Source: an uncultured Oscillospiraceae bacterium (GTDB lineage Bacteria > Bacillota > Clostridia > Oscillospirales > Ruminococcaceae). Taken from it: DNA of 64,000 nucleotides. Made by a program: the position numbers and the translations under genes. Below are positions 1 to 64,000 of this stretch, in pieces (position 1 is the first letter of the stretch; each line of letters starts with the position of its first letter). The stretch covers positions 124,001-188,000 of the forward strand of contig CAKSIT010000001.1 in assembly GCA_934462925.1 (NCBI GenBank), given 5' to 3'. The notes under the pieces were generated by a model. That model worked only from the letters and a program-made list of their open reading frames with translations, had not been told where the DNA came from and did no database searches.

Positions 1-74
1 GGCTCTCACTTTATTATACAGCATATTTTGCTGTTAGTCAAGGCAAATACGGTGAAAAAACGGTTACAAAAACG

Positions 75-190
75 GGCTGCCGACCGCCAGTCGGGCTGCC
101 GACCGCCCGCGCAGGCAGGCGCACGTCCCGCGTGTGACAGCGCACGCTAACGCGCTCATTCAGCCGTAACCGCCAGTCGGGCTACCGACT
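75..190. repeat. gene-end GC-rich repeat, copy at MFS 3' end
   Basis: This stretch carries the motifs GCGTGTGACAGC, CATTCAGCCGTAACCGCC and CGGGCTACCGAC, which recur at about 2095, 11444-11898, 26826, 31550, 61921 and 62940. The stop codon of the MFS gene (182-184, minus strand) is made by the GGTAGCCCG part of the repeat. The first 74 bases of the window show nothing recognisable. Confidence 0.75.
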
Positions 191-1363
191 GCTGCGCTTG
201 ATAAGCGCATACACGGACAGCGCCGCCATGATGAGCGGGAATATTGTCGCGGCGAGAATGCCCTTTTTGAGGTCGTCGCCTGCGGCTGAGGCAACAAGCC
301 CCGCGAACGTGGGTCCGCCCGAGCAGCCGAGGTCGCCTGCAAGCGCCAGCAGCGCGAACATCATAGTGCCGCCCGCAGGAAGCGCCGCAGCCGCGCGGCT
401 GAACGTCCCCGGCCACATGATTCCCACCGAAAAACCGCAGATACCGCAGCCGATAAGCCCCAGCGCGGGCAGCGGGACAAGCGCTATGCAAAGGTACGCG
501 CCTGCGCATAGCAGCGAGGTCGCCGGCATGAAGCGCTGCGCGTCTATTTTGTGCGCGATTTTGCCGTAGACCGCCCGCGCCGTTCCCATGAATACCGCGA
601 ACATCATAGGCCCTGCAAGGTCGCCTACAGTTTTGCTGACCCCGAGCGAGCGCTCCGCAAACGTGGACGCCCACTGGCTCACCGCAAGCTCCGAAGCGCC
701 CGCGCAGAACATCATCGCAAACAGCGCCCAGAACAGCCCCGAACGCAGCAGCGCGCCAAGCTTCATTCCGCCGCCGTCCTCGTTGAGCTGCTTTATCGGC
801 ACAAATATGAATACCACCATGTTTACAAGCGGAACAAGCGCCCATATAAGCGCCAGTATTCGCCAGCTGTGCGTGCCAAATAGCATGAAGAACAGCGTGG
901 ACAGCAGCACTACCCCCACCTGTCCCCAGCAGTAGAACGAGTGCAAAAGGCTCATTGTGCCCTCTTTGTTGTCCGTGGGGCACGCCTCTACCACAGGGCT
1001 TATCATTACCTCAAGCAGACCGCCGCCCATTGCGTACAGTATTACACAAATCAAAAGCCCCATAAACGCGTTGGGGAGCGCCTGCGGCAGTATCGCCATA
1101 AGCCCCAGCCCCACCGCGCAGAACAGGTGCGCCGATACAAGACAGTTGCGCGCGCCTATCCTGTCCGCAAGCCCCGCCGCAAGCAGGTCAACGGCGAGCT
1201 GCACCACAAAGTTCACCGTTATGAGCAGCGTTATCTGCGAAAGCGGTATGCCGTAGGATTCCTGAAAGGTAAGAAAAAGCAGCGGCGCAAAGTTGTTGAC
1301 TATAGCCTGAACGATATACCCGACAAAGCAAGCCCCGATTGTATGTTTGTAAGAAAATTGCAT
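182..1363 (-). CDS. MFS transporter
   Basis: A 393-residue polytopic membrane protein with about twelve hydrophobic segments. The motif A-like loop GLADRIGARN (residues 64-73) lies between the second and third helices, as in the major facilitator superfamily. Length and the N-terminal pattern fit sugar or metabolite MFS carriers, but the substrate cannot be told from sequence. It appears monocistronic. The start is the ATG preceded by GAGG about seven bases upstream. The stop codon is supplied by a dispersed repeat, so the last residues may not be ancestral. Family call firm; substrate unknown. Confidence 0.85.
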   Translation of the reverse strand: MQFSYKHTIGACFVGYIVQAIVNNFAPLLFLTFQESYGIPLSQITLLITVNFVVQLAVDLLAAGLADRIGARNCLVSAHLFCAVGLGLMAILPQALPNAFMGLLICVILYAMGGGLLEVMISPVVEACPTDNKEGTMSLLHSFYCWGQVGVVLLSTLFFMLFGTHSWRILALIWALVPLVNMVVFIFVPIKQLNEDGGGMKLGALLRSGLFWALFAMMFCAGASELAVSQWASTFAERSLGVSKTVGDLAGPMMFAVFMGTARAVYGKIAHKIDAQRFMPATSLLCAGAYLCIALVPLPALGLIGCGICGFSVGIMWPGTFSRAAAALPAGGTMMFALLALAGDLGCSGGPTFAGLVASAAGDDLKKGILAATIFPLIMAALSVYALIKRSSR

Positions 1364-2130
1364 ATTAACCTCGCATATACCAAATTCGCGCAGCCAAAGC
1401 CGCGCGATTCAAATTTAGCCATAGCTGATGGCAACAAAAATTAGCCCACAGTCACAACCCCCACCCCGCTGTATTGCAGTTAGTGTGGGGCGTTTCCCCG
1501 AAACGAACGGGGAGATGAGAAAGCAGCCACAAAAAATCACGCGGATAGGGGGAAGAAGCCACGCAAAACGGCACGCGGAGAGAGGGAAGCAGTCCCGCAA
1601 AACAGCGCACGGAAATGGGAGAGCAACCCCAAAAACAGCGCGGTGAGATGTGCAGGAAAGCCCACCCAGCCACGCAATAAAACGTAAATACAAGCCCCGT
1701 AATACATCGTGCGATAAGTCTGCGCCAAGCAGGGCAACCTACGCCAAGAACGACAATGCAATGTTGCAGATAAACCTAAAATTTCAAGGCGCATGAAAAA
1801 TCGGCAAAGGGGGAGAGGGAGTCCGAGGGAAAACCCGTTTGGGAGAGGGCGCAAACAGGACGTTTGCGGCGTTGCCCCAAAAGGCGGCACGATGCCGCCA
1901 ACTAAGGGCAACAGCGGAAATTGCCGATTTTTGTCGGATTTTGTTCTTCCCCCTCTCCCATGAGGGTGTTCCCTCGGTTTTAATCGTGTGACAACACGAA
2001 AATCCCCTACCGACAATCCGTCGGTGCAAAAGGCTCATTGCGCAGAGCAATCACCTATAGCCGCCGACATTCTGTCGGCTAAAAACGCGCCACGCCGCCC
2101 GCGTGTGACAGCCTGCGCCAACGCGCCCAT
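1364..2130. repeat. repeat-filled spacer between MFS and proS
   Basis: No credible gene lies here. Bases 1697-2078 match 62537-62931 in the same orientation: same order of motifs, GGGAGAGGG blocks, paired CCGACA/TGTCGG palindromes and a GCAAAAGGCTCATTG segment. Bases 1794-2078 form the hairpin-rich part. From about 2090 a gene-end repeat runs into the proS stop codon. Small open frames here are GC-skewed repeat translations. Bases 1364-1420 must hold the MFS promoter, but no good consensus is visible. Confidence 0.7.
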
Positions 2131-3855
2131 TCAGCCGGAATTGCGCCCGAGGCACTCGGCTATAAGCTGCTTAAGCCTGTCCACCGCCTCAGCAGGCGCA
2201 AGCTTCTCGCTAATCTGCTTGTCGCGGCTCGACAGCTCGAACACGCCCTCGTCAAGGTTTCTCGGGCTTATTACCACGCGCAGCGGAACGCCCAGCAGGT
2301 CCGCGTCGGAGAACATAACGCCCGCGCGAACGTTTCTGTCGTCGTAGATTACCTCTACGCCCGCCGCCTGTAAGTCGGCGTAAAGCTTGTCCGCAGCCGC
2401 CCTTACGCGTTCGTCGTCGGGGCGAACGGCGCACAGGTGAACCTGCCACGGCGCTATCGCCATGGGCCAGATAGGTCCGTAGTCGTCGTGGTGCGCCTCG
2501 CATACGGAAGCCGCAAGACGGCCTACGCCTATGCCGTAGCAGCCCATTATCGGGGTCTGTACGTTGCCGTCCTTGTCAAGGTAGGTCATGTTCATGGACT
2601 TTGTGTACTTTGTGCCAAGCTGGAAGATGTTGCCGACTTCGATGCCGCGTGAGATGGTGATGTCCCTTGCGCCGCATTCGGGGCATATGCCGCCCTCGGC
2701 TATCTTCGCAAAGTCGCGGAACTGCGCGTCCTTAACGTCGCGCGCCATGTCAAGCCCCGTAAAGTGGCAGCCCTCCTCGTTCGCGCCCGCAACAAGGTTG
2801 TTGGCGTTTTCAAGCGAGGAGTCAAGCAGCATCGTTATGTTCTCGGGCAGTCCCACAGGTCCTATAAAGCCCGCGCACAGCCCGCATTCCGCGGTTATTT
2901 CCGCAGGGTGAATGTCGCAGCCGAGGAAGTTCGTTACCTTTGTTTCGTTTACGTCAAGGTCGCCGCGTACGAATACAACTACGTACGTGTCGTCCATGTT
3001 GCGCTGGTATACCACGGCCTTGCAGGACTTGAGCGGGTCGGACTTAAGGAACGCGCATACGTCCTCTATCGTCTTGCAGTCGGGCGTTGCGACTTTTGTA
3101 AGCGGCGCGGACTGCTCGTCGCGGAGATTTTCGGTAATGCTTCGGGCAGCCTCCATGTTAGCGCGGTAGCCGCACTTCTTGCATATAGCTATGCTGTCCT
3201 CGCCTATGGGCGTCAGCAGCATAAACTCGTGCGAAACGCTGCCGCCCATCATGCCGCTGTCGGAGGCTACGGAAATAACCTCGGGTATGCCTGCGCGCGC
3301 GTAAATGCGCTCGTAAGCCTTGTGGCAGCGGTAGTAGTATTCTTCCAAATCCTCCTGCGAGGTGTGGAACGAGTACGCGTCTTTCATAGTAAACTCGCGC
3401 ACGCGGATAAGACCGCCGCGCGGGCGCGCTTCGTCACGGAATTTCGTCTGTATCTGATATATCATGAACGGGTACTTTGAGTAGCTGTTGGCATACTCGC
3501 GCACAAGGTGTACAGCGGCTTCCTCGTGGGTCATGCCGAGTACCATCTGCTGCTTGTTGCGGTCGGTAAAGCGCAGAAGCTCGCTGCCTATCTTGTCGTA
3601 GCGGCCGCTCTCCTGCCAGAGCGTCGCGGGCATTACAACGGGGAAGGACACCTCCTGCCCGTCTATCGCGTCCATCTCCTCGCGGATTATCTGCTCGATT
3701 TTCTTGGTTATGCGCTTAAGCGGCATATAGCTTGAGAATATGCCGTTCGCCATGTACTTCATGTAGCCGCCGCGCACCATAAGCGCGTGCGAGTCTATCT
3801 GGCAGTCCGAGGGGCGCTCCTTAAAGCGGTCTCCAACGAGTTTTTCAAGTTTCAT
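2131..3855 (-). CDS. proS: prolyl-tRNA synthetase
   Basis: A 574-residue class II aminoacyl-tRNA synthetase that charges tRNA-Pro. The bacterial-type layout is visible: class II motif 2 (TKFRDEARPRGGLIRVREF, residues about 138-155), a long central insertion typical of the editing domain, and motif 3 GCYGIGVGRLAA near the C-terminal anticodon-binding domain. The start at 3855 (MKLEKLV) is chosen because AAAGGAAAAGGAAC precedes it. The open frame extends further upstream only through the T-box leader. The final residues (LGRNSG) and the TGA lie within a dispersed repeat. Regulated by the T-box upstream. Confidence 0.97.
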   Translation of the reverse strand: MKLEKLVGDRFKERPSDCQIDSHALMVRGGYMKYMANGIFSSYMPLKRITKKIEQIIREEMDAIDGQEVSFPVVMPATLWQESGRYDKIGSELLRFTDRNKQQMVLGMTHEEAAVHLVREYANSYSKYPFMIYQIQTKFRDEARPRGGLIRVREFTMKDAYSFHTSQEDLEEYYYRCHKAYERIYARAGIPEVISVASDSGMMGGSVSHEFMLLTPIGEDSIAICKKCGYRANMEAARSITENLRDEQSAPLTKVATPDCKTIEDVCAFLKSDPLKSCKAVVYQRNMDDTYVVVFVRGDLDVNETKVTNFLGCDIHPAEITAECGLCAGFIGPVGLPENITMLLDSSLENANNLVAGANEEGCHFTGLDMARDVKDAQFRDFAKIAEGGICPECGARDITISRGIEVGNIFQLGTKYTKSMNMTYLDKDGNVQTPIMGCYGIGVGRLAASVCEAHHDDYGPIWPMAIAPWQVHLCAVRPDDERVRAAADKLYADLQAAGVEVIYDDRNVRAGVMFSDADLLGVPLRVVISPRNLDEGVFELSSRDKQISEKLAPAEAVDRLKQLIAECLGRNSG

Positions 3856-3876
3856 TGTTCCTTTTCCTTTCAGCGT

Positions 3877-3909
3877 AAAAAAATAAGCCCCGCACCAAAG
3901 GCACGGGGC
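3877..3909 (-). terminator. T-box regulated intrinsic terminator of proS leader
   Basis: Reading the minus strand, GCCCCGTGCC and GGTGCGGGGC form a ten-pair stem around a TTT loop, followed by a run of seven T (3877-3883). The 5' half is shared with the antiterminator, as expected for a T-box. Confidence 0.9.
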
Positions 3910-4168
3910 GGACTTTTGTCCGTGATACCACCCGAATTCGGCGTAAAACGCCGCACTCATACCCCTTAACGCGGGAAACGGCGCTGCTTAATGCACGTGG
4001 TTACGTGGTTACGTGGTTACGTGGGGTCACGTGGGTTTGGGCGGCGCGCTCAAAGACGGGTTCACAGCCTGCGCTCCTGCGGCTCGCACCGACCGCCGCT
4101 TCTCTGTGGGGCGAAAGACTGCTACTGTTTCTTCTCAACGCTTTGCTATATTAAGGGCAAATACCCTA
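3877..4168 (-). promoter_or_regulatory. T-box leader of proS
   Basis: The minus strand carries the T-box core GGGTGGTATCACGG (core at 3927-3933 on plus), followed by CCGTGCC, which can pair with CACGG to make the antiterminator in place of the terminator hairpin. The transcript starts near 4168. A GAACCCGTC segment upstream is a plausible specifier loop reading CCC (Pro), which fits the downstream gene. Uncharged tRNA-Pro should stabilise read-through. Three exact copies of an 8-base unit lie within the leader (4001-4024), which is unusual. Confidence 0.9.
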
Positions 4169-4174
4169 TCACCT

Positions 4175-4203
4175 ATTATAACACACCTCCGCCGCCTTGT
4201 CAA
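4175..4203 (-). promoter_or_regulatory. proS promoter
   Basis: On the minus strand TTGACA (4203-4198) and TATAAT (4180-4175) are separated by exactly 17 bases, a perfect housekeeping sigma promoter ahead of the T-box. Confidence 0.9.
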
Positions 4204-4252
4204 GGGCAAGCGGGCAAAAAAACAAAGCCGCGCAGAATTGAACGCGCCGCGC

Positions 4253-4281
4253 AAAAAGGGGAGCAGCCGAAGCCGCTCCCC
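4253..4281 (-). terminator. terminator after LRR surface protein
   Basis: Minus strand GGGGAGCGGC-TTCG-GCTGCTCCCC followed by TTTTT, 16 bases past the stop codon. Confidence 0.92.
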
Positions 4282-4296
4282 AAAGGTGTGCCGAAT

Positions 4297-6117
4297 TTAT
4301 ACCTTTACGCTAACGATTTTTGTGAACGGGCTGTATACCTTAGTGCCGTTCACGGTGACGTAGGAGCGAACCTTGAAGTAGTAGGTCTTCTTTGCGGTAA
4401 GCCCCGTCTTTTTGTAGGAGAGGGTGGATACGTTGGTTATGGTAGCGATTTTGGAGTACTTGCCCGACTTCTTAGTCGCCATGTAAACCTCGTAGCCCGT
4501 AGCGCCGTTGGACTTGCCCCATGTAACCGCTGCAACGCCGGCTTTCGCCTTTTTAGCGGAAACCGTGGACGGCGCGGGAGCGGATACCTTTACGGAAACA
4601 GTCTTGCTCTTGTCGGAAGTTACAACGCTGCCTGCGGCGTTTGTGTAGCTCTCAACCCTGTAGTAGTAGGTCTTGCCCTTGGTAAGGCCCTTGTCGGTGT
4701 ATGCGTTGGTGAGAACGGTGTCTATCTTCTTGTATGTGCCGTCCTTTTTGGTGGAGCGGTAAACGTAGTAGCCCATAGCGCCCGTGTTCTTCCACTTAAG
4801 GTCAACGGAGCTTGTGGAGCGGGGAGTTACGGTAAGCTCGGTGGGCGCGGCAGGCTTTACGGTTATGTTGAACGTGCCTGTAGTGCCGCTTACGTCGGTT
4901 ACGGTGATGGTGGTCTTGCCCGCCTGCTTTGCGGTTACCGTGCCGTCAGTAGCAACGGAAGCGACGCCGCTGTCGGACGATACGATAGAATAAACGTCGT
5001 TGAAGCTGCCCGAAGAGGGATTGAACGTTATCTTAAGCTGCTTCTTGTCGCCGGGAGACATTGTGCTGCTGCCGGAAATGCTGATGTTTATAGCGTTGGA
5101 GTAAACCTTCTTTACTTCGTCGGTGTAGCTGTCCCACGTGCTCGAGTATTTAGAGGGGTAATAAACCGTGGGCTGTGCGCCAAGGTCGAAAATGGAGGTG
5201 ATGTTGATGAATTCGCCGCCGAAAACTACCTTTTCAAGCGCCTTGCTGCCTAAAAAGGCGTTTTTGTTGATTATTGTGACAGAGGGGGATATGTATACGT
5301 TCTTAAGCGAGGTGCAGTTTGAAAACGCCTCGGTTTTGATGTACTTGGTCTTGTTGGGGAAAAATACTTCACTGAGCGATTCGCACTTTGAGAAAGCGTA
5401 GTCTTCAACGGTCTTAAGCTCGTAGGGAAGCTTTACCGAGGCAAGAGACGTGCAGCCAAGGAACGCGCTGTTGCCTATGGTCTTTACGCCGTCGGGGATA
5501 GAAATGCTCTTAAGCGCTCTGCAGCCGCTGAACGCATTCGCGCCGATATCGTCGATATACGCGGGGAGCGTTACGGTAGACAGCGAGGTGCAGCCCTCGA
5601 AAAGCTTTGCGGGAATGTTCTTTGCAATGCAGGTGAGGTTTACGCTTAAAAGCGAGGCGCAGTTCGCGAACGCAGCGTCGCCTATAGAGGAAACGTTTGT
5701 GGGGATAGTAACGCCCGAGAGCTTTGTGCAGCCGTAGAACGCGTTCGCGCCGATAGTGGTGAGCGTGTCGGGAAGAATAACGCGCTCAAGGTTCGAGTAA
5801 TCGGAAAGCACGTTTGCAGACAGAGTTCTTATGCCTGCGGAAAACGTTACGGAAGTTACCTTTGACTTGAAGTTGTTGCTGCAAAGATTTGTAACGGTGC
5901 TTATTACCTTGTTGTTTACCTTCGAGGGTACGGTTATCGTCGAGGACGTGCCTATATAGCCCGTAATCTCGGCAGTGCCGTCAGCCATTACATTGTACTG
6001 CCATTCGCCGTCGGATTCCGCGTAAGCCCGCTGCGTGATGAACAGGCAGGAGAGCGAGGCGAGTACCGCAAGCGCCATCAGGAACGACAGCACTCGGTTA
6101 GTTTTGCTTTGTACCAT
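4297..6117 (-). CDS. secreted leucine-rich-repeat (BspA-like) / fibronectin III surface protein
   Basis: A 606-residue exported protein. Residues 1-33 form a signal peptide (positive start, hydrophobic core, cleavage near QRAYA). About residues 55-310 are BspA-type leucine-rich repeats, with recurring I-G-x-x-A-F-x-G-C-x-x-L units. About 330-415 resemble a bacterial Ig-like (Big_2) domain (SGVASVATDGTVTAKQAGK). Two fibronectin type III domains follow (about 420-510 and 515-606). No LPxTG or SLH anchor is visible, so it is probably released or held by other contacts. BspA-like proteins often bind host or partner surfaces. The start at 6117 follows GGAGG; an upstream in-frame ATG is rejected. 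Confidence 0.9.
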   Translation of the reverse strand: MVQSKTNRVLSFLMALAVLASLSCLFITQRAYAESDGEWQYNVMADGTAEITGYIGTSSTITVPSKVNNKVISTVTNLCSNNFKSKVTSVTFSAGIRTLSANVLSDYSNLERVILPDTLTTIGANAFYGCTKLSGVTIPTNVSSIGDAAFANCASLLSVNLTCIAKNIPAKLFEGCTSLSTVTLPAYIDDIGANAFSGCRALKSISIPDGVKTIGNSAFLGCTSLASVKLPYELKTVEDYAFSKCESLSEVFFPNKTKYIKTEAFSNCTSLKNVYISPSVTIINKNAFLGSKALEKVVFGGEFINITSIFDLGAQPTVYYPSKYSSTWDSYTDEVKKVYSNAINISISGSSTMSPGDKKQLKITFNPSSGSFNDVYSIVSSDSGVASVATDGTVTAKQAGKTTITVTDVSGTTGTFNITVKPAAPTELTVTPRSTSSVDLKWKNTGAMGYYVYRSTKKDGTYKKIDTVLTNAYTDKGLTKGKTYYYRVESYTNAAGSVVTSDKSKTVSVKVSAPAPSTVSAKKAKAGVAAVTWGKSNGATGYEVYMATKKSGKYSKIATITNVSTLSYKKTGLTAKKTYYFKVRSYVTVNGTKVYSPFTKIVSVKV

Positions 6118-6282
6118 AGAATATATACCTCCTTGAACTATTGCCGCAAACATAACAAGTCCCGCGGCATTACAATTAAATTATAACATATGTCTGCCAA
6201 ATTTTCAATAGCGCGCCGTGTAAAATTTTCCGCCCCGAATACGTTAATTTTGACGGGATATCACGCTAAAGCCCCCGCGGGC

Positions 6283-6311
6283 TTGACAAAACGGGGAAAG
6301 CATTATATAAT
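6283..6311 (+). promoter_or_regulatory. metA promoter
   Basis: TTGACA (6283-6288), 17 bases, TATAAT (6306-6311). The predicted transcript has a leader of only about 30 bases, so no SAM riboswitch fits between promoter and gene. Confidence 0.88.
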
Positions 6312-6345
6312 AGAGATATTGTACGATATTGAAAGGAAGATGAGA

Positions 6346-7263
6346 ATGCCTGTAAAGATAGCGGACGGGCTGCCCGCGCAGCAGGTGCTTGAAAACGAGC
6401 ATATCTTTGTTATGACGCAGCACAGGGCGCTTCATCAGGATATACGCCCGCTGAAGATTGCTATACTGAACCTTATGCCGACGAAGATAACCACCGAAAC
6501 GCAGATACTGCGCTCGCTGTCAAATTCGCCGCTGCAAATAGAGATAACGCTCTTACAGACGTCCACCTACACGGGGAAGAACACCCCGTCGGAGCATTTA
6601 ATGGAGTTCTACAAGACGTTTGACGATATAAAAAGCGAGAACTTCGACGGCTTTATTATAACGGGCGCGCCCGTTGAACACCTCGACTACCCCGAGGTGG
6701 AATACTGGGACGAGCTTTGCAGGATAATGGAGTGGACGAAAACGCACGTGCATTCCACCTTTCACATATGCTGGGCGGCGCAGGCGGCGCTGTTCTACCA
6801 CTACGGCATACCAAAATACCCGCTCGAAAAAAAGGTTTCGGGCGTGTTCGCGCACAGAATGCTCACGCCGAAATCAAGGCTTTTCAGGGGCTTTGACAGC
6901 GAGTTTTTCGTGCCGCACTCCCGCCATACCGAGGTGCGGGCGGAGGATATACTGAATGTCCCCGCGCTCAAGCTAATGGCGGTGTCCGACGAGGCGGGCG
7001 TTTACGCCGTTTGCAGCGAGGACGGCAAGCAGTTCTTCATCATGGGTCACAGCGAGTACGACGCAGAAACGCTCGACACCGAGTACCGCCGCGACCTCTC
7101 GCGCGGAATGTCCCCCGAGATACCGCGCCACTACTACCCCGACGACGACCCCAAAAACGTCCCCGTGATGAAATGGCGCGCGCATTCTACGCTTTTGTAC
7201 ACCAACTGGCTCAATTACTTCGTTTACCAGACCACGCCCTTTGACATTTCCGAAAATGTTTAG
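6346..7263 (+). CDS. metA: homoserine O-acyltransferase (MetA family, probably acetyl-specific)
   Basis: A 305-residue enzyme of the first committed step of methionine synthesis, acylating homoserine. From the ATG at 6346 the family residues fall at their usual numbers: nucleophile Cys142 (FHICWAAQ), His235 and Glu237 (MGHSEYD). Residue 111 is Glu (TGAPVEHL). In this family Glu111 is associated with acetyl-CoA and Gly111 with succinyl-CoA, so acetyltransferase activity is inferred despite the usual succinyltransferase label. The start at 6346 is preferred over 6340 because AGGA lies eight bases upstream. Alone behind its own promoter. Confidence 0.95.
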
Positions 7264-7311
7264 CGCGGTCTGCGGGATATTATTCTGAATAAGATAAAAG
7301 GAGAAAAGACA

Positions 7312-8220
7312 ATGACAGATTTGTTAGGACTCAGCATTGGCACTATCATTTCGGGCGTATTTTACTCCCTGTTCGCGCTGGCGGCGGTAGTTGTGGGCAT
7401 TGTGCTTTACACAACGGTGTTCTGCAAGAAGAACGACGGCAAGTACACGGGCTTTATGGGCAGGCTCTACGACTTTGTAAACGTAAAGAAGTTCTCTCTC
7501 GAGCCGCTGCTCAAGGCGGCGTATATCATAGCGGCGCTCTACATAACGCTTTCCGCGCTCTTAAGCTTTTCGGACTACAACGCGTGGCGCGGTCTTGGCA
7601 AGCTTGCCATTAAGGTAGTGCTTGACAACGCGCTGCTGCGCATAGGCTACGAGCTTGCGCTGCTGCTTGTAAGGGTGCTTAAGAAGCTCGACAGTATCGG
7701 CGACAAGCTCGGCGCTGACGGCGAAAAGAGCGAGTTTTCCGAGGAGATTTTCCCCAAGGGCGTAAAGGCTGCTGTTGTTCAGCAGAACGTGGCTGTAGCA
7801 CAGCCCGCAGCTGTCGCACAGCCCGCTCCCGTTCCGCAGCCCGTACCTGCGCCTGTTCCGCAGCCCGTTCAGAGCGCTCCCGTACAGCAGCCCATTCCGC
7901 AGCCTGTTCCTGTACCTGCGCCTGTTCCCCAGCCTGTTGAGCAGAGCGCTCCTGTCGCACAGCCCGCAGCTGTCGCACAGCCCGCAGCTGTCGCACAGCC
8001 CGCAGCTGTCGCACAGCCCGCAGCTGCCGCACAGCCCGCAGCTGCCGCACAGCCCGCAGCTGTCGCACAGCCCGCAGCTGACGTTCAGCCCGCAGCTGCC
8101 GCACAGCCCGCAGCTGACGTTCAGCCCGCGGCTGCGCAGGATTTCACATTCTGCACGGCTTGCGGAAAGCAGATAAAGGCGAACTCGAAGTTCTGCCCTT
8201 ACTGCGGCAATTCGCGCTGA
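7312..8220 (+). CDS. membrane protein with Pro/Ala-Gln repeats and C-terminal zinc ribbon
   Basis: A 302-residue protein of no family I can name. Residues 1-125 hold two or three hydrophobic segments (about 12-37, 62-85, 100-125), suggesting a small membrane anchor. About residues 155-277 are low complexity: first P-V-P-x-P-V-P-Q, then about eleven copies of a six-residue PAAVAQ unit encoded by a near-perfect 18-base minisatellite. The end is a zinc ribbon with Cys281, Cys284, Cys295 and Cys298 (CTACG, CPYCG). The repeat is probably a flexible tether holding the zinc ribbon away from the membrane. RBS AAAAGGAG. An intrinsic terminator follows. Confidence 0.75.
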
Positions 8221-8238
8221 CAGACGAAAAATATGCAG

Positions 8239-8275
8239 ACCCGCCGAAATCCGCGTGTTTTCGGCGGGCTTTTTG
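8239..8275 (+). terminator. terminator after zinc-ribbon protein
   Basis: CCCGCCGAAA pairs with TTTTCGGCGGG around a short loop, followed by CTTTTTG. Confidence 0.88.
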
Positions 8276-8305
8276 CGTAAAGAAGGAAATGCGCGCTTTT
8301 TTGGG

Positions 8306-8334
8306 TTGCTTTTTTTCGGGGAGTATGTTATACT
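8306..8334 (+). promoter_or_regulatory. promoter of FapA-domain gene
   Basis: TTGCTT (8306-8311), 17 bases, TATACT (8329-8334). Confidence 0.7.
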
Positions 8335-8376
8335 AAAAGCAGGAATATAGATTCAATACGGCTAAGAGGTGATAGT

Positions 8377-9759
8377 ATGGCAGATGATAAGAAAATCGTA
8401 AACTCGGTTGTAGAGCTGTCGGTAGACCCGAACAACACCACGGCGTTCCTTTCCTTTACAAAGCCTGAGAACGGCGGCGCGGACATGACATATGAAAAAA
8501 TAATGGCGGCGCTCGAGGCCAAGCACATAAGCTTTGGCATAATGGAAAACGACCTGCTCGAGGCGGTAGAGAAAAAGCGCTATAACGAGAATATATGCGC
8601 CGCGCGCTGGCAGCCGCCCGTTGACGGGCAGGACGGCGCGGTTACATACCTGTTCAAAACGAACGCTGTAATAGCGCCCACCGAGGACGAAAAGGGCTTT
8701 GTGGACTATAAGAATCTCGGCATAGTAAACAACATTACTAAAGGTACTACCATAGCTACGATAACCCTGCCCACCGAGGGCGAGCCAGGGCGCAACATAC
8801 TCGGCGCGGCAGTCCCGCAGCGCAGGGGCGCGCCCGCAAGGGTGAGCGCCGCGAACGGCACGCAGCTTGTAAACAACGGCACGGAGCTTATCGCTGCGCG
8901 CGACGGCAACCTGCGCTTTGTCAACGGCTCGTTCAACGTTGAGGAAGACCTTATTATAGCGGAGGACGTTGGCGTATCCACGGGCAACATAGACTTTATA
9001 GGCAACGTTACCGTAAGGGGCAACGTGCTTGAGGGCTACCGCGTATCCTCTAAGAAGAACATTACCGTAAACGGCTCTGCCATAGGCGCGGAGCTTTGCG
9101 CGGACGGCGACATCATTCTGCGCACGGGCTGCATAAACTCCACCATAACCTGCAAGGGCAGCGTGCGCGCGGGCTTTTTTGAGAGCAGCCGCATAACCTG
9201 CGGGCATGACGTTGAGGGCGGCAGCTTTGTCGGCGGCGAGGTATTCGCGAGCGGCAACATAAACGCCACGGGCAAGGGCATTATGGTGGGCGGAAAGTAC
9301 ACCGCGCTCGAGAATATCGAGGCGGGAACGATAGGCTCTGAAAACTACACGCGCACGCTTATATCGCTCGGCAACAACGCCGTGCTGTCCGAGGAGCGCG
9401 ACGCGCTGGAGCGCAGCATAGCCGAAATGGAGGACAAGGCGGACCAGCTGGGCAAGATACTCGCAATGCTCAACGAGCAGTCCAAAAAGGCGAAGCTGCC
9501 GCCCGAGCGCGAGCAGATGAAAGCGGAGGCGCTGCGCAGCCGCTTAAAGCTTCAGGCGCAGGTGAGAAGCTCGAAAACGCGTATCGAGCAGATAAACGAG
9601 TCGCTTATGGTGGCGCAGCAGCTCACGGTTTCGGTGAGAAAGGCGTTCTACCCGGGCGTTACGCTGCGCATAAACAACTGCATAAAGCAGGTGAACGAGG
9701 TGAACTCCCACTGCCGCGCGACTATCGAGGACGGCGACATTGTGTTCAAGCTGCTTTAA
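8377..9759 (+). CDS. FapA/DUF342 domain protein
   Basis: A 460-residue protein matching the FapA (DUF342) family: an alpha/beta N-terminal region (1-110), then a long glycine- and asparagine-rich right-handed beta-helix (about 140-330) with recurring GNI/GNV turns (TGNIDFIGNVTVRGNV), then a coiled coil (about 340-420) rich in Glu, Lys and Arg. The family occurs in motile and non-motile bacteria and is thought to be a structural or polymer-interacting protein; no catalytic site is evident. No flagellar gene is nearby, so a flagellar role is not supported. RBS AGAGGTGAT. Own promoter and terminator. Confidence 0.85.
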   Translation: MADDKKIVNSVVELSVDPNNTTAFLSFTKPENGGADMTYEKIMAALEAKHISFGIMENDLLEAVEKKRYNENICAARWQPPVDGQDGAVTYLFKTNAVIAPTEDEKGFVDYKNLGIVNNITKGTTIATITLPTEGEPGRNILGAAVPQRRGAPARVSAANGTQLVNNGTELIAARDGNLRFVNGSFNVEEDLIIAEDVGVSTGNIDFIGNVTVRGNVLEGYRVSSKKNITVNGSAIGAELCADGDIILRTGCINSTITCKGSVRAGFFESSRITCGHDVEGGSFVGGEVFASGNINATGKGIMVGGKYTALENIEAGTIGSENYTRTLISLGNNAVLSEERDALERSIAEMEDKADQLGKILAMLNEQSKKAKLPPEREQMKAEALRSRLKLQAQVRSSKTRIEQINESLMVAQQLTVSVRKAFYPGVTLRINNCIKQVNEVNSHCRATIEDGDIVFKLL

Positions 9760-9782
9760 CTGTGTTTTGTAAGATAAAACGA

Positions 9783-9809
9783 GCCGCGCTTTGTTATGGG
9801 CGCGGCTTT
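9783..9809 (+). terminator. terminator after FapA-domain gene
   Basis: GCCGCGC and GCGCGGC flank a 10-base loop, followed by TTTGT. Confidence 0.8.
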
Positions 9810-9908
9810 GTCGTGTGGGCTTAGCGGGACGGGGGCGCTGGGGCGTGGTGTGAAGCTGGGGGAACGAGTGTATAGTAATGCAAATTTGCCGATAAATAGT
9901 ATTGACTT

Positions 9909-9937
9909 TTTCGCGATTCGCGACTAATGGGTATAAT
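9909..9937 (+). promoter_or_regulatory. toxin-antitoxin promoter with palindromic operator
   Basis: A -10 box TATAAT (9932-9937) lies 17 bases from a weak -35. A perfect palindrome TCGCGA-T-TCGCGA (9911-9923) overlaps the -35 and spacer. This is where an antitoxin autorepressor would bind. Confidence 0.75.
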
Positions 9938-9957
9938 AAAATAAAGGAGGCGATATT

Positions 9958-10275
9958 ATGTCCATAGCGCACGACACATTGAACAGCCTTGTATCCATCA
10001 CGCAGTTCAACAAGGGTCAGGCTTCAAGGATATTTGACAGACTGCGCAGCGAAAAACAGCTGATAGTGCTGAAAAACAATGATCCCTCTGCGGTCATTCT
10101 GTCCCCCGAGGAGTATATAAGGCTCTCTGAGCTGGCTGAGGATTACGCGCTCATGCTCGAGGCTCAGAAAAGGCTGTCGCATGAGGGGCGCACGCTGTCC
10201 CTTGCCGAGGTGATGAACGAATGCGGCGTAACGCAGGAGAATATCGATAACGCGCAGGAGCTTGAAATAGAGTGA
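9958..10275 (+). CDS. type II antitoxin, Phd/YefM-like
   Basis: A 105-residue protein directly upstream of a RelE/ParE-type toxin. The N-terminal half has the Phd/YefM pattern: S-I-T-x-F-x-x-x-x-A-S-R-I-F, a conserved VLKNNDPSAVILSPEEY core and an acidic, probably disordered C-terminus that would cover the toxin. RBS AAAGGAGG. Its stop codon overlaps the toxin start (GTGA), indicating translational coupling. A perfect palindrome sits in the promoter, as expected for autoregulation. Neighbours are housekeeping, so a stand-alone chromosomal module. Confidence 0.88.
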   Translation: MSIAHDTLNSLVSITQFNKGQASRIFDRLRSEKQLIVLKNNDPSAVILSPEEYIRLSELAEDYALMLEAQKRLSHEGRTLSLAEVMNECGVTQENIDNAQELEIE

Positions 10276-10601
10276 GCTGGACGATAGTTTTCCTCGAAGA
10301 AGCCAAGGATGACTTAAAGAAGCTCGACGGCTCTGTTAAGCCGCAGGTGCTTAAGGGAATACAAAAGGTTTGTCAGAATCCGCTGCCCGATTATCAGGGA
10401 GAATACGGCAAACCTCTGGGAAATCAGTCGGGTGCGGCATTGTCGGGGCTTATGGAGATAAAATTCAAGAAAATAGGAATACGCGTGGTCTACAAGGCGC
10501 AAATTACCGACGATGTTATGCGAATCATTATAATATCCGCGCGGAGCGATAATCAGGTTTACGAGGAAGCCGAAAACCGCCGAAGAAAATACGACCTGTG
10601 A
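10272..10601 (+). CDS. type II toxin, RelE/ParE superfamily
   Basis: A 109-residue protein starting with GTG and overlapping the antitoxin by four bases. The fold pattern of the superfamily is visible: W-T-I-x-F-x-x-x-A-x-x-D-L-K-K-L, a central G-N-x-x-G-x-x-x-x-L-M-E-I-K and R-V-V-Y, ending in basic residues (ENRRRKYDL). RelE members cut mRNA on the ribosome and ParE members poison gyrase. The C-terminal basic tyrosine patch favours a RelE-like nuclease, but this is inference. The reading frame is intact. Confidence 0.87.
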   Translation: MSWTIVFLEEAKDDLKKLDGSVKPQVLKGIQKVCQNPLPDYQGEYGKPLGNQSGAALSGLMEIKFKKIGIRVVYKAQITDDVMRIIIISARSDNQVYEEAENRRRKYDL

Positions 10602-10622
10602 TACTGCGCCCGCAGATTTATT

Positions 10623-10658
10623 AAAAAAAATGCCCTTAGCCAAAAACTAAGGGCATTT
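10623..10658. terminator. bidirectional terminator, left copy of a duplication
   Basis: TGCCCTTAG and CTAAGGGCA form a stem between A-rich and T-rich flanks. It ends the toxin operon. An exact 31-base copy (10628-10658 and 10848-10878) lies on the other side of the mobile element. Confidence 0.88.
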
Positions 10659-10847
10659 GAGACCGTCGAAAAACCCCCATACGGGGGTTTTCCGACGAAA
10701 CATCCGCACTGCGCGCACGGTTTGACGGCTTGCCGCCAAACCGCACACTTGTGCGGATAGAAGTGTTTTTTGCCTCGGGAAGCCCGAGGCAAAAAAGTTA
10801 TTTCAAAGCCCGCATACGCAGGCAAAAATGACTTTTTCGACAGACTG
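10659..10847 (+). mobile_element. hairpin-rich miniature element, copy 1
   Basis: A 189-base element with imperfect 15-base terminal inverted repeats (start GAGACCGTCGAAAAA; end, reversed, CAGTCTGTCGAAAAA) and no coding capacity. Inside are stem-loops: CCCCC-ATAC-GGGGG, GTTTGACGG/CCGCCAAAC, CCGCAC/GTGCGG, a T-flanked GCCTCGGG-AAG-CCCGAGGC and a degenerate GCCCGC-ATAC-GCAGGC. About 90% of positions match 47832-48021. It is flanked by a 31-base direct duplication of a whole terminator hairpin. It looks like a non-autonomous (MITE-like) element moved by a transposase encoded elsewhere. Confidence 0.85.
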
Positions 10848-10880
10848 AAATGCCCTTAGCCAAAAACTAAGGGCATTTTT
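10848..10880. terminator. terminator, right copy of the duplication
   Basis: Same TGCCCTTAG/CTAAGGGCA hairpin with a T run on plus. On the minus strand it ends the tRNA-Ser(GCT) transcript. Confidence 0.88.
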
Positions 10881-10895
10881 TCAGCGTAAAGCTGT

Positions 10896-10987
10896 TGGCG
10901 GAGAACGAGGGATTTGAACCCTCGCGCCGGTTTTAGCCGACCTACTCCCTTAGCAGGGGAGCCCCTTCACCACTTGGGTAGTTCTCC
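10896..10987 (-). tRNA. tRNA-Ser (anticodon GCT)
   Basis: Minus strand: GGAGAAC acceptor strand pairs with GTTCTCC, discriminator G, encoded CCA (10896-10898 on plus). The anticodon loop CTGCTAA gives GCT between CTCCC and GGGAG stems. A long variable arm (AGGTCGGC-TAAA-ACCGGCG region) and the T arm GAGGGTTCAAATCCCTC complete a serine tRNA reading AGC/AGU. Confidence 0.96.
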
Positions 10988-11014
10988 AAAAGGTGAATAT
11001 CAATCACGTTCATT

Positions 11015-11043
11015 ATTATACCATACGCCCGCGTATTTGTCAA
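11015..11043 (-). promoter_or_regulatory. promoter of tRNA-Ser(GCT)
   Basis: Minus strand TTGACA (11043-11038), 17 bases, TATAAT (11020-11015), about 28 bases ahead of the tRNA. Confidence 0.9.
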
Positions 11044-11197
11044 GGGCTTTTTGTAAAAAAGTTTTGCGGCGCGGCGAGCGGGCGAACAGCGCTTCCGCCG
11101 CCGCCCCTTTCAGCCGTTTGCGTAACGCGTTCGCACCCTTACGCCGCCGCGCCGAACCCGCACGTGCGGCGCAGTTTTCCGCTGAATACACGATATA

Positions 11198-11232
11198 GAA
11201 AAAAACCACCGCAGCGCTTAAACTACGGTGGT
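11198..11232 (-). terminator. terminator of tRNA-Ser(GGA)
   Basis: Minus strand ACCACCG and CGGTGGT flank a loop of about 13 bases, followed by a T run, six bases after the CCA end. Confidence 0.85.
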
Positions 11233-11237
11233 ATTTC

Positions 11238-11329
11238 TGGCGGACAGAAAGGGATTCGAACCCTTGAACGGGTATTAGCCGTTACACGATTTCCAATCGT
11301 GCGCCTTAGACCAGCTCAGCCATCTGTCC
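11238..11329 (-). tRNA. tRNA-Ser (anticodon GGA)
   Basis: Minus strand: GGACAGA pairs with TCTGTCC, discriminator G, encoded CCA. The anticodon loop TTGGAAA gives GGA between CACGA and TCGTG stems. There is a long variable arm and a T arm AAGGGTTCGAATCCCTT. Reads UCC/UCU. Its own promoter lies at 11371-11399. Confidence 0.96.
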
Positions 11330-11370
11330 ACACCATTTTATTCTGCCAACGCTTTTGCATCGACTTGATT

Positions 11371-11399
11371 ATTATAGCACAAGCTTTCCCGTTTGTCAA
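11371..11399 (-). promoter_or_regulatory. promoter of tRNA-Ser(GGA)
   Basis: Minus strand TTGACA (11399-11394), 17 bases, TATAAT (11376-11371). Confidence 0.9.
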
Positions 11400-11443
11400 G
11401 TACTTTTCAAAATTTTTTTCGGATTTTCGACCTAGCGTCGCGT

Positions 11444-11898
11444 GCGTGTGACAGCGTACGCCAACGCAGCACAATCAGCCGTAACAGCCCGACGGGCTAC
11501 CGTCCGCCGCGGGCGTGTGACAGCCTGCGCCAACGCGCTCAAACAGCCGTAACCGCCCGACGGGCTACCGACCGTCCGTTTATTGCATTAAGCGTGCCAC
11601 GCCGCGGGCGTGTGACAGCGTACGCCAACGCGCTCAAACAGCCGTAATTGCCCGACGGGCTACCGTCCGCCGCGGGCGTGTGAAAACCGCCGCCAACACG
11701 GCTCATTCAGCCGTAACCGCCCGACGGACTACCGTCCGTTTATTGCATTAAGCGTGCCGCAACGCGTGCGTGTGACAACCGCCGCCAACGCGCTCAAACA
11801 GCCGTAACAGCCCGACGGGCTACCGTCCGCTGCGTGCGTGTGACAACCGCCGCCAACGCAGCACAATCAGCCGTAACCGCCCGACGGGCTACCGTCCG
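11444..11898. repeat. six-unit tandem array of the gene-end repeat
   Basis: Six units start at about 11444, 11513, 11608, 11676, 11768 and 11836. Each begins GCGTGTGAC/A and contains CCAACGC, CAGCCGTAA and CCCGACGGGCTACCG. Spacing alternates 69, 95, 68, 92, 68 because the second and fourth units carry an extra TTTATTGCATTAAGCGTGCC segment. There is no open frame with coding character. The array ends just before the Pho-box repeats of the pst promoter. Confidence 0.88.
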
Positions 11899-11900
11899 AT

Positions 11901-11955
11901 TTTACAAAGATTTAACATTGAGCTGCTTTTGGATTTAACATTCGCACGATATAAT
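11901..11955 (+). promoter_or_regulatory. Pho-box-like repeats and promoter of the pst operon
   Basis: TTTACA (11901), TTAACA (11912) and TTAACA (11935) are direct repeats spaced 11 and 23 bases (about two turns), like PhoP/PhoB boxes of TT(A/T)ACA type. TATAAT (11950-11955) follows with no consensus -35, as expected where the response regulator replaces -35 contacts. The operon encodes its own PhoB/PhoR pair, so autoregulation is likely. Confidence 0.65.
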
Positions 11956-12072
11956 TAAATCACAAGGCAGGGACAGGGCGCGGAAGAACCGCAGACCCGA
12001 ACGCGCAGCGAATACCGCACAGGGTGCTGCGAAAAAAATAAAACGCCTGCCATATTATAAGGAGAACGACTT

Positions 12073-12993
12073 ATGAAAACCGGAAACTTTGCATACCTTG
12101 GCATTACAGCAGCGCTTGTTCTTGGCGCGCTTACGGGCTGCGCAGGCGGCGGCAGCTCCTCGGGCAGCACTAACGTCGGCAACAGCACGGCGGACAATAC
12201 AAAGACCGACCTCGGCGCTATCACCGTTGTATCCCGCGAGGACGGCTCGGGTACGCGCGGCGCGTTTGTTGAGCTTATGGGAATTGAGCAGACCAACGCC
12301 GCAGGCGACAAGGAAGATATGACGCGCGCGGACGCCGAGATAAACAACTCAACCAACGGCGTGCTGATGAGCGTTGCGGGCAACCCCTCGGCTATCGGGT
12401 ACATCTCGCTCGGCTCGCTTAACGACACGGTAAAGGCGCTTAAGGTGGACGGCACGGCTGTAAGCGTAGACAACATCAAGGCAGGCTCTTACCCCGTTGC
12501 CAGACCGTTCAACATCTGCTACCTTGAAACCTCGCTTACCGAGCTTGACAAGGACTTCATCTCCTTTATCGTAAGCACGGACGGTCAGGCTATCGTTGCG
12601 GACAAGGGCTACATTGCAATAGACGCAGGCGAAGCGTACACCCCCGCAGGCTTAAGCGGCACTGTCACCTGCAACGGCTCTACTTCCGTAGGTCCTGTAA
12701 TGGAGGTGCTTGCAGCGAAGTATCAGGAGCTCAACCCCGACGTTAAGGTAGAGGTTCAGCAGACAGGTTCTGGCGCGGGCATTACCGCGGCTACCGAGGG
12801 CGCTTGCCGGATAGGCATGGCTTCGCGCGACCTTAAGCAGGAGGAAATCGACGCAGGCCTTACTCCCCTTAAGATTGCGGACGACGGTATCGCGGTAATC
12901 GTAAACCTTTCCAACCCGCTTGACAACATCACCTCTGAGCAGGTAATGAACATCTACACAGGCTCTATAAGCGACTGGTCGGAGCTTGGCTGA
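12073..12993 (+). CDS. pstS: phosphate-binding lipoprotein PstS, circularly permuted
   Basis: A 306-residue lipoprotein (lipobox LTGC, Cys23) that captures phosphate for the PstCAB importer. The two halves are in swapped order compared with ordinary PstS. Residues 48-184 (VVSREDGSGTRGAF to GQAIVADKGYI) correspond to the usual C-terminal half, and residues 195-306 (GTVTCNGSTSVGP, RIGMASRDL, IVNLSNPLDNIT, YTGSISDWSELG) to the usual N-terminal half. The protein ends exactly where a normal PstS would continue into the SREDGSGTR segment. All phosphate-contact motifs are present, so it should fold and bind as a permuted two-lobe protein. First gene of the pst operon. RBS AAGGAG. Confidence 0.93.
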   Translation: MKTGNFAYLGITAALVLGALTGCAGGGSSSGSTNVGNSTADNTKTDLGAITVVSREDGSGTRGAFVELMGIEQTNAAGDKEDMTRADAEINNSTNGVLMSVAGNPSAIGYISLGSLNDTVKALKVDGTAVSVDNIKAGSYPVARPFNICYLETSLTELDKDFISFIVSTDGQAIVADKGYIAIDAGEAYTPAGLSGTVTCNGSTSVGPVMEVLAAKYQELNPDVKVEVQQTGSGAGITAATEGACRIGMASRDLKQEEIDAGLTPLKIADDGIAVIVNLSNPLDNITSEQVMNIYTGSISDWSELG

Positions 12994-13108
12994 TAAGACA
13001 ACCCTTCACCTTCTCGGTGTTCTTCTCCCTTTTGCCGCATGAAGCCCCCGCTTCGTGCGGTACAGCCATATTATAGAGATTACGAGATTACAGAGAACGA
13101 GGTCAAAT

Positions 13109-13981
13109 ATGCGAAATGCAAAGACTATGCTTGCAAAAGCAAAAGAAACGATAATGCACATTCTGTTCCTGTTGTGCGCGTGCGCTTCGATACTCGCGGT
13201 AGTGCTTATCTGCGTGTATCTTTTCGCCACGGGTATACCCGCCATGGGCGAAATAGGCGTGACGGACTTCCTGTTCGGCATGGACTGGAAGCCCTCGAGC
13301 GGGCGCTTCGGCATATTCCCGATGATAATCGGCAGCATACTGGTAACGGGTATCGCGGTGCTTATCGGCGTGCCGATAGGGATACTGTGCGCGGTGTTCA
13401 TGTCGCACTACTGCCCCAAAAAGGTGTACGCGTTCATGAAGCCTGCGGTGAACCTGCTCGCGGGCATTCCGTCGATAGTGTACGGCTTTTTCGGGCTGGT
13501 GTTTATCGTGCCGCTTGTGCGCACGCTGTTCGGCGGCGCGGGAAAATCCTTGCTCACAGCGGGCATTCTCCTTGGAATAATGATACTGCCTACCGTCATA
13601 AAGACCTCGGAAGCGAGCCTTAACGCCGTACCCAAAAGCTGCTACGAGGGCGCGCGGGCGCTTGGCGCAACGCATGAGCGCAGCGTGTTCTTCGCGTCGC
13701 TGCCCGCTGCAAAGTCGGGCATACTGGCGGCAATAATCTTAGGCGTGGGCAGAGCTATAGGCGAAACCATGGCGGTAGTGATGATAGCGGGCAACCAGAC
13801 CATGATACCGCGCAGCATCACCTCGGGCGTCAGAACGCTCACCACCAACATAGTTATAGAAATGGGCTACGCCACGGGGCTGCACCGCAGCGCGCTTATA
13901 GCTACGGCGGTAGTGCTGTTCGTGTTCATACTCATAATCAACCTCTGCTTCTCCGTGCTTAAAAGGAGGAAGGACAAATGA
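13109..13981 (+). CDS. pstC: phosphate ABC transporter permease PstC
   Basis: A 290-residue inner-membrane permease with about six helices. The EAA-like cytoplasmic loop (YEGARALGATHERSVFFASLP) that docks on PstB is visible, as is the conserved AGIPSIVYGFFGL segment. The start at 13109 follows GAGG; an in-frame ATG at 13055 has no ribosome site. The final TGA overlaps the pstA ATG by four bases. Together with PstA it forms the channel for phosphate uptake under starvation. Confidence 0.96.
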   Translation: MRNAKTMLAKAKETIMHILFLLCACASILAVVLICVYLFATGIPAMGEIGVTDFLFGMDWKPSSGRFGIFPMIIGSILVTGIAVLIGVPIGILCAVFMSHYCPKKVYAFMKPAVNLLAGIPSIVYGFFGLVFIVPLVRTLFGGAGKSLLTAGILLGIMILPTVIKTSEASLNAVPKSCYEGARALGATHERSVFFASLPAAKSGILAAIILGVGRAIGETMAVVMIAGNQTMIPRSITSGVRTLTTNIVIEMGYATGLHRSALIATAVVLFVFILIINLCFSVLKRRKDK

Positions 13982-14898
13982 TAAAGGCAGCCGTCACCCG
14001 TACCGAGGCGCAGCACGCAGCGCCCGAGGAATACATCAACAGGCAGACGCTCGGCGCTAAGCTGCGCGAGTACGCAAAAAGCCCGCTTTCGCTTGCGCTT
14101 ATGATACTCGTAATGCTTTCCGCCCTTTTCGCCGCGGGAATACTGCTCTTTATCGTGGGCTATATCCTTGTAAACGGCATACCCAACATAACCGCGGAGC
14201 AGTTCGAGTGGAACTACACCCCCGAAAACCAGAGCATGACGCCCGCTATAATAAACACCGTGCTGATGACGGCGCTTACGCTGCTGATTGCAGTCCCCGT
14301 GGGTATCTTTGCGGCGGTGTATCTCGTTGAGTACGCAAAGCGCGGAAACAAGCTTGTAAAGCTTATCCGCATAACCACCGAAACGCTTTCGGGCATTCCG
14401 TCGATAGTGTTCGGTCTGTTCGGCTTTCTGATGTTCGTTATCCACCTTAAGTGGGGCAACGCAATGCTCGCGGGCGTTATAACGCTTGCTATGATGGTGC
14501 TGCCGCTTATAATCCGCACGACCGAGGAAGCGCTGCTCGCCGTACCCGACAGCTACCGCGAGGGCAGCTTCGGGCTGGGCGCGGGCAAAATGCGCACGGT
14601 GTTCCGCGTTATCCTGCCTACCGCAGTACCCGGCATAATGTCGGGCGTTATCCTTGCGATAGGGCGTATCGTCGGCGAATCCGCGGCGCTTATCTTCACG
14701 GCGGGAACATACCGCGCCGTACCCGAGTCGCTTATGGACTCGACAGCTACCCTTACCGTGCATATGTATATCCAGTCCAACGAGGGACTGCACACCGACC
14801 AGGCGTTCGCGAGCGCGGTTATACTGCTGGCGCTCACGTTCATTATAAACCTTGCGTCCGACCTTATAGAGCGCAGGATAGCGAGAAAGAAGGGCTGA
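13978..14898 (+). CDS. pstA: phosphate ABC transporter permease PstA
   Basis: A 306-residue permease partner of PstC, with a short cytoplasmic lead (1-35) then about six helices. The family segments [13 protein letters not shown] and [22 protein letters not shown] (coupling loop) are clear. It overlaps pstC by four bases (ATGA), and pstB starts one base past its stop, so translation is coupled. No oddities. Confidence 0.96.
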
Positions 14899-14899
14899 T

Positions 14900-15649
14900 A
14901 TGAGCAAATTCGACATAACCGACGCAGAGCTTTACTACGGCGATTTTAAGGCGCTTAAGGGCATAAACCTAGCGATACCCGAAAACAGGATAACCGCGTT
15001 CATAGGCCCGTCGGGCTGCGGCAAGTCAACGCTGCTGAAGTCCCTTAACCGCATGAACGACCTTGTTGAGGGCTGCCGCATTACGGGGCAGTTCCTGCTT
15101 GACGGCGAGGACATTTACGGCAGAATGGACGTAAACGAGCTGCGCAAGCGCGTGGGCATGGTGTTCCAGAAGCCGAACCCGTTCCCCATGAGCGTGTACG
15201 ACAACATAGCGTTCGGCCCGCGCACGCACGGCATACACTCAAAGGTAAAGCTTGACGATATCGTTGAGAAGTCCCTGCGGGACGCGGCGATATGGGACGA
15301 GCTTAAGGACAGGCTGAAAAAGAGCGCGCTGGGGCTTTCGGGAGGACAGCAGCAGCGCCTTTGCATTGCGCGCGCCCTTGCGGTGCAGCCCGAGGTGCTG
15401 CTTATGGACGAGCCGACCTCCGCGCTCGACCCTATTTCAACTTCTAAGATAGAAGACCTTGCAATTGAGCTGAAAAAGGAGTATACTATAGTTATGGTAA
15501 CTCACAATATGCAGCAGGCGGCACGTATATCCGACATGACCGCGTTCTTCCTCTTAGGCGAGGTAGTTGAGTACGCGGACACCGACAGCATTTTCTCCAA
15601 CCCGCAGGATAAGCGCACGGAGGATTACATAACGGGGCGTTTCGGCTGA
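14900..15649 (+). CDS. pstB: phosphate ABC transporter ATPase PstB
   Basis: A 249-residue ATPase driving PstCA. Walker A is GPSGCGKST (about residues 36-44), the signature is [15 protein letters not shown], Walker B is [13 protein letters not shown], and the switch histidine is in MVTHNMQQA. Length and motif order match the PstB subfamily. It sits between pstA and phoU, in the usual pst order. Confidence 0.97.
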
Positions 15650-15665
15650 TAACAGGAGGCATAGT

Positions 15666-16304
15666 ATGAGAAACCGTTTTGACGAGCAGCTGGAGCAGCT
15701 GAACGTTGAGCTTATAAAAATGGGCGCGCTCTGCGAGGAGAGCATTGCGTGCGCGGTAAAGGCTCTTTTCGGTGAAAAGACCGAGTTTATGATAGACAAG
15801 GTAAACGAAAACGAGAACGAAATTGACCACATGGAGCACGACATAGAGGCGCTGTGCATGAAGCTTCTGCTGCACCAGCAGCCCGTGGCGCGCGACCTGC
15901 GCAGCGTATCCAGCGCGCTTAAGATGATAACCGACATGGAGCGCATAGGCGACCAGTCGCAGGACATAGCGGAGATAGCGGGCTTTATCCACTCCGCGAG
16001 CCTTGCGGGCAGGGTGCATATAAACGAGATGGCGAACGAGGCTATAAGCATGGTGACGACAAGCGTGGATTCGTTCGTAAAGCGCGACATAACGCTTGCG
16101 CAGCGCGCTATAGACGCGGACGACAGGGTGGACGAGCTGTTCTTGCAGGTAAAGGGCGAGCTTATAGGGCTTGTCCGCAGCGACGCGGAAGACGCGGAGT
16201 ATCTTATGGACCTGCTTATGGCGGCGAAGTATCTTGAACGAATAGCCGACCACGCAACCAACATTGCGGAGTGGGTGAAGTATTCCATAACAGGCGAGCG
16301 CTGA
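15666..16304 (+). CDS. phoU: phosphate signalling protein PhoU
   Basis: A 212-residue all-helical protein of two PhoU three-helix bundles, rich in the E-x-x-x-D-x-x-E metal-binding pattern (for example ENENEIDHMEHDIE and DRVDELFLQVKGE; the second repeat ends LERIADHATNIAEW). PhoU links Pst transporter state to PhoR and represses the regulon when phosphate is plentiful. It is preceded by GGAGG and lies 16 bases after pstB. Confidence 0.96.
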   Translation: MRNRFDEQLEQLNVELIKMGALCEESIACAVKALFGEKTEFMIDKVNENENEIDHMEHDIEALCMKLLLHQQPVARDLRSVSSALKMITDMERIGDQSQDIAEIAGFIHSASLAGRVHINEMANEAISMVTTSVDSFVKRDITLAQRAIDADDRVDELFLQVKGELIGLVRSDAEDAEYLMDLLMAAKYLERIADHATNIAEWVKYSITGER

Positions 16305-16325
16305 GGCGCGGAAACGAGGTAAGCA

Positions 16326-16994
16326 ATGGTATTTCTGCTTGAGGACGATGGCAGCATACGCAACTTTGTACTGTATGCGCTTAATAATTCGGGACTGGAG
16401 GCGCGCGGGTTCGAGCGGCCCTCGGAGTTCTGGGCGGCGCTTGCGCAGGAGAAGCCTGCGGTGGTGCTGCTTGACATAATGCTGCCCGAGGAGGACGGGC
16501 TTAGCGTGCTTGCAAAGCTGCGCGCAGACCGCGAGTACGCGGACACGCCCGTTATAATGCTTACCGCGAAAAGCTCGGAATACGACAAGGTTATAGGGCT
16601 TGACAGCGGCGCGGACGACTACATAGCAAAGCCTTTCGGCACTATGGAGCTTATCTCGCGCATAAAGGCGCTAATGCGCCGCACGCGCAGGGATACCCGC
16701 ACGGAGTACAGCTTCGGCGCGCTGTGCGTAAACACATCAAAGCACACCGTAACGGTAAACGGCGAGGACGTGCAGCTCACCTACAAGGAGTTTGAGCTGC
16801 TGTGCTACCTGCTTGAAAACATAGACGCGGTGCTTACCCGCGAGAAGATACTGTCGCGCGTGTGGGGCTACGACTTCGACGGCGAGAGCCGCACGGTGGA
16901 CGTGCATATAAGGACGCTGCGGCAGAAGCTGGGCGACGCGGGGCGCATGATAGAAACGGTGCGCGGAATAGGCTACAAGGCGGTAAAACTCTGA
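16326..16994 (+). CDS. phoB: PhoB/PhoP-type response regulator
   Basis: A 222-residue OmpR-class regulator. The receiver domain (1-115) has the acidic pair near the start (EDD), phospho-acceptor Asp50 (VVLLDIMLP), Thr80 and Lys102 (AKPFG). The winged-helix DNA-binding domain spans about 125-222 (LTYKEFELLCYLLEN, RTVDVHIRTLRQKLG). It is followed by its kinase. It presumably binds the TTAACA-type repeats ahead of pstS. Assignment to phosphate rests on the operon context. The first receiver beta strand is unusually short. Confidence 0.92.
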   Translation: MVFLLEDDGSIRNFVLYALNNSGLEARGFERPSEFWAALAQEKPAVVLLDIMLPEEDGLSVLAKLRADREYADTPVIMLTAKSSEYDKVIGLDSGADDYIAKPFGTMELISRIKALMRRTRRDTRTEYSFGALCVNTSKHTVTVNGEDVQLTYKEFELLCYLLENIDAVLTREKILSRVWGYDFDGESRTVDVHIRTLRQKLGDAGRMIETVRGIGYKAVKL

Positions 16995-17007
16995 AACGGG
17001 GCGAATT

Positions 17008-18687
17008 ATGACAAAAAGGATTTTCGGCGGAGCGTTTGCGGCTTCGCTTACGGCGATAATTGCGGCGCTGGCGCTTGTGCTTGGCGTGACCTACGCAAAC
17101 GAGCGCAGGCTCTATTCGCAGCAGATAGAGGAGCAGACGCGGCTGCTTGCAGTAACCATGCAGTACACCGCGAGCGACTTTGACGTGGCGAGCCTTGAAA
17201 CGCTCGGCGCGTTTGAAAACAGGATAACCTACATAGCGGCGGACGGCACGGTGCTTTTCGACAACAAGGCGAACGTTGCGCAGATGGAAAACCACAACGA
17301 CCGCGAGGAGGTAAGGGCGGCGCGCGAGAGCGGCAACGGCTCTGCGGTGCGCGAAAGCTCCACGATAAGCAAGCTTACGGTTTACTGCGCGCGGCAGATA
17401 GCGGACGGGTGCGTTGTAAGGGTATCGGGGACTATGGACACGGTGCTTGGCGTAATACTCGGTATGTGGTGGGAGGTGCTGCTGGCGTTCCTTGCGGCGG
17501 CTGCCGTTTCGGGCGGAATTGCAGCGCTTGTGGCGCGCGCCGTGGTAAAGCCGATAAACGCAATAGACCTCAAGAACCCCGACATAGCGGAGAGCTACGG
17601 CGAGATAGCGCCGCTTCTCCACCGCATAAAGGAGCAGAACGCGGAAATAGACGCCAAGATTGCGGAGCTTTCCCGCAGCCGCGAGGAGTTCGCGCTTATA
17701 ACCGAGAACATGAGCGAGGGCTTTATCATAACCGACAGCCGCACCGAGGTGCTGTCCTACAACAAGGCGGCGCTCGACATACTGGGCGCGGACGGCGGTA
17801 CGGAGGCGCAGACGCACAGCGTGCTTGCGCTCAACCGCAGCGAAAGCTTCCGCCGCGCGGTGGAAACGGCGCTGCTTGGCAGCCGCAGCGAGCAGGAGCT
17901 GACGCTCGGCGAGCGCGTGTACCAGCTTATCTCAACGCCCGTGTGGTCTGACGGAAATGTAAACGGCGCGGTGCTTATAATCCTTGACATAACCGAAAAG
18001 GAGAGCCGCGAGGAGCTGCGCAGGGAGTTCACCTCTAACGTATCGCACGAGCTTAAAACGCCCCTTACGACGATATACGGCATAGCTGACATGATAGTGG
18101 GCGGCATAGTAAAGCCCGAGGACATAGGCAGGTTTGCAGGGGACATACGCGACGAGGCGAAGCGGCTGATAGCGCTTATCGAGGACATAATAAAGCTTTC
18201 GCAGCTTGACGAGAACAGATTCCCCGACACAAAGGAGCGCGTGGACATACTCTCCCTTGCGGAGCTTGCGGCTTCGCGGCTTAAGACCGCCGCGGAGCAG
18301 AAGCACGTTACAATAAACGTGAGCGGCGCGCGCGCAGAATACACGGGAATGACCTCTGTGCTTGAGGAGATGATATACAACCTGCTCGACAACGCCGTAA
18401 AGTACAACCGCGAGGGCGGCAGGGCGGATATAGCCGTTGAGGACGCGCCCGATAGCGTTACCGTAACGGTGACGGACACGGGCATAGGCATACCCGCGGA
18501 CAGCATAGGGCGCGTGTTCGAGCGCTTTTACCGCGTGGACAAGAGCCACTCGCGCAGGATAGGCGGCACGGGACTCGGGCTGTCCATAGTAAAGCACGGC
18601 GCGGCGCTTCACGGCGGCACGGTGACTATCTCCAGCGCAGAGGGCGCGGGGACTGCCGTAAAGCTCACGCTGCCAAAAACGGAATAA
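17008..18687 (+). CDS. phoR: PhoR-type sensor histidine kinase
   Basis: A 559-residue membrane kinase. Two membrane helices (about 8-28 and 150-175) flank an extracytoplasmic loop. A HAMP/linker and PAS-like domain (about 225-330) follow, then HisKA with phospho-accepting His347 (NVSHELKTPL) and HATPase_c with the N box (LLDNAVKYN), G1 (DTGIGIP), F box (RVFERFYRVD) and G2 (GGTGLGLSIVKHG). It pairs with the adjacent response regulator and closes the pst-pho operon. An intrinsic terminator follows directly. Confidence 0.93.
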   Translation: MTKRIFGGAFAASLTAIIAALALVLGVTYANERRLYSQQIEEQTRLLAVTMQYTASDFDVASLETLGAFENRITYIAADGTVLFDNKANVAQMENHNDREEVRAARESGNGSAVRESSTISKLTVYCARQIADGCVVRVSGTMDTVLGVILGMWWEVLLAFLAAAAVSGGIAALVARAVVKPINAIDLKNPDIAESYGEIAPLLHRIKEQNAEIDAKIAELSRSREEFALITENMSEGFIITDSRTEVLSYNKAALDILGADGGTEAQTHSVLALNRSESFRRAVETALLGSRSEQELTLGERVYQLISTPVWSDGNVNGAVLIILDITEKESREELRREFTSNVSHELKTPLTTIYGIADMIVGGIVKPEDIGRFAGDIRDEAKRLIALIEDIIKLSQLDENRFPDTKERVDILSLAELAASRLKTAAEQKHVTINVSGARAEYTGMTSVLEEMIYNLLDNAVKYNREGGRADIAVEDAPDSVTVTVTDTGIGIPADSIGRVFERFYRVDKSHSRRIGGTGLGLSIVKHGAALHGGTVTISSAEGAGTAVKLTLPKTE

Positions 18688-18691
18688 GCGA

Positions 18692-18722
18692 AGCCCCTGC
18701 ATAATGCGCGCGGGGGCTTTTT
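18692..18722 (+). terminator. terminator of pst-pho operon
   Basis: AGCCCC and GGGGGCT arms (with extra GC/GCGCG pairs), followed by TTTTT. Confidence 0.87.
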
Positions 18723-18838
18723 GCTGTGCAAAATGTATGCGGGACACGGCAGCGCGGCTCTTGCTGAATGTCCGCAAGCTTCTCTTTTCGGTGTGAAATA
18801 GATGTAAGAGTAAAATTTTCCCGAAGCACAGGAGGGGT

Positions 18839-19162
18839 ATTTGTGATAGGAACGATAAGCGGCAGCAGCGGGCGTGGCTCGATTCGCGCCGCGACTACGC
18901 GACAATGCAGGCGTACGTGCGCTCGTCTTATGTTAATGCAAGCGGCGTTACGCAGTATCAGACCATGGCGGCTGCGGAGTACAGTAACATAACAACAGAT
19001 TTTTTATCGCCAATAATGTGGACGGCGAACGGGTACGGGATTACATTAGGTCCTGCATCTTCAACTATAAATAGAATATATTTTGATTGTTCAACAGGTT
19101 GGTTATTGTTCTTTATAGTATTCTATGATATAATAATTTCAACAAAGGAGGATAAGGTATGA
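18839..19162 (+). pseudogene. possible gene remnant upstream of XRE-methyltransferase
   Basis: This frame reads as plausible protein in the middle (WLDSRRDYATMQAYVRSS, then VTQYQTMAAAEYSNITTDF) and drifts into AT-rich sequence from about 18950 to 19140. An AGGAGGGG lies at 18830-18837, but no standard start codon in this frame sits at a sensible distance; the nearest ATG is at 18905. I do not recognise the family. It may be the decayed end of a gene cut by the join to the low-GC segment that starts here. Low confidence that it is expressed. Confidence 0.3.
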
Positions 19163-19974
19163 ACATTGGCAGAACAATATCCGAAAAAAGAAAGGCACTC
19201 CGACTTACTCAACAAGCATTAGCTGAAAAGCTGAATGTTTCTTTTCAAGCAGTTTCCAAATGGGAAAATGATACTTCCTGCCCCGACATTGAGCTTCTTC
19301 CGCATATTGCGGCTGTTCTTAACATCTCCATAGACTCTCTGCTCGGTTATACTTCGCAGTCGATAACGGATTATGACAATCGCTACAATACCGAAGGGTA
19401 TTACTGGGGCTTAAAGCCGAACGACTTGTGTTATGAGATAATGCGAATTATGCCGCCCATAAAACCATATAAGGTGCTAGACATTGGTTGCGGCGAGGGA
19501 AAGGACGCTGTTTTTCTCGCAAGAAACGGTTATAATGTAACAGCCTTTGACGCTTCGGAACAAGGCTTGTCTAAAGCAAGGGAGCTTGCTGATATAAATG
19601 GTGTAAAGATTGATTTTTTCAAAGCAGATGTGAGAGATTTTAGGCTTGATACAAATTATGATATTATCTTTTCAAGCGGCATATTTCATTATATTCCGCA
19701 CGAACTGCGTGAAAGCGTCGTCAACAATCTGAAAGCACATACAACTCCGAATGGTATCAATGTTATAAATGTTTTCGTACAGAAACCCTTTATCCCATTG
19801 CCGCCCGATTCGGAAAAAGGCGAGTTTGTGGTGGATAGTTGGAAGTCGGGTGAACTGTTTATGTATTTTTACGATTGGCTGTTCCATAAAAATGAGGAGT
19901 GGATTTTTGACTGCAATAGCAGCGGTGTTCCTCACAAGCATTGTATGGATGTACTGATTGCTGAAAAAGTATGA
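19159..19974 (+). CDS. XRE-family regulator fused to a SAM-dependent methyltransferase
   Basis: A 271-residue fusion. Residues 5-60 are a Cro/C1-type helix-turn-helix (LTQQALAEKLNVSFQAVSKWE). Residues about 85-230 are a Rossmann methyltransferase with motif I VLDIGCGEGKDA (106-117), an acidic strand-2 end (VTAFDAS) and DIIFSSGIFHYIP, resembling TehB-type small-molecule methyltransferases. The DNA is clearly AT-richer than its neighbours, and two TA-flanked miniature elements follow, so recent transfer is likely. Good RBS (AAAGGAGG). It may sense a toxic small molecule and both methylate it and control transcription, but no target gene is adjacent. Confidence 0.85.
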   Translation: MNIGRTISEKRKALRLTQQALAEKLNVSFQAVSKWENDTSCPDIELLPHIAAVLNISIDSLLGYTSQSITDYDNRYNTEGYYWGLKPNDLCYEIMRIMPPIKPYKVLDIGCGEGKDAVFLARNGYNVTAFDASEQGLSKARELADINGVKIDFFKADVRDFRLDTNYDIIFSSGIFHYIPHELRESVVNNLKAHTTPNGINVINVFVQKPFIPLPPDSEKGEFVVDSWKSGELFMYFYDWLFHKNEEWIFDCNSSGVPHKHCMDVLIAEKV

Positions 19975-20021
19975 CAAATTCACCGAAATAGTGTTCAGCG
20001 GAGAAATCTGCTATTTATCTA

Positions 20022-20196
20022 AGGCAATACCGCACAAAGATTGTGCGTGTATTGCGCAGTCAGATTTTTCGTCAGATTGTACAATGAGGACGACGCAAGG
20101 CTGACGCCTTGCTAGGACGAATTGTGCAAGATGACGGAAAAGATGCAAGCAAGACACGTACAAAATCCAATAAATGGTCTTTGTGCGGTGTTGCCC
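20022..20196 (+). mobile_element. TA-flanked miniature element, copy 1
   Basis: 175 bases beginning AGGCAATACCGCACAA and ending TTGTGCGGTGTTGCCC, terminal inverted repeats of about 15 bases, flanked by TA on both sides (20020-20021 and 20197-20198). The interior shares GCAGTCAGATTTTTCGTCAG and GACGACGCAAGGCTG with 27012-27207. No coding capacity. The TA flanks suggest mobilisation by an IS630/Tc1-type transposase. Confidence 0.8.
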
Positions 20197-20209
20197 TAAC
20201 AGATTACTA

Positions 20210-20404
20210 AGGCAACACCGCACAATTAACGGCTAACGCCTTTTCTAAGCGACGCCTATGGCTTACGCGGCGCTTGCTCGCATATTTTCCGCCATATTGC
20301 ACAAATTCTCCTTGACAGGCGTCAGCCTGTCTGCGTCAAATTTATGCAATCTGACGAAAAATCTGACTTCGCAATCGTACGAAAATAATTATGCGGTATT
20401 GCCC
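20210..20404 (-). mobile_element. TA-flanked miniature element, copy 2 (inverted)
   Basis: 195 bases with the same ends as copy 1 but opposite interior orientation (CTGACGAAAAATCTGAC on plus). TA flanks at 20208-20209 and 20405-20406. Only 11 bases separate its TA from that of copy 1. The two inverted copies could pair into one long hairpin. Confidence 0.8.
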
Positions 20405-20412
20405 TAAAAAAA

Positions 20413-20449
20413 GATGACCAAAGAGAGATGATTTCTTCTTTGGTCGTTT
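20413..20449 (+). terminator. hairpin terminator
   Basis: GACCAAAGA and TCTTTGGTC arms around a loop, followed by GTTTTT. It probably ended the transcript of the methyltransferase gene before the elements inserted. Confidence 0.7.
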
Positions 20450-20476
20450 TTCATATTCGAATGGCTAACGAGTTTA

Positions 20477-20743
20477 TTACGATATAGGGAAATAAGCCAT
20501 TTGTCGAATTATCGGCTGCCCCTTGCTCCGTTTGGTATGTTCAACATCCCGCGATTGCCGCAGGGGGGGTTCGCGCAGCTGCCGCATTTTTCCAGAGAGA
20601 CCGTGCGTTATCACATAGAAGCTGCCGCCCTCGTAATACGCGTTTACGAAGCGTACGAACGGCTCGCCGCCTACCGTTGCAAGCGCTATCACGCAGTCGC
20701 GCCCGAAGCGCTCCGCCATTAGCCTCGCCGCCTGTTCGTCCAT
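20477..20743 (-). pseudogene. truncated pyridoxamine-phosphate-oxidase-like flavin protein
   Basis: From the ATG at 20743 the first 54 residues match the N-terminal beta-barrel start of pyridoxamine 5'-phosphate oxidase-like proteins (RDCVIALATVGGEPFVRFVN, GLSGKMRQL). After that the homology stops and about 34 unrelated residues run to a stop, giving 88 residues against a usual 130 or more. The promoter (TTGACA-17-TATAAT, 20790 to 20762) and ribosome site are intact, so this is a recent C-terminal truncation rather than an old relic. Shifting the frame at the seven-G run does not restore homology. Confidence 0.6.
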
Positions 20744-20761
20744 AAAAATCACCCCGCCGTC

Positions 20762-20790
20762 ATTATAGCATATAGCACAGAATTTGTCAA
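20762..20790 (-). promoter_or_regulatory. promoter of the truncated flavin-protein gene
   Basis: Minus strand TTGACA (20790-20785), 17 bases, TATAAT (20767-20762). Confidence 0.85.
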
Positions 20791-20849
20791 GTAACATATG
20801 TTGCGCAATGCGGCTTTCGGGCGTTATTAACTTAAAGCGGCGCGCGCGG

Positions 20850-20878
20850 TTGACAATTCCCGCCGAACCGTGTATACT
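20850..20878 (+). promoter_or_regulatory. promoter of phosphotransferase gene
   Basis: TTGACA (20850-20855), 17 bases, TATACT (20873-20878). Confidence 0.85.
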
Positions 20879-20914
20879 TATAGTACTAACAGTTTGCAGA
20901 AAAGAGGTGCAGCC

Positions 20915-21955
20915 ATGCCGCAGACCACGCCTGACAGCGAGCTTTTAAGCGTGTTCGCGCTGTTTTTTGACGAGCCGCCCGCGAGCGTTGAAATAAAGTC
21001 CACGGGGCGCGGCGAAAGCGATTTCAGGGAAAACGCTATAGCCGAGTGGAAAACGGGGGAAAAATACGTGCTTAAGCTCGCGGACAACGACTTTACGTTC
21101 CCCGAAAAAATAGAGGTATGGCGCAGGTGCGCCGAGGAGTACCGCAGACTGGGGTACTATTGCCCTGCGATTCTGCGCGACAAAAAGGGCGGCTTCCCCG
21201 TGGTGGAGTACAGGGGACGCCGCTGCGCAGCCTATGCGGAGGAATACTCGAAATACCGCCCGCTTGACGAGCGCGCGGACGAGAGCGAGAGCGGCTTCAG
21301 GGCGAGCGAGGAGCTTATGGACGAGGCTTTCGTAATGACGGCGAGGATAGCCGCGCAAAGGTTCGGCTTTTCGGCGTACCCGTCGGGCTACTGCCTGTTT
21401 GAGCGCTTCTGCCCGAGCGACGAAACCGACGAGGTGCTTGAAACCGCGCTCGAGTGGAAGCGCTGCGCGGATACGCTTGACGGCTTCGCGCAGCAGGCGG
21501 GGCGAATATGGCGGCGGTGGACGGAAAACCGCCGCGCGCTTAAGCGGCTTTATCCAAGCCTGCCAACGTCGGTTTTTCAGGCTGACCTCAACCCCACAAA
21601 CCTTTTAACGGACGAAAGCGGGCGGCTTGTAGGCTTAATAGACTTTAACCTGTGCGGCAGGGACGTTCTGCTGAACTATGTTTTCAGGGAGATATGCTGG
21701 TTTGCCGAGAGCGAGAGGGAGCTTGCGTTTATCCTGCGCACGCTTAAAAATATGTCGCGCGTTTATGCGTTTACGCAGGACGAAATAACGGCAGCGCCGC
21801 TTATTTACAGGTGCGTAAAGCCGCTGTGGCAGCCGCGGCTCGACCGCCTTAAAAGCGCGGGCGGGGATTCTGAAAAAATAAGCGCCTGCCTTGACGAAAT
21901 AGAATATATGCAGACGAGCGCGGTGGATTTCGCGCTTTATATGCGCGGGGAGTGA
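20915..21955 (+). CDS. aminoglycoside-phosphotransferase-fold kinase-like protein
   Basis: A 346-residue protein of the APH/choline-kinase fold. It has a Lys in a KYVLKLAD strand near the N-terminus, a catalytic-loop motif QADLNPTNLL (residues about 222-231) and the metal-binding DFN (243-245). The usual His of the HxD catalytic loop is Gln here. Such proteins phosphorylate small molecules (antibiotics, choline, sugars); nothing identifies the substrate. The start at 20915 follows AGAGGTG. It is transcribed alone and converges with the fucosidase gene. An antibiotic-resistance role should not be assumed. Confidence 0.75.
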   Translation: MPQTTPDSELLSVFALFFDEPPASVEIKSTGRGESDFRENAIAEWKTGEKYVLKLADNDFTFPEKIEVWRRCAEEYRRLGYYCPAILRDKKGGFPVVEYRGRRCAAYAEEYSKYRPLDERADESESGFRASEELMDEAFVMTARIAAQRFGFSAYPSGYCLFERFCPSDETDEVLETALEWKRCADTLDGFAQQAGRIWRRWTENRRALKRLYPSLPTSVFQADLNPTNLLTDESGRLVGLIDFNLCGRDVLLNYVFREICWFAESERELAFILRTLKNMSRVYAFTQDEITAAPLIYRCVKPLWQPRLDRLKSAGGDSEKISACLDEIEYMQTSAVDFALYMRGE

Positions 21956-22031
21956 CCGTTGCCGCGCCCGCGTACCGCGTATATAAGCCGCGAAATGAAC
22001 TCTGAACGGCGCAGACGCCGCGTTGCGCGAA

Positions 22032-24320
22032 TTACACCGCTTTCACGCAGCCGCCCGCCTCAACGCCTACGGTAAGCGTTTTCTCGCCGTTTTCCGTCGG
22101 GAATATCACTGCGCATTCGCCGCCGCGCTGCGAGGATATCTCGCACTCGGTGACAACGCCGTTTTCCCAGCGGGCGCTCAGCGTAAAGCCGCCGCGCGCG
22201 CACAGCCCCTCGAAGCTGCCGCTGCCCCATGCCGCGGGCAGCGCGGGCAGAAGCCTTATCGCGCCCTCGTGGCTCTGCACCAGCATTTCAGCCATGCCCG
22301 CGGAAGCGCCGAAGTTTCCGTCTATCTGGAACGGCGGGTGGAAGTCCCACAGGTTGTCGAACGTGCAGCTTTCAAGCAGACCGCGCAGCAGCTTGTAGGT
22401 GCGCTCGCCGTCGCCCGTGCGCGCCCACAGGTTTATTTTGTACGCGCGCGCCCAGCCCGTGGATTCGTCGCCGCGGTCGTTCATGGTGGCCTTTGCGGCT
22501 GCCATAAGCTCGGGGGTGCTGCGGTTTATCTGCTTGCCGGGGTACAGCCCCATAAGGTGGGAGATGTGGCGGTGGTTCTTCTGCACCGCGGAGCGGTCGA
22601 AGTCGGGTTCGTCCTCCTCGTACCACTCTTTAAGCAGACCCGTTTTGCCTATGTGGTAGGGCTTTAGCCGCGGGAGTATTTCGCGCGTTTTTGCCTGCAA
22701 TTCTCCATCTTCGCCAAGCACCTGCGAAGCGCTCAGGAAGTCTATAAAGAGCTGCTCAATAAGGCTCTGCTCGTAGGTGTTGCCAATGGAAGCAGGACCG
22801 TGTTCGGGCGAGTACGTGGGCGAGGACACCATGCGCCCCTGCTTTTCGTCCCATATCAGCCACTGCGTGTAAAAGCGCACGCTCTCGCGCATTATCGGGT
22901 ATATCTTAGCGCGCAGGTACTCCTCGTCGCGCGTAAACTCGTAATGCTCCCAGATGTTCTGCATAAGCCACGCCACAGCTGCGGTAGACCAGCCCCAGTA
23001 AAACTCCCAGCCGGGCGCTGTCCACCCGAAGGGCGAGCATTGCGTGTGCGCCGTCCAGCCGTTTTCGGGGTGAGCGCCGTCGGATACTATGTTGTAGTAC
23101 TCGCGCGCGGTAACGCGCCCTGGCTCGCGCAGGGAATCGAGGAAATCCACGAGCGGCAGCGCGGTTTCCGCCATATTGGTGTTGTGCGCGCCCCAGTAGT
23201 TCATTTGCAGGTTTACGTTGATGTGATAGTCGCAGCACCACGGCGGGGTGTTGCTTTCGTTCCACACGCCCTGCAAATTAGCGGGGAGCGTCCCCTCGCG
23301 CGAGGACGATATGAGAAGATACCTGCCGTAGCGGAAATAGAGCGTTTCAAGCGCGTTCATGGCGCGGCGGTCGCCCTCGCGGTACGCTTTGAGCAGTCTG
23401 TCCGCGGGCATATCCGCCTCCTCGCCGAGAGTAAGCGAAACGCGGTCGTATATCGCGCTGTAGTCCGCGTAATGCTCCTCGTAAAGCGCGTTATAGCCTT
23501 TTTTTACGGCGCTTTCAAGCAGCGGGCGCGTTACGCTTTCGGGGGAAACGCTCGTGCGGTAGGTCGGGTACTGCATGGCGTAATCGGTAGCGGCGGTGAA
23601 GTATATCACGGCTTCGGAAGCGCCCTTTACGGAAATCCCCGCCTCGGTTATTGAAAGCTCGCCGTCCGTGCGCACCGCAAAGCGCGCGTCGAAGCGCATA
23701 CCGTTGTCGTCCACCGCGCCGCTGTAAACAAGCGCGCCGTCCTCGGCGTAAACCCTGCCGCCCTGCGACTTGCCAACTGCCGCCCTGAACGAGAGCGCGC
23801 CCGCCCTGTCCGCGCCGAACCTGAACGCAATAACACGCGCGGGGTAGCTTGCGAACGCCTCGCGCACGTGCCTTACGCCGCCCAGCGTAAACTCGCAGCC
23901 GTAAAGCGCGCGCGCAAGGTCGAGCTGCCTGCGGTAGCCCTCGGGCGCGCCGTCGGGCAGGTCGAAGTCAAGCTCCAGATTGCACAGCAAAAGGTAGCTG
24001 CCGAAGTCCCCGTCGCCCGTAAGCTCGGGGAGAAGCTCCTTAACGCGCGCGTAATTGCCCGCGGAAAGTTCCTGCTGCACCTCGCGCACGTATTTGTACC
24101 TGTCGCGCTTGTTGCCGCCGTAATAGTCGGGGCGGCGCTCGCACGGACCGCCCGCCCAAAGCGTTTTTTCGTTCAGCACAATGCGCTCGTGCCGCGCCCC
24201 GCCGAACATTGAAGCGCCGAGATACGCGTTGCCTACGGGCAGGCAGTGCTGCTCCCAGAATGAGTAGCTGTCGCCCGCTGCGGGGATTTTCCCCTCCTGC
24301 TCAAGATATATAACGTCCAT
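22032..24320 (-). CDS. alpha-L-fucosidase, glycoside hydrolase family 95
   Basis: A 762-residue inverting glycosidase that removes terminal (usually alpha-1,2) L-fucose, though some GH95 members act on galactose. It opens with the family signature LPVGNAYLGASMFGG (27-41) and ERIVLNEKTLWAGGP (45-59). Catalytic residues of the (alpha/alpha)6 domain are present: Asn368 and Asn370 (HINVNLQMNYW), Glu506 (SPEHG) and Asp667 (QIDGNFG). There is no signal peptide, so it acts on imported oligosaccharides. It starts two bases after the TetR gene stop with GGAGGA as ribosome site, so the two form one operon. Confidence 0.94.
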   Translation of the reverse strand: MDVIYLEQEGKIPAAGDSYSFWEQHCLPVGNAYLGASMFGGARHERIVLNEKTLWAGGPCERRPDYYGGNKRDRYKYVREVQQELSAGNYARVKELLPELTGDGDFGSYLLLCNLELDFDLPDGAPEGYRRQLDLARALYGCEFTLGGVRHVREAFASYPARVIAFRFGADRAGALSFRAAVGKSQGGRVYAEDGALVYSGAVDDNGMRFDARFAVRTDGELSITEAGISVKGASEAVIYFTAATDYAMQYPTYRTSVSPESVTRPLLESAVKKGYNALYEEHYADYSAIYDRVSLTLGEEADMPADRLLKAYREGDRRAMNALETLYFRYGRYLLISSSREGTLPANLQGVWNESNTPPWCCDYHINVNLQMNYWGAHNTNMAETALPLVDFLDSLREPGRVTAREYYNIVSDGAHPENGWTAHTQCSPFGWTAPGWEFYWGWSTAAVAWLMQNIWEHYEFTRDEEYLRAKIYPIMRESVRFYTQWLIWDEKQGRMVSSPTYSPEHGPASIGNTYEQSLIEQLFIDFLSASQVLGEDGELQAKTREILPRLKPYHIGKTGLLKEWYEEDEPDFDRSAVQKNHRHISHLMGLYPGKQINRSTPELMAAAKATMNDRGDESTGWARAYKINLWARTGDGERTYKLLRGLLESCTFDNLWDFHPPFQIDGNFGASAGMAEMLVQSHEGAIRLLPALPAAWGSGSFEGLCARGGFTLSARWENGVVTECEISSQRGGECAVIFPTENGEKTLTVGVEAGGCVKAV

Positions 24321-24322
24321 AT

Positions 24323-24874
24323 TTATCCTCCGAATGTGTTGTCAGGTTTAATCCTGCTTATAAGCTCAAGCGAAAGCTCGGAAATAAGCGCGTAGTCCTC
24401 CTCGCTCGGCGCGCCGTCCGTCTGCGCAAGCGTGTGGAATATGCCCTGTATGCAAAAGCTCAGCACAAGGCTGTTTTCGTGGGTGGAATACTCGGGCGCG
24501 CTGTCGAACAGCGCCGTCTTGATGCGCCGCTCTATCTTCTGCGAAAACAGCCCGTAGCGGCTGCCCGAGAATATCGCGGACAGTTCGCCGCGGCGCTCCA
24601 CAAACGCGTTGAGTACCTTTTGCGTACACGCCTGCGGGTCGCTTGCAAACCCGCCGAAGCCGCCTATATCCGCAAGTATCGCGTCTATAAGCTTGTCCTC
24701 TATTTCGTCTGAGAGCGCGTAAATATCCGCGTAATGCAGGTAGAACGTCGCCTTGTTTATCCCCGCGAGCGCCGCAAGCTCCGTTACGGTTATCCTTTCA
24801 ATGGGCTTTTTGCGCCGCAGCGAAAGAAACGCCTCTCTCACGGCGTATCTGGTGCGCTTTATTCTAAGGTCCAT
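24323..24874 (-). CDS. TetR-family transcriptional regulator
   Basis: A 183-residue regulator. The N-terminal helix-turn-helix (residues about 10-55: ITVTELAALAGINKATFYLHYADIYAL) is typical of TetR, with a variable helical ligand domain after it. It is co-transcribed with the GH95 fucosidase and divergent from glgB. A perfect palindrome in the shared intergenic region is the likely operator, so it probably represses its own operon and perhaps glgB. The ligand is unknown; a glycan breakdown product is an inference from context. Confidence 0.88.
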   Translation of the reverse strand: MDLRIKRTRYAVREAFLSLRRKKPIERITVTELAALAGINKATFYLHYADIYALSDEIEDKLIDAILADIGGFGGFASDPQACTQKVLNAFVERRGELSAIFSGSRYGLFSQKIERRIKTALFDSAPEYSTHENSLVLSFCIQGIFHTLAQTDGAPSEEDYALISELSLELISRIKPDNTFGG

Positions 24875-24939
24875 GCCCGCTCCTTTCGCGACTATTGCCG
24901 TGTATCCGTCGCATAAGCGACTGTCGGCGCAATTTGTCG

Positions 24940-24969
24940 GTTGAACGCGCCGTTCAACTCTTGTATAAT
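24940..24969. promoter_or_regulatory. TetR operator overlapping glgB promoter
   Basis: GTTGAACG-CGC-CGTTCAAC (24940-24958) is a perfect 8-base inverted repeat. TTGAAC (24941-24946) within it is the -35 of a glgB promoter, with TATAAT at 24964-24969 (spacer 17). A repressor bound here would block glgB. The reverse promoter for the TetR operon is not clear. Confidence 0.75.
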
Positions 24970-25030
24970 TATAGTATAAAAAACGACGGCTGTCAATAAC
25001 TTTTTAGCCGCCGCAGGAGGAACAGAAAGC

Positions 25031-26857
25031 ATGAATCTCGGAGAATACTGCGCGGGCGGCAGCTTTGACGCGTATAAATATCTTGGCGCGCACCCTGTTT
25101 TTGAGGACGGAAAATGCACGGGTACAGTGTTTCGGGTATACGCGCCCGCAGCGGAGCGCGTATCGGTAATAGGCGAATTTAACGGCTGGACGGATACCTT
25201 TATGGAGGACGCGGGCGGCGTGCGCGAGGTGTTCATAAAAGAAGCGCAGCCCGACATGATGTACAAGCTGCGAATTTATGCAAACGGCGGCATGACCGAG
25301 CGCTGCGACCCCTATGGAAGGGGAATGGAGCTGCGCCCGGGGTTCGCCTCGTACATACGCGCGCAGCGCTTCAGGTTTACGGACGACGAGTGGCTGCGCA
25401 CCCGCCCCACATGGCACGGCGACGCGCTCAACATTTACGAGGTTGATTTAGGCTCGTGGAGGACCTCCCCAAAAAGCAAGAACGGGTGGTACACCTACAA
25501 GCAGATAGCGCCGAAGCTTGTTTCTTATGTAAAGAAGTGCGGCTACAACTGCATTGAGGTAATGCCGCTTGCTGAATACCCCTGCGACGAGAGCTGGGGC
25601 TATCAGGCGACGGGGTTCTTTGCGCCCACGGCGCGCTACGGCACGGCGGACGAGCTGCGGTATTTCGTAAACTACTGCCACGCGCACGGAATAGCCGTTT
25701 TCATGGACTTTGTGCCTGTGCATTTCGCGGTGGACGGCTACGCGCTGGCGCGCTTTGACGGCACGCCCATGTTTGAGAGCGAGTTTAACGACATAGCCTA
25801 CAGCGAGTGGGGCAGCTGCAGCTTCGACTACTCCCACCCCGTGGTATGCAGCTTCCTTAAGTCTGCGGCGGACTACTGGCTCAGCGAGTTCCACTTTGAC
25901 GGGCTGCGCATGGACGCCATAAGCCGCATTATTTACTGGGGCGGCGAACCCGCGCGCGGCGAGAACGTGAGCGGCACTAACTTCCTGCGCTCAATGAACG
26001 CGGGGCTTAAGGCGCGCCACCCGTCCGCGGTACTCTGCGCGGAGGATTCCACGGACTACGAGCGCGTTACAAAGGCGGTAAGCGAGGGGGGCTTAGGCTT
26101 CGACTACAAGTGGGACATGGGCTGGATGAACGACACGCTCGACTACTTCAAGAAAACGCCCGAGCAGCGCGTGGACAACTACCACAAGCTCACGTTTTCC
26201 ATGCTGTATAACTACAGCGAGAAGTATATCCTGCCGCTTTCCCACGACGAGAGCGTTCACGGAAAGGCGACCATAGTGCAGAAGATGTACGGCGACTACG
26301 ACGACAAATTCCCGCAGGCGCGGGCGCTTTATATGTATATGTATGCGCACCCCGGCAAGAAGCTTAGCTTCATGGGCAACGAGTTCGGGCAGCTGCGCGA
26401 GTGGGATGAAAAGCGCGAGCAGGACTGGGCGGTGCTTACCTACCCCATGCACGACAGCTTCTCAAAATTCATGGCGCGGCTATGCCGCCTGTACCTCGAG
26501 CGCCCCGCGCTTTCCCGCTGGGACGACAGCGTGGACGGCTTCCGCTGGCTTGACTGCGACAGCCCCCTGCGCCGCTGCTACGCGCTCGTGCGCAGCTGCC
26601 CCGACGAGAGCGCCATAGCGGCGGTCTTCAACTTCTCCGACTGCGTACAGAAGTGGAACACCCTCAACATCGGGCGCGGCAACACGCTAACCCTGCTCCT
26701 TGACAGCACCGAGGACAGGTGGAGCGGCTGCGCGCCGCACTACCCGCACTCGCTTACCGCCGACGAGAACGGCAACGTTACGTTCGACGTGCCGCGCTAC
26801 TCGGCAGCGTACTACGAGGTCGGCCGAGTGTCTCGACACGCGGTTACGGCCGAATGA
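25031..26857 (+). CDS. glgB: 1,4-alpha-glucan branching enzyme
   Basis: A 608-residue GH13 enzyme that introduces alpha-1,6 branches into glycogen. An N-terminal CBM48 (about 20-110: RVYAPAAERVSVIGEFNGW) precedes the barrel. Catalytic residues are visible: nucleophile Asp295 (GLRMDAIS), acid/base Glu338 (LCAEDST) and Asp406 (LSHDESVHG), with the conserved DFVPVHF strand at 226-232. No other glg gene is nearby. The last residues (SRHAVTAE) and the TGA lie in a dispersed repeat, so the tail is probably acquired. RBS AGGAGG. Confidence 0.96.
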   Translation: MNLGEYCAGGSFDAYKYLGAHPVFEDGKCTGTVFRVYAPAAERVSVIGEFNGWTDTFMEDAGGVREVFIKEAQPDMMYKLRIYANGGMTERCDPYGRGMELRPGFASYIRAQRFRFTDDEWLRTRPTWHGDALNIYEVDLGSWRTSPKSKNGWYTYKQIAPKLVSYVKKCGYNCIEVMPLAEYPCDESWGYQATGFFAPTARYGTADELRYFVNYCHAHGIAVFMDFVPVHFAVDGYALARFDGTPMFESEFNDIAYSEWGSCSFDYSHPVVCSFLKSAADYWLSEFHFDGLRMDAISRIIYWGGEPARGENVSGTNFLRSMNAGLKARHPSAVLCAEDSTDYERVTKAVSEGGLGFDYKWDMGWMNDTLDYFKKTPEQRVDNYHKLTFSMLYNYSEKYILPLSHDESVHGKATIVQKMYGDYDDKFPQARALYMYMYAHPGKKLSFMGNEFGQLREWDEKREQDWAVLTYPMHDSFSKFMARLCRLYLERPALSRWDDSVDGFRWLDCDSPLRRCYALVRSCPDESAIAAVFNFSDCVQKWNTLNIGRGNTLTLLLDSTEDRWSGCAPHYPHSLTADENGNVTFDVPRYSAAYYEVGRVSRHAVTAE

Positions 26858-26905
26858 GCCGAGGCAGCGACTCATACAGCCGTAACCGCCCGTCGTGCAG
26901 CCTAC
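26826..26905. repeat. gene-end repeat at glgB 3' end
   Basis: CGGTTACGGCCGAATGAGCCG followed by CATACAGCCGTAACCGCCCGTCG: two inverted half-copies of the dispersed repeat. It encodes the C-terminal tail and stop of GlgB. A terminator hairpin (26916-26940, CGCCCC/GGGGCG) follows. Confidence 0.7.
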
Positions 26906-26915
26906 AACACAAAAA

Positions 26916-26945
26916 CGCCCCCGCGCAAAGGCAGGGGCGCTTATT
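26916..26945. terminator. hairpin terminator after glgB
   Basis: CGCCCC and GGGGCG arms with AAAAA before and CTTATT after. It could work on either strand. Confidence 0.7.
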
Positions 26946-27011
26946 GCTGTGTAGCTGCGCGGACGATTGCCGCGCGCTCATACGCGCGACTAACCGCGCG
27001 CACGGTTTTTA

Positions 27012-27207
27012 GGGCAATACCGCATAATTATTTTCGCGCGATTGCGCAGTCAGATTTTTCGTCAGATTGTACAATGAGGACGACGCAAGGCTGTATGCCT
27101 TGCTAGGACGAATTGTGCAATATGGCGGAAAAGATGCAAGCAAGCGCCGCGTAAGCCATAGGCGTCGCTTAGAAAAGGCGTTAGCCGCTAATTGTGCGGT
27201 GCTGCCT
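27012..27207 (+). mobile_element. TA-flanked miniature element, copy 3
   Basis: 196 bases with ends GGGCAATACCGCATAATTA and TAATTGTGCGGTGCTGCCT, TA flanks at 27010-27011 and 27208-27209. The right flank TA, plus the last element base, forms the TAA stop codon of the minus-strand lipoprotein gene. The rest of 26858-27206 holds a gene-end repeat and a terminator, no gene. Confidence 0.82.
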
Positions 27208-28730
27208 TAGAACGCATAGTCTGCGAACGTGCTTTCAACGATGGGGGAGAACTCCGCGCTCTTCTGCGCCCAGCTCTCGCCCTCGAATGCAACGTTGGTT
27301 ACAAGTCCGAACAGGCCGTCCTCAAATTCCTTGCCGAAGCCGTAGCCGCCCTCAAAGAGGAACGTGAACTTTTCGGGGTCCATCATGTCTATCCACAGGT
27401 CGTACTGCTTCTCGTCCCATGTGATTACCCATCTGCGCTCGCCGGGGTACTTCTTGTGGTCCTTCTTGAAGTAAATAGGCTCGGGGTTGATGTGGTCTTC
27501 CTTTACCTTTGCAATGATTGCAGGGTCGGTTTCGTATACGCGGAAGCAGTTGATAAAGTCGATAGCGCCCGTGATGTTCTTAGCGCCCTTGGGGATAAGG
27601 AAGCCGTAGGTGTCAACTTCCTGATAGTAAGCGTCTGCGTTGGGGTCTCTGGGCAGCGGAACGAACGCGTAGTCGCTGGGCGTGTCGAAGATGTCGTCCT
27701 TAACGCCTTCCTTGTTCTGCGTGTGCTCGGAAAACGAGGTGTAGGACCACTCGGGTTCCATGAGGTAGAACAGTATCTTGTCGCTGTAGTTGGGGAAGTC
27801 GGCAGGGTCAATCCAGTCGCCGCCTATCTTGTTGAGCTGGTAGGGCATACCCTCGCGGTACAGCTCCTCAAAGAAGCCCATAGCTCTCGTTACGTTCTCG
27901 TTGTTGAGGTTGTTTATCATCGTGCCGTCGGAATTTACCTGAACAAAAGGAGTACCCGTTGTGCCGACGATAGCGGAAGCGGTAGTGTGGGTAGCGAAGT
28001 AGCCGATGTTGCCGTCAGCCTTGTCGCAGAACGTTACCATCATCTCCCTGAACTTGTCCCATGTCCACTGGTTGTTCATGTAAAGCTCGTAGGGGTCTTC
28101 AAGGTTGTTCTCGGCAATGGTCGTCTTGCAGTAGTTTACCGCAAAGGACGTTGTGAGCTTGTGCGGGAAGTAGTAGTGCTTGCCCTTGTACTCGTAGCTC
28201 TCGATAATGTCCTTCATGCCTACCCACAGCGCGCTGTTCATGTCTATGTAGTCGTCAAGCGGCTCAAACATATTCTTGGAAACCGTGCCGGGGTAAAGGA
28301 ACGCGTCCTTAAGGCAGATGTCGGGGGACTCATCGCTTGCGATAAGCGTGCCGAGCTTCTCATAATACACAGAACCCGAGTTGCCCTGAATATGCTCTAT
28401 CGTGCCGCCGTACTGCTCGCCCTGGAATACGAGGCACTGCTCCGTACCCTTCTGGTCGTTTGCAACCTCGTAGTGGCTGAATACTTTTACAACGCCCGCG
28501 TTTCCGCTGGGTTTGTAGTTGTCAGTCGCTACAACGTCCGCAGTCTTGTCGGTCTGGTCGAGCGCCATATCGGGGTCTGCGGTGGTAACTGCCGTAGATA
28601 CCTCGGAAGATGTAGCGGGAGAGTTTCCGCCCGAGTTGGGGTTAGCGCCCTCCTCTTCGCAGGCCGTAAGACCCGCAGCCATACCCGCGATAAGCACGCA
28701 GGCAAGAATTCTTTTAAGAGTGCTGTTCAT
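27207..28730 (-). CDS. extracellular solute-binding lipoprotein, copy B
   Basis: A 507-residue lipoprotein (lipobox GLTAC, Cys about 22) of the ABC-importer solute-binding (family 1-like) class. It has an acidic/Ser-Thr linker after the cysteine, then a two-lobe binding domain, with conserved segments PLDDYIDMN, RDPNADAYY and DTYGFLIPKGAKN. More than half of aligned residues match the neighbouring copy A. No permease or ATPase gene is near, so it must use transport partners elsewhere. The start at 28730 follows AGGAGG. The stop codon is completed by a TA-flanked miniature element. Substrate unknown; an oligosaccharide is likely from the neighbours. Confidence 0.88.
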   Translation of the reverse strand: MNSTLKRILACVLIAGMAAGLTACEEEGANPNSGGNSPATSSEVSTAVTTADPDMALDQTDKTADVVATDNYKPSGNAGVVKVFSHYEVANDQKGTEQCLVFQGEQYGGTIEHIQGNSGSVYYEKLGTLIASDESPDICLKDAFLYPGTVSKNMFEPLDDYIDMNSALWVGMKDIIESYEYKGKHYYFPHKLTTSFAVNYCKTTIAENNLEDPYELYMNNQWTWDKFREMMVTFCDKADGNIGYFATHTTASAIVGTTGTPFVQVNSDGTMINNLNNENVTRAMGFFEELYREGMPYQLNKIGGDWIDPADFPNYSDKILFYLMEPEWSYTSFSEHTQNKEGVKDDIFDTPSDYAFVPLPRDPNADAYYQEVDTYGFLIPKGAKNITGAIDFINCFRVYETDPAIIAKVKEDHINPEPIYFKKDHKKYPGERRWVITWDEKQYDLWIDMMDPEKFTFLFEGGYGFGKEFEDGLFGLVTNVAFEGESWAQKSAEFSPIVESTFADYAF

Positions 28731-28830
28731 TTTGGTGATGTTCCTCCTTGATTGCTTTGAATAAACCCGCAAGCGGGCTTGATTCCTTTGGTGATTTGCG
28801 AAGCGCAGAGCGTTCGCCTTATATCGGTAA

Positions 28831-30327
28831 TCAGCTTACCTCGCTGATAGCCGCGTCCATAACAGGCATGAACTCCTCGCAGGTCTTCGTCCAGCTTTCG
28901 CCCCGCTCTACAACTCCCATGAGAAGCGTGCCTACGTCGTCGGTAAGCTTCGTGCTGAAGCCCTCTACCTTTTCGCTTACATATGTAAACTTCGGCGAAT
29001 CGCACATCTCGCGCCACAGGTCGTACTCGCGCTCGCCCCACGTTATTACCCACCTGCGGTGACCCTTGTAGTCGCCCTTGGTGTAGTATATAGGCTCGGG
29101 GTTGATATGCTCCTCGCGCACCTTTGCCTGTATCTCGGGGTCGGTTCTGTATACTCTGTGGAGATTTATGTACTCTACAGCGCCGTTTATGTTCTTAGCG
29201 CCCTTGGGTACAAGGAATCCGTAGGTGTCGAACTCGGTGTAATACGCGTCCGCGTTGGGGTCTCGCGGGAACGGCACGAACGAGAAGTCCGAGGGCGTGT
29301 CGAGAATATCGTCCTCCCAGCCCTTTTTGTCCTGCGTTGCGGTAGATTCGGAGATGTACGACCACTCAGGCTCGGTGCAGGTGAACAGCAGCTTATCGCT
29401 GTACAGCGGGAACTGACTCGGGTCTATCCAGTTGCCGAACTCCTTGCCGTAGGTAAGCCCCTCTCTGCACAGCTGCTCAAGGAAGCTCATAGCGCGCGTT
29501 ACCTCGGGCGACTGGAAGTTGTTGCTTACGCCCTCGTTTGTCGCGCTTACAAGCGGCACGCCCGTCGTTGCAATAAAGCTCGTTATCGTGTGGTTAGTCG
29601 TAAAGAAGCCTACGTTGTCCTCGCTCTTGTTGCAGAACTGCGTCATAAGCTCGCGCCACGCGTCCCACGTCCACTCGTTCTTAAGGTACAGCTCGTACGG
29701 GTCGGTAAGGTCGTTTTCCTCAAAGGTCTTTTTGTTGTAGTTAAGCGCGTACATGGTGGTAGTCATATGCGGGTAGTAGAAATGCTGCCCCTTGTAGCTG
29801 TAGCTTTCGATTATGGGTATCATGCCCTCCCACAGCGGGGTGTTCATGTCTATGTAGTCGTCAAGCGGCTCGAACAGGTTCTTGCCGACGTTGCCGGGGT
29901 ACAGCAGCGCGTCCTTTGTCACAAGGTCGGGCGAATCGTCAGAAGCCACGAGCGCTGCGAGCTTGTTGTAAAACTCGTCGCCGAACGAAACGCGCTGCAC
30001 CTCTATATCGCCGCCGTAAACTTCGGACCTGAAGATAAGCGTCTGCTCGGTCGCCTTCTGGTCGGTGGTTATGTCGTAAAACCCTAGGAACTTTACAATG
30101 CCCGCGTTTCCGCTGGGTTTATACTCGGCGGTGGAGAGGTCCTTGGTTTCCTTGTCGGTGTTTTCGAGCTTGTCGTTTTCGTCCATAGAGCTTTGCGGAG
30201 TTGTCGCTGCGGTAGCCGCGCTGATTTCGCCCGCGCCGCCTGATACAGCTCCTTCTTCCTCGCACGCGGTAAGCCCCATAGCCATAGCCGCACACAGAAT
30301 ACACGCGGCAATTCGTTTGCAATTCAT
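28831..30327 (-). CDS. extracellular solute-binding lipoprotein, copy A
   Basis: A 498-residue paralogue of the downstream gene, with signal peptide and lipobox GLTAC followed by EEEG. The same landmarks appear in the same order (PLDDYIDMN, RDPNADAYY, DTYGFLVPKGAKN, HINPEPIYY, RRWVITW). About 100 bases with a small GC hairpin separate the two, so they are probably co-transcribed with reduced read-through into copy B. It is divergent from an AraC regulator with cupin sensor, its likely controller. RBS AAAGGAG. Confidence 0.88.
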   Translation of the reverse strand: MNCKRIAACILCAAMAMGLTACEEEGAVSGGAGEISAATAATTPQSSMDENDKLENTDKETKDLSTAEYKPSGNAGIVKFLGFYDITTDQKATEQTLIFRSEVYGGDIEVQRVSFGDEFYNKLAALVASDDSPDLVTKDALLYPGNVGKNLFEPLDDYIDMNTPLWEGMIPIIESYSYKGQHFYYPHMTTTMYALNYNKKTFEENDLTDPYELYLKNEWTWDAWRELMTQFCNKSEDNVGFFTTNHTITSFIATTGVPLVSATNEGVSNNFQSPEVTRAMSFLEQLCREGLTYGKEFGNWIDPSQFPLYSDKLLFTCTEPEWSYISESTATQDKKGWEDDILDTPSDFSFVPFPRDPNADAYYTEFDTYGFLVPKGAKNINGAVEYINLHRVYRTDPEIQAKVREEHINPEPIYYTKGDYKGHRRWVITWGEREYDLWREMCDSPKFTYVSEKVEGFSTKLTDDVGTLLMGVVERGESWTKTCEEFMPVMDAAISEVS

Positions 30328-30371
30328 CGGGGGGTACGCTCCTTTCGATATGTAAGCTTGTCAGAAATCGC

Positions 30372-30397
30372 TCACACTTCTGTTAAGTTATGTGTGA
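30372..30397. promoter_or_regulatory. inverted repeat in the lipoprotein leader
   Basis: TCACAC (30372-30377) and GTGTGA (30392-30397), 14 bases apart, in the 5' leader of copy A. Candidate operator. Confidence 0.45.
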
Positions 30398-30427
30398 TTT
30401 TTGACATATGTATTCGTTTTCAGTATT

Positions 30428-30485
30428 ATTATATTCTCTTTTTTTCACAAGAACAATTGACAATTTTCCCGATTTATATTATAAT
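30428..30485. promoter_or_regulatory. back-to-back divergent promoters
   Basis: Plus: TTGACA (30457-30462), 17 bases, TATAAT (30480-30485) for the AraC gene. Minus: TTGTTC (30456-30451), 17 bases, TATAAT (30433-30428) for the lipoprotein genes. The two -35 boxes touch, so the polymerases would compete. Confidence 0.8.
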
Positions 30486-30575
30486 ATTCCCAAAGGGATA
30501 GTTGCGGAGATGATTTAACCGCATTTAGCTTGAAATTTAGCTAAAAGCCCGATTAAATTAAGGAGATGTAAATAT

Positions 30576-31559
30576 ATGGATATGTCCACCGCAATGCCGC
30601 GCCGTTCGGATATGCAGGAGCTGGCGCGCCACGGGAGCGACGAATTTCCCATACAATATTATGTAAACCGACTTTCGCCCGAGGGTGGCGAGGAAGTCCC
30701 GCTGCACTGGCACCCGCGCCCCGAGATATTCACGGTACACCGCGGCACGGTGCGCGTGCGCGTGGGCAGCAGCGAGCTTACGCTGAAAAGCGGCGAGGCG
30801 CTGTTCTTAAACGTGAACACGCTGCACAGCTACGCGTGCGGCGGCGCGGAGGTCTGCCTGTGTCCCGACATCGTGTTTTCCGAGGAGCTTATAGCGCCGC
30901 TCAACAGCGCGATAAACCGCTTTTACGTCACGCCCGTTATAATGAACGAGAAGCTCCCCTATATCCACATGACCGAGCAGGTAAACTGGCAGGCGGAAGT
31001 GCTGTACCGCCTTGACGAGGTGTTCTCGCTGCTCAGCCGCTACGGCAAAACGGGCGTTTACGGCGAACCCGAGCTAATCCACTTCCGCCACACGGGCATG
31101 AAAAGCGCCTGCTTCGAGATGGAAGTGCAGCGCTCGATGAACGCCATCTGGCAGAGCGTATACACGCATATGTCGGAATGCGAGATACCCTCGGTAATAA
31201 AGAACGAACACGCGCTGCAAATCCGTATGCAGAAAATGCTCGCGTTCATCAACGAGAGCTACTCGCGCGACATAACCCTAAGCGACATAGCGGGCGCTGC
31301 AAGCATAAGCAAAAGCGAGGCCTCGCGCTGCTTCCAGAGCTACCTCAGCACTTCGCCCGTAAACTACCTGCTCAACCTGCGCATACAAAAGGCAATGCAG
31401 CTTCTGCGCTCCACCGAAATGACCGTAGAAGCCGTAAGCCTTGAATGCTGCTTCGGCAGCTCCGCCTACTTCTGCAAGCTCTTTCGCTCCCGCACAGGCA
31501 TGACCCCCCGTCAATACCGCTCCAACGGGGTCGGCAGCCCGACAGGCAATTCCGGCTGA
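30576..31559 (+). CDS. AraC-family regulator with cupin sensor domain
   Basis: A 327-residue regulator. The N-terminal cupin (about 35-110) has the H-W-H-x-R-P-E metal/ligand motif (PLHWHPRPEIFTVHRG) and GEALFLNVNTLHSY. The C-terminal two helix-turn-helix units span about 220-320 (ITLSDIAGAASISKSEASRCF and VEAVSLECCFGSSAYFCKLFR). Such regulators usually activate carbohydrate genes on binding a sugar. The divergent lipoprotein genes are the obvious target; the convergent GH31 is a second candidate. The C-terminus (PTGNSG) and stop come from a dispersed repeat, as in ProS. RBS AAGGAG. Confidence 0.92.
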   Translation: MDMSTAMPRRSDMQELARHGSDEFPIQYYVNRLSPEGGEEVPLHWHPRPEIFTVHRGTVRVRVGSSELTLKSGEALFLNVNTLHSYACGGAEVCLCPDIVFSEELIAPLNSAINRFYVTPVIMNEKLPYIHMTEQVNWQAEVLYRLDEVFSLLSRYGKTGVYGEPELIHFRHTGMKSACFEMEVQRSMNAIWQSVYTHMSECEIPSVIKNEHALQIRMQKMLAFINESYSRDITLSDIAGAASISKSEASRCFQSYLSTSPVNYLLNLRIQKAMQLLRSTEMTVEAVSLECCFGSSAYFCKLFRSRTGMTPRQYRSNGVGSPTGNSG

Positions 31560-31640
31560 TTGTGCTGCGTTGGCGTGCGCTCATTCAGCCGTAACCGCCC
31601 GTCGGGCTTCCGACCGCCCGTCGGGCTTCCGACCGGCTTA
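31545..31640. repeat. gene-end repeat between convergent AraC and GH31 genes
   Basis: CCGGCTGATTG, CATTCAGCCGTAACCGCCC and two copies of GTCGGGCTTCCGACCG. The repeat supplies the AraC stop and reaches the GH31 stop (31638). Confidence 0.75.
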
Positions 31641-33704
31641 GTATATGTGCAGCTGCGCGCCGTCGCGCAGGAACACGGGTATCACGTCTATGGGGGCGGG
31701 GACTACCACGCGCTGCCCGCCGTCGTACGTCGCGTGGGTGTTCGCGTCCTCCCATTGCGCGCCCGCGGGCAGCCATACGGAGCGCTCTGCCGCTCCCGCC
31801 CCGACGACGGGCGCTACGAGCAGCTTGTCGCCGAACATATATTCGTCCGCGCACTCGCACGCCTGCTTGTCCTGCGGGAAGTCGTAGAACAGCGGGCGCA
31901 TTATGGGCGTGCCGTTTTCGGCGGTTTCACGCATACATTCGCGGATATAGCCGCGCAGGTTCTCGCGCACGAAAAGGAACTTTTTGAGTATTTCGTAATT
32001 GTCCTCGCCGAAGCTCCACACTTCGTTGTCCTGCCCGCTTGTGAGCTGGCGCACGCCGTTTATGAACTCCTCCTCGCGCTCGTACCACGGGCTGCGCTCG
32101 CCGTGCATTCTGAACACGGGGCAGAAGCAGCCCCACTCGAACCACCGTACAAGCAGCTCGCGGAACGCGGGGTTGGTTATCTCGCCGCCTAAAAAGCCGC
32201 CTATGTCGCTCGTCCACCACGGGATACCCGCCATCGCCATGGAAAGCCCCGCGGTTATTTGCTCGCGCATTGAGCGGAACGAGGAGTAAATGTCGCCGCT
32301 CCATGTGAGCGCGCCGTATTTCTGGCTGCCCGCCCACGCGCAGCGCACAAGGCTAAGCACGTCCGTTTCGCCCGAGGCGCGCAGGCCGTCGTAAAAGCCC
32401 TTTGCATAGCCCACGGGGTAGACGTTGGTGCATTGCAGCGCAGGACCTGCGTAGTAGCGGTAGTTGTCGAAGTCGTAAGGGCCGTACTCAGGCTCGGCTT
32501 CGTCCAGCCAGTAGCAGCGAATGCCGTACTGCCCGTAGTTTTCGCGGCACTTCTCCCACACGTAGCGCTGCGCTGCGGGGTTCGTCGCGTCGTAGAACGT
32601 GGTGTTGCCCATCCACGTCATGTGTATCGCGTTTGAGCGGTCCGCGGTGACAAGCAGCCCCTTGTCGCTCATCTCGCCGAAGTTCTCGCTCTTTTCATCT
32701 ATAGTCGGCCATACGGAAACCACCGTTTCAACGCCGAGCGCCTTAAGCTCGCGCACCATTGCGGCGGGGTCGGGCCAGTCGCGCGGCTCAAACTTAAAGT
32801 CGCCCTGCCTTGTCCAATGGAAGAAGTCCACAACGATAGCGTCAAGCGGCAGCCCGCGCCTTTTATGCTCGCGCGCGATTGCGAGAAGCTCGTCCTGCGT
32901 GCGGTAGCGCAGCTTGCACTGCCAGTAACCCAGCCCGAACTCGGGCATCATGGGGCTTCTGCCCGTGGCGAGGGTGTACTGCGCCATTATCTGCGCGGGC
33001 GTGTCGCCTGCGGTTATAAAGTAGTCGAGCTTTTTGGTGCTTACCGCCTTAAACTCGGTTACATTGTTTGCGAAAACCGCCGTGCCTACTGCGGGATTGT
33101 TCCACAAAAAGCCGTACCCGCGCGAGGAAATGAAGAACGGCACGCTTGCCTGACTGTTCCTGTGGCAAAGCTCCAGCGAGCAGCCCTTTTTGTCGAGCCG
33201 TCCGTCCTGATACTGCCCCATGCCGAATATCATCTCGCCGTCGTACGCCTCAAAACGCGCGGCGAGTGAGAAGTCGCTGGTGCCGATAATGGGCTTTAGC
33301 TCGCGCGCCTCAACGCGAAGCGGCACGCAGTAACGGTTTATGCGGTCGCGGTTGCGCCAGTATTCCTCCGTCAGCACTTCGCCGCGGCTGTTTAAAAAGC
33401 GCAGCCAGCCCTCGTGCGTGATATGCACGGTAAGCGCGCCGTTCGTCACGCGGTATTCTGTAGCGGTCCGGTGGTACTGCGCGTACTCCTCGCCCTTGTA
33501 CCACGGGTCTGTAACGTCTATTTCCGCGCTCTCAAAGCTAATGTCGGTCTGCGGCACGGGCTCGGTGAGCGCCCAGTCGTTCCCGTCCATTGCGGGGGTT
33601 GCGGTCATTCTCACGCGGAACGAGTTTTCGCCCCACGGGTCTATCCAAAGCTGCCTTGTGCCGCTTGCGATTATCACGCGGCTGTTTTCGCGGTAAACTC
33701 TCAT
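31638..33704 (-). CDS. glycoside hydrolase family 31 (alpha-glucosidase/alpha-xylosidase type)
   Basis: A 688-residue retaining alpha-glycosidase. An N-terminal beta domain (1-240) precedes the barrel with nucleophile Asp401 (YWLDEAEPEYG) and acid/base Asp471 (TWSGDIYSSF). PWWTSDIGGF and the C-terminal beta domains follow. The EAEP form of the nucleophile motif and the G-D-F-K-F-x-x-x-D-W-P-D-P substrate loop are more like alpha-xylosidases than maltases, but specificity is not decided. No signal peptide: cytoplasmic. It is the last gene of the minus-strand run that includes cdaA, 18 bases after the FAD protein. RBS GGAGGA. Confidence 0.9.
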   Translation of the reverse strand: MRVYRENSRVIIASGTRQLWIDPWGENSFRVRMTATPAMDGNDWALTEPVPQTDISFESAEIDVTDPWYKGEEYAQYHRTATEYRVTNGALTVHITHEGWLRFLNSRGEVLTEEYWRNRDRINRYCVPLRVEARELKPIIGTSDFSLAARFEAYDGEMIFGMGQYQDGRLDKKGCSLELCHRNSQASVPFFISSRGYGFLWNNPAVGTAVFANNVTEFKAVSTKKLDYFITAGDTPAQIMAQYTLATGRSPMMPEFGLGYWQCKLRYRTQDELLAIAREHKRRGLPLDAIVVDFFHWTRQGDFKFEPRDWPDPAAMVRELKALGVETVVSVWPTIDEKSENFGEMSDKGLLVTADRSNAIHMTWMGNTTFYDATNPAAQRYVWEKCRENYGQYGIRCYWLDEAEPEYGPYDFDNYRYYAGPALQCTNVYPVGYAKGFYDGLRASGETDVLSLVRCAWAGSQKYGALTWSGDIYSSFRSMREQITAGLSMAMAGIPWWTSDIGGFLGGEITNPAFRELLVRWFEWGCFCPVFRMHGERSPWYEREEEFINGVRQLTSGQDNEVWSFGEDNYEILKKFLFVRENLRGYIRECMRETAENGTPIMRPLFYDFPQDKQACECADEYMFGDKLLVAPVVGAGAAERSVWLPAGAQWEDANTHATYDGGQRVVVPAPIDVIPVFLRDGAQLHIY

Positions 33705-33722
33705 GTTGTCCTCCGTAGCAAT

Positions 33723-35315
33723 TTAATCCCTGCTGAATTTTCGCATAACCGCAAGCGCGGTGTGAATGCCGTCTACTGCCGCGGACATTATCCCGCCCGC
33801 GTAGCCTGCGCCCTCCCCGCAGGGGAAAAGGTTGTCCGCGCATTCCGCAGCGCCGTTTTCGCCGCGCGGTATGCGCACGGGCGAGGAGCTGCGCGTTTCT
33901 ATCGCAGTAAGCACGCTGTCGCTGTCCGAAAATCCGCTTATCCTGCGCTCAAAGAAGCACAGCCCATCTTTCAGCGGCTGCGCTATAAACTGCGGGAACA
34001 GCTCGCGCAGGTCCGCGCTCTCAACGCCCGGGAGATATGTCGGCGTAACGCGCCCGAGCGAGAGCGCGCCGCCGCTCCCCACGAACTCGCGCGTGAGCAT
34101 TGCGGGCGCAGCGCCCGTTCTGCCGCGCTTGCCCATCTCAAACGCCCTTTCCTCAAGGCGGCGTATGAACTCCGCGCCTCCGAGCGCTCCGCCGCCGAAG
34201 TCCTCGGGGCTTACTGACACGAGAACGGCGCTGTTGGCGTTCTCGCCCGCGCGGTCGAAAAAACTCATGCCGTTTGTTACAATGCTGCCCGCGCCGCTTG
34301 CGGAAGCCACAACGTAGCCCCCCGGACACATACAGAACGTGTACACGCCCCTGCCGTTTGCGCGGTAGGAGAGCTGGTATTCCGCAGGGGGAAGCGCGGG
34401 GTGACCCGCGAACCTGCCGTAAAGCGCTCTGTCAATGTCCTCTTGCAGGTGTTCTATCCTCGCGCCAACCGAAAACGGCTTTGGTACGAGCGTAACGCCG
34501 TTTTTAAGCAGCATGGCGAACGTATCGTGCGCGGAATGCCCCACGGCAAGCACAAGCGCGCCGCACGGTTCGTAAGCGCCGTTAACGCAAAGCGAAGCAA
34601 CTCGCCCGCCGCTTATTTTCAGCTCCTCCAGCGGGGAGAGAAAGCGCACCTCGCCGCCGCGCGCGATTATCTCGGCGCGCAGGTTCTTTACAACGCCGCG
34701 CAGCTTGTCCGTGCCGATATGCGGTTTTGCCTTTGCGAGTATCTCCGCGGGCGCGCCGAGCTGCACGAAGCGCTCCAGCACGCGCGCGCACAGCGGGTCG
34801 CCTATCCTTGTGGTAAGCTTGCCGTCAGAGAACGTCCCCGCGCCGCCCTCGCCGAACTGCACGTTGGCGCGCGGGTCGGGTACGCCGGTCCGCCACGAGC
34901 GCTCCACCGCCTGCACGCGCTCGTCCATAGCCGCGCCGCGCTCCAGCACCACGGGGCGGTAGCCGTATTCGCAGAGCGTGAGCGCGCAGAACATTCCCGC
35001 AGGACCGAAGCCCGCGACGTAAATGCGCCCGTCGGGCTTTTCCGTGCCAAACTCGGGGGACAGCCCGCTGTGCGTGAGCAAGCGCACGTCCGCGAAGCGC
35101 TCCGCAAGGGCGCGTTCCCTTTTAACGCTTGTAAGCTCCGCCTTAACGGAGCTTACAAAGCACACCTCTCCGCGGCGCGCGTCAACGGAGCTTTTATAGA
35201 GCGCTGCGCTCTTTACCTCGGCGGGTTTGAGCCGCAGCTTGTCCAGCGCCTTTGCAACGGCGTTTTCGCGCGGCTCGCCGAGGGCTGTTTTTATCTGTGA
35301 GATGATTATTGCCAT
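33723..35315 (-). CDS. NAD(P)/FAD-dependent oxidoreductase (COG2509-like)
   Basis: A 530-residue flavoprotein. A short N-terminal alpha/beta region (1-85) leads into an FAD-binding Rossmann motif (YVAGFGPAGMFCALTL, about 98-113). A GG-doublet-like region follows (ERGAAMDERVQAVE), and FPCGEGAGYAGGIMSAAVDG near the C-terminus closes the FAD site. This matches a widespread but poorly characterised family of uncharacterised FAD-dependent dehydrogenases found beside housekeeping genes in Clostridia. The start abuts the cdaR stop with no gap. Substrate unknown. Confidence 0.85.
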   Translation of the reverse strand: MAIIISQIKTALGEPRENAVAKALDKLRLKPAEVKSAALYKSSVDARRGEVCFVSSVKAELTSVKRERALAERFADVRLLTHSGLSPEFGTEKPDGRIYVAGFGPAGMFCALTLCEYGYRPVVLERGAAMDERVQAVERSWRTGVPDPRANVQFGEGGAGTFSDGKLTTRIGDPLCARVLERFVQLGAPAEILAKAKPHIGTDKLRGVVKNLRAEIIARGGEVRFLSPLEELKISGGRVASLCVNGAYEPCGALVLAVGHSAHDTFAMLLKNGVTLVPKPFSVGARIEHLQEDIDRALYGRFAGHPALPPAEYQLSYRANGRGVYTFCMCPGGYVVASASGAGSIVTNGMSFFDRAGENANSAVLVSVSPEDFGGGALGGAEFIRRLEERAFEMGKRGRTGAAPAMLTREFVGSGGALSLGRVTPTYLPGVESADLRELFPQFIAQPLKDGLCFFERRISGFSDSDSVLTAIETRSSSPVRIPRGENGAAECADNLFPCGEGAGYAGGIMSAAVDGIHTALAVMRKFSRD

Positions 35316-36587
35316 TTATTCTGTGTTTTCCTCGGTATAGTAGGCGTAGACAGCAGCCTTATAGCTGCCCGTTACCCAGCAGGTCTGATTGCTGCCGCGT
35401 ATGGTTATGGACAGCGGCACGTCCTGCGAACCCTCGCGCAGCGACACGCCAAGCAGGTTCGCCGTTACGAAGAAGTCCGCCGCGGTAAGCTCCGCGAGCT
35501 GCTCTGACGGGCCTATGGCGGTTATCGTAATCTCGTTTGTGATTAGCGACACGTCCATGCCGTCGGGCTTGTTGGTGACCGCGATATTGCTTATCGTGTA
35601 GTCGAGCTTGCCGTAGTCCGCGATATCCCACGTTATCTGCGCGTTTACGTTGCCCGAGAGGTTCTTGCAGTCCTTAGGCAGCGGGATAGGCACGATGGTC
35701 TTTTGGTTGAGCCTTATGTCGCTTATGTCTATCATGCCGATATCAAGCTCGCTCTGGTTGTCGAGCGAATCGTCGGGAACGGCTACGATAATGGTTTTGG
35801 GGGAGATGTCGAAGCGCAGGCTCGACTGGTCGAAATTCGGCGGGCAGTTTACAAGGCGGAACGCGAGCGTAAGCTCCTTTTGCCTGTAAACGGGGATATT
35901 TACGGAGATTATCTCTGCGGATATCTCAATGTCGCTTGTGGAGAGCTTTGCGTTGTTTGCGCCGTATACCGTAACCTCGCCTGCGGTTTCGTGCGATTCG
36001 GTTACCTCGCCGCTGAGCGTGGAGCGCGCTTCAATGCGCGTTATCTTGTTAAGCACGCTTGCAGAACCCGTGAGCGTTACCTTTGCGGGGTTCGCCTGAA
36101 TGCCGTCCGCGTCGAGGAAGTAGCCCTCGGCTGCGGAAACGTCGGGCGCGGTAGCGGTAACGTCGAACTCGCGCGAGATTATCTCCTCAACGACTATAGT
36201 CACCGTCAGCGTGTGAACTTCCTTTATCGTGCATTCCGCGTCAACGGCAGCGACTTCTATCGGCACGGTTTTCGTACCCGCAGAGGACACCGACGACAGG
36301 TCGAGCGCGGCGGTAAAATCGTTGTTAGTGAGCTTTACCACGTCGAAGCGCTTGCCCTCGATGGTGATGTCCACCGATTTCTGATAGTCGCTTACGATTT
36401 GCAGATTGTTCTGCTTCATGTAGTCGGTGGGCGCGGCGGTTATCGGGATATTTGCGATGGTAGAGGTGACAGTCGGGTACACCTCCACGGTAACGAACAG
36501 CCAGAAGCCCACCGCGATAACGAACGCTAATATAAGCAGCCCTATGTTCGCCCTGAGGTCTGCGCCTATTTTCTTGAGAAATTCCAT
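35316..36587 (-). CDS. cdaR: CdaA regulator, YbbR-domain protein
   Basis: A 423-residue protein with one N-terminal membrane helix (about 14-35) and several extracytoplasmic YbbR repeats (about 45-410), seen as repeated V-P-V/I-P-I strand patterns. In Firmicutes CdaR sits beside CdaA and modulates diadenylate cyclase activity from outside the membrane. It is 13 bases after cdaA with GGAGGTAA as ribosome site. The glmM gene that often follows is absent; the FAD protein takes its place. Confidence 0.92.
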   Translation of the reverse strand: MEFLKKIGADLRANIGLLILAFVIAVGFWLFVTVEVYPTVTSTIANIPITAAPTDYMKQNNLQIVSDYQKSVDITIEGKRFDVVKLTNNDFTAALDLSSVSSAGTKTVPIEVAAVDAECTIKEVHTLTVTIVVEEIISREFDVTATAPDVSAAEGYFLDADGIQANPAKVTLTGSASVLNKITRIEARSTLSGEVTESHETAGEVTVYGANNAKLSTSDIEISAEIISVNIPVYRQKELTLAFRLVNCPPNFDQSSLRFDISPKTIIVAVPDDSLDNQSELDIGMIDISDIRLNQKTIVPIPLPKDCKNLSGNVNAQITWDIADYGKLDYTISNIAVTNKPDGMDVSLITNEITITAIGPSEQLAELTAADFFVTANLLGVSLREGSQDVPLSITIRGSNQTCWVTGSYKAAVYAYYTEENTE

Positions 36588-36600
36588 TGTGCGTTACCTC

Positions 36601-37476
36601 CTACTGCTGCTTGGGCTGCGGTTTGCGGCGGCCTTTCAGCAGGCGGCCGTGCGAGTCCTCGGGCATTTTCTTCTTAAGAATATTTATGAGGTCCTCCTTG
36701 GTGATGTCGCGGGTAAGCTGCCCCTCGAACGCCACGGAGATTTTTCCCGTTTCCTCGGACACGACGATTATAAGCGCGTCGGATTTTTCGCTTAAGCCTA
36801 TTGCAGCCCTGTGGCGCGTGCCAAGCTCTGAAGCTAAGTAGCTGTCGTTTTCGGGCATGGGCAGGTAGCACGAAGCGGCGTAAATGCGGTTGTCGCGGAT
36901 AATCACCGCGCCGTCGTGAAGCGGCGCTTTGTTAAAGAACAGGTTGCACAGCAGGTTCGCCTCGACGTTGGCGTTGATTATGGCGTTGTTCTCCTTGATG
37001 TACTCGGAGATTTTCGTCTGCCGCTCGATTACTATGAGCGCGCCCGTCTTGCTTTCGTGCATTTGCTGGCAGGCGTCGGCTATCTCGGCGATAGCGGTGC
37101 TGCGCGCGGACTTGTCGAGCGGGGAGTTCGTCACGGGCGTGCCTATGGGTACGCGGGTGCGCCCGACTTTCTCGAGAATACGGCGCAGCTCCGGCTGGAA
37201 CACGATGATAAGCGCGATAAGTCCCACCTGAAAGAAGTTTTCGATGATGTAGGTTATGGCCTGCAATTGCAGCAGGAATTTCGCTAAGAGATACACCACC
37301 ACAAGGATAACTACGCCCTTGAGAAGCTGCGCGGCGCGCGTTTCCTTCATGAGTTTAAGAATGTAGTAGATTAGAATTGTAAGCAGCAGTATGTCAAGCA
37401 CGCCCGACAGCCCCGCAGAGGCAATAAGGTCGATAAAGCTGCGAATCACTAGTATTATGCTGTTGAAAATATCCAC
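36601..37476 (-). CDS. cdaA: diadenylate cyclase CdaA
   Basis: A 291-residue membrane enzyme making cyclic di-AMP from two ATP, the messenger for potassium and turgor control. Three N-terminal helices (about 8-95) precede the DAC domain with both signature motifs: DGA (188-190, APLHDGAVII) and RHR (221-223, GTRHRAAIGLSE). It starts with GTG, with AAAGGAG upstream. The C-terminus is basic and proline/glutamine-rich (RRKPQPKQQ). It lies 23 bases after degV, inside a housekeeping minus-strand operon. Confidence 0.96.
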   Translation of the reverse strand: MDIFNSIILVIRSFIDLIASAGLSGVLDILLLTILIYYILKLMKETRAAQLLKGVVILVVVYLLAKFLLQLQAITYIIENFFQVGLIALIIVFQPELRRILEKVGRTRVPIGTPVTNSPLDKSARSTAIAEIADACQQMHESKTGALIVIERQTKISEYIKENNAIINANVEANLLCNLFFNKAPLHDGAVIIRDNRIYAASCYLPMPENDSYLASELGTRHRAAIGLSEKSDALIIVVSEETGKISVAFEGQLTRDITKEDLINILKKKMPEDSHGRLLKGRRKPQPKQQ

Positions 37477-37499
37477 GTTGCCGCTCCTTTACATAAGGG

Positions 37500-38378
37500 T
37501 CAGGTAAGCTCCCCGCGCTCTGCGCCGCGTATAAGCACGCCGATAAACTCGTACCCTGCGTTGCAGCTTACCACCGCGCCGCACTTTTCAACAAGGGCGG
37601 GGCCGTAGCCTACGCGCTTTGTCATCTTGTCGATAAACTCCTTATCGCAGTCGGGGCGGGTGGTGGTTATAACGCACCACGGGGTTTCGGGAATCATGTT
37701 TTTGGCGATGGTTTCCACAGCCGCGTCTATTACCGCCTTTTCGCCGCGGACCTTGCGCAGCACCTGCGTTTTGTCGTCGTAAAGCGAAATGAGCGGGCGC
37801 AGCCCCATAAGCTCGCCGAGGAACGAAGCCGCCGCGGAGATACGTCCGGACTTCTTCATATGGCGCAGGTCGAAGCCGATTATGTAGCTTTCGGAGTGGC
37901 GCGCCCAGTCGGTGAGATACGCGACGACGCTTTCGGCGTCCTGCCCCTCCTCTATCTTGCGGCACGCCTCGAGAATGGGGTAGCCGTAGCAGAGCGTGTA
38001 GTTGCGCGAATCAACGGTGTACACCTTAAGGTCGGCAAGGTCCGCGACGTTCTGCTTTGCGAGTACGGCGTTGGAGTAGGTCTGCGAACCCGCGCCGTTT
38101 ATTACGTCCACGATTATTTCGCGCGCGCCGTCGTCGTAAAGGCTGCGGAACTGGTCCTCGAACTGCATGGGCGTGAGCTGTGCGTGCTTGGGTATCTCGT
38201 CGCTGTCTTTAAGCAGCTTGTAGAACTGCTCGGGCGTAAAGTCCTTTCTGTCTGTAAAGCTCTCGCCGTTAAGCGTTATGGAAAACGGCATGACGGTGAG
38301 TATGTGCGACCACTTAAGCTCCGCCTCGGGGGAGATGTCGCAGCCGCTGTCTGTGATTATTCTGACCTTCTGGCTCAT
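37500..38378 (-). CDS. DegV family fatty-acid-binding protein
   Basis: A 292-residue DegV protein. It begins with the family signature (VRIITDSGCDIS, residues 4-15), and PKHAQLTPMQF carries the conserved T-S/T-Q-P-like loop. DegV proteins bind fatty acids and in Firmicutes can act as FakB subunits, presenting exogenous fatty acids to FakA kinase. No fakA gene is in the window, so the FakB role is possible only. It lies between trmL and cdaA in the same transcript. Confidence 0.92.
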   Translation of the reverse strand: MSQKVRIITDSGCDISPEAELKWSHILTVMPFSITLNGESFTDRKDFTPEQFYKLLKDSDEIPKHAQLTPMQFEDQFRSLYDDGAREIIVDVINGAGSQTYSNAVLAKQNVADLADLKVYTVDSRNYTLCYGYPILEACRKIEEGQDAESVVAYLTDWARHSESYIIGFDLRHMKKSGRISAAASFLGELMGLRPLISLYDDKTQVLRKVRGEKAVIDAAVETIAKNMIPETPWCVITTTRPDCDKEFIDKMTKRVGYGPALVEKCGAVVSCNAGYEFIGVLIRGAERGELT

Positions 38379-38417
38379 GATTGTGTTCCTTTCGTGTTCG
38401 TGATGTCTTATGTGCGC

Positions 38418-38921
38418 TCACGGGGCGTCGTTCCAGTCGAACCGCGTGAGCTGCCCGCTGTTTTGCAGCGCGGGGAAATCCCATTGCCGCAGCACCTCGT
38501 AGGCGGCTATGGCAACGGAGTTTGACAGGTTAAGGCTGCGCAGCGTTGGCTGCATGGGAATCCTCACGCACTCGCTGCGGTGCGCGAAAAGCAGCTCCTC
38601 GGGCAGTCCCGCGTCCTCTCTGCCGAAGATAAGCCAGCACTTGTCGGGATAGGCGGCGTCGGTATAGCGGTTCTGCGCCTTTGTGGTGAAGAAGAACCGC
38701 GCTCCTTCCGTTCTCGCGAAAAAGTCCGCGAAGCCGTCGTAATAGGTGATGTCGAGGTAGTGCCAGTAATCAAGCCCCGCGCGCTTAAGCTTCCTGTCGT
38801 CTATCTCAAAGCCCATTGGCTTTATCAGGTGAAGCCGCGCGCCCGTTACCGCGCAGGTGCGGGCTATATTGCCCGTGTTCTGCGGTATCTGCGGCTCGGC
38901 AAGGACTATATTGAGTTCCAT
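38418..38921 (-). CDS. trmL: tRNA (cytidine/uridine-34 2'-O)-methyltransferase TrmL
   Basis: A 167-residue SPOUT-class methyltransferase that 2'-O-methylates the wobble base of tRNA-Leu. The family motifs are present: N-terminal EPQIPQNTGNIARTC (residues 9-23) and C-terminal knot strands LIFGREDAGLPEE and PTLRSLNLSNSVAIAAYE, which bind SAM. Length is typical. A promoter (TTGCAA-17-TAAAAT, 39003-38975 on the minus strand) lies upstream, making it the first gene of the trmL-degV-cdaA-cdaR-FAD-GH31 run. Confidence 0.95.
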   Translation of the reverse strand: MELNIVLAEPQIPQNTGNIARTCAVTGARLHLIKPMGFEIDDRKLKRAGLDYWHYLDITYYDGFADFFARTEGARFFFTTKAQNRYTDAAYPDKCWLIFGREDAGLPEELLFAHRSECVRIPMQPTLRSLNLSNSVAIAAYEVLRQWDFPALQNSGQLTRFDWNDAP

Positions 38922-39089
38922 GTTATGCGCCCGCTTTCCGTGCGGCGGCGTTTCGCCGAAGCCTGCACATATTTATTTTAACATACTCCGCCCTTTTTTG
39001 CAATAGATTTTTGTATGGCTTTCATATTTTCTTGTTACAGCCGCGTGCGAATACTTTTTCGGCAGATTGTATTATTTTTGCAAAACCCC

Positions 39090-39118
39090 TTGCAAAGACG
39101 CGGGGTTTATTATATAAT
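39090..39118 (+). promoter_or_regulatory. promoter of zapA-like gene
   Basis: TTGCAA (39090-39095), 17 bases, TATAAT (39113-39118). Confidence 0.82.
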
Positions 39119-39184
39119 GTTAATATAGGATTTTATGCGGCGAAGCCTGTTTTCCGCGCAAGAACACCGAAAGGACTGTTTAAT

Positions 39185-40345
39185 ATGCTTAACAAGAAAG
39201 TTTCAGTATCAATATACAGAAAGACCTACACGCTGATGACCGACGACGTAGCGCAGCTTACAGCGAGCGCAAAGGCGGTGGACGACGCTATGAGCGCGTT
39301 CGGGGCGAAAAAAGGACTTTCACGCGAGGACTGCGCTGTTATGGGCGCGCTTAGCCTTGCGGATGAAAACGCTGTTATAAAGGCGCAGCTTACCGCGGCA
39401 AAGGGCGCTGCCGCACGCCTTGCCGACGCGGAAAAGCGCGAAAAGGCCGTGGGCGAGCGCGCAGCGGCGCTTGAAAAGGAAAACGCCGCGCTTAAGGGCG
39501 AGGCTATGGCGCGCACCGCCGCAGAGCGCCGCGTGGCGGAGCTTGAAGCGAAATGCGCGGAGCTTACGGACAAGCTGGGCGCGGCTTCTGCGGCTGCGGA
39601 AAAGGCTGCCGCCGCGCAGAAGAACCTTGACGAGGCGCTTAAGCTTGCAGCGGAGCTTGACGAGAAGAACAGGGCGCTTTCCGAGGAAAAGACGAAGCTT
39701 GAAGCGGACGCAGCCGCGCAGAGGTCCGCAACGCAGGCGGCGGGCGAGAAGCTTTCCGCGTGCGAAAAGGCGTGCGCGCAGGAAAAGCGGCGCGCGGACG
39801 GCGCGGAAAAGGAACGCGGCGAGCTTGCAAAGCGCGCGGATTCCCTTGAAAAGGAGCTTGCGGCGCTAAGAGCCGACAGGGACGCGCTTACAAAGGCGAA
39901 CGCGGAGCTTAACAAGATAAACGCGCAGCTTGAACGCGCGAACGGCGAGCTTGGCGAAAACGGCAGCAGCGCGGCGGCTGAAAAATCCGAGCTTGAAAAG
40001 CGTGTGCAGGAGCTTGAAAAGGAGCTGTCGGAAGCGCGCAGCCTTTCGGGCGAGGAGCAGCTTTCCGCGCAGAAGAAGATAGAGGAGCTTACAAAGGCGT
40101 GCGCGGACCGCGAGGAGCTTATGGTGCGCGTGTCCCAGCTTGAAAGCGAGAACAAGGCGCTTAAAGAGGGCGCGGGCGGCGCTGAGGAGCGCGTAAGGGA
40201 GTACGATGCGCTCTCTGCGAAATTTGGCGAGCTAAAGGCAAAGAGCGACGCGCAGGCAAAGGAGATACGCACGCTTAAAAAGACCAACGCTTCGCTTGAA
40301 AAGCAGCTCAGCGAGATGATGGAGGACGGGCAGCTTACACTATGA
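39185..40345 (+). CDS. ZapA-like cell division protein with long coiled coil
   Basis: A 386-residue protein. Residues 1-70 match the ZapA family (KKVSVSIYRKTYTLMTDD, then a helix), which binds and bundles FtsZ. Ordinary ZapA stops near residue 100, but here about 300 residues of almost uninterrupted Ala/Glu/Lys/Leu coiled coil follow (80-380), an unusual fusion-length extension. The start at 39185 follows AAAGGA. It overlaps the U32 peptidase gene by four bases; the zapA-U32 pairing is common in Clostridia. The long high-GC coiled coil produces a large antisense open frame that is not a gene. Confidence 0.85.
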   Translation: MLNKKVSVSIYRKTYTLMTDDVAQLTASAKAVDDAMSAFGAKKGLSREDCAVMGALSLADENAVIKAQLTAAKGAAARLADAEKREKAVGERAAALEKENAALKGEAMARTAAERRVAELEAKCAELTDKLGAASAAAEKAAAAQKNLDEALKLAAELDEKNRALSEEKTKLEADAAAQRSATQAAGEKLSACEKACAQEKRRADGAEKERGELAKRADSLEKELAALRADRDALTKANAELNKINAQLERANGELGENGSSAAAEKSELEKRVQELEKELSEARSLSGEEQLSAQKKIEELTKACADREELMVRVSQLESENKALKEGAGGAEERVREYDALSAKFGELKAKSDAQAKEIRTLKKTNASLEKQLSEMMEDGQLTL

Positions 40346-42426
40346 GCGAAATACTTGCCCCCTGCGGGGGATACGAGAGCCTGACGGCGGCGCTCAATGC
40401 GGGCGCGGACGCTGTGTATGCGGGCATGAAAAGCTTTTCGGCGCGTAAAAACGCCGAAAATTTTTCTGACGAGGAGCTGCTTGAAGCCTGCCGCGAATGC
40501 CACAGGCGCGGCGCAAAGCTCTACCTTGCGCTGAACACGCTTGTGTACGACGGCGAACTTGCTGAATTTGCGCGCTGCGTTGAAACGGCTGCAAAGTACG
40601 GCGTTGACGGCGTTATCGTGCAGGATATCGGCGCGGCGCGGCTTGCGCGCAGGCTCTGTCCGGAGCTGCCGCTGCACGCCTCGACGCAGATGACACTTAA
40701 CAGCGTAAGCGGCGTGAGAGCGGCGCAGGCGCTTGGTTTTGTACGCGTGGTTATCGGGCGGGAGCTTAGCCTTGAGCAGATAAGGCGCATACGCAGCCGC
40801 ACCGACGCGGAGCTTGAGCTGTTCGTACACGGCGCTTTGTGCGTGTGCGTAAGCGGGCAATGCTACATGAGCAGCATATTCGGCGGGCGCAGCGGAAACA
40901 GGGGGCTGTGCGCGCAGCCGTGCAGGCTGGATTTCGGCTTCGGCGGCAGGCACGGGGTGATTTCGCTTAAGGACAGCTCGCTTGTGCCGCACCTGCGCGA
41001 GCTTGAAGCGCTCGGCATAGAATCGTTTAAGATTGAGGGCAGAATGAAGCGCCCCGAATACGCAGCGTGCGCCGCGGACGCGTGCAGGCGCTCCCTTGCG
41101 GGGGAGGAATACGACGCGCAGCGCCTGTCGGACATATTCTCGCGCGGGGGGCTTACGGACGGCTACTTTACGGGAGATATGCGCGATATGCAGGGTACGC
41201 GCGGCAAGGAGGACGTGCAGCGCTCCTCTGCGGCGCTAAGCGGCATAAAGGCGCTTTACAAGGACGTGCGGCAGACCTTGCGCGCGGACGTTCGCACCAC
41301 GATAAAGACGGGCTTGCCTATAAGCGCGCGGGCGGAGTGCTGCGGCGTTACCGTGCAGGCGCAGGGGGAACTGCCGCAAATTGCGCAGAGCGCCCCCGCT
41401 ACGGCGCAGAGCGTGCGCGGGAGAATGGCGAAGCTGGGCGGCACGCAGTTTTACGCGGGCGACGTTACCGCAGACGTGGACGACGGGCTGTTTGTACCCG
41501 CCGCCGCGCTCAACGCCCTGCGCAGGCAGCTGTGCGAGCGGCTTGACGAGGCGGTGACGGAGCGCAATACGCCGCGCTATACGCTCTCTGGGGAAATACC
41601 GCAGGCTGCGGGAACGCGCGCTGCGGACGCGCCCGAAAAAGCGCCCGAGCTTCGCGCGGAGGTTGCGACGGCGGAGCAGCTTAAGCAGGCGCTGGAGCTG
41701 CCGTTCGGGCTGGCGTACGCGCCGCTTACGCTGCTTAGCGAGGATACGCCCTGCAAGGACAGGGTGGCTGTGCTGCCGCCGTTCGTCCTTTCGGACTGCG
41801 AGGACGAGGTGCGCGGGCAGCTCATGCGGCTGAGGCGCGCGGGCTTCACAAAGGGTGCGGCAATGACCCTTGCGCACGCGCAGCTGCTTAAGGAGTGCGG
41901 CTACGCTGTTCACGGCGGCTATCGCATGAACATTGCGAACAGCTTGTCCGCGGGCGTGTGCGCGGAGCTTGGCTTTGCGGACGTCACGCTTTCGTTTGAA
42001 TGCACGATAGCGCAGCTTTCCGCGCTTAAAAGCCCGATACCGTGCGGCGTTGTGGCGTACGGGCGGCTGCCGCTTATGGTAATGCGGCGCTGTCCCGCCG
42101 CGGACGGCGCGCCGAGGGGGCTTGCGTTCACCGACGGGAGCGGTACGCCCTGCGGCGCGTGCGCGCGAAAAGAGCCGTGCGGCGCTTCATTAACGGACAG
42201 GCGCGGCAACGAAATGCCGCTATTGTGCGGGGGCAACAGCGTGGAGCTGCTCAACCCCGACACGCTTATTATGAGCGACAGAATGCGCGACCTGCGCGGG
42301 TTCGATTTCGCGGTACTGCGGTTCACGAACGAGAGCGGCCTTAAAAGCGTTTACGATATGTACGCGGGCGGCGGCAAGCCCTCAGGCAGCCTTACGCGCG
42401 GGCTTTACTACAGGGGCGCGGAGTGA
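40342..42426 (+). CDS. U32 family peptidase-like protein (RlhA/TrhP type)
   Basis: A 694-residue protein of the U32 family: an N-terminal barrel (LAPCGGYESLTAALNAGADAVY, residues 5-26) and the U32 signature region around residues 165-250 (FVHGALCVCVSGQCYMSS, GNRGLCAQPCR, SLKDSS) with several cysteines able to bind an iron-sulfur cluster. A large central region is like the DUF3656 domain of long U32 members. Close relatives act in prephenate-dependent hydroxylation of rRNA or tRNA rather than proteolysis, so the peptidase name is historical. Translationally coupled to the zapA-like gene. Confidence 0.9.
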   Translation: MSEILAPCGGYESLTAALNAGADAVYAGMKSFSARKNAENFSDEELLEACRECHRRGAKLYLALNTLVYDGELAEFARCVETAAKYGVDGVIVQDIGAARLARRLCPELPLHASTQMTLNSVSGVRAAQALGFVRVVIGRELSLEQIRRIRSRTDAELELFVHGALCVCVSGQCYMSSIFGGRSGNRGLCAQPCRLDFGFGGRHGVISLKDSSLVPHLRELEALGIESFKIEGRMKRPEYAACAADACRRSLAGEEYDAQRLSDIFSRGGLTDGYFTGDMRDMQGTRGKEDVQRSSAALSGIKALYKDVRQTLRADVRTTIKTGLPISARAECCGVTVQAQGELPQIAQSAPATAQSVRGRMAKLGGTQFYAGDVTADVDDGLFVPAAALNALRRQLCERLDEAVTERNTPRYTLSGEIPQAAGTRAADAPEKAPELRAEVATAEQLKQALELPFGLAYAPLTLLSEDTPCKDRVAVLPPFVLSDCEDEVRGQLMRLRRAGFTKGAAMTLAHAQLLKECGYAVHGGYRMNIANSLSAGVCAELGFADVTLSFECTIAQLSALKSPIPCGVVAYGRLPLMVMRRCPAADGAPRGLAFTDGSGTPCGACARKEPCGASLTDRRGNEMPLLCGGNSVELLNPDTLIMSDRMRDLRGFDFAVLRFTNESGLKSVYDMYAGGGKPSGSLTRGLYYRGAE

Positions 42427-42480
42427 TTCGGATAAGATTAACGTAAATTCGGCGGCAACGCCTATGATAAGGAGAATAAC

Positions 42481-43827
42481 ATGAAAAGATTACTTGCTTT
42501 GATTACCGCGGCGGCGCTTGCGCTGTCGCTTACGGCGTGCAGCAAAGGGACTGCTTCGGACGAGAGTTCGCAGTCCTCGCAGTCCTCGCAGTCCTCGCAG
42601 TCCTCGCAGGACTCGCAGGACTCGCAGGACGTTCAGACTTCGCAGGATTCTCAGGGTTCGCAGGATGCACCCGAGGGCGGCGAAACAACGCCCGCCGCGC
42701 CCGAAACCATCGATTATTCGCAGCTTTCCGAGCAGGAGATATACGACCTTATGGTTAAGCGCTCGCTTATGACCACGGGCGACATGACACGCATGGCGAA
42801 CGTTCTGAAAAAGGCGCAGAACGGCGAGGAGATAACGATAGCGTACATAGGCGGCTCGATAACCTACGGTATGACCGTAGCCCCCGCAGAACCCGAGAAG
42901 TGCTGGGCGTACCTCACCTACAAGTGGCTGTGCGAGCAGTACCCCGAGGCTAAGATAAACTACGTAAACGCAGGGATAAGCGGCACGCCGTCCATTCTCG
43001 GCAACATTCGCCTTGAGCGCGACGTTTTAGCGTACGACCCCGACATTACGTTCGTTGAGTTTGCGGTGAACGACGGCACGGAAACCGAGTACAAAAACAG
43101 CTACGAGAGCCTTGTGCGCACGCTCTTACAGGATACGGACATGGCTGTCGTGCTGTTCTTTACGATAATAAAGAGCGGCCACACCTGCCAGCCGCACATG
43201 AGCCGGATAGGCGCGAATTACTCGCTGCCGATGATTTCCGAACCCGACTCCATATGGGTAGAAATGGAAGACGGCAGAATGACGTGGGAGGACTACTCCG
43301 ACGACGAAAGCCACCCGAACGAAAAGGGCCACGCTATGGTAGCGGACTGCATTGAGTACTACTTTGAGCAGGTGCAGGCTTCCCTTGACGAGAGCGCGGG
43401 CGAGGTGAGCGCCGAGCTTCCCGCGGCGGTTTACTCCGACAGATACGTGAATATGCACTTTATAGACGGCGAGGAGCTTACGGACGTTGAGCTTTCGGGC
43501 TTTGAACCGAACGAAACGCACGAGTACTTCAAGAACGGCTGGGCTTACAAGGGCGACGGCGGCGCTTCCATGAAGTTCAATATAACCTGCAGGTCGCTTG
43601 AAATAATATTCAAGGCGAACAAGGCTAAGGTGTACGCCGACGCGGACATCTACGTTGACGGCGAAAAGGCTGTAACGGTGTCCTCAAGCCGCTCCGACGG
43701 CTGGGCGAACCCTGTGACGGAGCTTGTTATCGACAACGACGAGGCAGCCGAGCATACCGTTGAGATACGCGTTGCGGGCGGTGAAAACCACTACTTCGGC
43801 GTGCTGGGCTTCGGCTATTGCGACTGA
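42481..43827 (+). CDS. SGNH/GDSL-hydrolase lipoprotein (probable carbohydrate esterase)
   Basis: A 448-residue lipoprotein (lipobox LTAC, Cys20). Residues 28-62 are a Ser-Gln-Asp linker encoded by a 9-base minisatellite. The SGNH fold follows: block I with Ser126 (IAYIGGSITYG), block II Gly (NAGISGTP), block III Asn197 (FAVNDGTE) and block V Asp275/His278 (DDESHPNEKGH). A C-terminal beta domain (about 310-448) may bind glycan. Family members remove acetyl groups from plant or host polysaccharides. RBS AAGGAG. The AraC gene starts inside its 3' end. Confidence 0.88.
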   Translation: MKRLLALITAAALALSLTACSKGTASDESSQSSQSSQSSQSSQDSQDSQDVQTSQDSQGSQDAPEGGETTPAAPETIDYSQLSEQEIYDLMVKRSLMTTGDMTRMANVLKKAQNGEEITIAYIGGSITYGMTVAPAEPEKCWAYLTYKWLCEQYPEAKINYVNAGISGTPSILGNIRLERDVLAYDPDITFVEFAVNDGTETEYKNSYESLVRTLLQDTDMAVVLFFTIIKSGHTCQPHMSRIGANYSLPMISEPDSIWVEMEDGRMTWEDYSDDESHPNEKGHAMVADCIEYYFEQVQASLDESAGEVSAELPAAVYSDRYVNMHFIDGEELTDVELSGFEPNETHEYFKNGWAYKGDGGASMKFNITCRSLEIIFKANKAKVYADADIYVDGEKAVTVSSSRSDGWANPVTELVIDNDEAAEHTVEIRVAGGENHYFGVLGFGYCD

Positions 43828-44630
43828 CGGAAAGCGCCCGCGCGTTCTTTCCGCTCACCTCTGTGCCGAACGACTGCGCGGGGTACGCGGAGTACGCTCC
43901 CTGCGCGGCTTTAGCGCCGTATGTAAGGTGCTTCTGGACGGCGCGGGGTGAGCGCAGGCTCGTTAATCCCGACGTATGCGCGGACATAATGTTCACGGCG
44001 CGCGGCGTGTTCTTTTCGGGCGTGAGCGGCGAGCCGTTCACGGGCGGTGAGGACGGCTGCGCGTTCGGTATACGCTTTTACGCGTGGAGCGCGTGGCTTT
44101 TTGCGGACGACGCCCTGCGCGGCACGCAGGACGGCTGCTTTGAAGCGGCGGCGCACTTCGGCTCGGCGGCGCGCGGGCTTTTCCCGCTTATAAGCGAAGC
44201 GGGGAGCGTTACGGAGCGCATTGCAGCGGCGGAGCGCTGGCTGCTGGGGCGGCTGTACGGCGGCGTTTGCGGCGGCGAAACGCTTATGCGCGCGGCGGGG
44301 CTTATCGCCGAGCGGCGCGGCGTTATCACCGTGGGGGAGCTTTCACGCGAGCTGTTTATATGCCCGCGCGCTCTGGAGCGCGTTTTCGCGGAGTACGCGG
44401 GGATTAGCCCCAAGCGGCTTGCTGCGCTTGTGCGCTACCAGAGCGTGTGGCGCGACCTTGTTACGCTGCCGCGCGTTTCGCTTGCGGGGCTTGCGGCGGA
44501 GTACGGCTATGCGGACCAGGCGCACCTCACGCGGGATTTTACGCGCAGGCACTCCATGCCGCCGCTTGCGGCGCTGGCTTACGCAAGGCGCGCGCAGCAG
44601 GGCGCGGGCGAACGACGGGAGGCGCTTTAA
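43818..44630 (+). CDS. AraC-family regulator
   Basis: A 270-residue regulator. The N-terminal domain is of the DUF6597 kind (Y-x-P-x-x-x-L-x-P-Y-V-R-C-F-W). Two helix-turn-helix units follow at about 165-255 (VGELSRELFICPRALERVFAE; LAGLAAEYGYADQAHLTRDF). The frame opens with TTG at 43818, overlapping the esterase stop by ten bases; no ribosome site is obvious, so the start is uncertain. Its position suggests control of this gene group. Confidence 0.8.
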   Translation: MRLTESARAFFPLTSVPNDCAGYAEYAPCAALAPYVRCFWTARGERRLVNPDVCADIMFTARGVFFSGVSGEPFTGGEDGCAFGIRFYAWSAWLFADDALRGTQDGCFEAAAHFGSAARGLFPLISEAGSVTERIAAAERWLLGRLYGGVCGGETLMRAAGLIAERRGVITVGELSRELFICPRALERVFAEYAGISPKRLAALVRYQSVWRDLVTLPRVSLAGLAAEYGYADQAHLTRDFTRRHSMPPLAALAYARRAQQGAGERREAL

Positions 44631-45109
44631 TGGGCAGGTGGCTGTTCAGGCTGTGGCAATGCACGTGGGGGCTTGTGCAGACCCTCGCGGGGGCTGTGGT
44701 GTTTCTGATATACGCGCGGTGCGGGCATTTTTCGTTTCGCGGCGCGGTGGTTACGGTGTGGAAGCGCGCGGGCGGCGTGTCGCTCGGTATGTTCATATTT
44801 ATAGCGAACGAGCGCGCGGTAAGGCGCGGCATTCCACCCGATGAAGCGCGCAGGCGGATTGTGGTGCATGAGTACGGGCATTCGGTGCAGTCGCTGATTT
44901 TAGGGCCGCTGTACCTGCCCGTTATCGGGCTGCCGTCCATAATATGGGCGGGCGCGCCGTTCCTTTGCGAAAGGCGCAGGCGCGGGGGGATATCGTACTA
45001 CTCGTTCTGGACGGAGCGGCTTGCAAACCGTCTGGGGGAGCTTGCGACGGGTATGCCCTCAATGGAAACCATAGACGTGGAGGCGTGCAATGACGGTAAC
45101 AAAGCTTGA
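44630..45109 (+). CDS. small membrane protein with HEYGH motif
   Basis: A 159-residue protein. Hydrophobic segments lie at about 12-30, 55-65 and 85-105, and HEYGHSVQSL (residues about 83-92) between them resembles a zincin metal site (HExxH). Beyond HEYGH no third ligand is clear. A LGPLYLPVIGLPSIIW stretch follows. Similar short proteins occur as hypothetical proteins in Firmicutes and Bacteroidetes; I cannot name a function. The start overlaps the AraC stop (TAATG), and the GNAT gene starts inside its end, so all three are coupled. It could be a membrane protease-like or scaffold protein. Confidence 0.7.
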   Translation: MGRWLFRLWQCTWGLVQTLAGAVVFLIYARCGHFSFRGAVVTVWKRAGGVSLGMFIFIANERAVRRGIPPDEARRRIVVHEYGHSVQSLILGPLYLPVIGLPSIIWAGAPFLCERRRRGGISYYSFWTERLANRLGELATGMPSMETIDVEACNDGNKA

Positions 45110-45524
45110 AAGGGCGCAGCGGCAGGATGCTTTAGCGCTTGTGTGGCGCGTTTTCCTTGAGTACGAAGCGCCCGACTACCCGCCGCAGGGCGTTGAAGCG
45201 TTCAGAAAAAGCGTTTTCAGCGAGGAATACCTCTCGCAGCTTACTATGTACGGCGCGTACGTCGGCGGGGAGCTTGCGGGCGTTATCGCGGCAAGAAGCG
45301 GCGGCGCGCACGTGGCGCTGTTCTTTGTGGAAACGCGCTTTCAGCGGCAGGGCGTGGGGCGCGCGCTGTTCGAGCGGCTGCTTGCGGACAGCCCGCGCGG
45401 GGCGCTCACCGTAAACTCGTCGCCGTATGCGGTGGGGGTTTACCGCGCGCTCGGCTTTCGCGAAACGGCGGGGGAGCAGAGCGTGGATGGCATACGGTTC
45501 ACGCCTATGGAGTATGTGAAATAA
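45090..45524 (+). CDS. GNAT family N-acetyltransferase
   Basis: A 144-residue acetyltransferase with the acetyl-CoA-binding motif A in RFQRQGVGRALFERLL (about residues 89-104), plus the motif B strand (YRALGFRE). It probably acetylates a small molecule or peptide; the substrate is unknown. RBS GGAGG inside the preceding gene; 20-base overlap with it. Confidence 0.88.
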   Translation: MTVTKLERAQRQDALALVWRVFLEYEAPDYPPQGVEAFRKSVFSEEYLSQLTMYGAYVGGELAGVIAARSGGAHVALFFVETRFQRQGVGRALFERLLADSPRGALTVNSSPYAVGVYRALGFRETAGEQSVDGIRFTPMEYVK

Positions 45525-45563
45525 AACGCGCGGCAGTTCGCCTTTTGGGGTAATTGTCGCGTT

Positions 45564-45592
45564 TTTACAATACGGCGGCGCGAATTTATGAT
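45564..45592 (+). promoter_or_regulatory. promoter of VOC gene
   Basis: TTTACA (45564-45569), 17 bases, TATGAT (45587-45592). Confidence 0.75.
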
Positions 45593-45658
45593 AAAATGTC
45601 ATTAAAGCGCGGCAGAACGCGCCGAACGCCCCCCTTGCGGGGAGAAAAGAGGTAACGC

Positions 45659-46051
45659 ATGAAGCTTGACGGATTTGGCATATTTGTAAAGGACATGGCG
45701 GTAATGGTGAGATTCTACCGCGACGTGCTGGGGTTTGAGATAAAGGAGGACGAGAACACGTCGAACGTCTACCTTGTAAAGGACGGAACGCTCTTTCTGC
45801 TCTACCGCCGCAGCGATTTTGAGAAGATGACGCGCCGCTCGTACGGCTGCGCCGAGGGCGTGAACGGGCATTACGAGATAGCGCTGGGCGTAGAGAACTA
45901 CGCCGCCGTAGACCGCGAGTACGCGCGCGTAACGGCGCTCGGGGCGCAGAGCGTACTCCCGCCCGAAACCGAGCCGTGGGGGCAGCGCACCTGCTACATT
46001 GCCGACCCCGAGGGCAACCTTGTGGAGATAGGCTCGTTCACGCCCGCGTGA
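45659..46051 (+). CDS. VOC superfamily (glyoxalase/bleomycin-resistance fold) protein
   Basis: A 130-residue single VOC repeat pair: the F-x-x-D-M-A-x-M-V-x-F-Y-R-D-V-L-G-F-E start (FGIFVKDMAVMVRFYRDVLG) and YIADPEGNLVEIG end with the metal-ligand Glu. Family members include lyases, dioxygenases and antibiotic-binding proteins; nothing here decides which. RBS AAAAGAGG. Own promoter. Confidence 0.88.
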   Translation: MKLDGFGIFVKDMAVMVRFYRDVLGFEIKEDENTSNVYLVKDGTLFLLYRRSDFEKMTRRSYGCAEGVNGHYEIALGVENYAAVDREYARVTALGAQSVLPPETEPWGQRTCYIADPEGNLVEIGSFTPA

Positions 46052-46100
46052 TGTGGGGATATTCCACAAAAATAAGACCCCGCTTTTGTGGGAGCATACG

Positions 46101-46232
46101 AAAATAAAAAAACAGCCGCCGCGAACGTCACATTTTGACGCTCACGGCGGTTATTTATTATAGGAGGCGTTACGAGCCTAGCAGCCTCTTTTTTTCATAG
46201 ACTGCCGCGCCCTTTGTGCGATTAGGGCGCGG
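46101..46232. terminator. hairpins between VOC and trmO genes
   Basis: GCCGCCGCGAACGTCA pairs imperfectly with TGACGCTCACGGCGGT (46111-46150), A-rich before and TTATTTATTA after: a bidirectional terminator. A second hairpin GCCGCGCCC/GGGCGCGGC lies at 46204-46232. No gene lies in 46052-46313. Confidence 0.65.
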
Positions 46233-46313
46233 CACTTATCGCCGAATTGTTCAACAGCCTTGGTGGATACTTTTTCAAGTTGTACCGCTGAACAAATCGG
46301 CGTTTTTTTGCAC

Positions 46314-46991
46314 TCACCGCGTGAAAACGTCCGTTACGAAAAGCGTGCCGCCCTCAACGCGAAAGCGCACCTCGAGCGCGCCGAAGCTCATTGTGTAGAG
46401 CCGCTCGGGGTCGTGCTGGTACTGCGGGCGGGGGTCTTGCGCGAGAACGCGCCGCAGCGCCTGCAGCTTTTCCGCAGGAACGCGCCCTGCAAGCTCCTCG
46501 GGCAGCGACACCTGCAATATGTCCTCGCTTGTTGAGAGCGCGAACCCGCCGAGCGCCTCGGGCTTGCTGTCCACATAGGGCAGGTAGGGCTTTACGTCGA
46601 ATATGGGCGTGCCGTCCATAAGGTCCGCGCCGAGAACGTGCAGCACCGCACCGCGCGGCGTGCCGTACTCAACGCGTTCAAGCCGCACAACGCTAAGCCC
46701 CAGCGGGTTCGGGCGGAATGGCGAGCGCGTTGCGAACACGCCCATGCGCGTGTTGCCGCCAAGCCGCGGCGGGCGCACAGTAGGCGACCAGCCCTCGCGC
46801 TTCGCCTCGGAGAACTCCCACACGAGCCATATGTGGCTGAACTGCTCAATGCCGCGCAGCGCGTCGGGGTCGCGGTACTCGGGCAGGAACACAACGCGCC
46901 CCGCAAGCTCCTCTACAAGCCCGCTCTGGCGCGGAATGCCGAACTTTTCGGGAAAATCCGTTTCTATATGCGCAATGGGGAGTATTTCCAT
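46314..46991 (-). CDS. trmO: tRNA N6-threonylcarbamoyladenosine-37 methyltransferase TrmO
   Basis: A 225-residue TsaA/TrmO protein that N6-methylates t6A37 of certain tRNAs. It has the family beta-barrel core with FGIPRQSGLV (residues 17-26), SHIWLVWEFSE and the SAM-site signature RSPFRPNPLGLSVVRLE. The C-terminal extension DPRPQYQHDPERLY is also typical. It begins two bases after the HAD gene stop, so the two are co-transcribed. Confidence 0.93.
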   Translation of the reverse strand: MEILPIAHIETDFPEKFGIPRQSGLVEELAGRVVFLPEYRDPDALRGIEQFSHIWLVWEFSEAKREGWSPTVRPPRLGGNTRMGVFATRSPFRPNPLGLSVVRLERVEYGTPRGAVLHVLGADLMDGTPIFDVKPYLPYVDSKPEALGGFALSTSEDILQVSLPEELAGRVPAEKLQALRRVLAQDPRPQYQHDPERLYTMSFGALEVRFRVEGGTLFVTDVFTR

Positions 46992-46993
46992 AA

Positions 46994-47671
46994 TTACAGC
47001 CTTTCAATAAATGTGAGAATATCGGCGGGCTTTTCCGCCAGCGGGAACTGCGGCAGCCGCTTTTGAGCGAGAATGCCGCGCTCTGCGAGATACCACCCCG
47101 CCTGCACGGCGTGCATTCCGAGGGAATGCGCGGCTTCAAGCTCGCCGCTGCCGCCGTCGCCGAGGTACACGCACTCGCGCGCGGGTACGCCCAGCGCGCC
47201 TAAACAGCGCTCGTATATCGCGGGGTCGGGCTTCTGCACGCCCTGCTCGAACGAGAGCGTCAGCACGTCGAACATCTCCGCGAGAGCGCTCTGCCGTATC
47301 GCGGGGGCTTCCTCCGAAAAGCAGTTGCTTATAACGGCGGTCTTAAGCCCTCTGCTTTTTATTTCGGCGAGCATGGGCATAATCCCGCCCTCGAGCGTGC
47401 GAAAGCACGATTCCTTTGCGGCGCGGCGCTTTCGCGCTACAGTATCCAGCAGCTCCTGCGACCGCACGCCGTTTTCGCGCATGATACGCTCAAGCACGCC
47501 CTCAAGCGTTGCAGAGCCTGTCGTGCGCGCGCTTTCCGTGCCGCTCCACGCGGCGGAGAACACGCTCGGCGGCAGCCCGAGGTCCGCTGCCATCTGCGCG
47601 CTGAAATACTGCGGCGAGCGGTACTGCGTGATAAGCGTTTCAAACATATCCGAAATAAAGGCTCGAATCAT
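46994..47671 (-). CDS. HAD-like hydrolase
   Basis: A 225-residue HAD-superfamily protein (class IA cap). Motif I is ISDMFETL: the first Asp (residue 8) is present but the second is Phe (DxF instead of DxD), as in some dehalogenase-type and atypical members. Motif II is AVISNC, motif III KPDP, motif IV LGDGGSGE. With the general acid/base Asp missing, ordinary phosphatase activity is doubtful. RBS GGAGGT. Promoter TTGACA-18-TATAAT (47767 to 47738). Confidence 0.88.
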   Translation of the reverse strand: MIRAFISDMFETLITQYRSPQYFSAQMAADLGLPPSVFSAAWSGTESARTTGSATLEGVLERIMRENGVRSQELLDTVARKRRAAKESCFRTLEGGIMPMLAEIKSRGLKTAVISNCFSEEAPAIRQSALAEMFDVLTLSFEQGVQKPDPAIYERCLGALGVPARECVYLGDGGSGELEAAHSLGMHAVQAGWYLAERGILAQKRLPQFPLAEKPADILTFIERL

Positions 47672-47737
47672 TGTGTACCTCCGTAAAAGCAGGGCGGCGG
47701 CGCGCCTTTTCGGTAATTATACCATAACCGCATGGTT

Positions 47738-47767
47738 ATTATAGCATACCGCGGGCGCTGCTGTCAA
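47738..47767 (-). promoter_or_regulatory. promoter of HAD-trmO operon
   Basis: Minus strand TTGACA (47767-47762), 18 bases, TATAAT (47743-47738). Confidence 0.8.
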
Positions 47768-47781
47768 ATTGCCGCGAAATG

Positions 47782-47831
47782 TTGACAGAAACCGCGAGGT
47801 GTGATATAATAAACGCAAGCGTTTATTATAG
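47782..47831 (+). promoter_or_regulatory. promoter with palindromic operator, ancestral to the FNT gene
   Basis: TTGACA (47782-47787), 17 bases, TATAAT (47805-47810). A perfect palindrome with arms ATAATAAACGC and GCGTTTATTAT (47806-47829) overlaps the -10. The -10 and palindrome, without the -35, recur at 48022-48049 after the mobile element. Confidence 0.75.
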
Positions 47832-48021
47832 CAGACCGTCGAAAAACCCCCATACGGGGGTTTCCCGACGGGACATCCGCACTGCGCGCACGGTTTGACG
47901 ACTTGCCGTCAAACCGCACACTTGTGCGGATAGAAGTGTTTTTTGCCTCGGGAAGCCCGAGGCAAAAAAAGTGATTTCAAAGCCCGCATACGCGGGCAAG
48001 ATTGACTTTTTCAACAGACTG
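47832..48021 (+). mobile_element. hairpin-rich miniature element, copy 2
   Basis: 190 bases, ends CAGACCGTCGAAAAA and (reversed) CAGTCTGTTGAAAAA, with the same chain of stem-loops as 10659-10847, here with perfect GTTTGACG/CGTCAAAC, GCCTCGGG/CCCGAGGC and GCCCGC/GCGGGC pairing. It is flanked by exact 28-base direct copies of a palindrome (47804-47831 and 48022-48049). It sits between a promoter and the FNT gene; the T-flanked GCCTCGGG hairpin could terminate transcription. Confidence 0.87.
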
Positions 48022-48140
48022 ATATAATAAACGCAAGCGTTTATTATAGATTAAAAAGCCTTGCGCATACGTTCCCCGTCGGGGAACTGCGCGCATATCG
48101 GCAAAATGTATTGCATGATAACGCGTCACGGAGGGTCTGT

Positions 48141-48770
48141 ATGGGTGAAAACATAAGAAAATCGGTTCTGGCGGGACTTATGATAAGCATAGGCGGGTTT
48201 GTGAATCTCGCCTGCGGGCTTAAGGGGCTGCCGTGGGCGGGCGCGCTGCTTTTTGCGGTGGGTCTGTTCACGATATGCGAGTACGGCTTCAACCTCTACA
48301 CGGGCAAGGCGGGGTATATTGCGGAGGATTTCAGCAACGTGCGCTACATAGGCTTTGTGGCTGTAGTCCTTGCGGTGAACCTTGCTACGACCTTTGCGGC
48401 GGGCGCGGGGCTGAGCCTTCTTTACGCGGACATTGCCGAAAGCGCGCGGGCGCTCTACTCCGCAAAGCTTTCCGCGCCGCTTGCGAAAAGCTTTGTATCC
48501 GCGGTGCTGTGCGGCGTGCTTATGTTCGCGGCGGTGGACGCCAAAAAGCGCGGAACGCGGCTCGGGATATTCCTTGCTGTGCCTGCGTTCATACTTGCGG
48601 GGTTCGACCACTCTATCGCGAACTCCTTTTACGGCGGGCTTGCCGTCGGCGCGGATACGCCCTCGCTCAGAAACCTTGCGTTCACGCTTACAGTAGTGCT
48701 TGGCAACGCGGCGGGGTGTATGCTTATCCCGCTGCTTATGAAAACGCGCGAAAAAACCGCTTCGAGGTGA
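48141..48770 (+). CDS. formate/nitrite transporter (FNT) family channel
   Basis: A 210-residue membrane protein with about six helices. FDHSIANSFYGG is the FNT signature region (compare H-S-I-A-N-M-F), and TVVLGNAAGCMLIP is the second conserved half-helix. FNT channels carry formate, nitrite or hydrosulfide. It is short for the family (usually 260-290), lacking parts of the loops. The start at 48141 follows GGAGGGT. A hairpin-rich element separates it from the apparent promoter at 47782. Confidence 0.82.
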   Translation: MGENIRKSVLAGLMISIGGFVNLACGLKGLPWAGALLFAVGLFTICEYGFNLYTGKAGYIAEDFSNVRYIGFVAVVLAVNLATTFAAGAGLSLLYADIAESARALYSAKLSAPLAKSFVSAVLCGVLMFAAVDAKKRGTRLGIFLAVPAFILAGFDHSIANSFYGGLAVGADTPSLRNLAFTLTVVLGNAAGCMLIPLLMKTREKTASR

Positions 48771-48774
48771 CGTA

Positions 48775-49155
48775 ATGGAATCGCATGAAACGCCCGCGGT
48801 GCAGACTCCCGCACGGGGCGGGTATTCCCGCGCGGCGGGGGTAAAGGTGTTCTGCTTATATTTTGCGTACTGGACGCTTTTTGCGGTTGTGGCTGCGGTA
48901 ATGCTCGCGCTGCTCACCGCGGCGCTCTGCGGCGTGCCTGCGGGGCTTATGCTCGGGGTGTTCGGCGTGGCGGTGCTTGCGTTCAGGGCGGATTTTATCA
49001 TCACGGAGCTTTCGGGGCAGCTTATGCTTTTCGGGGGGCTTGCGGGAGCGTGCGCGTGCGCGTGCGCGGGGCTTCTCGCGGTAAAGGCGGGGTTTGTGAC
49101 GGCGCGGCTGTTTTTGCGCGTTAAACGCCGCTGCGACAGGCTGAGGGGCTGGTGA
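48775..49155 (+). CDS. small membrane protein of a DUF1700/DUF4097-type pair
   Basis: A 126-residue protein with three hydrophobic segments (about 26-50, 52-70 and 80-105) and a basic C-terminus. I do not recognise a specific family with confidence. Its position directly before a DUF4097-like beta-sheet protein, overlapping by four bases, resembles the DUF1700-DUF4097 envelope gene pair of Firmicutes, usually linked to envelope stress, though no PadR regulator is present. Confidence 0.6.
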   Translation: MESHETPAVQTPARGGYSRAAGVKVFCLYFAYWTLFAVVAAVMLALLTAALCGVPAGLMLGVFGVAVLAFRADFIITELSGQLMLFGGLAGACACACAGLLAVKAGFVTARLFLRVKRRCDRLRGW

Positions 49156-49892
49156 GCATGGAGAGGGCTGTAAACAGGCTGATTGTAGTGTTCGCGGCGC
49201 TTGCGGCGCTGTTCGCGGCCGGCGCGTATTTTTTCAGGGGCGCGCCGCACGGCACGGCGTACGAGGACGAGCTTGAAACCGCCGTGTGCGACTACATAGA
49301 CATAGACGTGCTGCGCCTTGACGTTACGGTGCTGCCGTACGACGGGGACGACATTATCATAAAATACCGCAACGACCTGCCGCTTACCTTTGAAAAGGGC
49401 GACAACACGCTTTATATAAGCGAAAGCGACGAGTTTGTGATATCGCTGCTTTCGGGGCGGGAGCGGTTTGGAATGTACGTTTACCTGCCGCGCACGATAT
49501 ACCGCGAAATCACGGTATACACGGGTTCGGGCAGCGTAATGCTGGGCGCGCTTGACGCGCAGAAAATAAGCGTGGCTACGGGCAGCGGCGCTATTACGAG
49601 CGAGGACACGCGCTCGCTTGTGTACCTGTCGTCGGGGTCTGGCGACATAACGCTTGATTTTGAGGCGGTAATAGCAGAAAGCACCATAATCACGCGCAGC
49701 GGAAACGCGCGGCTTATCCTGCCGCAGGACAGCTCCGTGGCGCTTGACTTTGAAACGGAAACGGGCGCGTGCGAATGCCCGTTCATCACAGGGCGGATAA
49801 TAGGCAGCTATATGTACAGCATAAACGGCGGCAGGGAGCTTATCCATGCCGAGCTTGAGCAGGGAACGCTGAGCGTCAGCGGGAAAGGATAA
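49152..49892 (+). CDS. DUF4097-like membrane-anchored beta-helix protein
   Basis: A 246-residue protein: one N-terminal helix (about 8-28), then an extracytoplasmic repeat-rich beta structure (TGSGSVMLGALDAQKISVATGSGAI, SGSGDITLDFEA), typical of DUF4097/adhesin-like proteins. The start is GTG at 49152 (GTGA overlap with the previous gene) or ATG at 49158. Function of the family is poorly known; an envelope stress or membrane-associated role is usual. Confidence 0.75.
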   Translation: MSMERAVNRLIVVFAALAALFAAGAYFFRGAPHGTAYEDELETAVCDYIDIDVLRLDVTVLPYDGDDIIIKYRNDLPLTFEKGDNTLYISESDEFVISLLSGRERFGMYVYLPRTIYREITVYTGSGSVMLGALDAQKISVATGSGAITSEDTRSLVYLSSGSGDITLDFEAVIAESTIITRSGNARLILPQDSSVALDFETETGACECPFITGRIIGSYMYSINGGRELIHAELEQGTLSVSGKG

Positions 49893-49898
49893 AGGACG

Positions 49899-50306
49899 AT
49901 GAAGAACTACAGGCAGGAGCTTACGATAACGAGCGACATACAGGAGCAGTTTCTGAATCTTTCCTACGAGGTTGAGGAGTGCGTGCGCAGAAGCATGATA
50001 AACAACGGCATTTGCGTTGTGTTTTCGCAGCACACAACGGCTGCGGTGTTCCTTGAACACGACAGCGAGGCGCTGCACGCGGACTGGTCGAGAATGCTTG
50101 CGGAAATGACGCACGGAGACACCGAGTACAAGGTGGACTACATGAGCGCGGGCGCAGCCCACATGAAGCAGGCGCTGCTGGGCGCTTCGGTAACTATCCC
50201 GATATCCGACGGACGGCTGGAGCTTGGCCCGCGCCAGTACATAATGTACGCGGACTTCGACGGCTGCCGCGAAAAGTCCGTTATAGTCAAAATCATAGGA
50301 GAGTAA
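49899..50306 (+). CDS. YjbQ family (UPF0047) protein
   Basis: A 135-residue protein of the YjbQ family: SQHTTAAVFLEHDSE (44-58), then H-x-x-x-x-x-x-x-A-A-H-M-K-Q-A-L-L-G, and DGRLELGPRQYIMYADFDG at the end. Conserved histidines suggest a metal site. Some members show weak thiamine-phosphate synthase activity in vitro; the true role is unsettled. RBS AAAGGA. It lies seven bases after the DUF4097-like gene. Confidence 0.92.
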   Translation: MKNYRQELTITSDIQEQFLNLSYEVEECVRRSMINNGICVVFSQHTTAAVFLEHDSEALHADWSRMLAEMTHGDTEYKVDYMSAGAAHMKQALLGASVTIPISDGRLELGPRQYIMYADFDGCREKSVIVKIIGE

Positions 50307-50313
50307 CAGGGCA

Positions 50314-51246
50314 ATGCTATCGGTGATAATCCCCGCATATAACGAGCAGGAGAACATCTCCGCCGCTGCCGCTGCGATAGGCGGCATTCTTGACGGAGAG
50401 GGCATAGGCTGCGAGCTTGTGTTTGTAGACGACGGCTCGCGCGACGGCACATGGAACGAGATAAAGCGCGCCTCCGAGGCTGACGGCAGGGTGCGCGGGG
50501 TGAGATTCTCGCGCAACTTTGGCAAGGAGGGCGCTATTTTTGCGGGACTGGCGGCGGCGCGCGGCGAGTGCGCCGTGCTTATAGACTGCGATTTGCAGCA
50601 CCCGCCCGAGCTTATCCCGCAGATGTACCGCCTGTGGGAGAGCGGCGTGCAGGTAGTCGAGGCTAAAAAGGCTTCCCGCGGGAAAGAGGGGCTGCTGTAC
50701 AAGCTCTTTGCAAATGGCTTTTACCGCCTTATGCGCTCCTCGTCGGGCATAGACCTTGACGGCGCGAGCGACTTTCGCCTGCTTGACCGAAAGGTGATAG
50801 ACGCGCTGCTGGAGCTGCCCGAGCGGCTTACGTTCTTCCGCGCGCTTTCGGGCTGGGTGGGGTTCAGCAGGGAGCAGATAGAGTTTGACGTGCGCCCGAG
50901 AAACGCGGGCAAAACGAAGTGGAGCTTCAGAAAGCTGTTTGTATTCGCGGTGAACTCGATTTCGTCGTTTACAAACCTGCCCATGCAGATAATAACGTTC
51001 GTGGGCGCGCTTTTCGGCGTGTTCGCGGTAATTTTAGGCATACAGACGCTTGTGCGGTACTTCTGCGGTAACGCGGCGGACGGCTTTACGACGGTGATAC
51101 TGCTGCTGCTTATAATCGGCGCTTGCCTTATGCTGGGAGTAGGCATTATAGGCTTTTACCTGTCTAAGATATACGAGGAGATAAAACAGCGCCCGCGCTA
51201 CATCATAGCCGAGCGCACGGACAAAGAGGAGCGTGAGCGCGGGTGA
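50314..51246 (+). CDS. family 2 glycosyltransferase (GtrB/DPM1-like)
   Basis: A 310-residue GT2 enzyme. The catalytic domain (1-215) begins LSVIIPAYNEQENI, with FVDDGSRDGTW and the metal-binding DCDLQHPPE (about 91-99). Two C-terminal membrane helices follow (about 228-252 and 265-290). This type loads a sugar onto undecaprenyl phosphate. Its GTGA overlap with the YfhO gene implies the two act together, with YfhO-type proteins transferring such sugars to envelope polymers such as lipoteichoic acid. Confidence 0.93.
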   Translation: MLSVIIPAYNEQENISAAAAAIGGILDGEGIGCELVFVDDGSRDGTWNEIKRASEADGRVRGVRFSRNFGKEGAIFAGLAAARGECAVLIDCDLQHPPELIPQMYRLWESGVQVVEAKKASRGKEGLLYKLFANGFYRLMRSSSGIDLDGASDFRLLDRKVIDALLELPERLTFFRALSGWVGFSREQIEFDVRPRNAGKTKWSFRKLFVFAVNSISSFTNLPMQIITFVGALFGVFAVILGIQTLVRYFCGNAADGFTTVILLLLIIGACLMLGVGIIGFYLSKIYEEIKQRPRYIIAERTDKEERERG

Positions 51247-54107
51247 AAACGGTTCTTACAAAGGCTTGGGCGTTTATCCGCGACAAGCGCGCATACCTGC
51301 TGTCGCTGGCGCTGCCTGCGGCTATACTGCTGCTGGCGTACGTCGTTTTCGGGGTGTACCCTTTCGGCAAGCGCTCGGTGCTGTCGCTTGACCTTAACGC
51401 GCAGTACGTGTACTACTACGACTATATGTACGACGTATTCGCGGGCAAGGAGAGCCTTTTCTACAGCTGGAGCAGAAACCTTTCGGGCGAGTTTATGGGT
51501 ATTATAGGGTACTACCTTGCAAGCCCGTTTAATATACTGGTGTGGCTTTTTCCGCGGAAGATGATAACCGAGGGTCTGCTTACCATGATGGTGGCAAAGG
51601 CTGCGGCGGCGGGGCTTTCGTGCTGCTTTCTGCTTAAAAAGCACAGGGGGTACGGAAACCTTACGGCGGTAATGTTCTCGGTGATGTACGCGCTTTGCGG
51701 CTTTTTTGTGGTGCAGACCATGAACCCCATGTGGCTTGACGGCGTGATAGCGCTGCCGCTTGTGGTTATGGGCATAGAGTGGATATGCGACAAGAAAAGC
51801 CCCGCGCTTTACGTGCTTTCGCTTTTGTACATCTTTGTCGCAAACTTCTATATCGGCTACATGACGGGCATTTTCTCCGCGCTCTACTACCTGTACTATC
51901 TGGCTTCCGGCAAGAGCAGCCGCACCTGCTTCGGCGACGTGTGCGGGAGCGTTGTAACGTTCGGCATATCCTCAATGAGCGCTATACTAATGTCCTGCTT
52001 TATGATACTGCCCGTGTACAAGTCGCTGTCGAACGGCAAGTTCACGTTTTCCGACCCCGACTTTTCGCCTGCGGAGAGCTTTCAGATAGCGGACAGCTTT
52101 ATAAAGTTCTTCCCCACGACCTACGACACCGTGCGCATGGAGGGGCTGCCGATACTTTACTGCGGCACGCTTGCGCTTGTGTTTGCGGCGGTGTATTTTA
52201 TCTCGCGCAGCGCCCGTGCGCGCGAGCGTATTGCGGGCGGAGCGCTTATTGGCGTGCTGTTTTTGAGTATGTATATACGCCCGCTTGATATGCTGTGGCA
52301 CGGCGGGCAGATGCCGAACTGGCTGCCTTACAGGTACAGCTTTCTTATAAGCTTTTTACTGGTGCTGTTCGGCGCGCAGGCGTTTGAGAGCCTGCAAAAG
52401 GGCGAAAGCGGGCGCGGCATGGGCGCGGCGTTCGGGGTGCTGCTTGCAATGCTGCTGTGGGCGGACTACAACGCGGGACACGAGTACTTCGACACCACGC
52501 TTATAATCGTGATACCGCTGTGCGTGCTGGCGCTTATGTGCATACTGGCGTACGCCTACATGAAAAAGGGCGGCAGGGCGCTTGCGATAACGCTTGCGGC
52601 GGCGGTATGCCTCGAGTGCTTTATGAACACCGCCATGACCCTTTACGATATGCACGACGATATCGTGTTCTCGGACCGCTCGACATACCTCGGGGATATC
52701 CCGTACTCGCGCGTTATAACCGACGCCATTCACGAGCGCGACGATAGCTTCTACCGCATGGAAAAGACCTACCACCGCACGGTGAACGACCCCATTGCCC
52801 TGCGTATGTACGGCATGAGCCATTCGTCAAGCACGCTCAACTCAAAGGCTATTGCGCTGCTGGGCGACCTCGGCTTTTCCGCAAGGGAGCATTACACGCG
52901 CTGCGACGGCGCGACAATGCTTACCGACGACATATTCGGGGTGAAGTATGTGCTGTCGAAATACGCGTGCTACGTGCCTTACACCGACACCATCGACATA
53001 GAAAACGAGCTTGGCGTAGTTGTGTATGAGAACGCGGACGCGCTGGGGCTCGCGTACCTTGCGGACGGCGGTATAAACGGCTGGGACTACTCCGACGGCG
53101 AGGACGTGCCGCGCTCCGAAAAGGAGTCGCCGTTCCTTGTGCAGAACGCCCTTGCAAAGGAGCTTACGGGGGACGAGGCGCTCACGGTGTTCCGCCCGAT
53201 TGACGAGGTTGCGTTTGACAGCCGCAACATAAAGCTCGGCGCTACGACCGACGCGCACACTAGCTGCAAAAAGAAAAACGAGGACTCCGAGGCATGGATA
53301 AGCTTTGAGGTGACAATGCCCGAAAGCGGCGCGCTTTATATGTATCTCCCCACCGATTACGAGCGCGAAACCTACATCTATGTCAACGGCAAGTACCTTT
53401 CAAACTACTTTAAGTACGAAAACTACGGCACGGAGTACCTTGGCACATACGACGAGGGCGAGAGCGTAAAGGTGAAGCTTGAGCTGCGCGAGGACGCTGT
53501 GTACTACAAATCCACGCAGTTTTACTATGTAGACGGCGGGGAGCTTTCGCGCTTTCAGCAGGAAATGGGCGCGCTTAACCCCGCGACAAGCGTTGTGCGC
53601 GAATCGGGAACGCGGCTTGCCATTACCGCAAGCGCCGCGCAGGACTGCACGCTGTTCACCACCATACCCGCCGAGGAGGGCTGGAGCGCGTATATCGACG
53701 GCGAACCTGCAAAGCTTTCAAAAACAATGAACGGCGCGCTGATGTGCCTTGACGTGCCGCAGGGCGAGCATGAGATAACGCTCGTGTTCTTCCCCGCAGG
53801 GCTTAAGGCGGGGCTTATTCTCACGGGGCTTGGCGTTATCACGTTCGCGCTTATGCTGGCGTACTTAAGCTTTATAAAGCGCACGGGCGTGTTCGAGCCG
53901 CGCCCCTCGCAGGAAACGCTTTCCCCGCAGGAAACGCTTTCCCCGCAGGAAACGCTTTCCTCGCAGGAAACGCTTTCCCCGCAGGAAACGCTTTCCTCGC
54001 AGGAAACGCTTTCCGAGCAGAACGCCGCGGCGGATTCCCCGCAGGAAGCGGATTCTGCACAGGGAGCGGATTCTCCGCAGGACGATTCGCGGGATTCGGG
54101 CGAATAA
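51243..54107 (+). CDS. YfhO-family membrane protein (envelope glycosylation)
   Basis: A 954-residue polytopic protein. About twelve helices lie in residues 18-480, including YVYYYDYMYDVFAG and SLFYSWSRNLSGEFMGI, which are typical of YfhO. A large extracytoplasmic domain (500-855) and one final helix (about 862-880) follow. Family members transfer undecaprenyl-linked sugars to envelope polymers. The cytoplasmic tail after residue 889 is odd: six or seven repeats of S-P/S-Q-E-T-L encoded by an 18-base minisatellite (53906-54012), then an acidic end. It starts with GTG, coupled to the GT2 gene. Confidence 0.9.
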   Translation: MKTVLTKAWAFIRDKRAYLLSLALPAAILLLAYVVFGVYPFGKRSVLSLDLNAQYVYYYDYMYDVFAGKESLFYSWSRNLSGEFMGIIGYYLASPFNILVWLFPRKMITEGLLTMMVAKAAAAGLSCCFLLKKHRGYGNLTAVMFSVMYALCGFFVVQTMNPMWLDGVIALPLVVMGIEWICDKKSPALYVLSLLYIFVANFYIGYMTGIFSALYYLYYLASGKSSRTCFGDVCGSVVTFGISSMSAILMSCFMILPVYKSLSNGKFTFSDPDFSPAESFQIADSFIKFFPTTYDTVRMEGLPILYCGTLALVFAAVYFISRSARARERIAGGALIGVLFLSMYIRPLDMLWHGGQMPNWLPYRYSFLISFLLVLFGAQAFESLQKGESGRGMGAAFGVLLAMLLWADYNAGHEYFDTTLIIVIPLCVLALMCILAYAYMKKGGRALAITLAAAVCLECFMNTAMTLYDMHDDIVFSDRSTYLGDIPYSRVITDAIHERDDSFYRMEKTYHRTVNDPIALRMYGMSHSSSTLNSKAIALLGDLGFSAREHYTRCDGATMLTDDIFGVKYVLSKYACYVPYTDTIDIENELGVVVYENADALGLAYLADGGINGWDYSDGEDVPRSEKESPFLVQNALAKELTGDEALTVFRPIDEVAFDSRNIKLGATTDAHTSCKKKNEDSEAWISFEVTMPESGALYMYLPTDYERETYIYVNGKYLSNYFKYENYGTEYLGTYDEGESVKVKLELREDAVYYKSTQFYYVDGGELSRFQQEMGALNPATSVVRESGTRLAITASAAQDCTLFTTIPAEEGWSAYIDGEPAKLSKTMNGALMCLDVPQGEHEITLVFFPAGLKAGLILTGLGVITFALMLAYLSFIKRTGVFEPRPSQETLSPQETLSPQETLSSQETLSPQETLSSQETLSEQNAAADSPQEADSAQGADSPQDDSRDSGE

Positions 54108-54119
54108 TGGGAGGGCGCA

Positions 54120-56660
54120 ATGCACATCTATATCCCAAAGCGCGTTTACGGGCGGCTTAAAAGCATATACGCGGGCGGCGTTACCATTGTAAGCGGCGAG
54201 GACGGCTGCGGCAAATCCACTACCCTTGCGGAGTTTATACGGCGCTCCCGCGGGAAAGGGCGCTCCTGCCGCTTTATACGCGGCAGCAAGAGCGCGGAGG
54301 AGTGCTTTGGCAAGCTGTGCCGCCTTGTCACGGGGACGGCGCAGCCCATTCCCGCAACGGACGGCGAGGAGCGCGCGCTTCGTACGCTGTTTGAGCGCGC
54401 GGAGCTTTCAAACGCCGTGATAATAGCCGACGACCCCTACGCGTGGGAGATGGTTCTCGGCGGCTACCGCGCGGGCAGGCTTATTTCGGAGTGCCTGAAA
54501 GCGCCGCTTGTGGTTACCACCGCGCAGATAGGCGAGTACCAGACGATGATGGCGCGATTGTTCTGCTACGGCGTTATAGAGGGCGGCGAGCTTTTGCTGA
54601 GCGCTGAGGAAACGGAAGAATACGCGCGCCAAAGCGGCATAGACGGCGAAACGGCGCGCGCCGTTTTTTTCCTTACGGGGGGAATGCTGGCGTACGTTAC
54701 GGCGGCTTTTGAGCTTGTGCTGCACGGGCGCGGACTTGCGCGCACGCGTGGGGAGATACTTGCGCAGCTTGTGGGGCTTGCGGACGCGCGCACGCTGGGG
54801 GCGATGTTCGCGGCGGCTGCGTTTGAGCGCATAAGCGAGCCGTTTTTGCGGGAGCTTTGCGCGTGCGGGGCGCTCACCGCGCGCTTTGGCGAGGGGTTTG
54901 CGGCGGTGGAGCGCGTTGAGGCGCTGCACGGAGCGCCGTTCGGGCTGGGGCTTATTCGCGTGGACAAAAAGGCGCGCAGGGTATTCGTCCACCCGTGCTT
55001 AAAAAAGGCGCTGCGGGAGAGCTTCGGGGTGCTGACGGACGAGGAGCGGCGGCAGTTCCACAGCGCAATTGCGCGCAACTACCTGCGGCTTGACGACCCG
55101 TATATGGCGTTCAGCCACTTTTTTTTAAGTGGGGACTTTGACGCCGCCGCAGACTGCCCGCGTAAGCCCGTTGGGCTGTCGTTCAATATGCTGCTGCGCA
55201 CGAGCGGCACGCTTGCGCGGTTTATGGACGCGTGTCCGCTTTCGTGCAGGGCTATCCTGCCGCGCTATATGCGAATACTGGCGCTGCTTACGCTCACCGA
55301 CAGGCGCGGGCAGGCGCGCGAGGGTTTTACGGCGCTTATTGCGGCGATAAAGGCGGACGTGGGGTACTCGCCCGCGGAGCGCCGCAGAATGCTGTTTGCC
55401 GCGGAGCTTATGCGCACCTACGAGGACCTGTTTATCCTTGAAAAGATGGGCACGCATATAAAGCGCGCCTACGAGCTGTTCAACGGCAGGCGCGAGCTGT
55501 ACCCGCCGTTCCACTCGTGGAATCTGTACGCGCCGTCGGTGTTTTCGCTTATACACAGATATTCGCTGCCGCTTTCCACCGAGAGCGAGCAGTTTTCGCG
55601 CTACCACCGTATGTACTCCGAGATGATAGACCACGGCGGGCATATACTGGAGCTTTACATGGCGGAGTGCGTGTATTTCACGGGCAATTACGCGCGCGCG
55701 GGCGAGCTTTGCAGGCGCGAGCTTGAAAGCTGCTCTGACCCGCGCGACGTTTCCGTTAAGATAGCGCTTTTGTCGCTTGAGGGGAGAACGGCGCTTTACG
55801 GCGGGGACTACGCGCGGTATGCGCAGGCGTGCGGGCGGCTTTCCGCGCTTACGCACCTGCCGCAGACCGAGGAAGCCATTACCATGGCGCGGCTTTGCCT
55901 TGCGGCGCTCTCCTGCGCGCAGGGCGAGGGGCGCACGGACGGCTTCTTTCTGCGCTGCATGAGCGACCGCGACATAACGCTAAACCGCTTTCAAGCGCCG
56001 TTTTCTTACATGATAATAGCGCTTATGGACTACGCCATAGGGCGTTACGCGCCGCTTTTGTCCTGCCGCGAAAAATACCTTGCGGCGGCGGACGCGGTGC
56101 GCAACGAAACAATCTACATAAAGCTGCTGCTGCTGTTCGCGGCGGCGGAGATAAGCTCGGGCGACGAGCCTGCGGCGCTGCGCGATACCGAGGCGGCGTT
56201 CGAGCGGCTTGCGGGTACGGGAATATACGCGCCCGCAGCGGAGATAATGGCGTTATGCCCGCAGCTTGCGGGGCTTGCGGCAGACGGGCTGCCCGCGCGC
56301 TTCTCGGTTTTTGCTAACGCGTGCGCGCACCTCTCGTTCGAGTACAGGCGCGGAATCGAGGCGGTAAAGACCTACAGCCTGTCGGGCGGCGGGGCGGCGT
56401 CGCTTAAGCGCACGATAACCGCGCAGATGGTGGACTCGCGCGCTGCGGCGTTCGACGAGGTAAGGCGTTCGCTCGGGCTGTCGCGCAGGGAGTTCGCATA
56501 TGCAATGCTTGCGGCAAGCCGCTTTTCAAACGCGGACATATGCGGGGTGTACGCGGTCGGCATGGACGCGGTGAAAAGCTCGCTAAAGCGCGCGTTCGCG
56601 AAGCTCGGCATACGCTCGCGCGGGCAGCTGAGAAGCCTTGTGCCGACTATTGGGCTGTAA
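54120..56660 (+). CDS. STAND ATPase transcription regulator with LuxR-type helix-turn-helix
   Basis: An 846-residue MalT-like regulator. The P-loop is GEDGCGKST (26-34), a Walker B-like AVIIADDP lies near residue 104, and a long helical (TPR-like) sensor region fills 300-740. A LuxR-type HTH sits at the end (about 780-840: FSNADICGVYAVGMDAVKSSL, KLGIRSRGQL). Such proteins switch on genes after ligand and ATP binding. RBS GGGAGG, 12 bases after the YfhO gene. The signal and target are unknown; the convergent GH5 endoglucanase is a candidate. Confidence 0.87.
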   Translation: MHIYIPKRVYGRLKSIYAGGVTIVSGEDGCGKSTTLAEFIRRSRGKGRSCRFIRGSKSAEECFGKLCRLVTGTAQPIPATDGEERALRTLFERAELSNAVIIADDPYAWEMVLGGYRAGRLISECLKAPLVVTTAQIGEYQTMMARLFCYGVIEGGELLLSAEETEEYARQSGIDGETARAVFFLTGGMLAYVTAAFELVLHGRGLARTRGEILAQLVGLADARTLGAMFAAAAFERISEPFLRELCACGALTARFGEGFAAVERVEALHGAPFGLGLIRVDKKARRVFVHPCLKKALRESFGVLTDEERRQFHSAIARNYLRLDDPYMAFSHFFLSGDFDAAADCPRKPVGLSFNMLLRTSGTLARFMDACPLSCRAILPRYMRILALLTLTDRRGQAREGFTALIAAIKADVGYSPAERRRMLFAAELMRTYEDLFILEKMGTHIKRAYELFNGRRELYPPFHSWNLYAPSVFSLIHRYSLPLSTESEQFSRYHRMYSEMIDHGGHILELYMAECVYFTGNYARAGELCRRELESCSDPRDVSVKIALLSLEGRTALYGGDYARYAQACGRLSALTHLPQTEEAITMARLCLAALSCAQGEGRTDGFFLRCMSDRDITLNRFQAPFSYMIIALMDYAIGRYAPLLSCREKYLAAADAVRNETIYIKLLLLFAAAEISSGDEPAALRDTEAAFERLAGTGIYAPAAEIMALCPQLAGLAADGLPARFSVFANACAHLSFEYRRGIEAVKTYSLSGGGAASLKRTITAQMVDSRAAAFDEVRRSLGLSRREFAYAMLAASRFSNADICGVYAVGMDAVKSSLKRAFAKLGIRSRGQLRSLVPTIGL

Positions 56661-56705
56661 AGGGGCTGACGGCGGGTATCTGGCGGCAGTTCTGCAAAAA
56701 GAATA

Positions 56706-56735
56706 AGCGGGGCAGAATTAACTGTCCCGCTTTGT
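56706..56735. terminator. terminator between regulator and GH5 gene
   Basis: AGCGGGGCAG and CTGTCCCGCT arms around AATTAA, followed by TTGTTATT. Confidence 0.85.
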
Positions 56736-56783
56736 TATTGTTGTATCAAAGGCTGTTGAGAAAGGCGCAGCTGCTGCTATAAC

Positions 56784-58610
56784 TCAGCCCTGCGGCGCTG
56801 TATAAGTAAAGTTTACGGTGAGCGTGTCAATCTTCACGTTGCTGTCGAGCGGCATTATCTGCGCGGAGCAGCCGTCGAAGTTTCCGTCGGGCGTTCTCGC
56901 GTCGTCCGGCAGGGAGCTTACCCAGCCGTTAAAGAGGTTGACGCGCGTGCATTTCTTGTCGTCCGAAGCGGTGTACTCGCGCGCTGCAAGCTCGTAGGGT
57001 TCGCCGTTTATGAGTATTTCGTCAATGGTTATGGTGTAGCACGGGAAGAACGTTTCGCCGTTGGAAATGCCGAGCGCGCTGAACGCCGTACCCCATGCCG
57101 CGCCGCTGTCGGTAAAGTCAAGGGTCACGGAGTAGCTGCCCTCGCCCGTGATTTCGGCGTTTGTCGCCTTAATGCCGAGCGTTTTGCTTGTGGGGTCGTA
57201 CACGTCGCCCACGCTGTAGGACTTCTTGTAGTCCGCGCTCTGGAACATTATCCACGCTATTGCCATGTCGTCCGAAGCGGGCAGGTCAACGTCCGCCATA
57301 GCTTCGGTGTTTGCGGCTTCCTCAAAGGCTGCAAGGCTCTCGCGGGCGTTCTGCTTTACCTGCTCGGTGGTGAGCGCCTGCTCGTTGGCGCAGCGGCGCT
57401 CGTCAAAGAGCTTTGCGCACGCCTCGTCGGCGGTTTTAAGGGAGCGGCGCTTGTAGAAGTTGCTGCAGTCCCACAGTACGGGGCAGAAGTCGTAGAGGTC
57501 GCAGTTGTCCAGCAGGTTTTTGTAGAACTTGTCGGTCTCGGGCTTGATGCCGCCGTTTTTCATCATAACGGCGTACTCGCCGATAACAACGCCGTAACCC
57601 TGCTCGGAGAACTTGGAGAGCTTCTCAAAAAGCCCGTTCTGCTCGCTTACGTCCTGCGGGCTGCCCCATTGGTTAACGGAATCCGTGCCGCAGTAGTCCC
57701 ACGGGGTGTAGTAATGCACGGAGAGCAGCAGGCGCTGCGCGCTGTCCTCGGGCATAACAAAGCGGTCGTCGCAGGTCATTGTAATGTCGGTGTTGTAGCC
57801 CGCAATCAGCAGGAAGCGGTCGGCGTTCTTGCCGCCCAGCGCGCGTATGGTCTTTACAAACTCGCTGTTAATGCGGTTTGTCATCTCGTAGCACTCGTTT
57901 TTGTTGAGAACGCCCTTGCTGCCCGTTATGTCGCTGTCGTTCAGGCGGTCGCCAAGCTCCTCGTTAGCGCCCTCGAATATGAGCTTGTAGGAGTAATCCG
58001 CGAAGCGCTCGCCTATCTGCGTCCACATGGATTTGTACATCTCGAACGCCTTGTTGCGTACAGATTCGTCCGCGCTGCCGAACATTCCCCACCAGCTGCC
58101 GTCCCAGTGGTCGTTGATGATAACGTACATATCCGCGTCAAGCGCGTAGTTCACCACCTGCTCAACGCGTGTGAACAGGCGCTCGTCTATCGTGTAGTCG
58201 CCGCTTTCATAGTTCATGCCGTTTGTCCACGCAATGGGAATGCGCAGCGTATCGAAGCCCGCGTCTTTCATGCCCTGAATCATCTCGGGCGTGGTTATCG
58301 GCTGTCCCCACAGGGTTTCAGCGTCCGTGGGGTCTGCGCCGTTAAGGTAGTTCTGGTGCGCGTACGCCTCGAGCGTGTTGCCGAGGTTTATGCCGTTGCC
58401 CATGAGCCTTATCATCTCAATGGAAGTCACGTCGTTGCTCCCCTCGTCCTGCGCAGCGGAATTTGACGCGTCCGAAACGTTCGAGCCGTCCGAAGCGCCC
58501 GAAGCTTCCGAGCCGCTTGAACCGCCGTTGGTCTTTGCGCAGCCGCCGAGCAGCATTGCAAGGGCGAGCGCCGCAGCAGCGGCGGATTTCTTTATTCTGT
58601 CAAGTGTCAT
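56784..58610 (-). CDS. GH5 endoglucanase-type lipoprotein
   Basis: A 608-residue lipoprotein (lipobox LLGGC, Cys24) with a Ser/Gly/Asp-rich linker (30-60). The GH5 barrel (about 62-430) starts INLGNTLEA (74-82) and includes RIPIAW, IINDHWDG, acid/base Glu217 (FEGANEELG), HYYTPWDY and nucleophile Glu345 (VVIGEYAVM). The pattern fits GH5 subfamily 4-like cellulases/xyloglucanases. A beta-sandwich region (440-608) follows, possibly carbohydrate binding. It would cut beta-glucan chains at the cell surface. RBS GGGAGGACC. Confidence 0.92.
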   Translation of the reverse strand: MTLDRIKKSAAAAALALAMLLGGCAKTNGGSSGSEASGASDGSNVSDASNSAAQDEGSNDVTSIEMIRLMGNGINLGNTLEAYAHQNYLNGADPTDAETLWGQPITTPEMIQGMKDAGFDTLRIPIAWTNGMNYESGDYTIDERLFTRVEQVVNYALDADMYVIINDHWDGSWWGMFGSADESVRNKAFEMYKSMWTQIGERFADYSYKLIFEGANEELGDRLNDSDITGSKGVLNKNECYEMTNRINSEFVKTIRALGGKNADRFLLIAGYNTDITMTCDDRFVMPEDSAQRLLLSVHYYTPWDYCGTDSVNQWGSPQDVSEQNGLFEKLSKFSEQGYGVVIGEYAVMMKNGGIKPETDKFYKNLLDNCDLYDFCPVLWDCSNFYKRRSLKTADEACAKLFDERRCANEQALTTEQVKQNARESLAAFEEAANTEAMADVDLPASDDMAIAWIMFQSADYKKSYSVGDVYDPTSKTLGIKATNAEITGEGSYSVTLDFTDSGAAWGTAFSALGISNGETFFPCYTITIDEILINGEPYELAAREYTASDDKKCTRVNLFNGWVSSLPDDARTPDGNFDGCSAQIMPLDSNVKIDTLTVNFTYTAPQG

Positions 58611-58734
58611 GTGGTCCTCCCAAAAAAGCTTGTAGAGCGATATGTAAACGTTTTTATGCTCCTCTTTGTCTATTTTACCATGTTTCTTTCAAGAATGCAA
58701 GCTATATTTTGTGCAAAGGGTATGATAATTTGTG

Positions 58735-58808
58735 CAAACCGTCGAAAAACCCCCATACGGGGGTTTCAGTCTGTTGAAAAAGTCAATCTTGCCCGCATAC
58801 GCGGGCAA
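58735..58808. mobile_element. hairpin-rich miniature element, rearranged remnant
   Basis: CAAACCGTCGAAAAA plus the CCCCC-ATAC-GGGGG hairpin (left end of the element) is joined directly at 58767 to the right end in inverted orientation (CAGTCTGTTGAAAAAGTCA, then GCCCGC-ATAC-GCGGGC). The interior hairpins are missing. No flanking duplication is visible. The remaining bases of 58611-58892 show only promoter sequence. Confidence 0.75.
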
Positions 58809-58892
58809 GGTGTCTTCCCGAAAGCGGGCTGGACAATCCGCTTATTTAGTGGTAGAATAATGAAAAAGCCTGCGGGCATACAGGAGGGCAAC

Positions 58893-59111
58893 ATGAAAAC
58901 AGGAATCTACCGCCACTACAAGGGCAATTACTACGAGCTTATAGGCACGGCGCTTCACTCCGAAACGCTTGAACCCATGGTAGTTTACCGCGCGCTTTAC
59001 GGCGAGCGCGGGCTTTGGGTAAGACCCGCGCGTATGTGGGACGAGCTTGTGGAGGTCGGCGGCAGAAAAGTCCCGCGCTTTGAGTACGTGGGGCAGGAGC
59101 AGCCGAAGTGA
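58893..59111 (+). CDS. DUF1653 small protein
   Basis: A 72-residue protein almost wholly composed of a DUF1653 domain: G-x-Y-R-H-Y-K-G-N-x-Y, then A-x-H-S-E-T-L-E-P-M-V-V-Y-x-A-L-Y, and a W-V-R-P-x-x-M-W-D-E end. The family is widespread, small and uncharacterised. The start at 58893 follows AGGAGGG; a longer open frame upstream runs through the mobile-element remnant and is rejected. A possible promoter is TGGACA-17-TAGAAT ending near 58858. Confidence 0.9.
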   Translation: MKTGIYRHYKGNYYELIGTALHSETLEPMVVYRALYGERGLWVRPARMWDELVEVGGRKVPRFEYVGQEQPK

Positions 59112-59179
59112 CGTACAAAAGCCCATGTGCTGCGGCACAGCGCGCAAAACGGCTCTGTTAAGCCAAACGCGCCGAACGC

Positions 59180-59208
59180 TTGCAAAATACGCGCGGTTGT
59201 GTTATGAT
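59180..59208 (+). promoter_or_regulatory. promoter of alcohol dehydrogenase gene
   Basis: TTGCAA (59180-59185), 17 bases, TATGAT (59203-59208). Confidence 0.75.
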
Positions 59209-59269
59209 AGCCGTAGGCGCGGTAATCGCCGCCGAATATGTGTGGAACAAACGAAACGGAGGAGAAACT

Positions 59270-60403
59270 ATGAGCTATCAGATAATGCTTCCGAAAAGGA
59301 CGGTAGTGGGAAAGGGCGCGCTTGCGCAGGCGGAGCTTTCGCAATACGGCGAAAAGCCGCTTATCGTAACGGGAAAATACACCGCAAAGTCGCCCGCTGC
59401 GGCGGAGCTTTTGCGATACGCGCCGAACGCCGTGGTGTTCGACGGGATAACGGGCGAGCCTACCAACGCCATGACCGAAGCCGCCGTGCAGGCGTACCGC
59501 GAAAACCGCTGCGACTACGTAATCGGCATAGGCGGCGGCAGCGCGCTTGACAGCGCAAAGGCGGCGGCGGTGCTTGCGGCGCTCGGCGGGGACATATGCG
59601 GCTATCTCGGGCAGGAGATTAGCGGCAAGCTGCCGCCGCTCGTGCTTATACCCACAACGGCGGGTACGGGCAGCGAGGCTACGCGCTTTACGGTAATAAC
59701 GGACACGAAGCGCGGCATTAAAATGCTGCTTAAGGGAGATGTGCTGCTGCCCGACCTTGCGGTGCTGGACTACTCGTTCACGCAGTCCTCGCCGCAGAGC
59801 GTAACGGCGGCCACGGGTATGGACGCGCTCACGCACGCTATCGAGAGCTACACCTCGAAAAAGGCGAACCCCGTAACGGACGTGTTCGCGCTCTCCGCGC
59901 TTAAGCGCATTTTCGCGAATCTCCCCACAGCCTTCCGCGAGCCGAACAACGAGCGCGCCCGCGAGGAGCTGTCCCTTGCGGCGTACGAGGCGGGCGTGTG
60001 CATAAGCAACGCTTCGGTAACGCTTGTCCACGGCATGAGCCGCCCTATAGGCGCGCTTTTCCACGTTCCGCACGGCATTTCAAACGCCATGCTTGACGTT
60101 AAGTGCTTAAGCTTTGCGCTGAGCGGCGCTTACGACAGGTTCGCGCAGGCGGCGAGAGCTATCGGCGCTTCGCGCAGCGCCGACGACAGAGAAGCGGCGG
60201 ATGGCTTTATTACGGCGCTTGAGGAGCTTTGCAGGCAGGTGGAGATACCGACGCTCGCGCAGTACGGCGTGGACAGGGAGCGTTTCTTCGCAAGCATGGA
60301 CAAGATGGCGGACGACGCCCTTGCAAGCGGCAGCCCTGCAAACACGCTGCGCGAGGTGACAAAGGCGGACGTTCTCGCAATATACAAGTCCTTGTGGGAA
60401 TGA
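59270..60403 (+). CDS. iron-containing alcohol dehydrogenase
   Basis: A 377-residue class III (iron-type) alcohol dehydrogenase. The NAD(P) loop GGGSALD lies at 88-94. Metal ligands are Asp185 and His189 (GMDALTHAIE), His254 (LVHGMSRP) and His268 (VPHG). Members reduce aldehydes such as lactaldehyde, the product of fucose breakdown, so a link with the GH95 fucosidase is possible, but the substrate is not determined. The start at 59270 follows GGAGGAG. Monocistronic. Confidence 0.93.
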   Translation: MSYQIMLPKRTVVGKGALAQAELSQYGEKPLIVTGKYTAKSPAAAELLRYAPNAVVFDGITGEPTNAMTEAAVQAYRENRCDYVIGIGGGSALDSAKAAAVLAALGGDICGYLGQEISGKLPPLVLIPTTAGTGSEATRFTVITDTKRGIKMLLKGDVLLPDLAVLDYSFTQSSPQSVTAATGMDALTHAIESYTSKKANPVTDVFALSALKRIFANLPTAFREPNNERAREELSLAAYEAGVCISNASVTLVHGMSRPIGALFHVPHGISNAMLDVKCLSFALSGAYDRFAQAARAIGASRSADDREAADGFITALEELCRQVEIPTLAQYGVDRERFFASMDKMADDALASGSPANTLREVTKADVLAIYKSLWE

Positions 60404-60480
60404 CGTTGTGCCGCGGCACACAAAACCCATGTGCTAAAGGCAATAAATGACCGCTACGGCGGGAAAAATCGGCAAAGCTA

Positions 60481-60563
60481 TTGACACGGCAGCACATACG
60501 GGCTATAATAGACCCATAAAGCAACGGCGCTTACCCCACGCGGGAAAGCGCCGCTGTTTTTTT
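60481..60563 (+). promoter_or_regulatory. promoter followed at once by an intrinsic terminator, M20 leader
   Basis: TTGACA (60481-60486), 17 bases, TATAAT (60504-60509). The predicted start near 60516 is followed by CGGCGCTT/AAGCGCCG (60525-60553) and seven T (60557-60563). Two more small hairpins lie at about 60582-60630. The terminator may end the upstream dehydrogenase transcript, or it may produce a very short RNA or attenuate the M20 gene. Confidence 0.7.
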
Positions 60564-60661
60564 ATGCGCAGACACAAAAGGGCTGCGCCGCACGGAACGC
60601 AGCGGTTTCGGGGCGGAGCTGCTCCAAAAAGCAAAAAAACAAAAGAAAAGGAGTGCTTATT

Positions 60662-61927
60662 ATGTACAAGTGCAGCAGCGAAAGAATGAAGGACAAAATC
60701 ACAACGTTCAGCAAGTACGGCGACGCGGGACACGGCGGCATTACCCGCTACTCGCTTTCGCCCGAGGCGATAATGGCGCGCAACGAGTTCAGGCGCAGAA
60801 TGGAAGCTATCGGCGCTACCATCGAGGTGGATGACGTTGCCTGTATGTACGCGACCCTCGCGGGCAGCGACCCCACGGCAAAGCGCATTGTTATGGGCAG
60901 CCACGTTGACAGCGTAAAGAACGGCGGCAACTACGACGGTATCCTCGGCGTAATGAGCGCTATGGAAGTGCTTGAAACCGTAGCGGAGCAGAAAATCCCG
61001 CACAAGCACCCGCTTACAGCAATGATATGGACGAACGAGGAGGGTTCGCTCTACCCGCCCGCGATGATGTGTTCGGGCATAATCTGCTACGACTACCTGC
61101 CCGAGGACATCAGAAGCAAGTTTAAGTTCGAGGACATGATGCAGTCAAAGAGCATTCTCGACGGGGTTTCCACCTTTGGCGAGGCGCTCGACAAGAGCGG
61201 CTTCAAGGGCGACAGAAGCAACAGAATCTCCCCCGAAAAGTACCTGTGTATGTTTGAAACGCACATTGAGCAAGGGCCTATCCTCGAGGACGCGGGCTGC
61301 GATATAGGCGTTGTGGACTGCGTACTCGGAATGTTCAACTACCGCCTTAAGTTCTACGGGCAGACGACGCACGCGGGAACGTTCCCCATGCCAAAGCGCC
61401 GCGACGCGTTTTTAGCGGCTTCGCAGGCGCTGTGCCGGCTGCATGAGGAGATAGACAAGCTGGGTTACAGCGACCTTGTTTACACCACGGGCGAGGTGGT
61501 ATGCCACCCGTGCGTTCACACCTGCGTACCCGATTATTTTGATTTCTCGTTCGACGCGCGCCACGAGAACCCCGAGGTGCTTGAAAAGGTGCTTGCCATA
61601 GTAAAGAGCTGCGCGGAAAAGACGTGGGCGGGCTGCACCTGCGAGGTAGTAAAGGCGTGGAACAGGGACACCGTTTACTGGGACAAGCGCCTTGTGGGCT
61701 TCGTAAAGGAAGCCGCCGAGGAAACGGGCGTAAAGCATATGTACATACACTCGGGCGCGGGGCATGACGCGCAATTCTGCGCATACATGCTGCCCACCAC
61801 CATGATATTCGTACAGAGCAAGGACGGTCTTTCCCACTGCGAACCCGAGTTCAGCTCGGTAGAACACTGCACCGAGGGCGCAACCGTAATGCTCAACGCC
61901 GTCCTCAAAGCGGACGAACGCTTCTAG
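60662..61927 (+). CDS. M20-family zinc amidohydrolase (carbamoylase/allantoate amidohydrolase-like)
   Basis: A 421-residue metal-dependent hydrolase. Metal-site motifs are visible: GSHVDSV (His81, Asp83), GNYDGILGV (Asp92) and WTNEEGS (Glu126/127). ETHIEQGPILED is the hallmark of N-carbamoyl-amino-acid hydrolases, allantoate amidohydrolases and ureidoglycolate hydrolases, and SGAGHDAQ is also typical. It would release ammonia from a carbamoyl or ureido compound. No purine or hydantoin gene is nearby, so the substrate is open. The start at 60662 follows AAAAGGAG; the GTG at 60653 lies within that ribosome site. Confidence 0.93.
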   Translation: MYKCSSERMKDKITTFSKYGDAGHGGITRYSLSPEAIMARNEFRRRMEAIGATIEVDDVACMYATLAGSDPTAKRIVMGSHVDSVKNGGNYDGILGVMSAMEVLETVAEQKIPHKHPLTAMIWTNEEGSLYPPAMMCSGIICYDYLPEDIRSKFKFEDMMQSKSILDGVSTFGEALDKSGFKGDRSNRISPEKYLCMFETHIEQGPILEDAGCDIGVVDCVLGMFNYRLKFYGQTTHAGTFPMPKRRDAFLAASQALCRLHEEIDKLGYSDLVYTTGEVVCHPCVHTCVPDYFDFSFDARHENPEVLEKVLAIVKSCAEKTWAGCTCEVVKAWNRDTVYWDKRLVGFVKEAAEETGVKHMYIHSGAGHDAQFCAYMLPTTMIFVQSKDGLSHCEPEFSSVEHCTEGATVMLNAVLKADERF

Positions 61928-62040
61928 CCGAGTGCCTCGGCACGCTGTTCCGGCTGAATGAGCCGCGAGAGCGGCGGTTGTCACACGCGGGAAGTGCGCC
62001 TGCCTGCGCGGGCGGTCGGTTGCCCGACAGGGCAAAAGGC
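61921..62040. repeat. gene-end repeat at M20 3' end
   Basis: TAGCCGAGTGCCTCGG, CCGGCTGAATGAGCCG and related blocks. The first three bases are the stop codon of the M20 gene. The same block at proS is read through for ten codons. Confidence 0.72.
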
Positions 62041-62065
62041 GCTGGCGAGCGCAGCGAGCCGCTAT

Positions 62066-62931
62066 CCGACAGAATGTCGGGGGCTATAGGCGATTGCTTG
62101 GCGCAATGAGCCTTTTGCACCGACAAATTGTCGGTATGGAATTTTTGTGTTGTCACACGGGTAAATGCGAGGACCAAACCCTTCGGGAGAGGGGGAAAAA
62201 CAAAATCCGACAAAAATCGGCATTTCCCCCTCTCCCTACGGGTTTCTCCTCGCGCTCCTAATCCCCTCTCCCTCTCCCCCTTTGCCGATTTTTCACAACC
62301 TTACGCCTTGCAATATTTTCGCAACTACTGTATGTGCTTCATTCGACGCGCTAAACTGCTCCCCCTATTACTTACGCGACTTCCGAGCATAAGTGATAAG
62401 GGGAACTTTGTAGTATAGAGGTTGATGTTATACGCCCAAGCAACGGCAAAAATGAATTGCCTACAAACACTAATCCATACGCCAAAGCGAAGCAAGGCGT
62501 ACGCAACCACGTGTAAATTGCATAAATTACAAACCACGTAATACATCGTGCGACAAGTCTACGCCAAGCAGGGCAACTCTCGCTAAGAACTACAATATAA
62601 TGTTGCAAAATCAGCTTAATTATGTGGAGCGTGAAAAATCGGCAAAGGGGGAGAGGGAGAGGGTGCGAACACGATGTTCGCACAGTTGCCCCAAAAGCGC
62701 CGCACGACGCGGCGCAACTAAGGGCAACATGGATTAGGAGCGCGAGGAGAAACCCGTAGGGAGAGGGGGAAATGCCGATTTTTGTCGGATTTTGTTTTTC
62801 CCCCTCTCCCGAAGGGTTTGGTCCTCGCACCTGCCCGTGTGACAACACAAAAATTCCATACCGACAATTTGTCGGTGCAAAAGGCTCATTGCACCGAGCA
62901 ATCGCCTTTAATCCCCCCGACATTCTGTCGG
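62066..62931. repeat. large inverted repeat with hairpin-rich arms
   Basis: The left arm (62066-62295) is the near-exact reverse complement of the right arm (62632-62931), the latter carrying about 70 extra bases with its own GCGCCG/CGGCGC hairpin. Within each arm GGGAGAGGGGGAAA and TTTCCCCCTCTCCC pair, and CCGACA/TGTCGG palindromes recur. The central 336 bases are AT-richer and hold no gene. The right half extends 5' to about 62537 in its match with 1697-2078. Confidence 0.82.
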
Positions 62932-63075
62932 TTAATGGCTCACTGCGTTCGCATAGCGCAAAATGCCCACCGACTTTCGTCGGTTCAGCGGCTCGTTGCG
63001 CTCGCTAGCTCATATAGCCCTGTCGGGCTTCCGACCGCTGCGCTCGGCGCGTATGCCCGCGTGTGATAGCCGCCG
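62932..63075. repeat. gene-end-type repeats before the MutS-like gene
   Basis: CCGACTTTCGTCGG, GTCGGGCTTCCGACCG and GCGTGTGATAGCC blocks of the dispersed family. The AT-rich bases 63076-63140 hold a weak AGGA before the MutS-like start. No clear promoter. Confidence 0.6.
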
Positions 63076-63140
63076 CTTTCCGCTTTTTTGCATTTACTTT
63101 TGCATTTGACCTTTCTCACGAGCCGATACGCAGGAAAACT

Positions 63141-64000
63141 ATGTTTGAACGGCTGCTGAAAAAAGATAAGAACGCAGAGCCGCTGTCCGAAATCTACGCC
63201 CGCAAATATAAGGACGGTCAGGTCGCAGAGGTTGAGAAAAAGCTGTTTTCCGAGCTTGACGGACTGTGCGGCGACTATGTTCGCCGTGCGAACTCCGCAA
63301 TTAACAGATGTTACACGGAATGCACGGATTTTCTTGTGAGATTGTCGCCGCAAATCGATTTTTATGTTGGCGCAAAGGACCTTTGTGAACGCGCCGCAAA
63401 GCTCGGGCTGCCCGTCTGCCGCCCTGAAATTGCTCCAAAGGAAAAACGCCTTTTTATCTGCCGCGATATGTACGACCCCGTTTTGTCAAACAAGACTGCG
63501 GCAATGGTTTTTCGCGGCGACGAAGCAAGGCCCGTTCTGACGAATGATTGCCGTCTTGACGATAACGTGAGGATTTTTCTGATAACCGGCACAAATAACG
63601 GCGGCAAAACGACGTTTATACGTGCTGCCGCCGTCAACAGAATACTGGCGCAGGCAGGGCTTAACGTTTGCGCAAGCGAGGCTGAGATTTCGCCCTGTTC
63701 CCATATTTTCACGCACTATCCGCTCGAGGAAAAGGTCGGGATAGATACCAGCCGTTTTACCGAGGAGTGCCGCGAGCTGAAGCGGACGATAGAGAGCGCC
63801 GACGAATACAGCCTTGTACTGCTCAACGAAAGCCTGTCCTCAACGAATCCCTACGACAGTATGATTATTGCGCAGGAGCTTCTGAAGATTTTTGCCGACA
63901 TTGGCTGCAGCCTGCTTTACACAACGCATATTTTAGAGATGACGGAAATACCCGATAAAATAAATGCAAACACCCCCAAAAGCCGCATAGGAACGCTCAC
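63141..64000 (+). CDS. MutS-like ATPase, partial at window end
   Basis: 286 codons are visible and the frame is open to the end of the window. The region corresponds to the end of a MutS lever domain plus the ABC-type ATPase (domain V): Walker A GTNNGGKTT (150-158) and a Walker B-like VLLNESLSST (226-235), where the usual Asp-Glu is Asn-Glu. Mismatch-binding and connector domains are absent upstream. The start (ATG 63141, weak AGGA) lies just after repeats, so the gene is either a short MutS-related family member or 5'-truncated by the repeat cluster. The 3' end is unseen. Confidence 0.75.
   Translation, partial: MFERLLKKDKNAEPLSEIYARKYKDGQVAEVEKKLFSELDGLCGDYVRRANSAINRCYTECTDFLVRLSPQIDFYVGAKDLCERAAKLGLPVCRPEIAPKEKRLFICRDMYDPVLSNKTAAMVFRGDEARPVLTNDCRLDDNVRIFLITGTNNGGKTTFIRAAAVNRILAQAGLNVCASEAEISPCSHIFTHYPLEEKVGIDTSRFTEECRELKRTIESADEYSLVLLNESLSSTNPYDSMIIAQELLKIFADIGCSLLYTTHILEMTEIPDKINANTPKSRIGTL

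Follow-up and report, generated by a model that had tools for sequence, protein, structure and literature searches.

We identified, in the 64-kb stretch of DNA analyzed here (the window), a miniature transposon (MITE) that very probably belongs to the IS1182 family and inserts in a palindrome-directed manner, with a transposase presumably supplied in trans and joining the element at the 5′ feet of the target hairpin. Palindrome targeting by IS1182 elements and IS1182 MITEs are both known, and a search of the open literature gave no paper that documents duplication of the whole hairpin; hence, this is a new MITE of a known family, displaying a variant of target use that recurs in several genera.

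The first copy of the element (copy 1; 189 bp, positions 10659-10847, forward strand) has the ends GAGACCGTCGAAAAA and TTTTTCGACAGACTG and lies between two exact copies of the 31-nt sequence AAATGCCCTTAGCCAAAAACTAAGGGCATTT, at 10628-10658 and 10848-10878, each of which forms a perfect 12-bp stem with a 7-nt loop. The arrangement proposed in the earlier note, an element enclosed by two exact 31-nt stem-loops, is thus borne out by the sequence. When the flanks are joined to restore the pre-insertion site, a 15-bp stem is obtained, the dyad of which is the exact centre of the duplication. The terminal inverted repeats, GAGACCGTCGAAAAA on the left and CAGTCTGTCGAAAAA on the right (in the inward direction), are imperfect, and the element contains inner hairpins; as RNA, the overlapping pieces 10659-10782 and 10750-10847 each show better folding than any of 200 shuffled versions (z of -3.9 and -4.2, respectively). 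With up to two mismatches, the 15-nt end CAGACCGTCGAAAAA is found five times in the window, against 0.15 matches expected, and none of 100 shuffles reached five. These matches are both ends of copy 1, the left ends of copies 2 and 3 described below, and an apparent chance occurrence at 32382.

Copy 1 is preceded by genes for a Phd/YefM-type antitoxin (9958-10275, forward strand, PF02604) and a ParE-type toxin (10272-10601, forward strand, PF05016), the latter ending 26 bp before the hairpin, and is followed by a tRNA-Ser(GCT) gene (10896-10987, reverse strand) that reads towards the hairpin. The flanking toxin and tRNA-Ser genes, together with the A8 and T6 runs across the hairpin feet, suggest that the original hairpin was a shared bidirectional terminator. 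The further claim that both resulting terminators look functional held only in part: the original A8 and T6 runs, each with three bases inside the hairpin, are kept on the outer sides only, and the inner sides (CATTTGAG and CTGAAATG) have no T tracts. Consequently, only transcription leading outward from the element meets a complete terminator-like site in each hairpin copy. With the T tract confined to the outer side, a transcript arriving from upstream would pass the left copy and enter the element, to be stopped by the right copy or by the inner hairpins.

Copy 2 (190 bp, 47832-48021, forward strand; ends CAGACCGTCGAAAAA and TTTTTCAACAGACTG) is 94% identical to copy 1 over 189 bp and is flanked by exact 28-bp duplicates (47804-47831 and 48022-48049) of ATATAATAAACGCAAGCGTTTATTATAG, a palindrome different from that of copy 1. 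Here, too, the dyad offset is 0.0, and in both full copies the palindrome dyad is the exact centre of the duplication. A promoter-like match, TTGACA-N17-TATAAT (47782-47810, forward strand; a consensus match only), is located upstream of a formate/nitrite transporter gene (48111-48770); its -10 hexamer, TATAAT, lies inside the duplicated palindrome, in the left copy. This palindrome does not look like a terminator, and the target therefore need not be one. Transcription from the promoter-like site would begin in the first palindrome and cross the hairpins of the element before reaching the transporter gene.

Only the left 32 bp of copy 3 are present (58735-58766, forward strand); it stops at the 3′ foot of the internal hairpin AAACCCCCATACGGGGGTTT and shows no target-site duplication. 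Joined to this hairpin foot is part of the right end of another copy, lying in the opposite orientation (58767-58808, reverse strand; 95% identity to copy 2 over 40 nt). We infer that the stretch 58735-58808 arose when a second element inserted at the foot of the MITE's own internal hairpin and was afterwards truncated.

The element is recognizable as a MITE by its length of 189/190 bp, the absence of a transposase gene, ends that are alike at 12 of 15 positions in inverse orientation, the exact target duplications of 31 and 28 bp at the two full copies, and its copy number, with two full copies and one partial copy in 64 kb and similar right ends present in tens per genome in three relatives. 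Its ends (CAGACCGTCGAAAAA / CAGTCTGTCGAAAAA) are terminal inverted repeats of the IS1182 type (about 15-16 bp, CAGACTGT type), as represented by the compared IS ends CAGTCTGTCAAAAAA, CAGACTGTCGAAAAA and CAGACTGTAGACAAA; the end type expected of an IS1182 partner is TTTTTCGACAG[AT]CTG. Palindromic targets, reported for some IS1182 members, were found at the window copies, in the relatives and at plasmid loci.

Among the genomes drawn, the nearest genus was reached via the prolyl-type tRNA synthetase (so named by its domains), first at 66% and then at 74% identity (G1045). In the window, the gene for this synthetase occupies positions 2131-3960 and has a T-box leader at its start (3901-4147, reverse strand). 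Of all the groups searched, this genus alone gave a successful end search, the right end of the MITE being matched in four of its seven genomes. The pattern TTTTTCGACAGWCTG, with at most one mismatch, occurs 60 times in G1106, 67 times in G1140 and 33 times in G1052, and also 6, 5 and 8 times in G1088, G1045 and G1153, respectively, and not at all in G914, with reversed-pattern controls giving 0-3 matches per genome. Between the window MITE and its counterparts in this genus, common sequence is confined to the terminal 17-22 bp on the right side (plus a few hairpin bases in some), so that the link between them lies in the end sequence and behaviour, not in the body of the element.

We pooled 80 stretches from G1106, G1140 and G1052 (for G1140, from among the matches listed) with further loci of the same genomes; in this pool, 95 distinct exact right ends are followed by 60 nt or more of sequence. 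A hairpin (score at least 9) follows at an offset of 0-3 in 85 of these 95, and a strong hairpin is absent at the remaining 10. By the same measure, a hairpin is found at 74 of 3000 positions taken at random, at 56 of 2293 that lie behind T5 runs elsewhere, and at 2 of 1900 flanks after shuffling. Twelve of the 95 loci (L016-L027) were found with a query that included the window hairpin, which introduces a small bias. Where at least 300 bp of left sequence was available (67 right ends), 46 cases showed the repeated flank in front of a left end, which was mostly CTGCGTGTCGATAAAA-like. For the other 21, no left end plus duplication passed the filter, but 17 of them adjoin a strong hairpin, and at least two (L103 and L106) have a repeated hairpin with a small indel. 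The palindromic duplication, whose absence at genome copies the earlier note had named as a refutation, was thus recovered at most of the testable ends in relatives. The broader proposal, a miniature transposon that duplicates a whole palindrome, is supported by the second window copy, which duplicates a different palindrome, and from the relatives, which follow the same rule.

For measurement, strict anchoring of the left end removed four of the 46 copies (L022, L062, L066 and L083), and the resulting 42 were chosen by repeat and left end, the hairpin not being used. These elements are 87-450 bp long, with clusters at 241, 228-231 and 150-153 bp, and their duplications span 19-32 bp, with a median of 24. 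The dyad lies within 1 nt of the duplication centre in 40 of the 42 and within 2 nt in all of them; in one copy (L077), the right hairpin, mutated relative to the left one, has a short stem score. The correlation between duplication length and hairpin span (full outer stem) is modest (Pearson 0.40), because many stems run on as A:T pairs past the joint. Symmetry about the dyad is thus the cleaner measure, and 'whole hairpin' is to be understood here as a dyad-centred duplication that, as a rule, embraces the GC stem. T tracts follow no strong rule of polarity relative to the element, being found on the right only in 10 copies, on the left only in 7, on both sides in 17 and on neither in 8. At one locus in G1140 (L082, contig C43), two tandem right ends are separated by a single hairpin, TGGTATTTTCTTAAATTGAAAATACCA, as if that hairpin had been used twice.

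It could be argued that insertion is untargeted and that selection retains the copies that fell into harmless terminators, the long duplication being incidental. Indeed, in 28 of the 42 copies the 100 nt to the left contain the end of an open frame (90 codons or more, stop to stop) read on the same strand as the element, a place where insertion is cheap. However, selection of this kind does not account for joints that are equidistant from the dyad, nor for copy 2, which sits in a promoter-overlapping palindrome, and we consider it highly improbable.

A more substantial alternative is that the same element makes the same duplication but that its transposase recognizes the palindrome as a duplex, with no hairpin being extruded, through a two-fold symmetric synapse that contacts two flexibly spaced half-sites. 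Dyad-symmetric duplications would equally be expected from a symmetric dimer that binds duplex DNA, and a weak primary preference is apparent, the first base of the duplication being A in 35 and the last base T in 36 of the 42 copies. However, the targets vary by site, and the 13-bp range of duplication lengths, with loops of 3-10 nt, is wide for a rigid synapse. Moreover, duplication length rises with loop size (Spearman 0.57), although this partly follows from how both are measured. Duplex recognition accordingly appears to us a possible reading, held at somewhat under even probability.

Empty sites in the relatives bear on the state of the target before insertion. Comparison of the flanks of the 46 copies across loci gave a single clean unoccupied ortholog: L067 in G1052 contains one CAAACGGCACAAAACAGTGCCGTTTT, and the orthologous L102 in G1106 has the element between two. 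Two more sites (L025 and L057) were each searched in seven genomes, loci showing one flank only not being counted. The L025 site of G1106 is unoccupied in G1052, where one slightly diverged 22-nt hairpin copy is found, and in G1140, where one hairpin lies beside an unrelated insertion; the L057 site of G1140 is unoccupied in G1106, again with one hairpin. All four readings at the three orthologous empty sites therefore give one hairpin, and sites already holding two, which the earlier note had named as the observation that would speak against a duplication, were not seen in the relatives. The collinear pairs L032/L073, L069/L077, L074/L130, L091/L132 and L100/L103 were not counted as empty, since one or more of the alignments of each pair place 180-377 nt between the flanks. 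The terminator that is empty in G1052 (L067) and occupied in G1106 (L102) is apparently occupied in the opposite orientation in G1140 (L101), which would apparently represent independent reuse of one hairpin. At L168 (G1140, contig C103), an empty hairpin site is adjoined by another repeat, which has many GGGACAGTCCC motifs and no relation to the MITE.

Any single copy viewed alone would look as though two terminators had pre-existed, or as though the hairpins were part of the mobile unit, with the element merely lying between them. Such an origin is scarcely credible, given that each site has its own hairpin sequence while the ends of the element stay the same, and that one hairpin is found at three of three empty sites.

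Stem-loop replacement, in which the target hairpin is removed and no duplication forms, is the other precedent within the family. IS1272 and TnSha1 are reported to target hairpins, some of which are confirmed terminators, and to delete all or part of them without duplication (PMC5678879, PMC4923244). Like the relatives of the MITE, IS1272 and TnSha1/TnSha2 of staphylococci combine an IS1182 transposase with inverted ends of about 16 bp and hairpin targets without a sequence consensus, but IS1272 removes the target hairpin, whereas the window MITE duplicates it as a whole. Replacement predicts that no hairpin remains after insertion, whereas both window copies and 46 of the 67 testable ends in relatives keep two, with one at the empty sites. 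We thus regard replacement as a very unlikely origin of the window copies, although some of the 21 ends without a duplication could be replacement events.

We then consider the source of the transposase. A search for PF13751 in G1052, G1106 and G1140, each with tens of MITE right ends, gave no matches; the partner may have been lost there, or, through assembly loss at repeats, may have collapsed at contig ends, where many right ends lie. Within the bacterial family, 16 of 48 genomes contain the domain. Near PF13751 hits, 20 IS1182-type ends were examined; 10 adjoin a strong hairpin and 10 do not by this measure, and the control value is 21 of 3000 positions. One relative carries a complete 1511-bp element (L144), bounded by CAGTCTGTCAATAAA and CAGTCTGTCAAAAAA and containing a 475-codon open frame; the 25-bp sequence duplicated on its flanks, ACCGCCGCATTATAAATGCGGCGGT, is a dyad-centred whole hairpin. 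Its transposase scores 417 bits and that of L146 400 bits against NF033551 (NCBIfam, IS1182 family; cut-off 270). The earlier note had guessed at an IS1182 link and proposed looking for a full-length IS with the same ends: L144, with ends similar to those of the MITE and an IS1182-family transposase, supports this link, the window element itself containing no gene. In L144 (2896-2938), another element end, CAGACTGTCGAAAAA, begins 2 nt past the right hairpin copy, such that one hairpin stands between two insertions.

With the L144 transposase as a query, 351 of 72,556 plasmid records matched, and 15 loci (L190-L204) were picked by hand for spread; in this sample, L202-L204 represent one site, the right flank of L193 is common with L191, and L190 is cut by the record start. 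Whole-hairpin duplications of 19-30 bp were found at 8 of the 15 loci, in all eight with the dyad within 1 nt of the centre: L191, L192, L194 and L200 (Enterococcus), L195 (Sutcliffiella), L196 (Bacillus subtilis), L198 (Rhizobium binae) and L199 (Aminobacter). The three transposases checked (L191, L195 and L198) exceed the NF033551 cut-off. In the other seven loci (L190, L193, L197, L201 and L202-L204), no duplication was found; by eye, L197 and L201 have a different hairpin at each end, a pattern such as recombination between two copies would leave. In L191, an IS-end sequence lies directly left of the left hairpin copy. ISEfa7 and the other plasmid IS1182 elements resemble the MITE in their dyad-centred whole-hairpin duplications, but, unlike it, are full-length and encode their own transposase; their ends, mostly CAGACTG(TAG/CTG)ACAAA, depart from the window ends after approximately the first 8 bases. 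Long direct repeats are listed for some IS1182 members in ISfinder/TnPedia.

Several published observations touch on this behaviour. PMC4923244 and PMC5678879 cite a review by Siguier and colleagues for palindrome targeting by some IS1182 members, and IS1182 transposases are described as working with or without duplication and as possibly recognizing target structure (2025, PMC12056078). For ISPse1 (PMC3281130) and ISCaa15 (PMC3196728), both IS1182 elements, 4-bp repeats are tabulated. The ISMac2-derived IS1182 MITEs of Methanosarcina acetivorans (160 and 169 bp) share with the window MITE the size class, non-autonomy and an IS1182 partner, but their direct repeats are 4 bp and 0 bp, if the tabulated columns are taken as inverted, then direct (PMC3852290). 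The REP-targeting ISPsy8, ISPa11, ISPpu9/10 and ISRm22 likewise use palindromic intergenic targets, but they belong to other IS families, recognize a fixed REP sequence and make 0-6 bp duplications within REP (PMC1525189). A search of the open full-text literature gave no report of an IS1182 element or MITE that duplicates a complete target hairpin. The 2017 IS1272 paper draws duplication of the whole stem-loop as an alternative 'pathway b' of its model, with no case shown in the portion at hand (PMC5678879), and this pathway is the simplest account of MITE insertion.

Such an insertion can be outlined as follows. An IS1182-type DDE transposase, presumably supplied in trans in this host, would bind both MITE ends, and the two 3′ ends of the element would be joined to the strands of the palindromic target, each at a hairpin 5′ foot. 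With the joints at the 5′ feet, the offset between them would be set by the hairpin, and repair of the two single-stranded hairpins would then produce a full hairpin copy on each side. In DDE transposases and retroviral integrases, the strand-transfer offset is normally fixed, which gives a short duplication of constant length. What the sequences fix is the position of both joints, symmetric about the hairpin dyad and variable in spacing, which suggests that target shape or symmetry, and not a fixed cut width, guides the cutting enzyme. The transposase would read a hairpin or cruciform, not a duplex inverted repeat. That much of the IS1182 family, from Bacillota to Alphaproteobacteria, attacks an extruded hairpin or cruciform at its 5′ feet and takes the offset from the target is a generalization to which we assign about an even chance. 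If it is true, what is duplicated is the hairpin as such, long or short, and IS1272 replacement would be the same reaction at the 3′ feet. The 42 insertions, the eight on named plasmids and the L144 IS constitute a natural set in which the variable offset tracks target symmetry, and recognition of an extruded hairpin by a DDE enzyme in vivo becomes a testable question. The tens of copies per genome in three relatives may be helped by settling downstream of open frames, with a hairpin on each side.

Searches beyond these relatives yielded candidates that were rejected. In an Intestinimonas bin (L001), there was one exact CAGACCGTCGAAAAACCCCC match in the genome contigs, where the element stops at the 20-nt pattern, and the MITE search of 295 genomes of the same order gave one 24-nt match only. 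No matches were obtained from 250 genomes of the family of G540, a search with no positive control, and in the two genomes of the genus of G540 the pattern search gave one single-mismatch match that looks like chance. Three patterns searched in viral contigs matched 1, 2 and 0 contigs, which proved unrelated on reading.

Additionally, the window contains other repeats and a doubtful RNA gene. ARAGORN calls a tmRNA with an unusual tag at 11238-11722 (reverse strand), overlapping tRNA-Ser(GGA); the call is probably spurious because Rfam at gathering thresholds gives the tRNA alone. Past the tRNA genes, positions 11420-11700 contain irregular direct repeats with a motif like CAGCCGTAACCGCCCGACGGGCTACCG, and a similar stretch is located near 26870. 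A second repeat family, with ends like TTAGGGCAATACCGCA and GTGCGGTGTTGCCTTAG, occupies 20010-20410 and 27005-27215; its inner sequence TTTTTCGTCAGATTG resembles the MITE end, and the family looks like another MITE.
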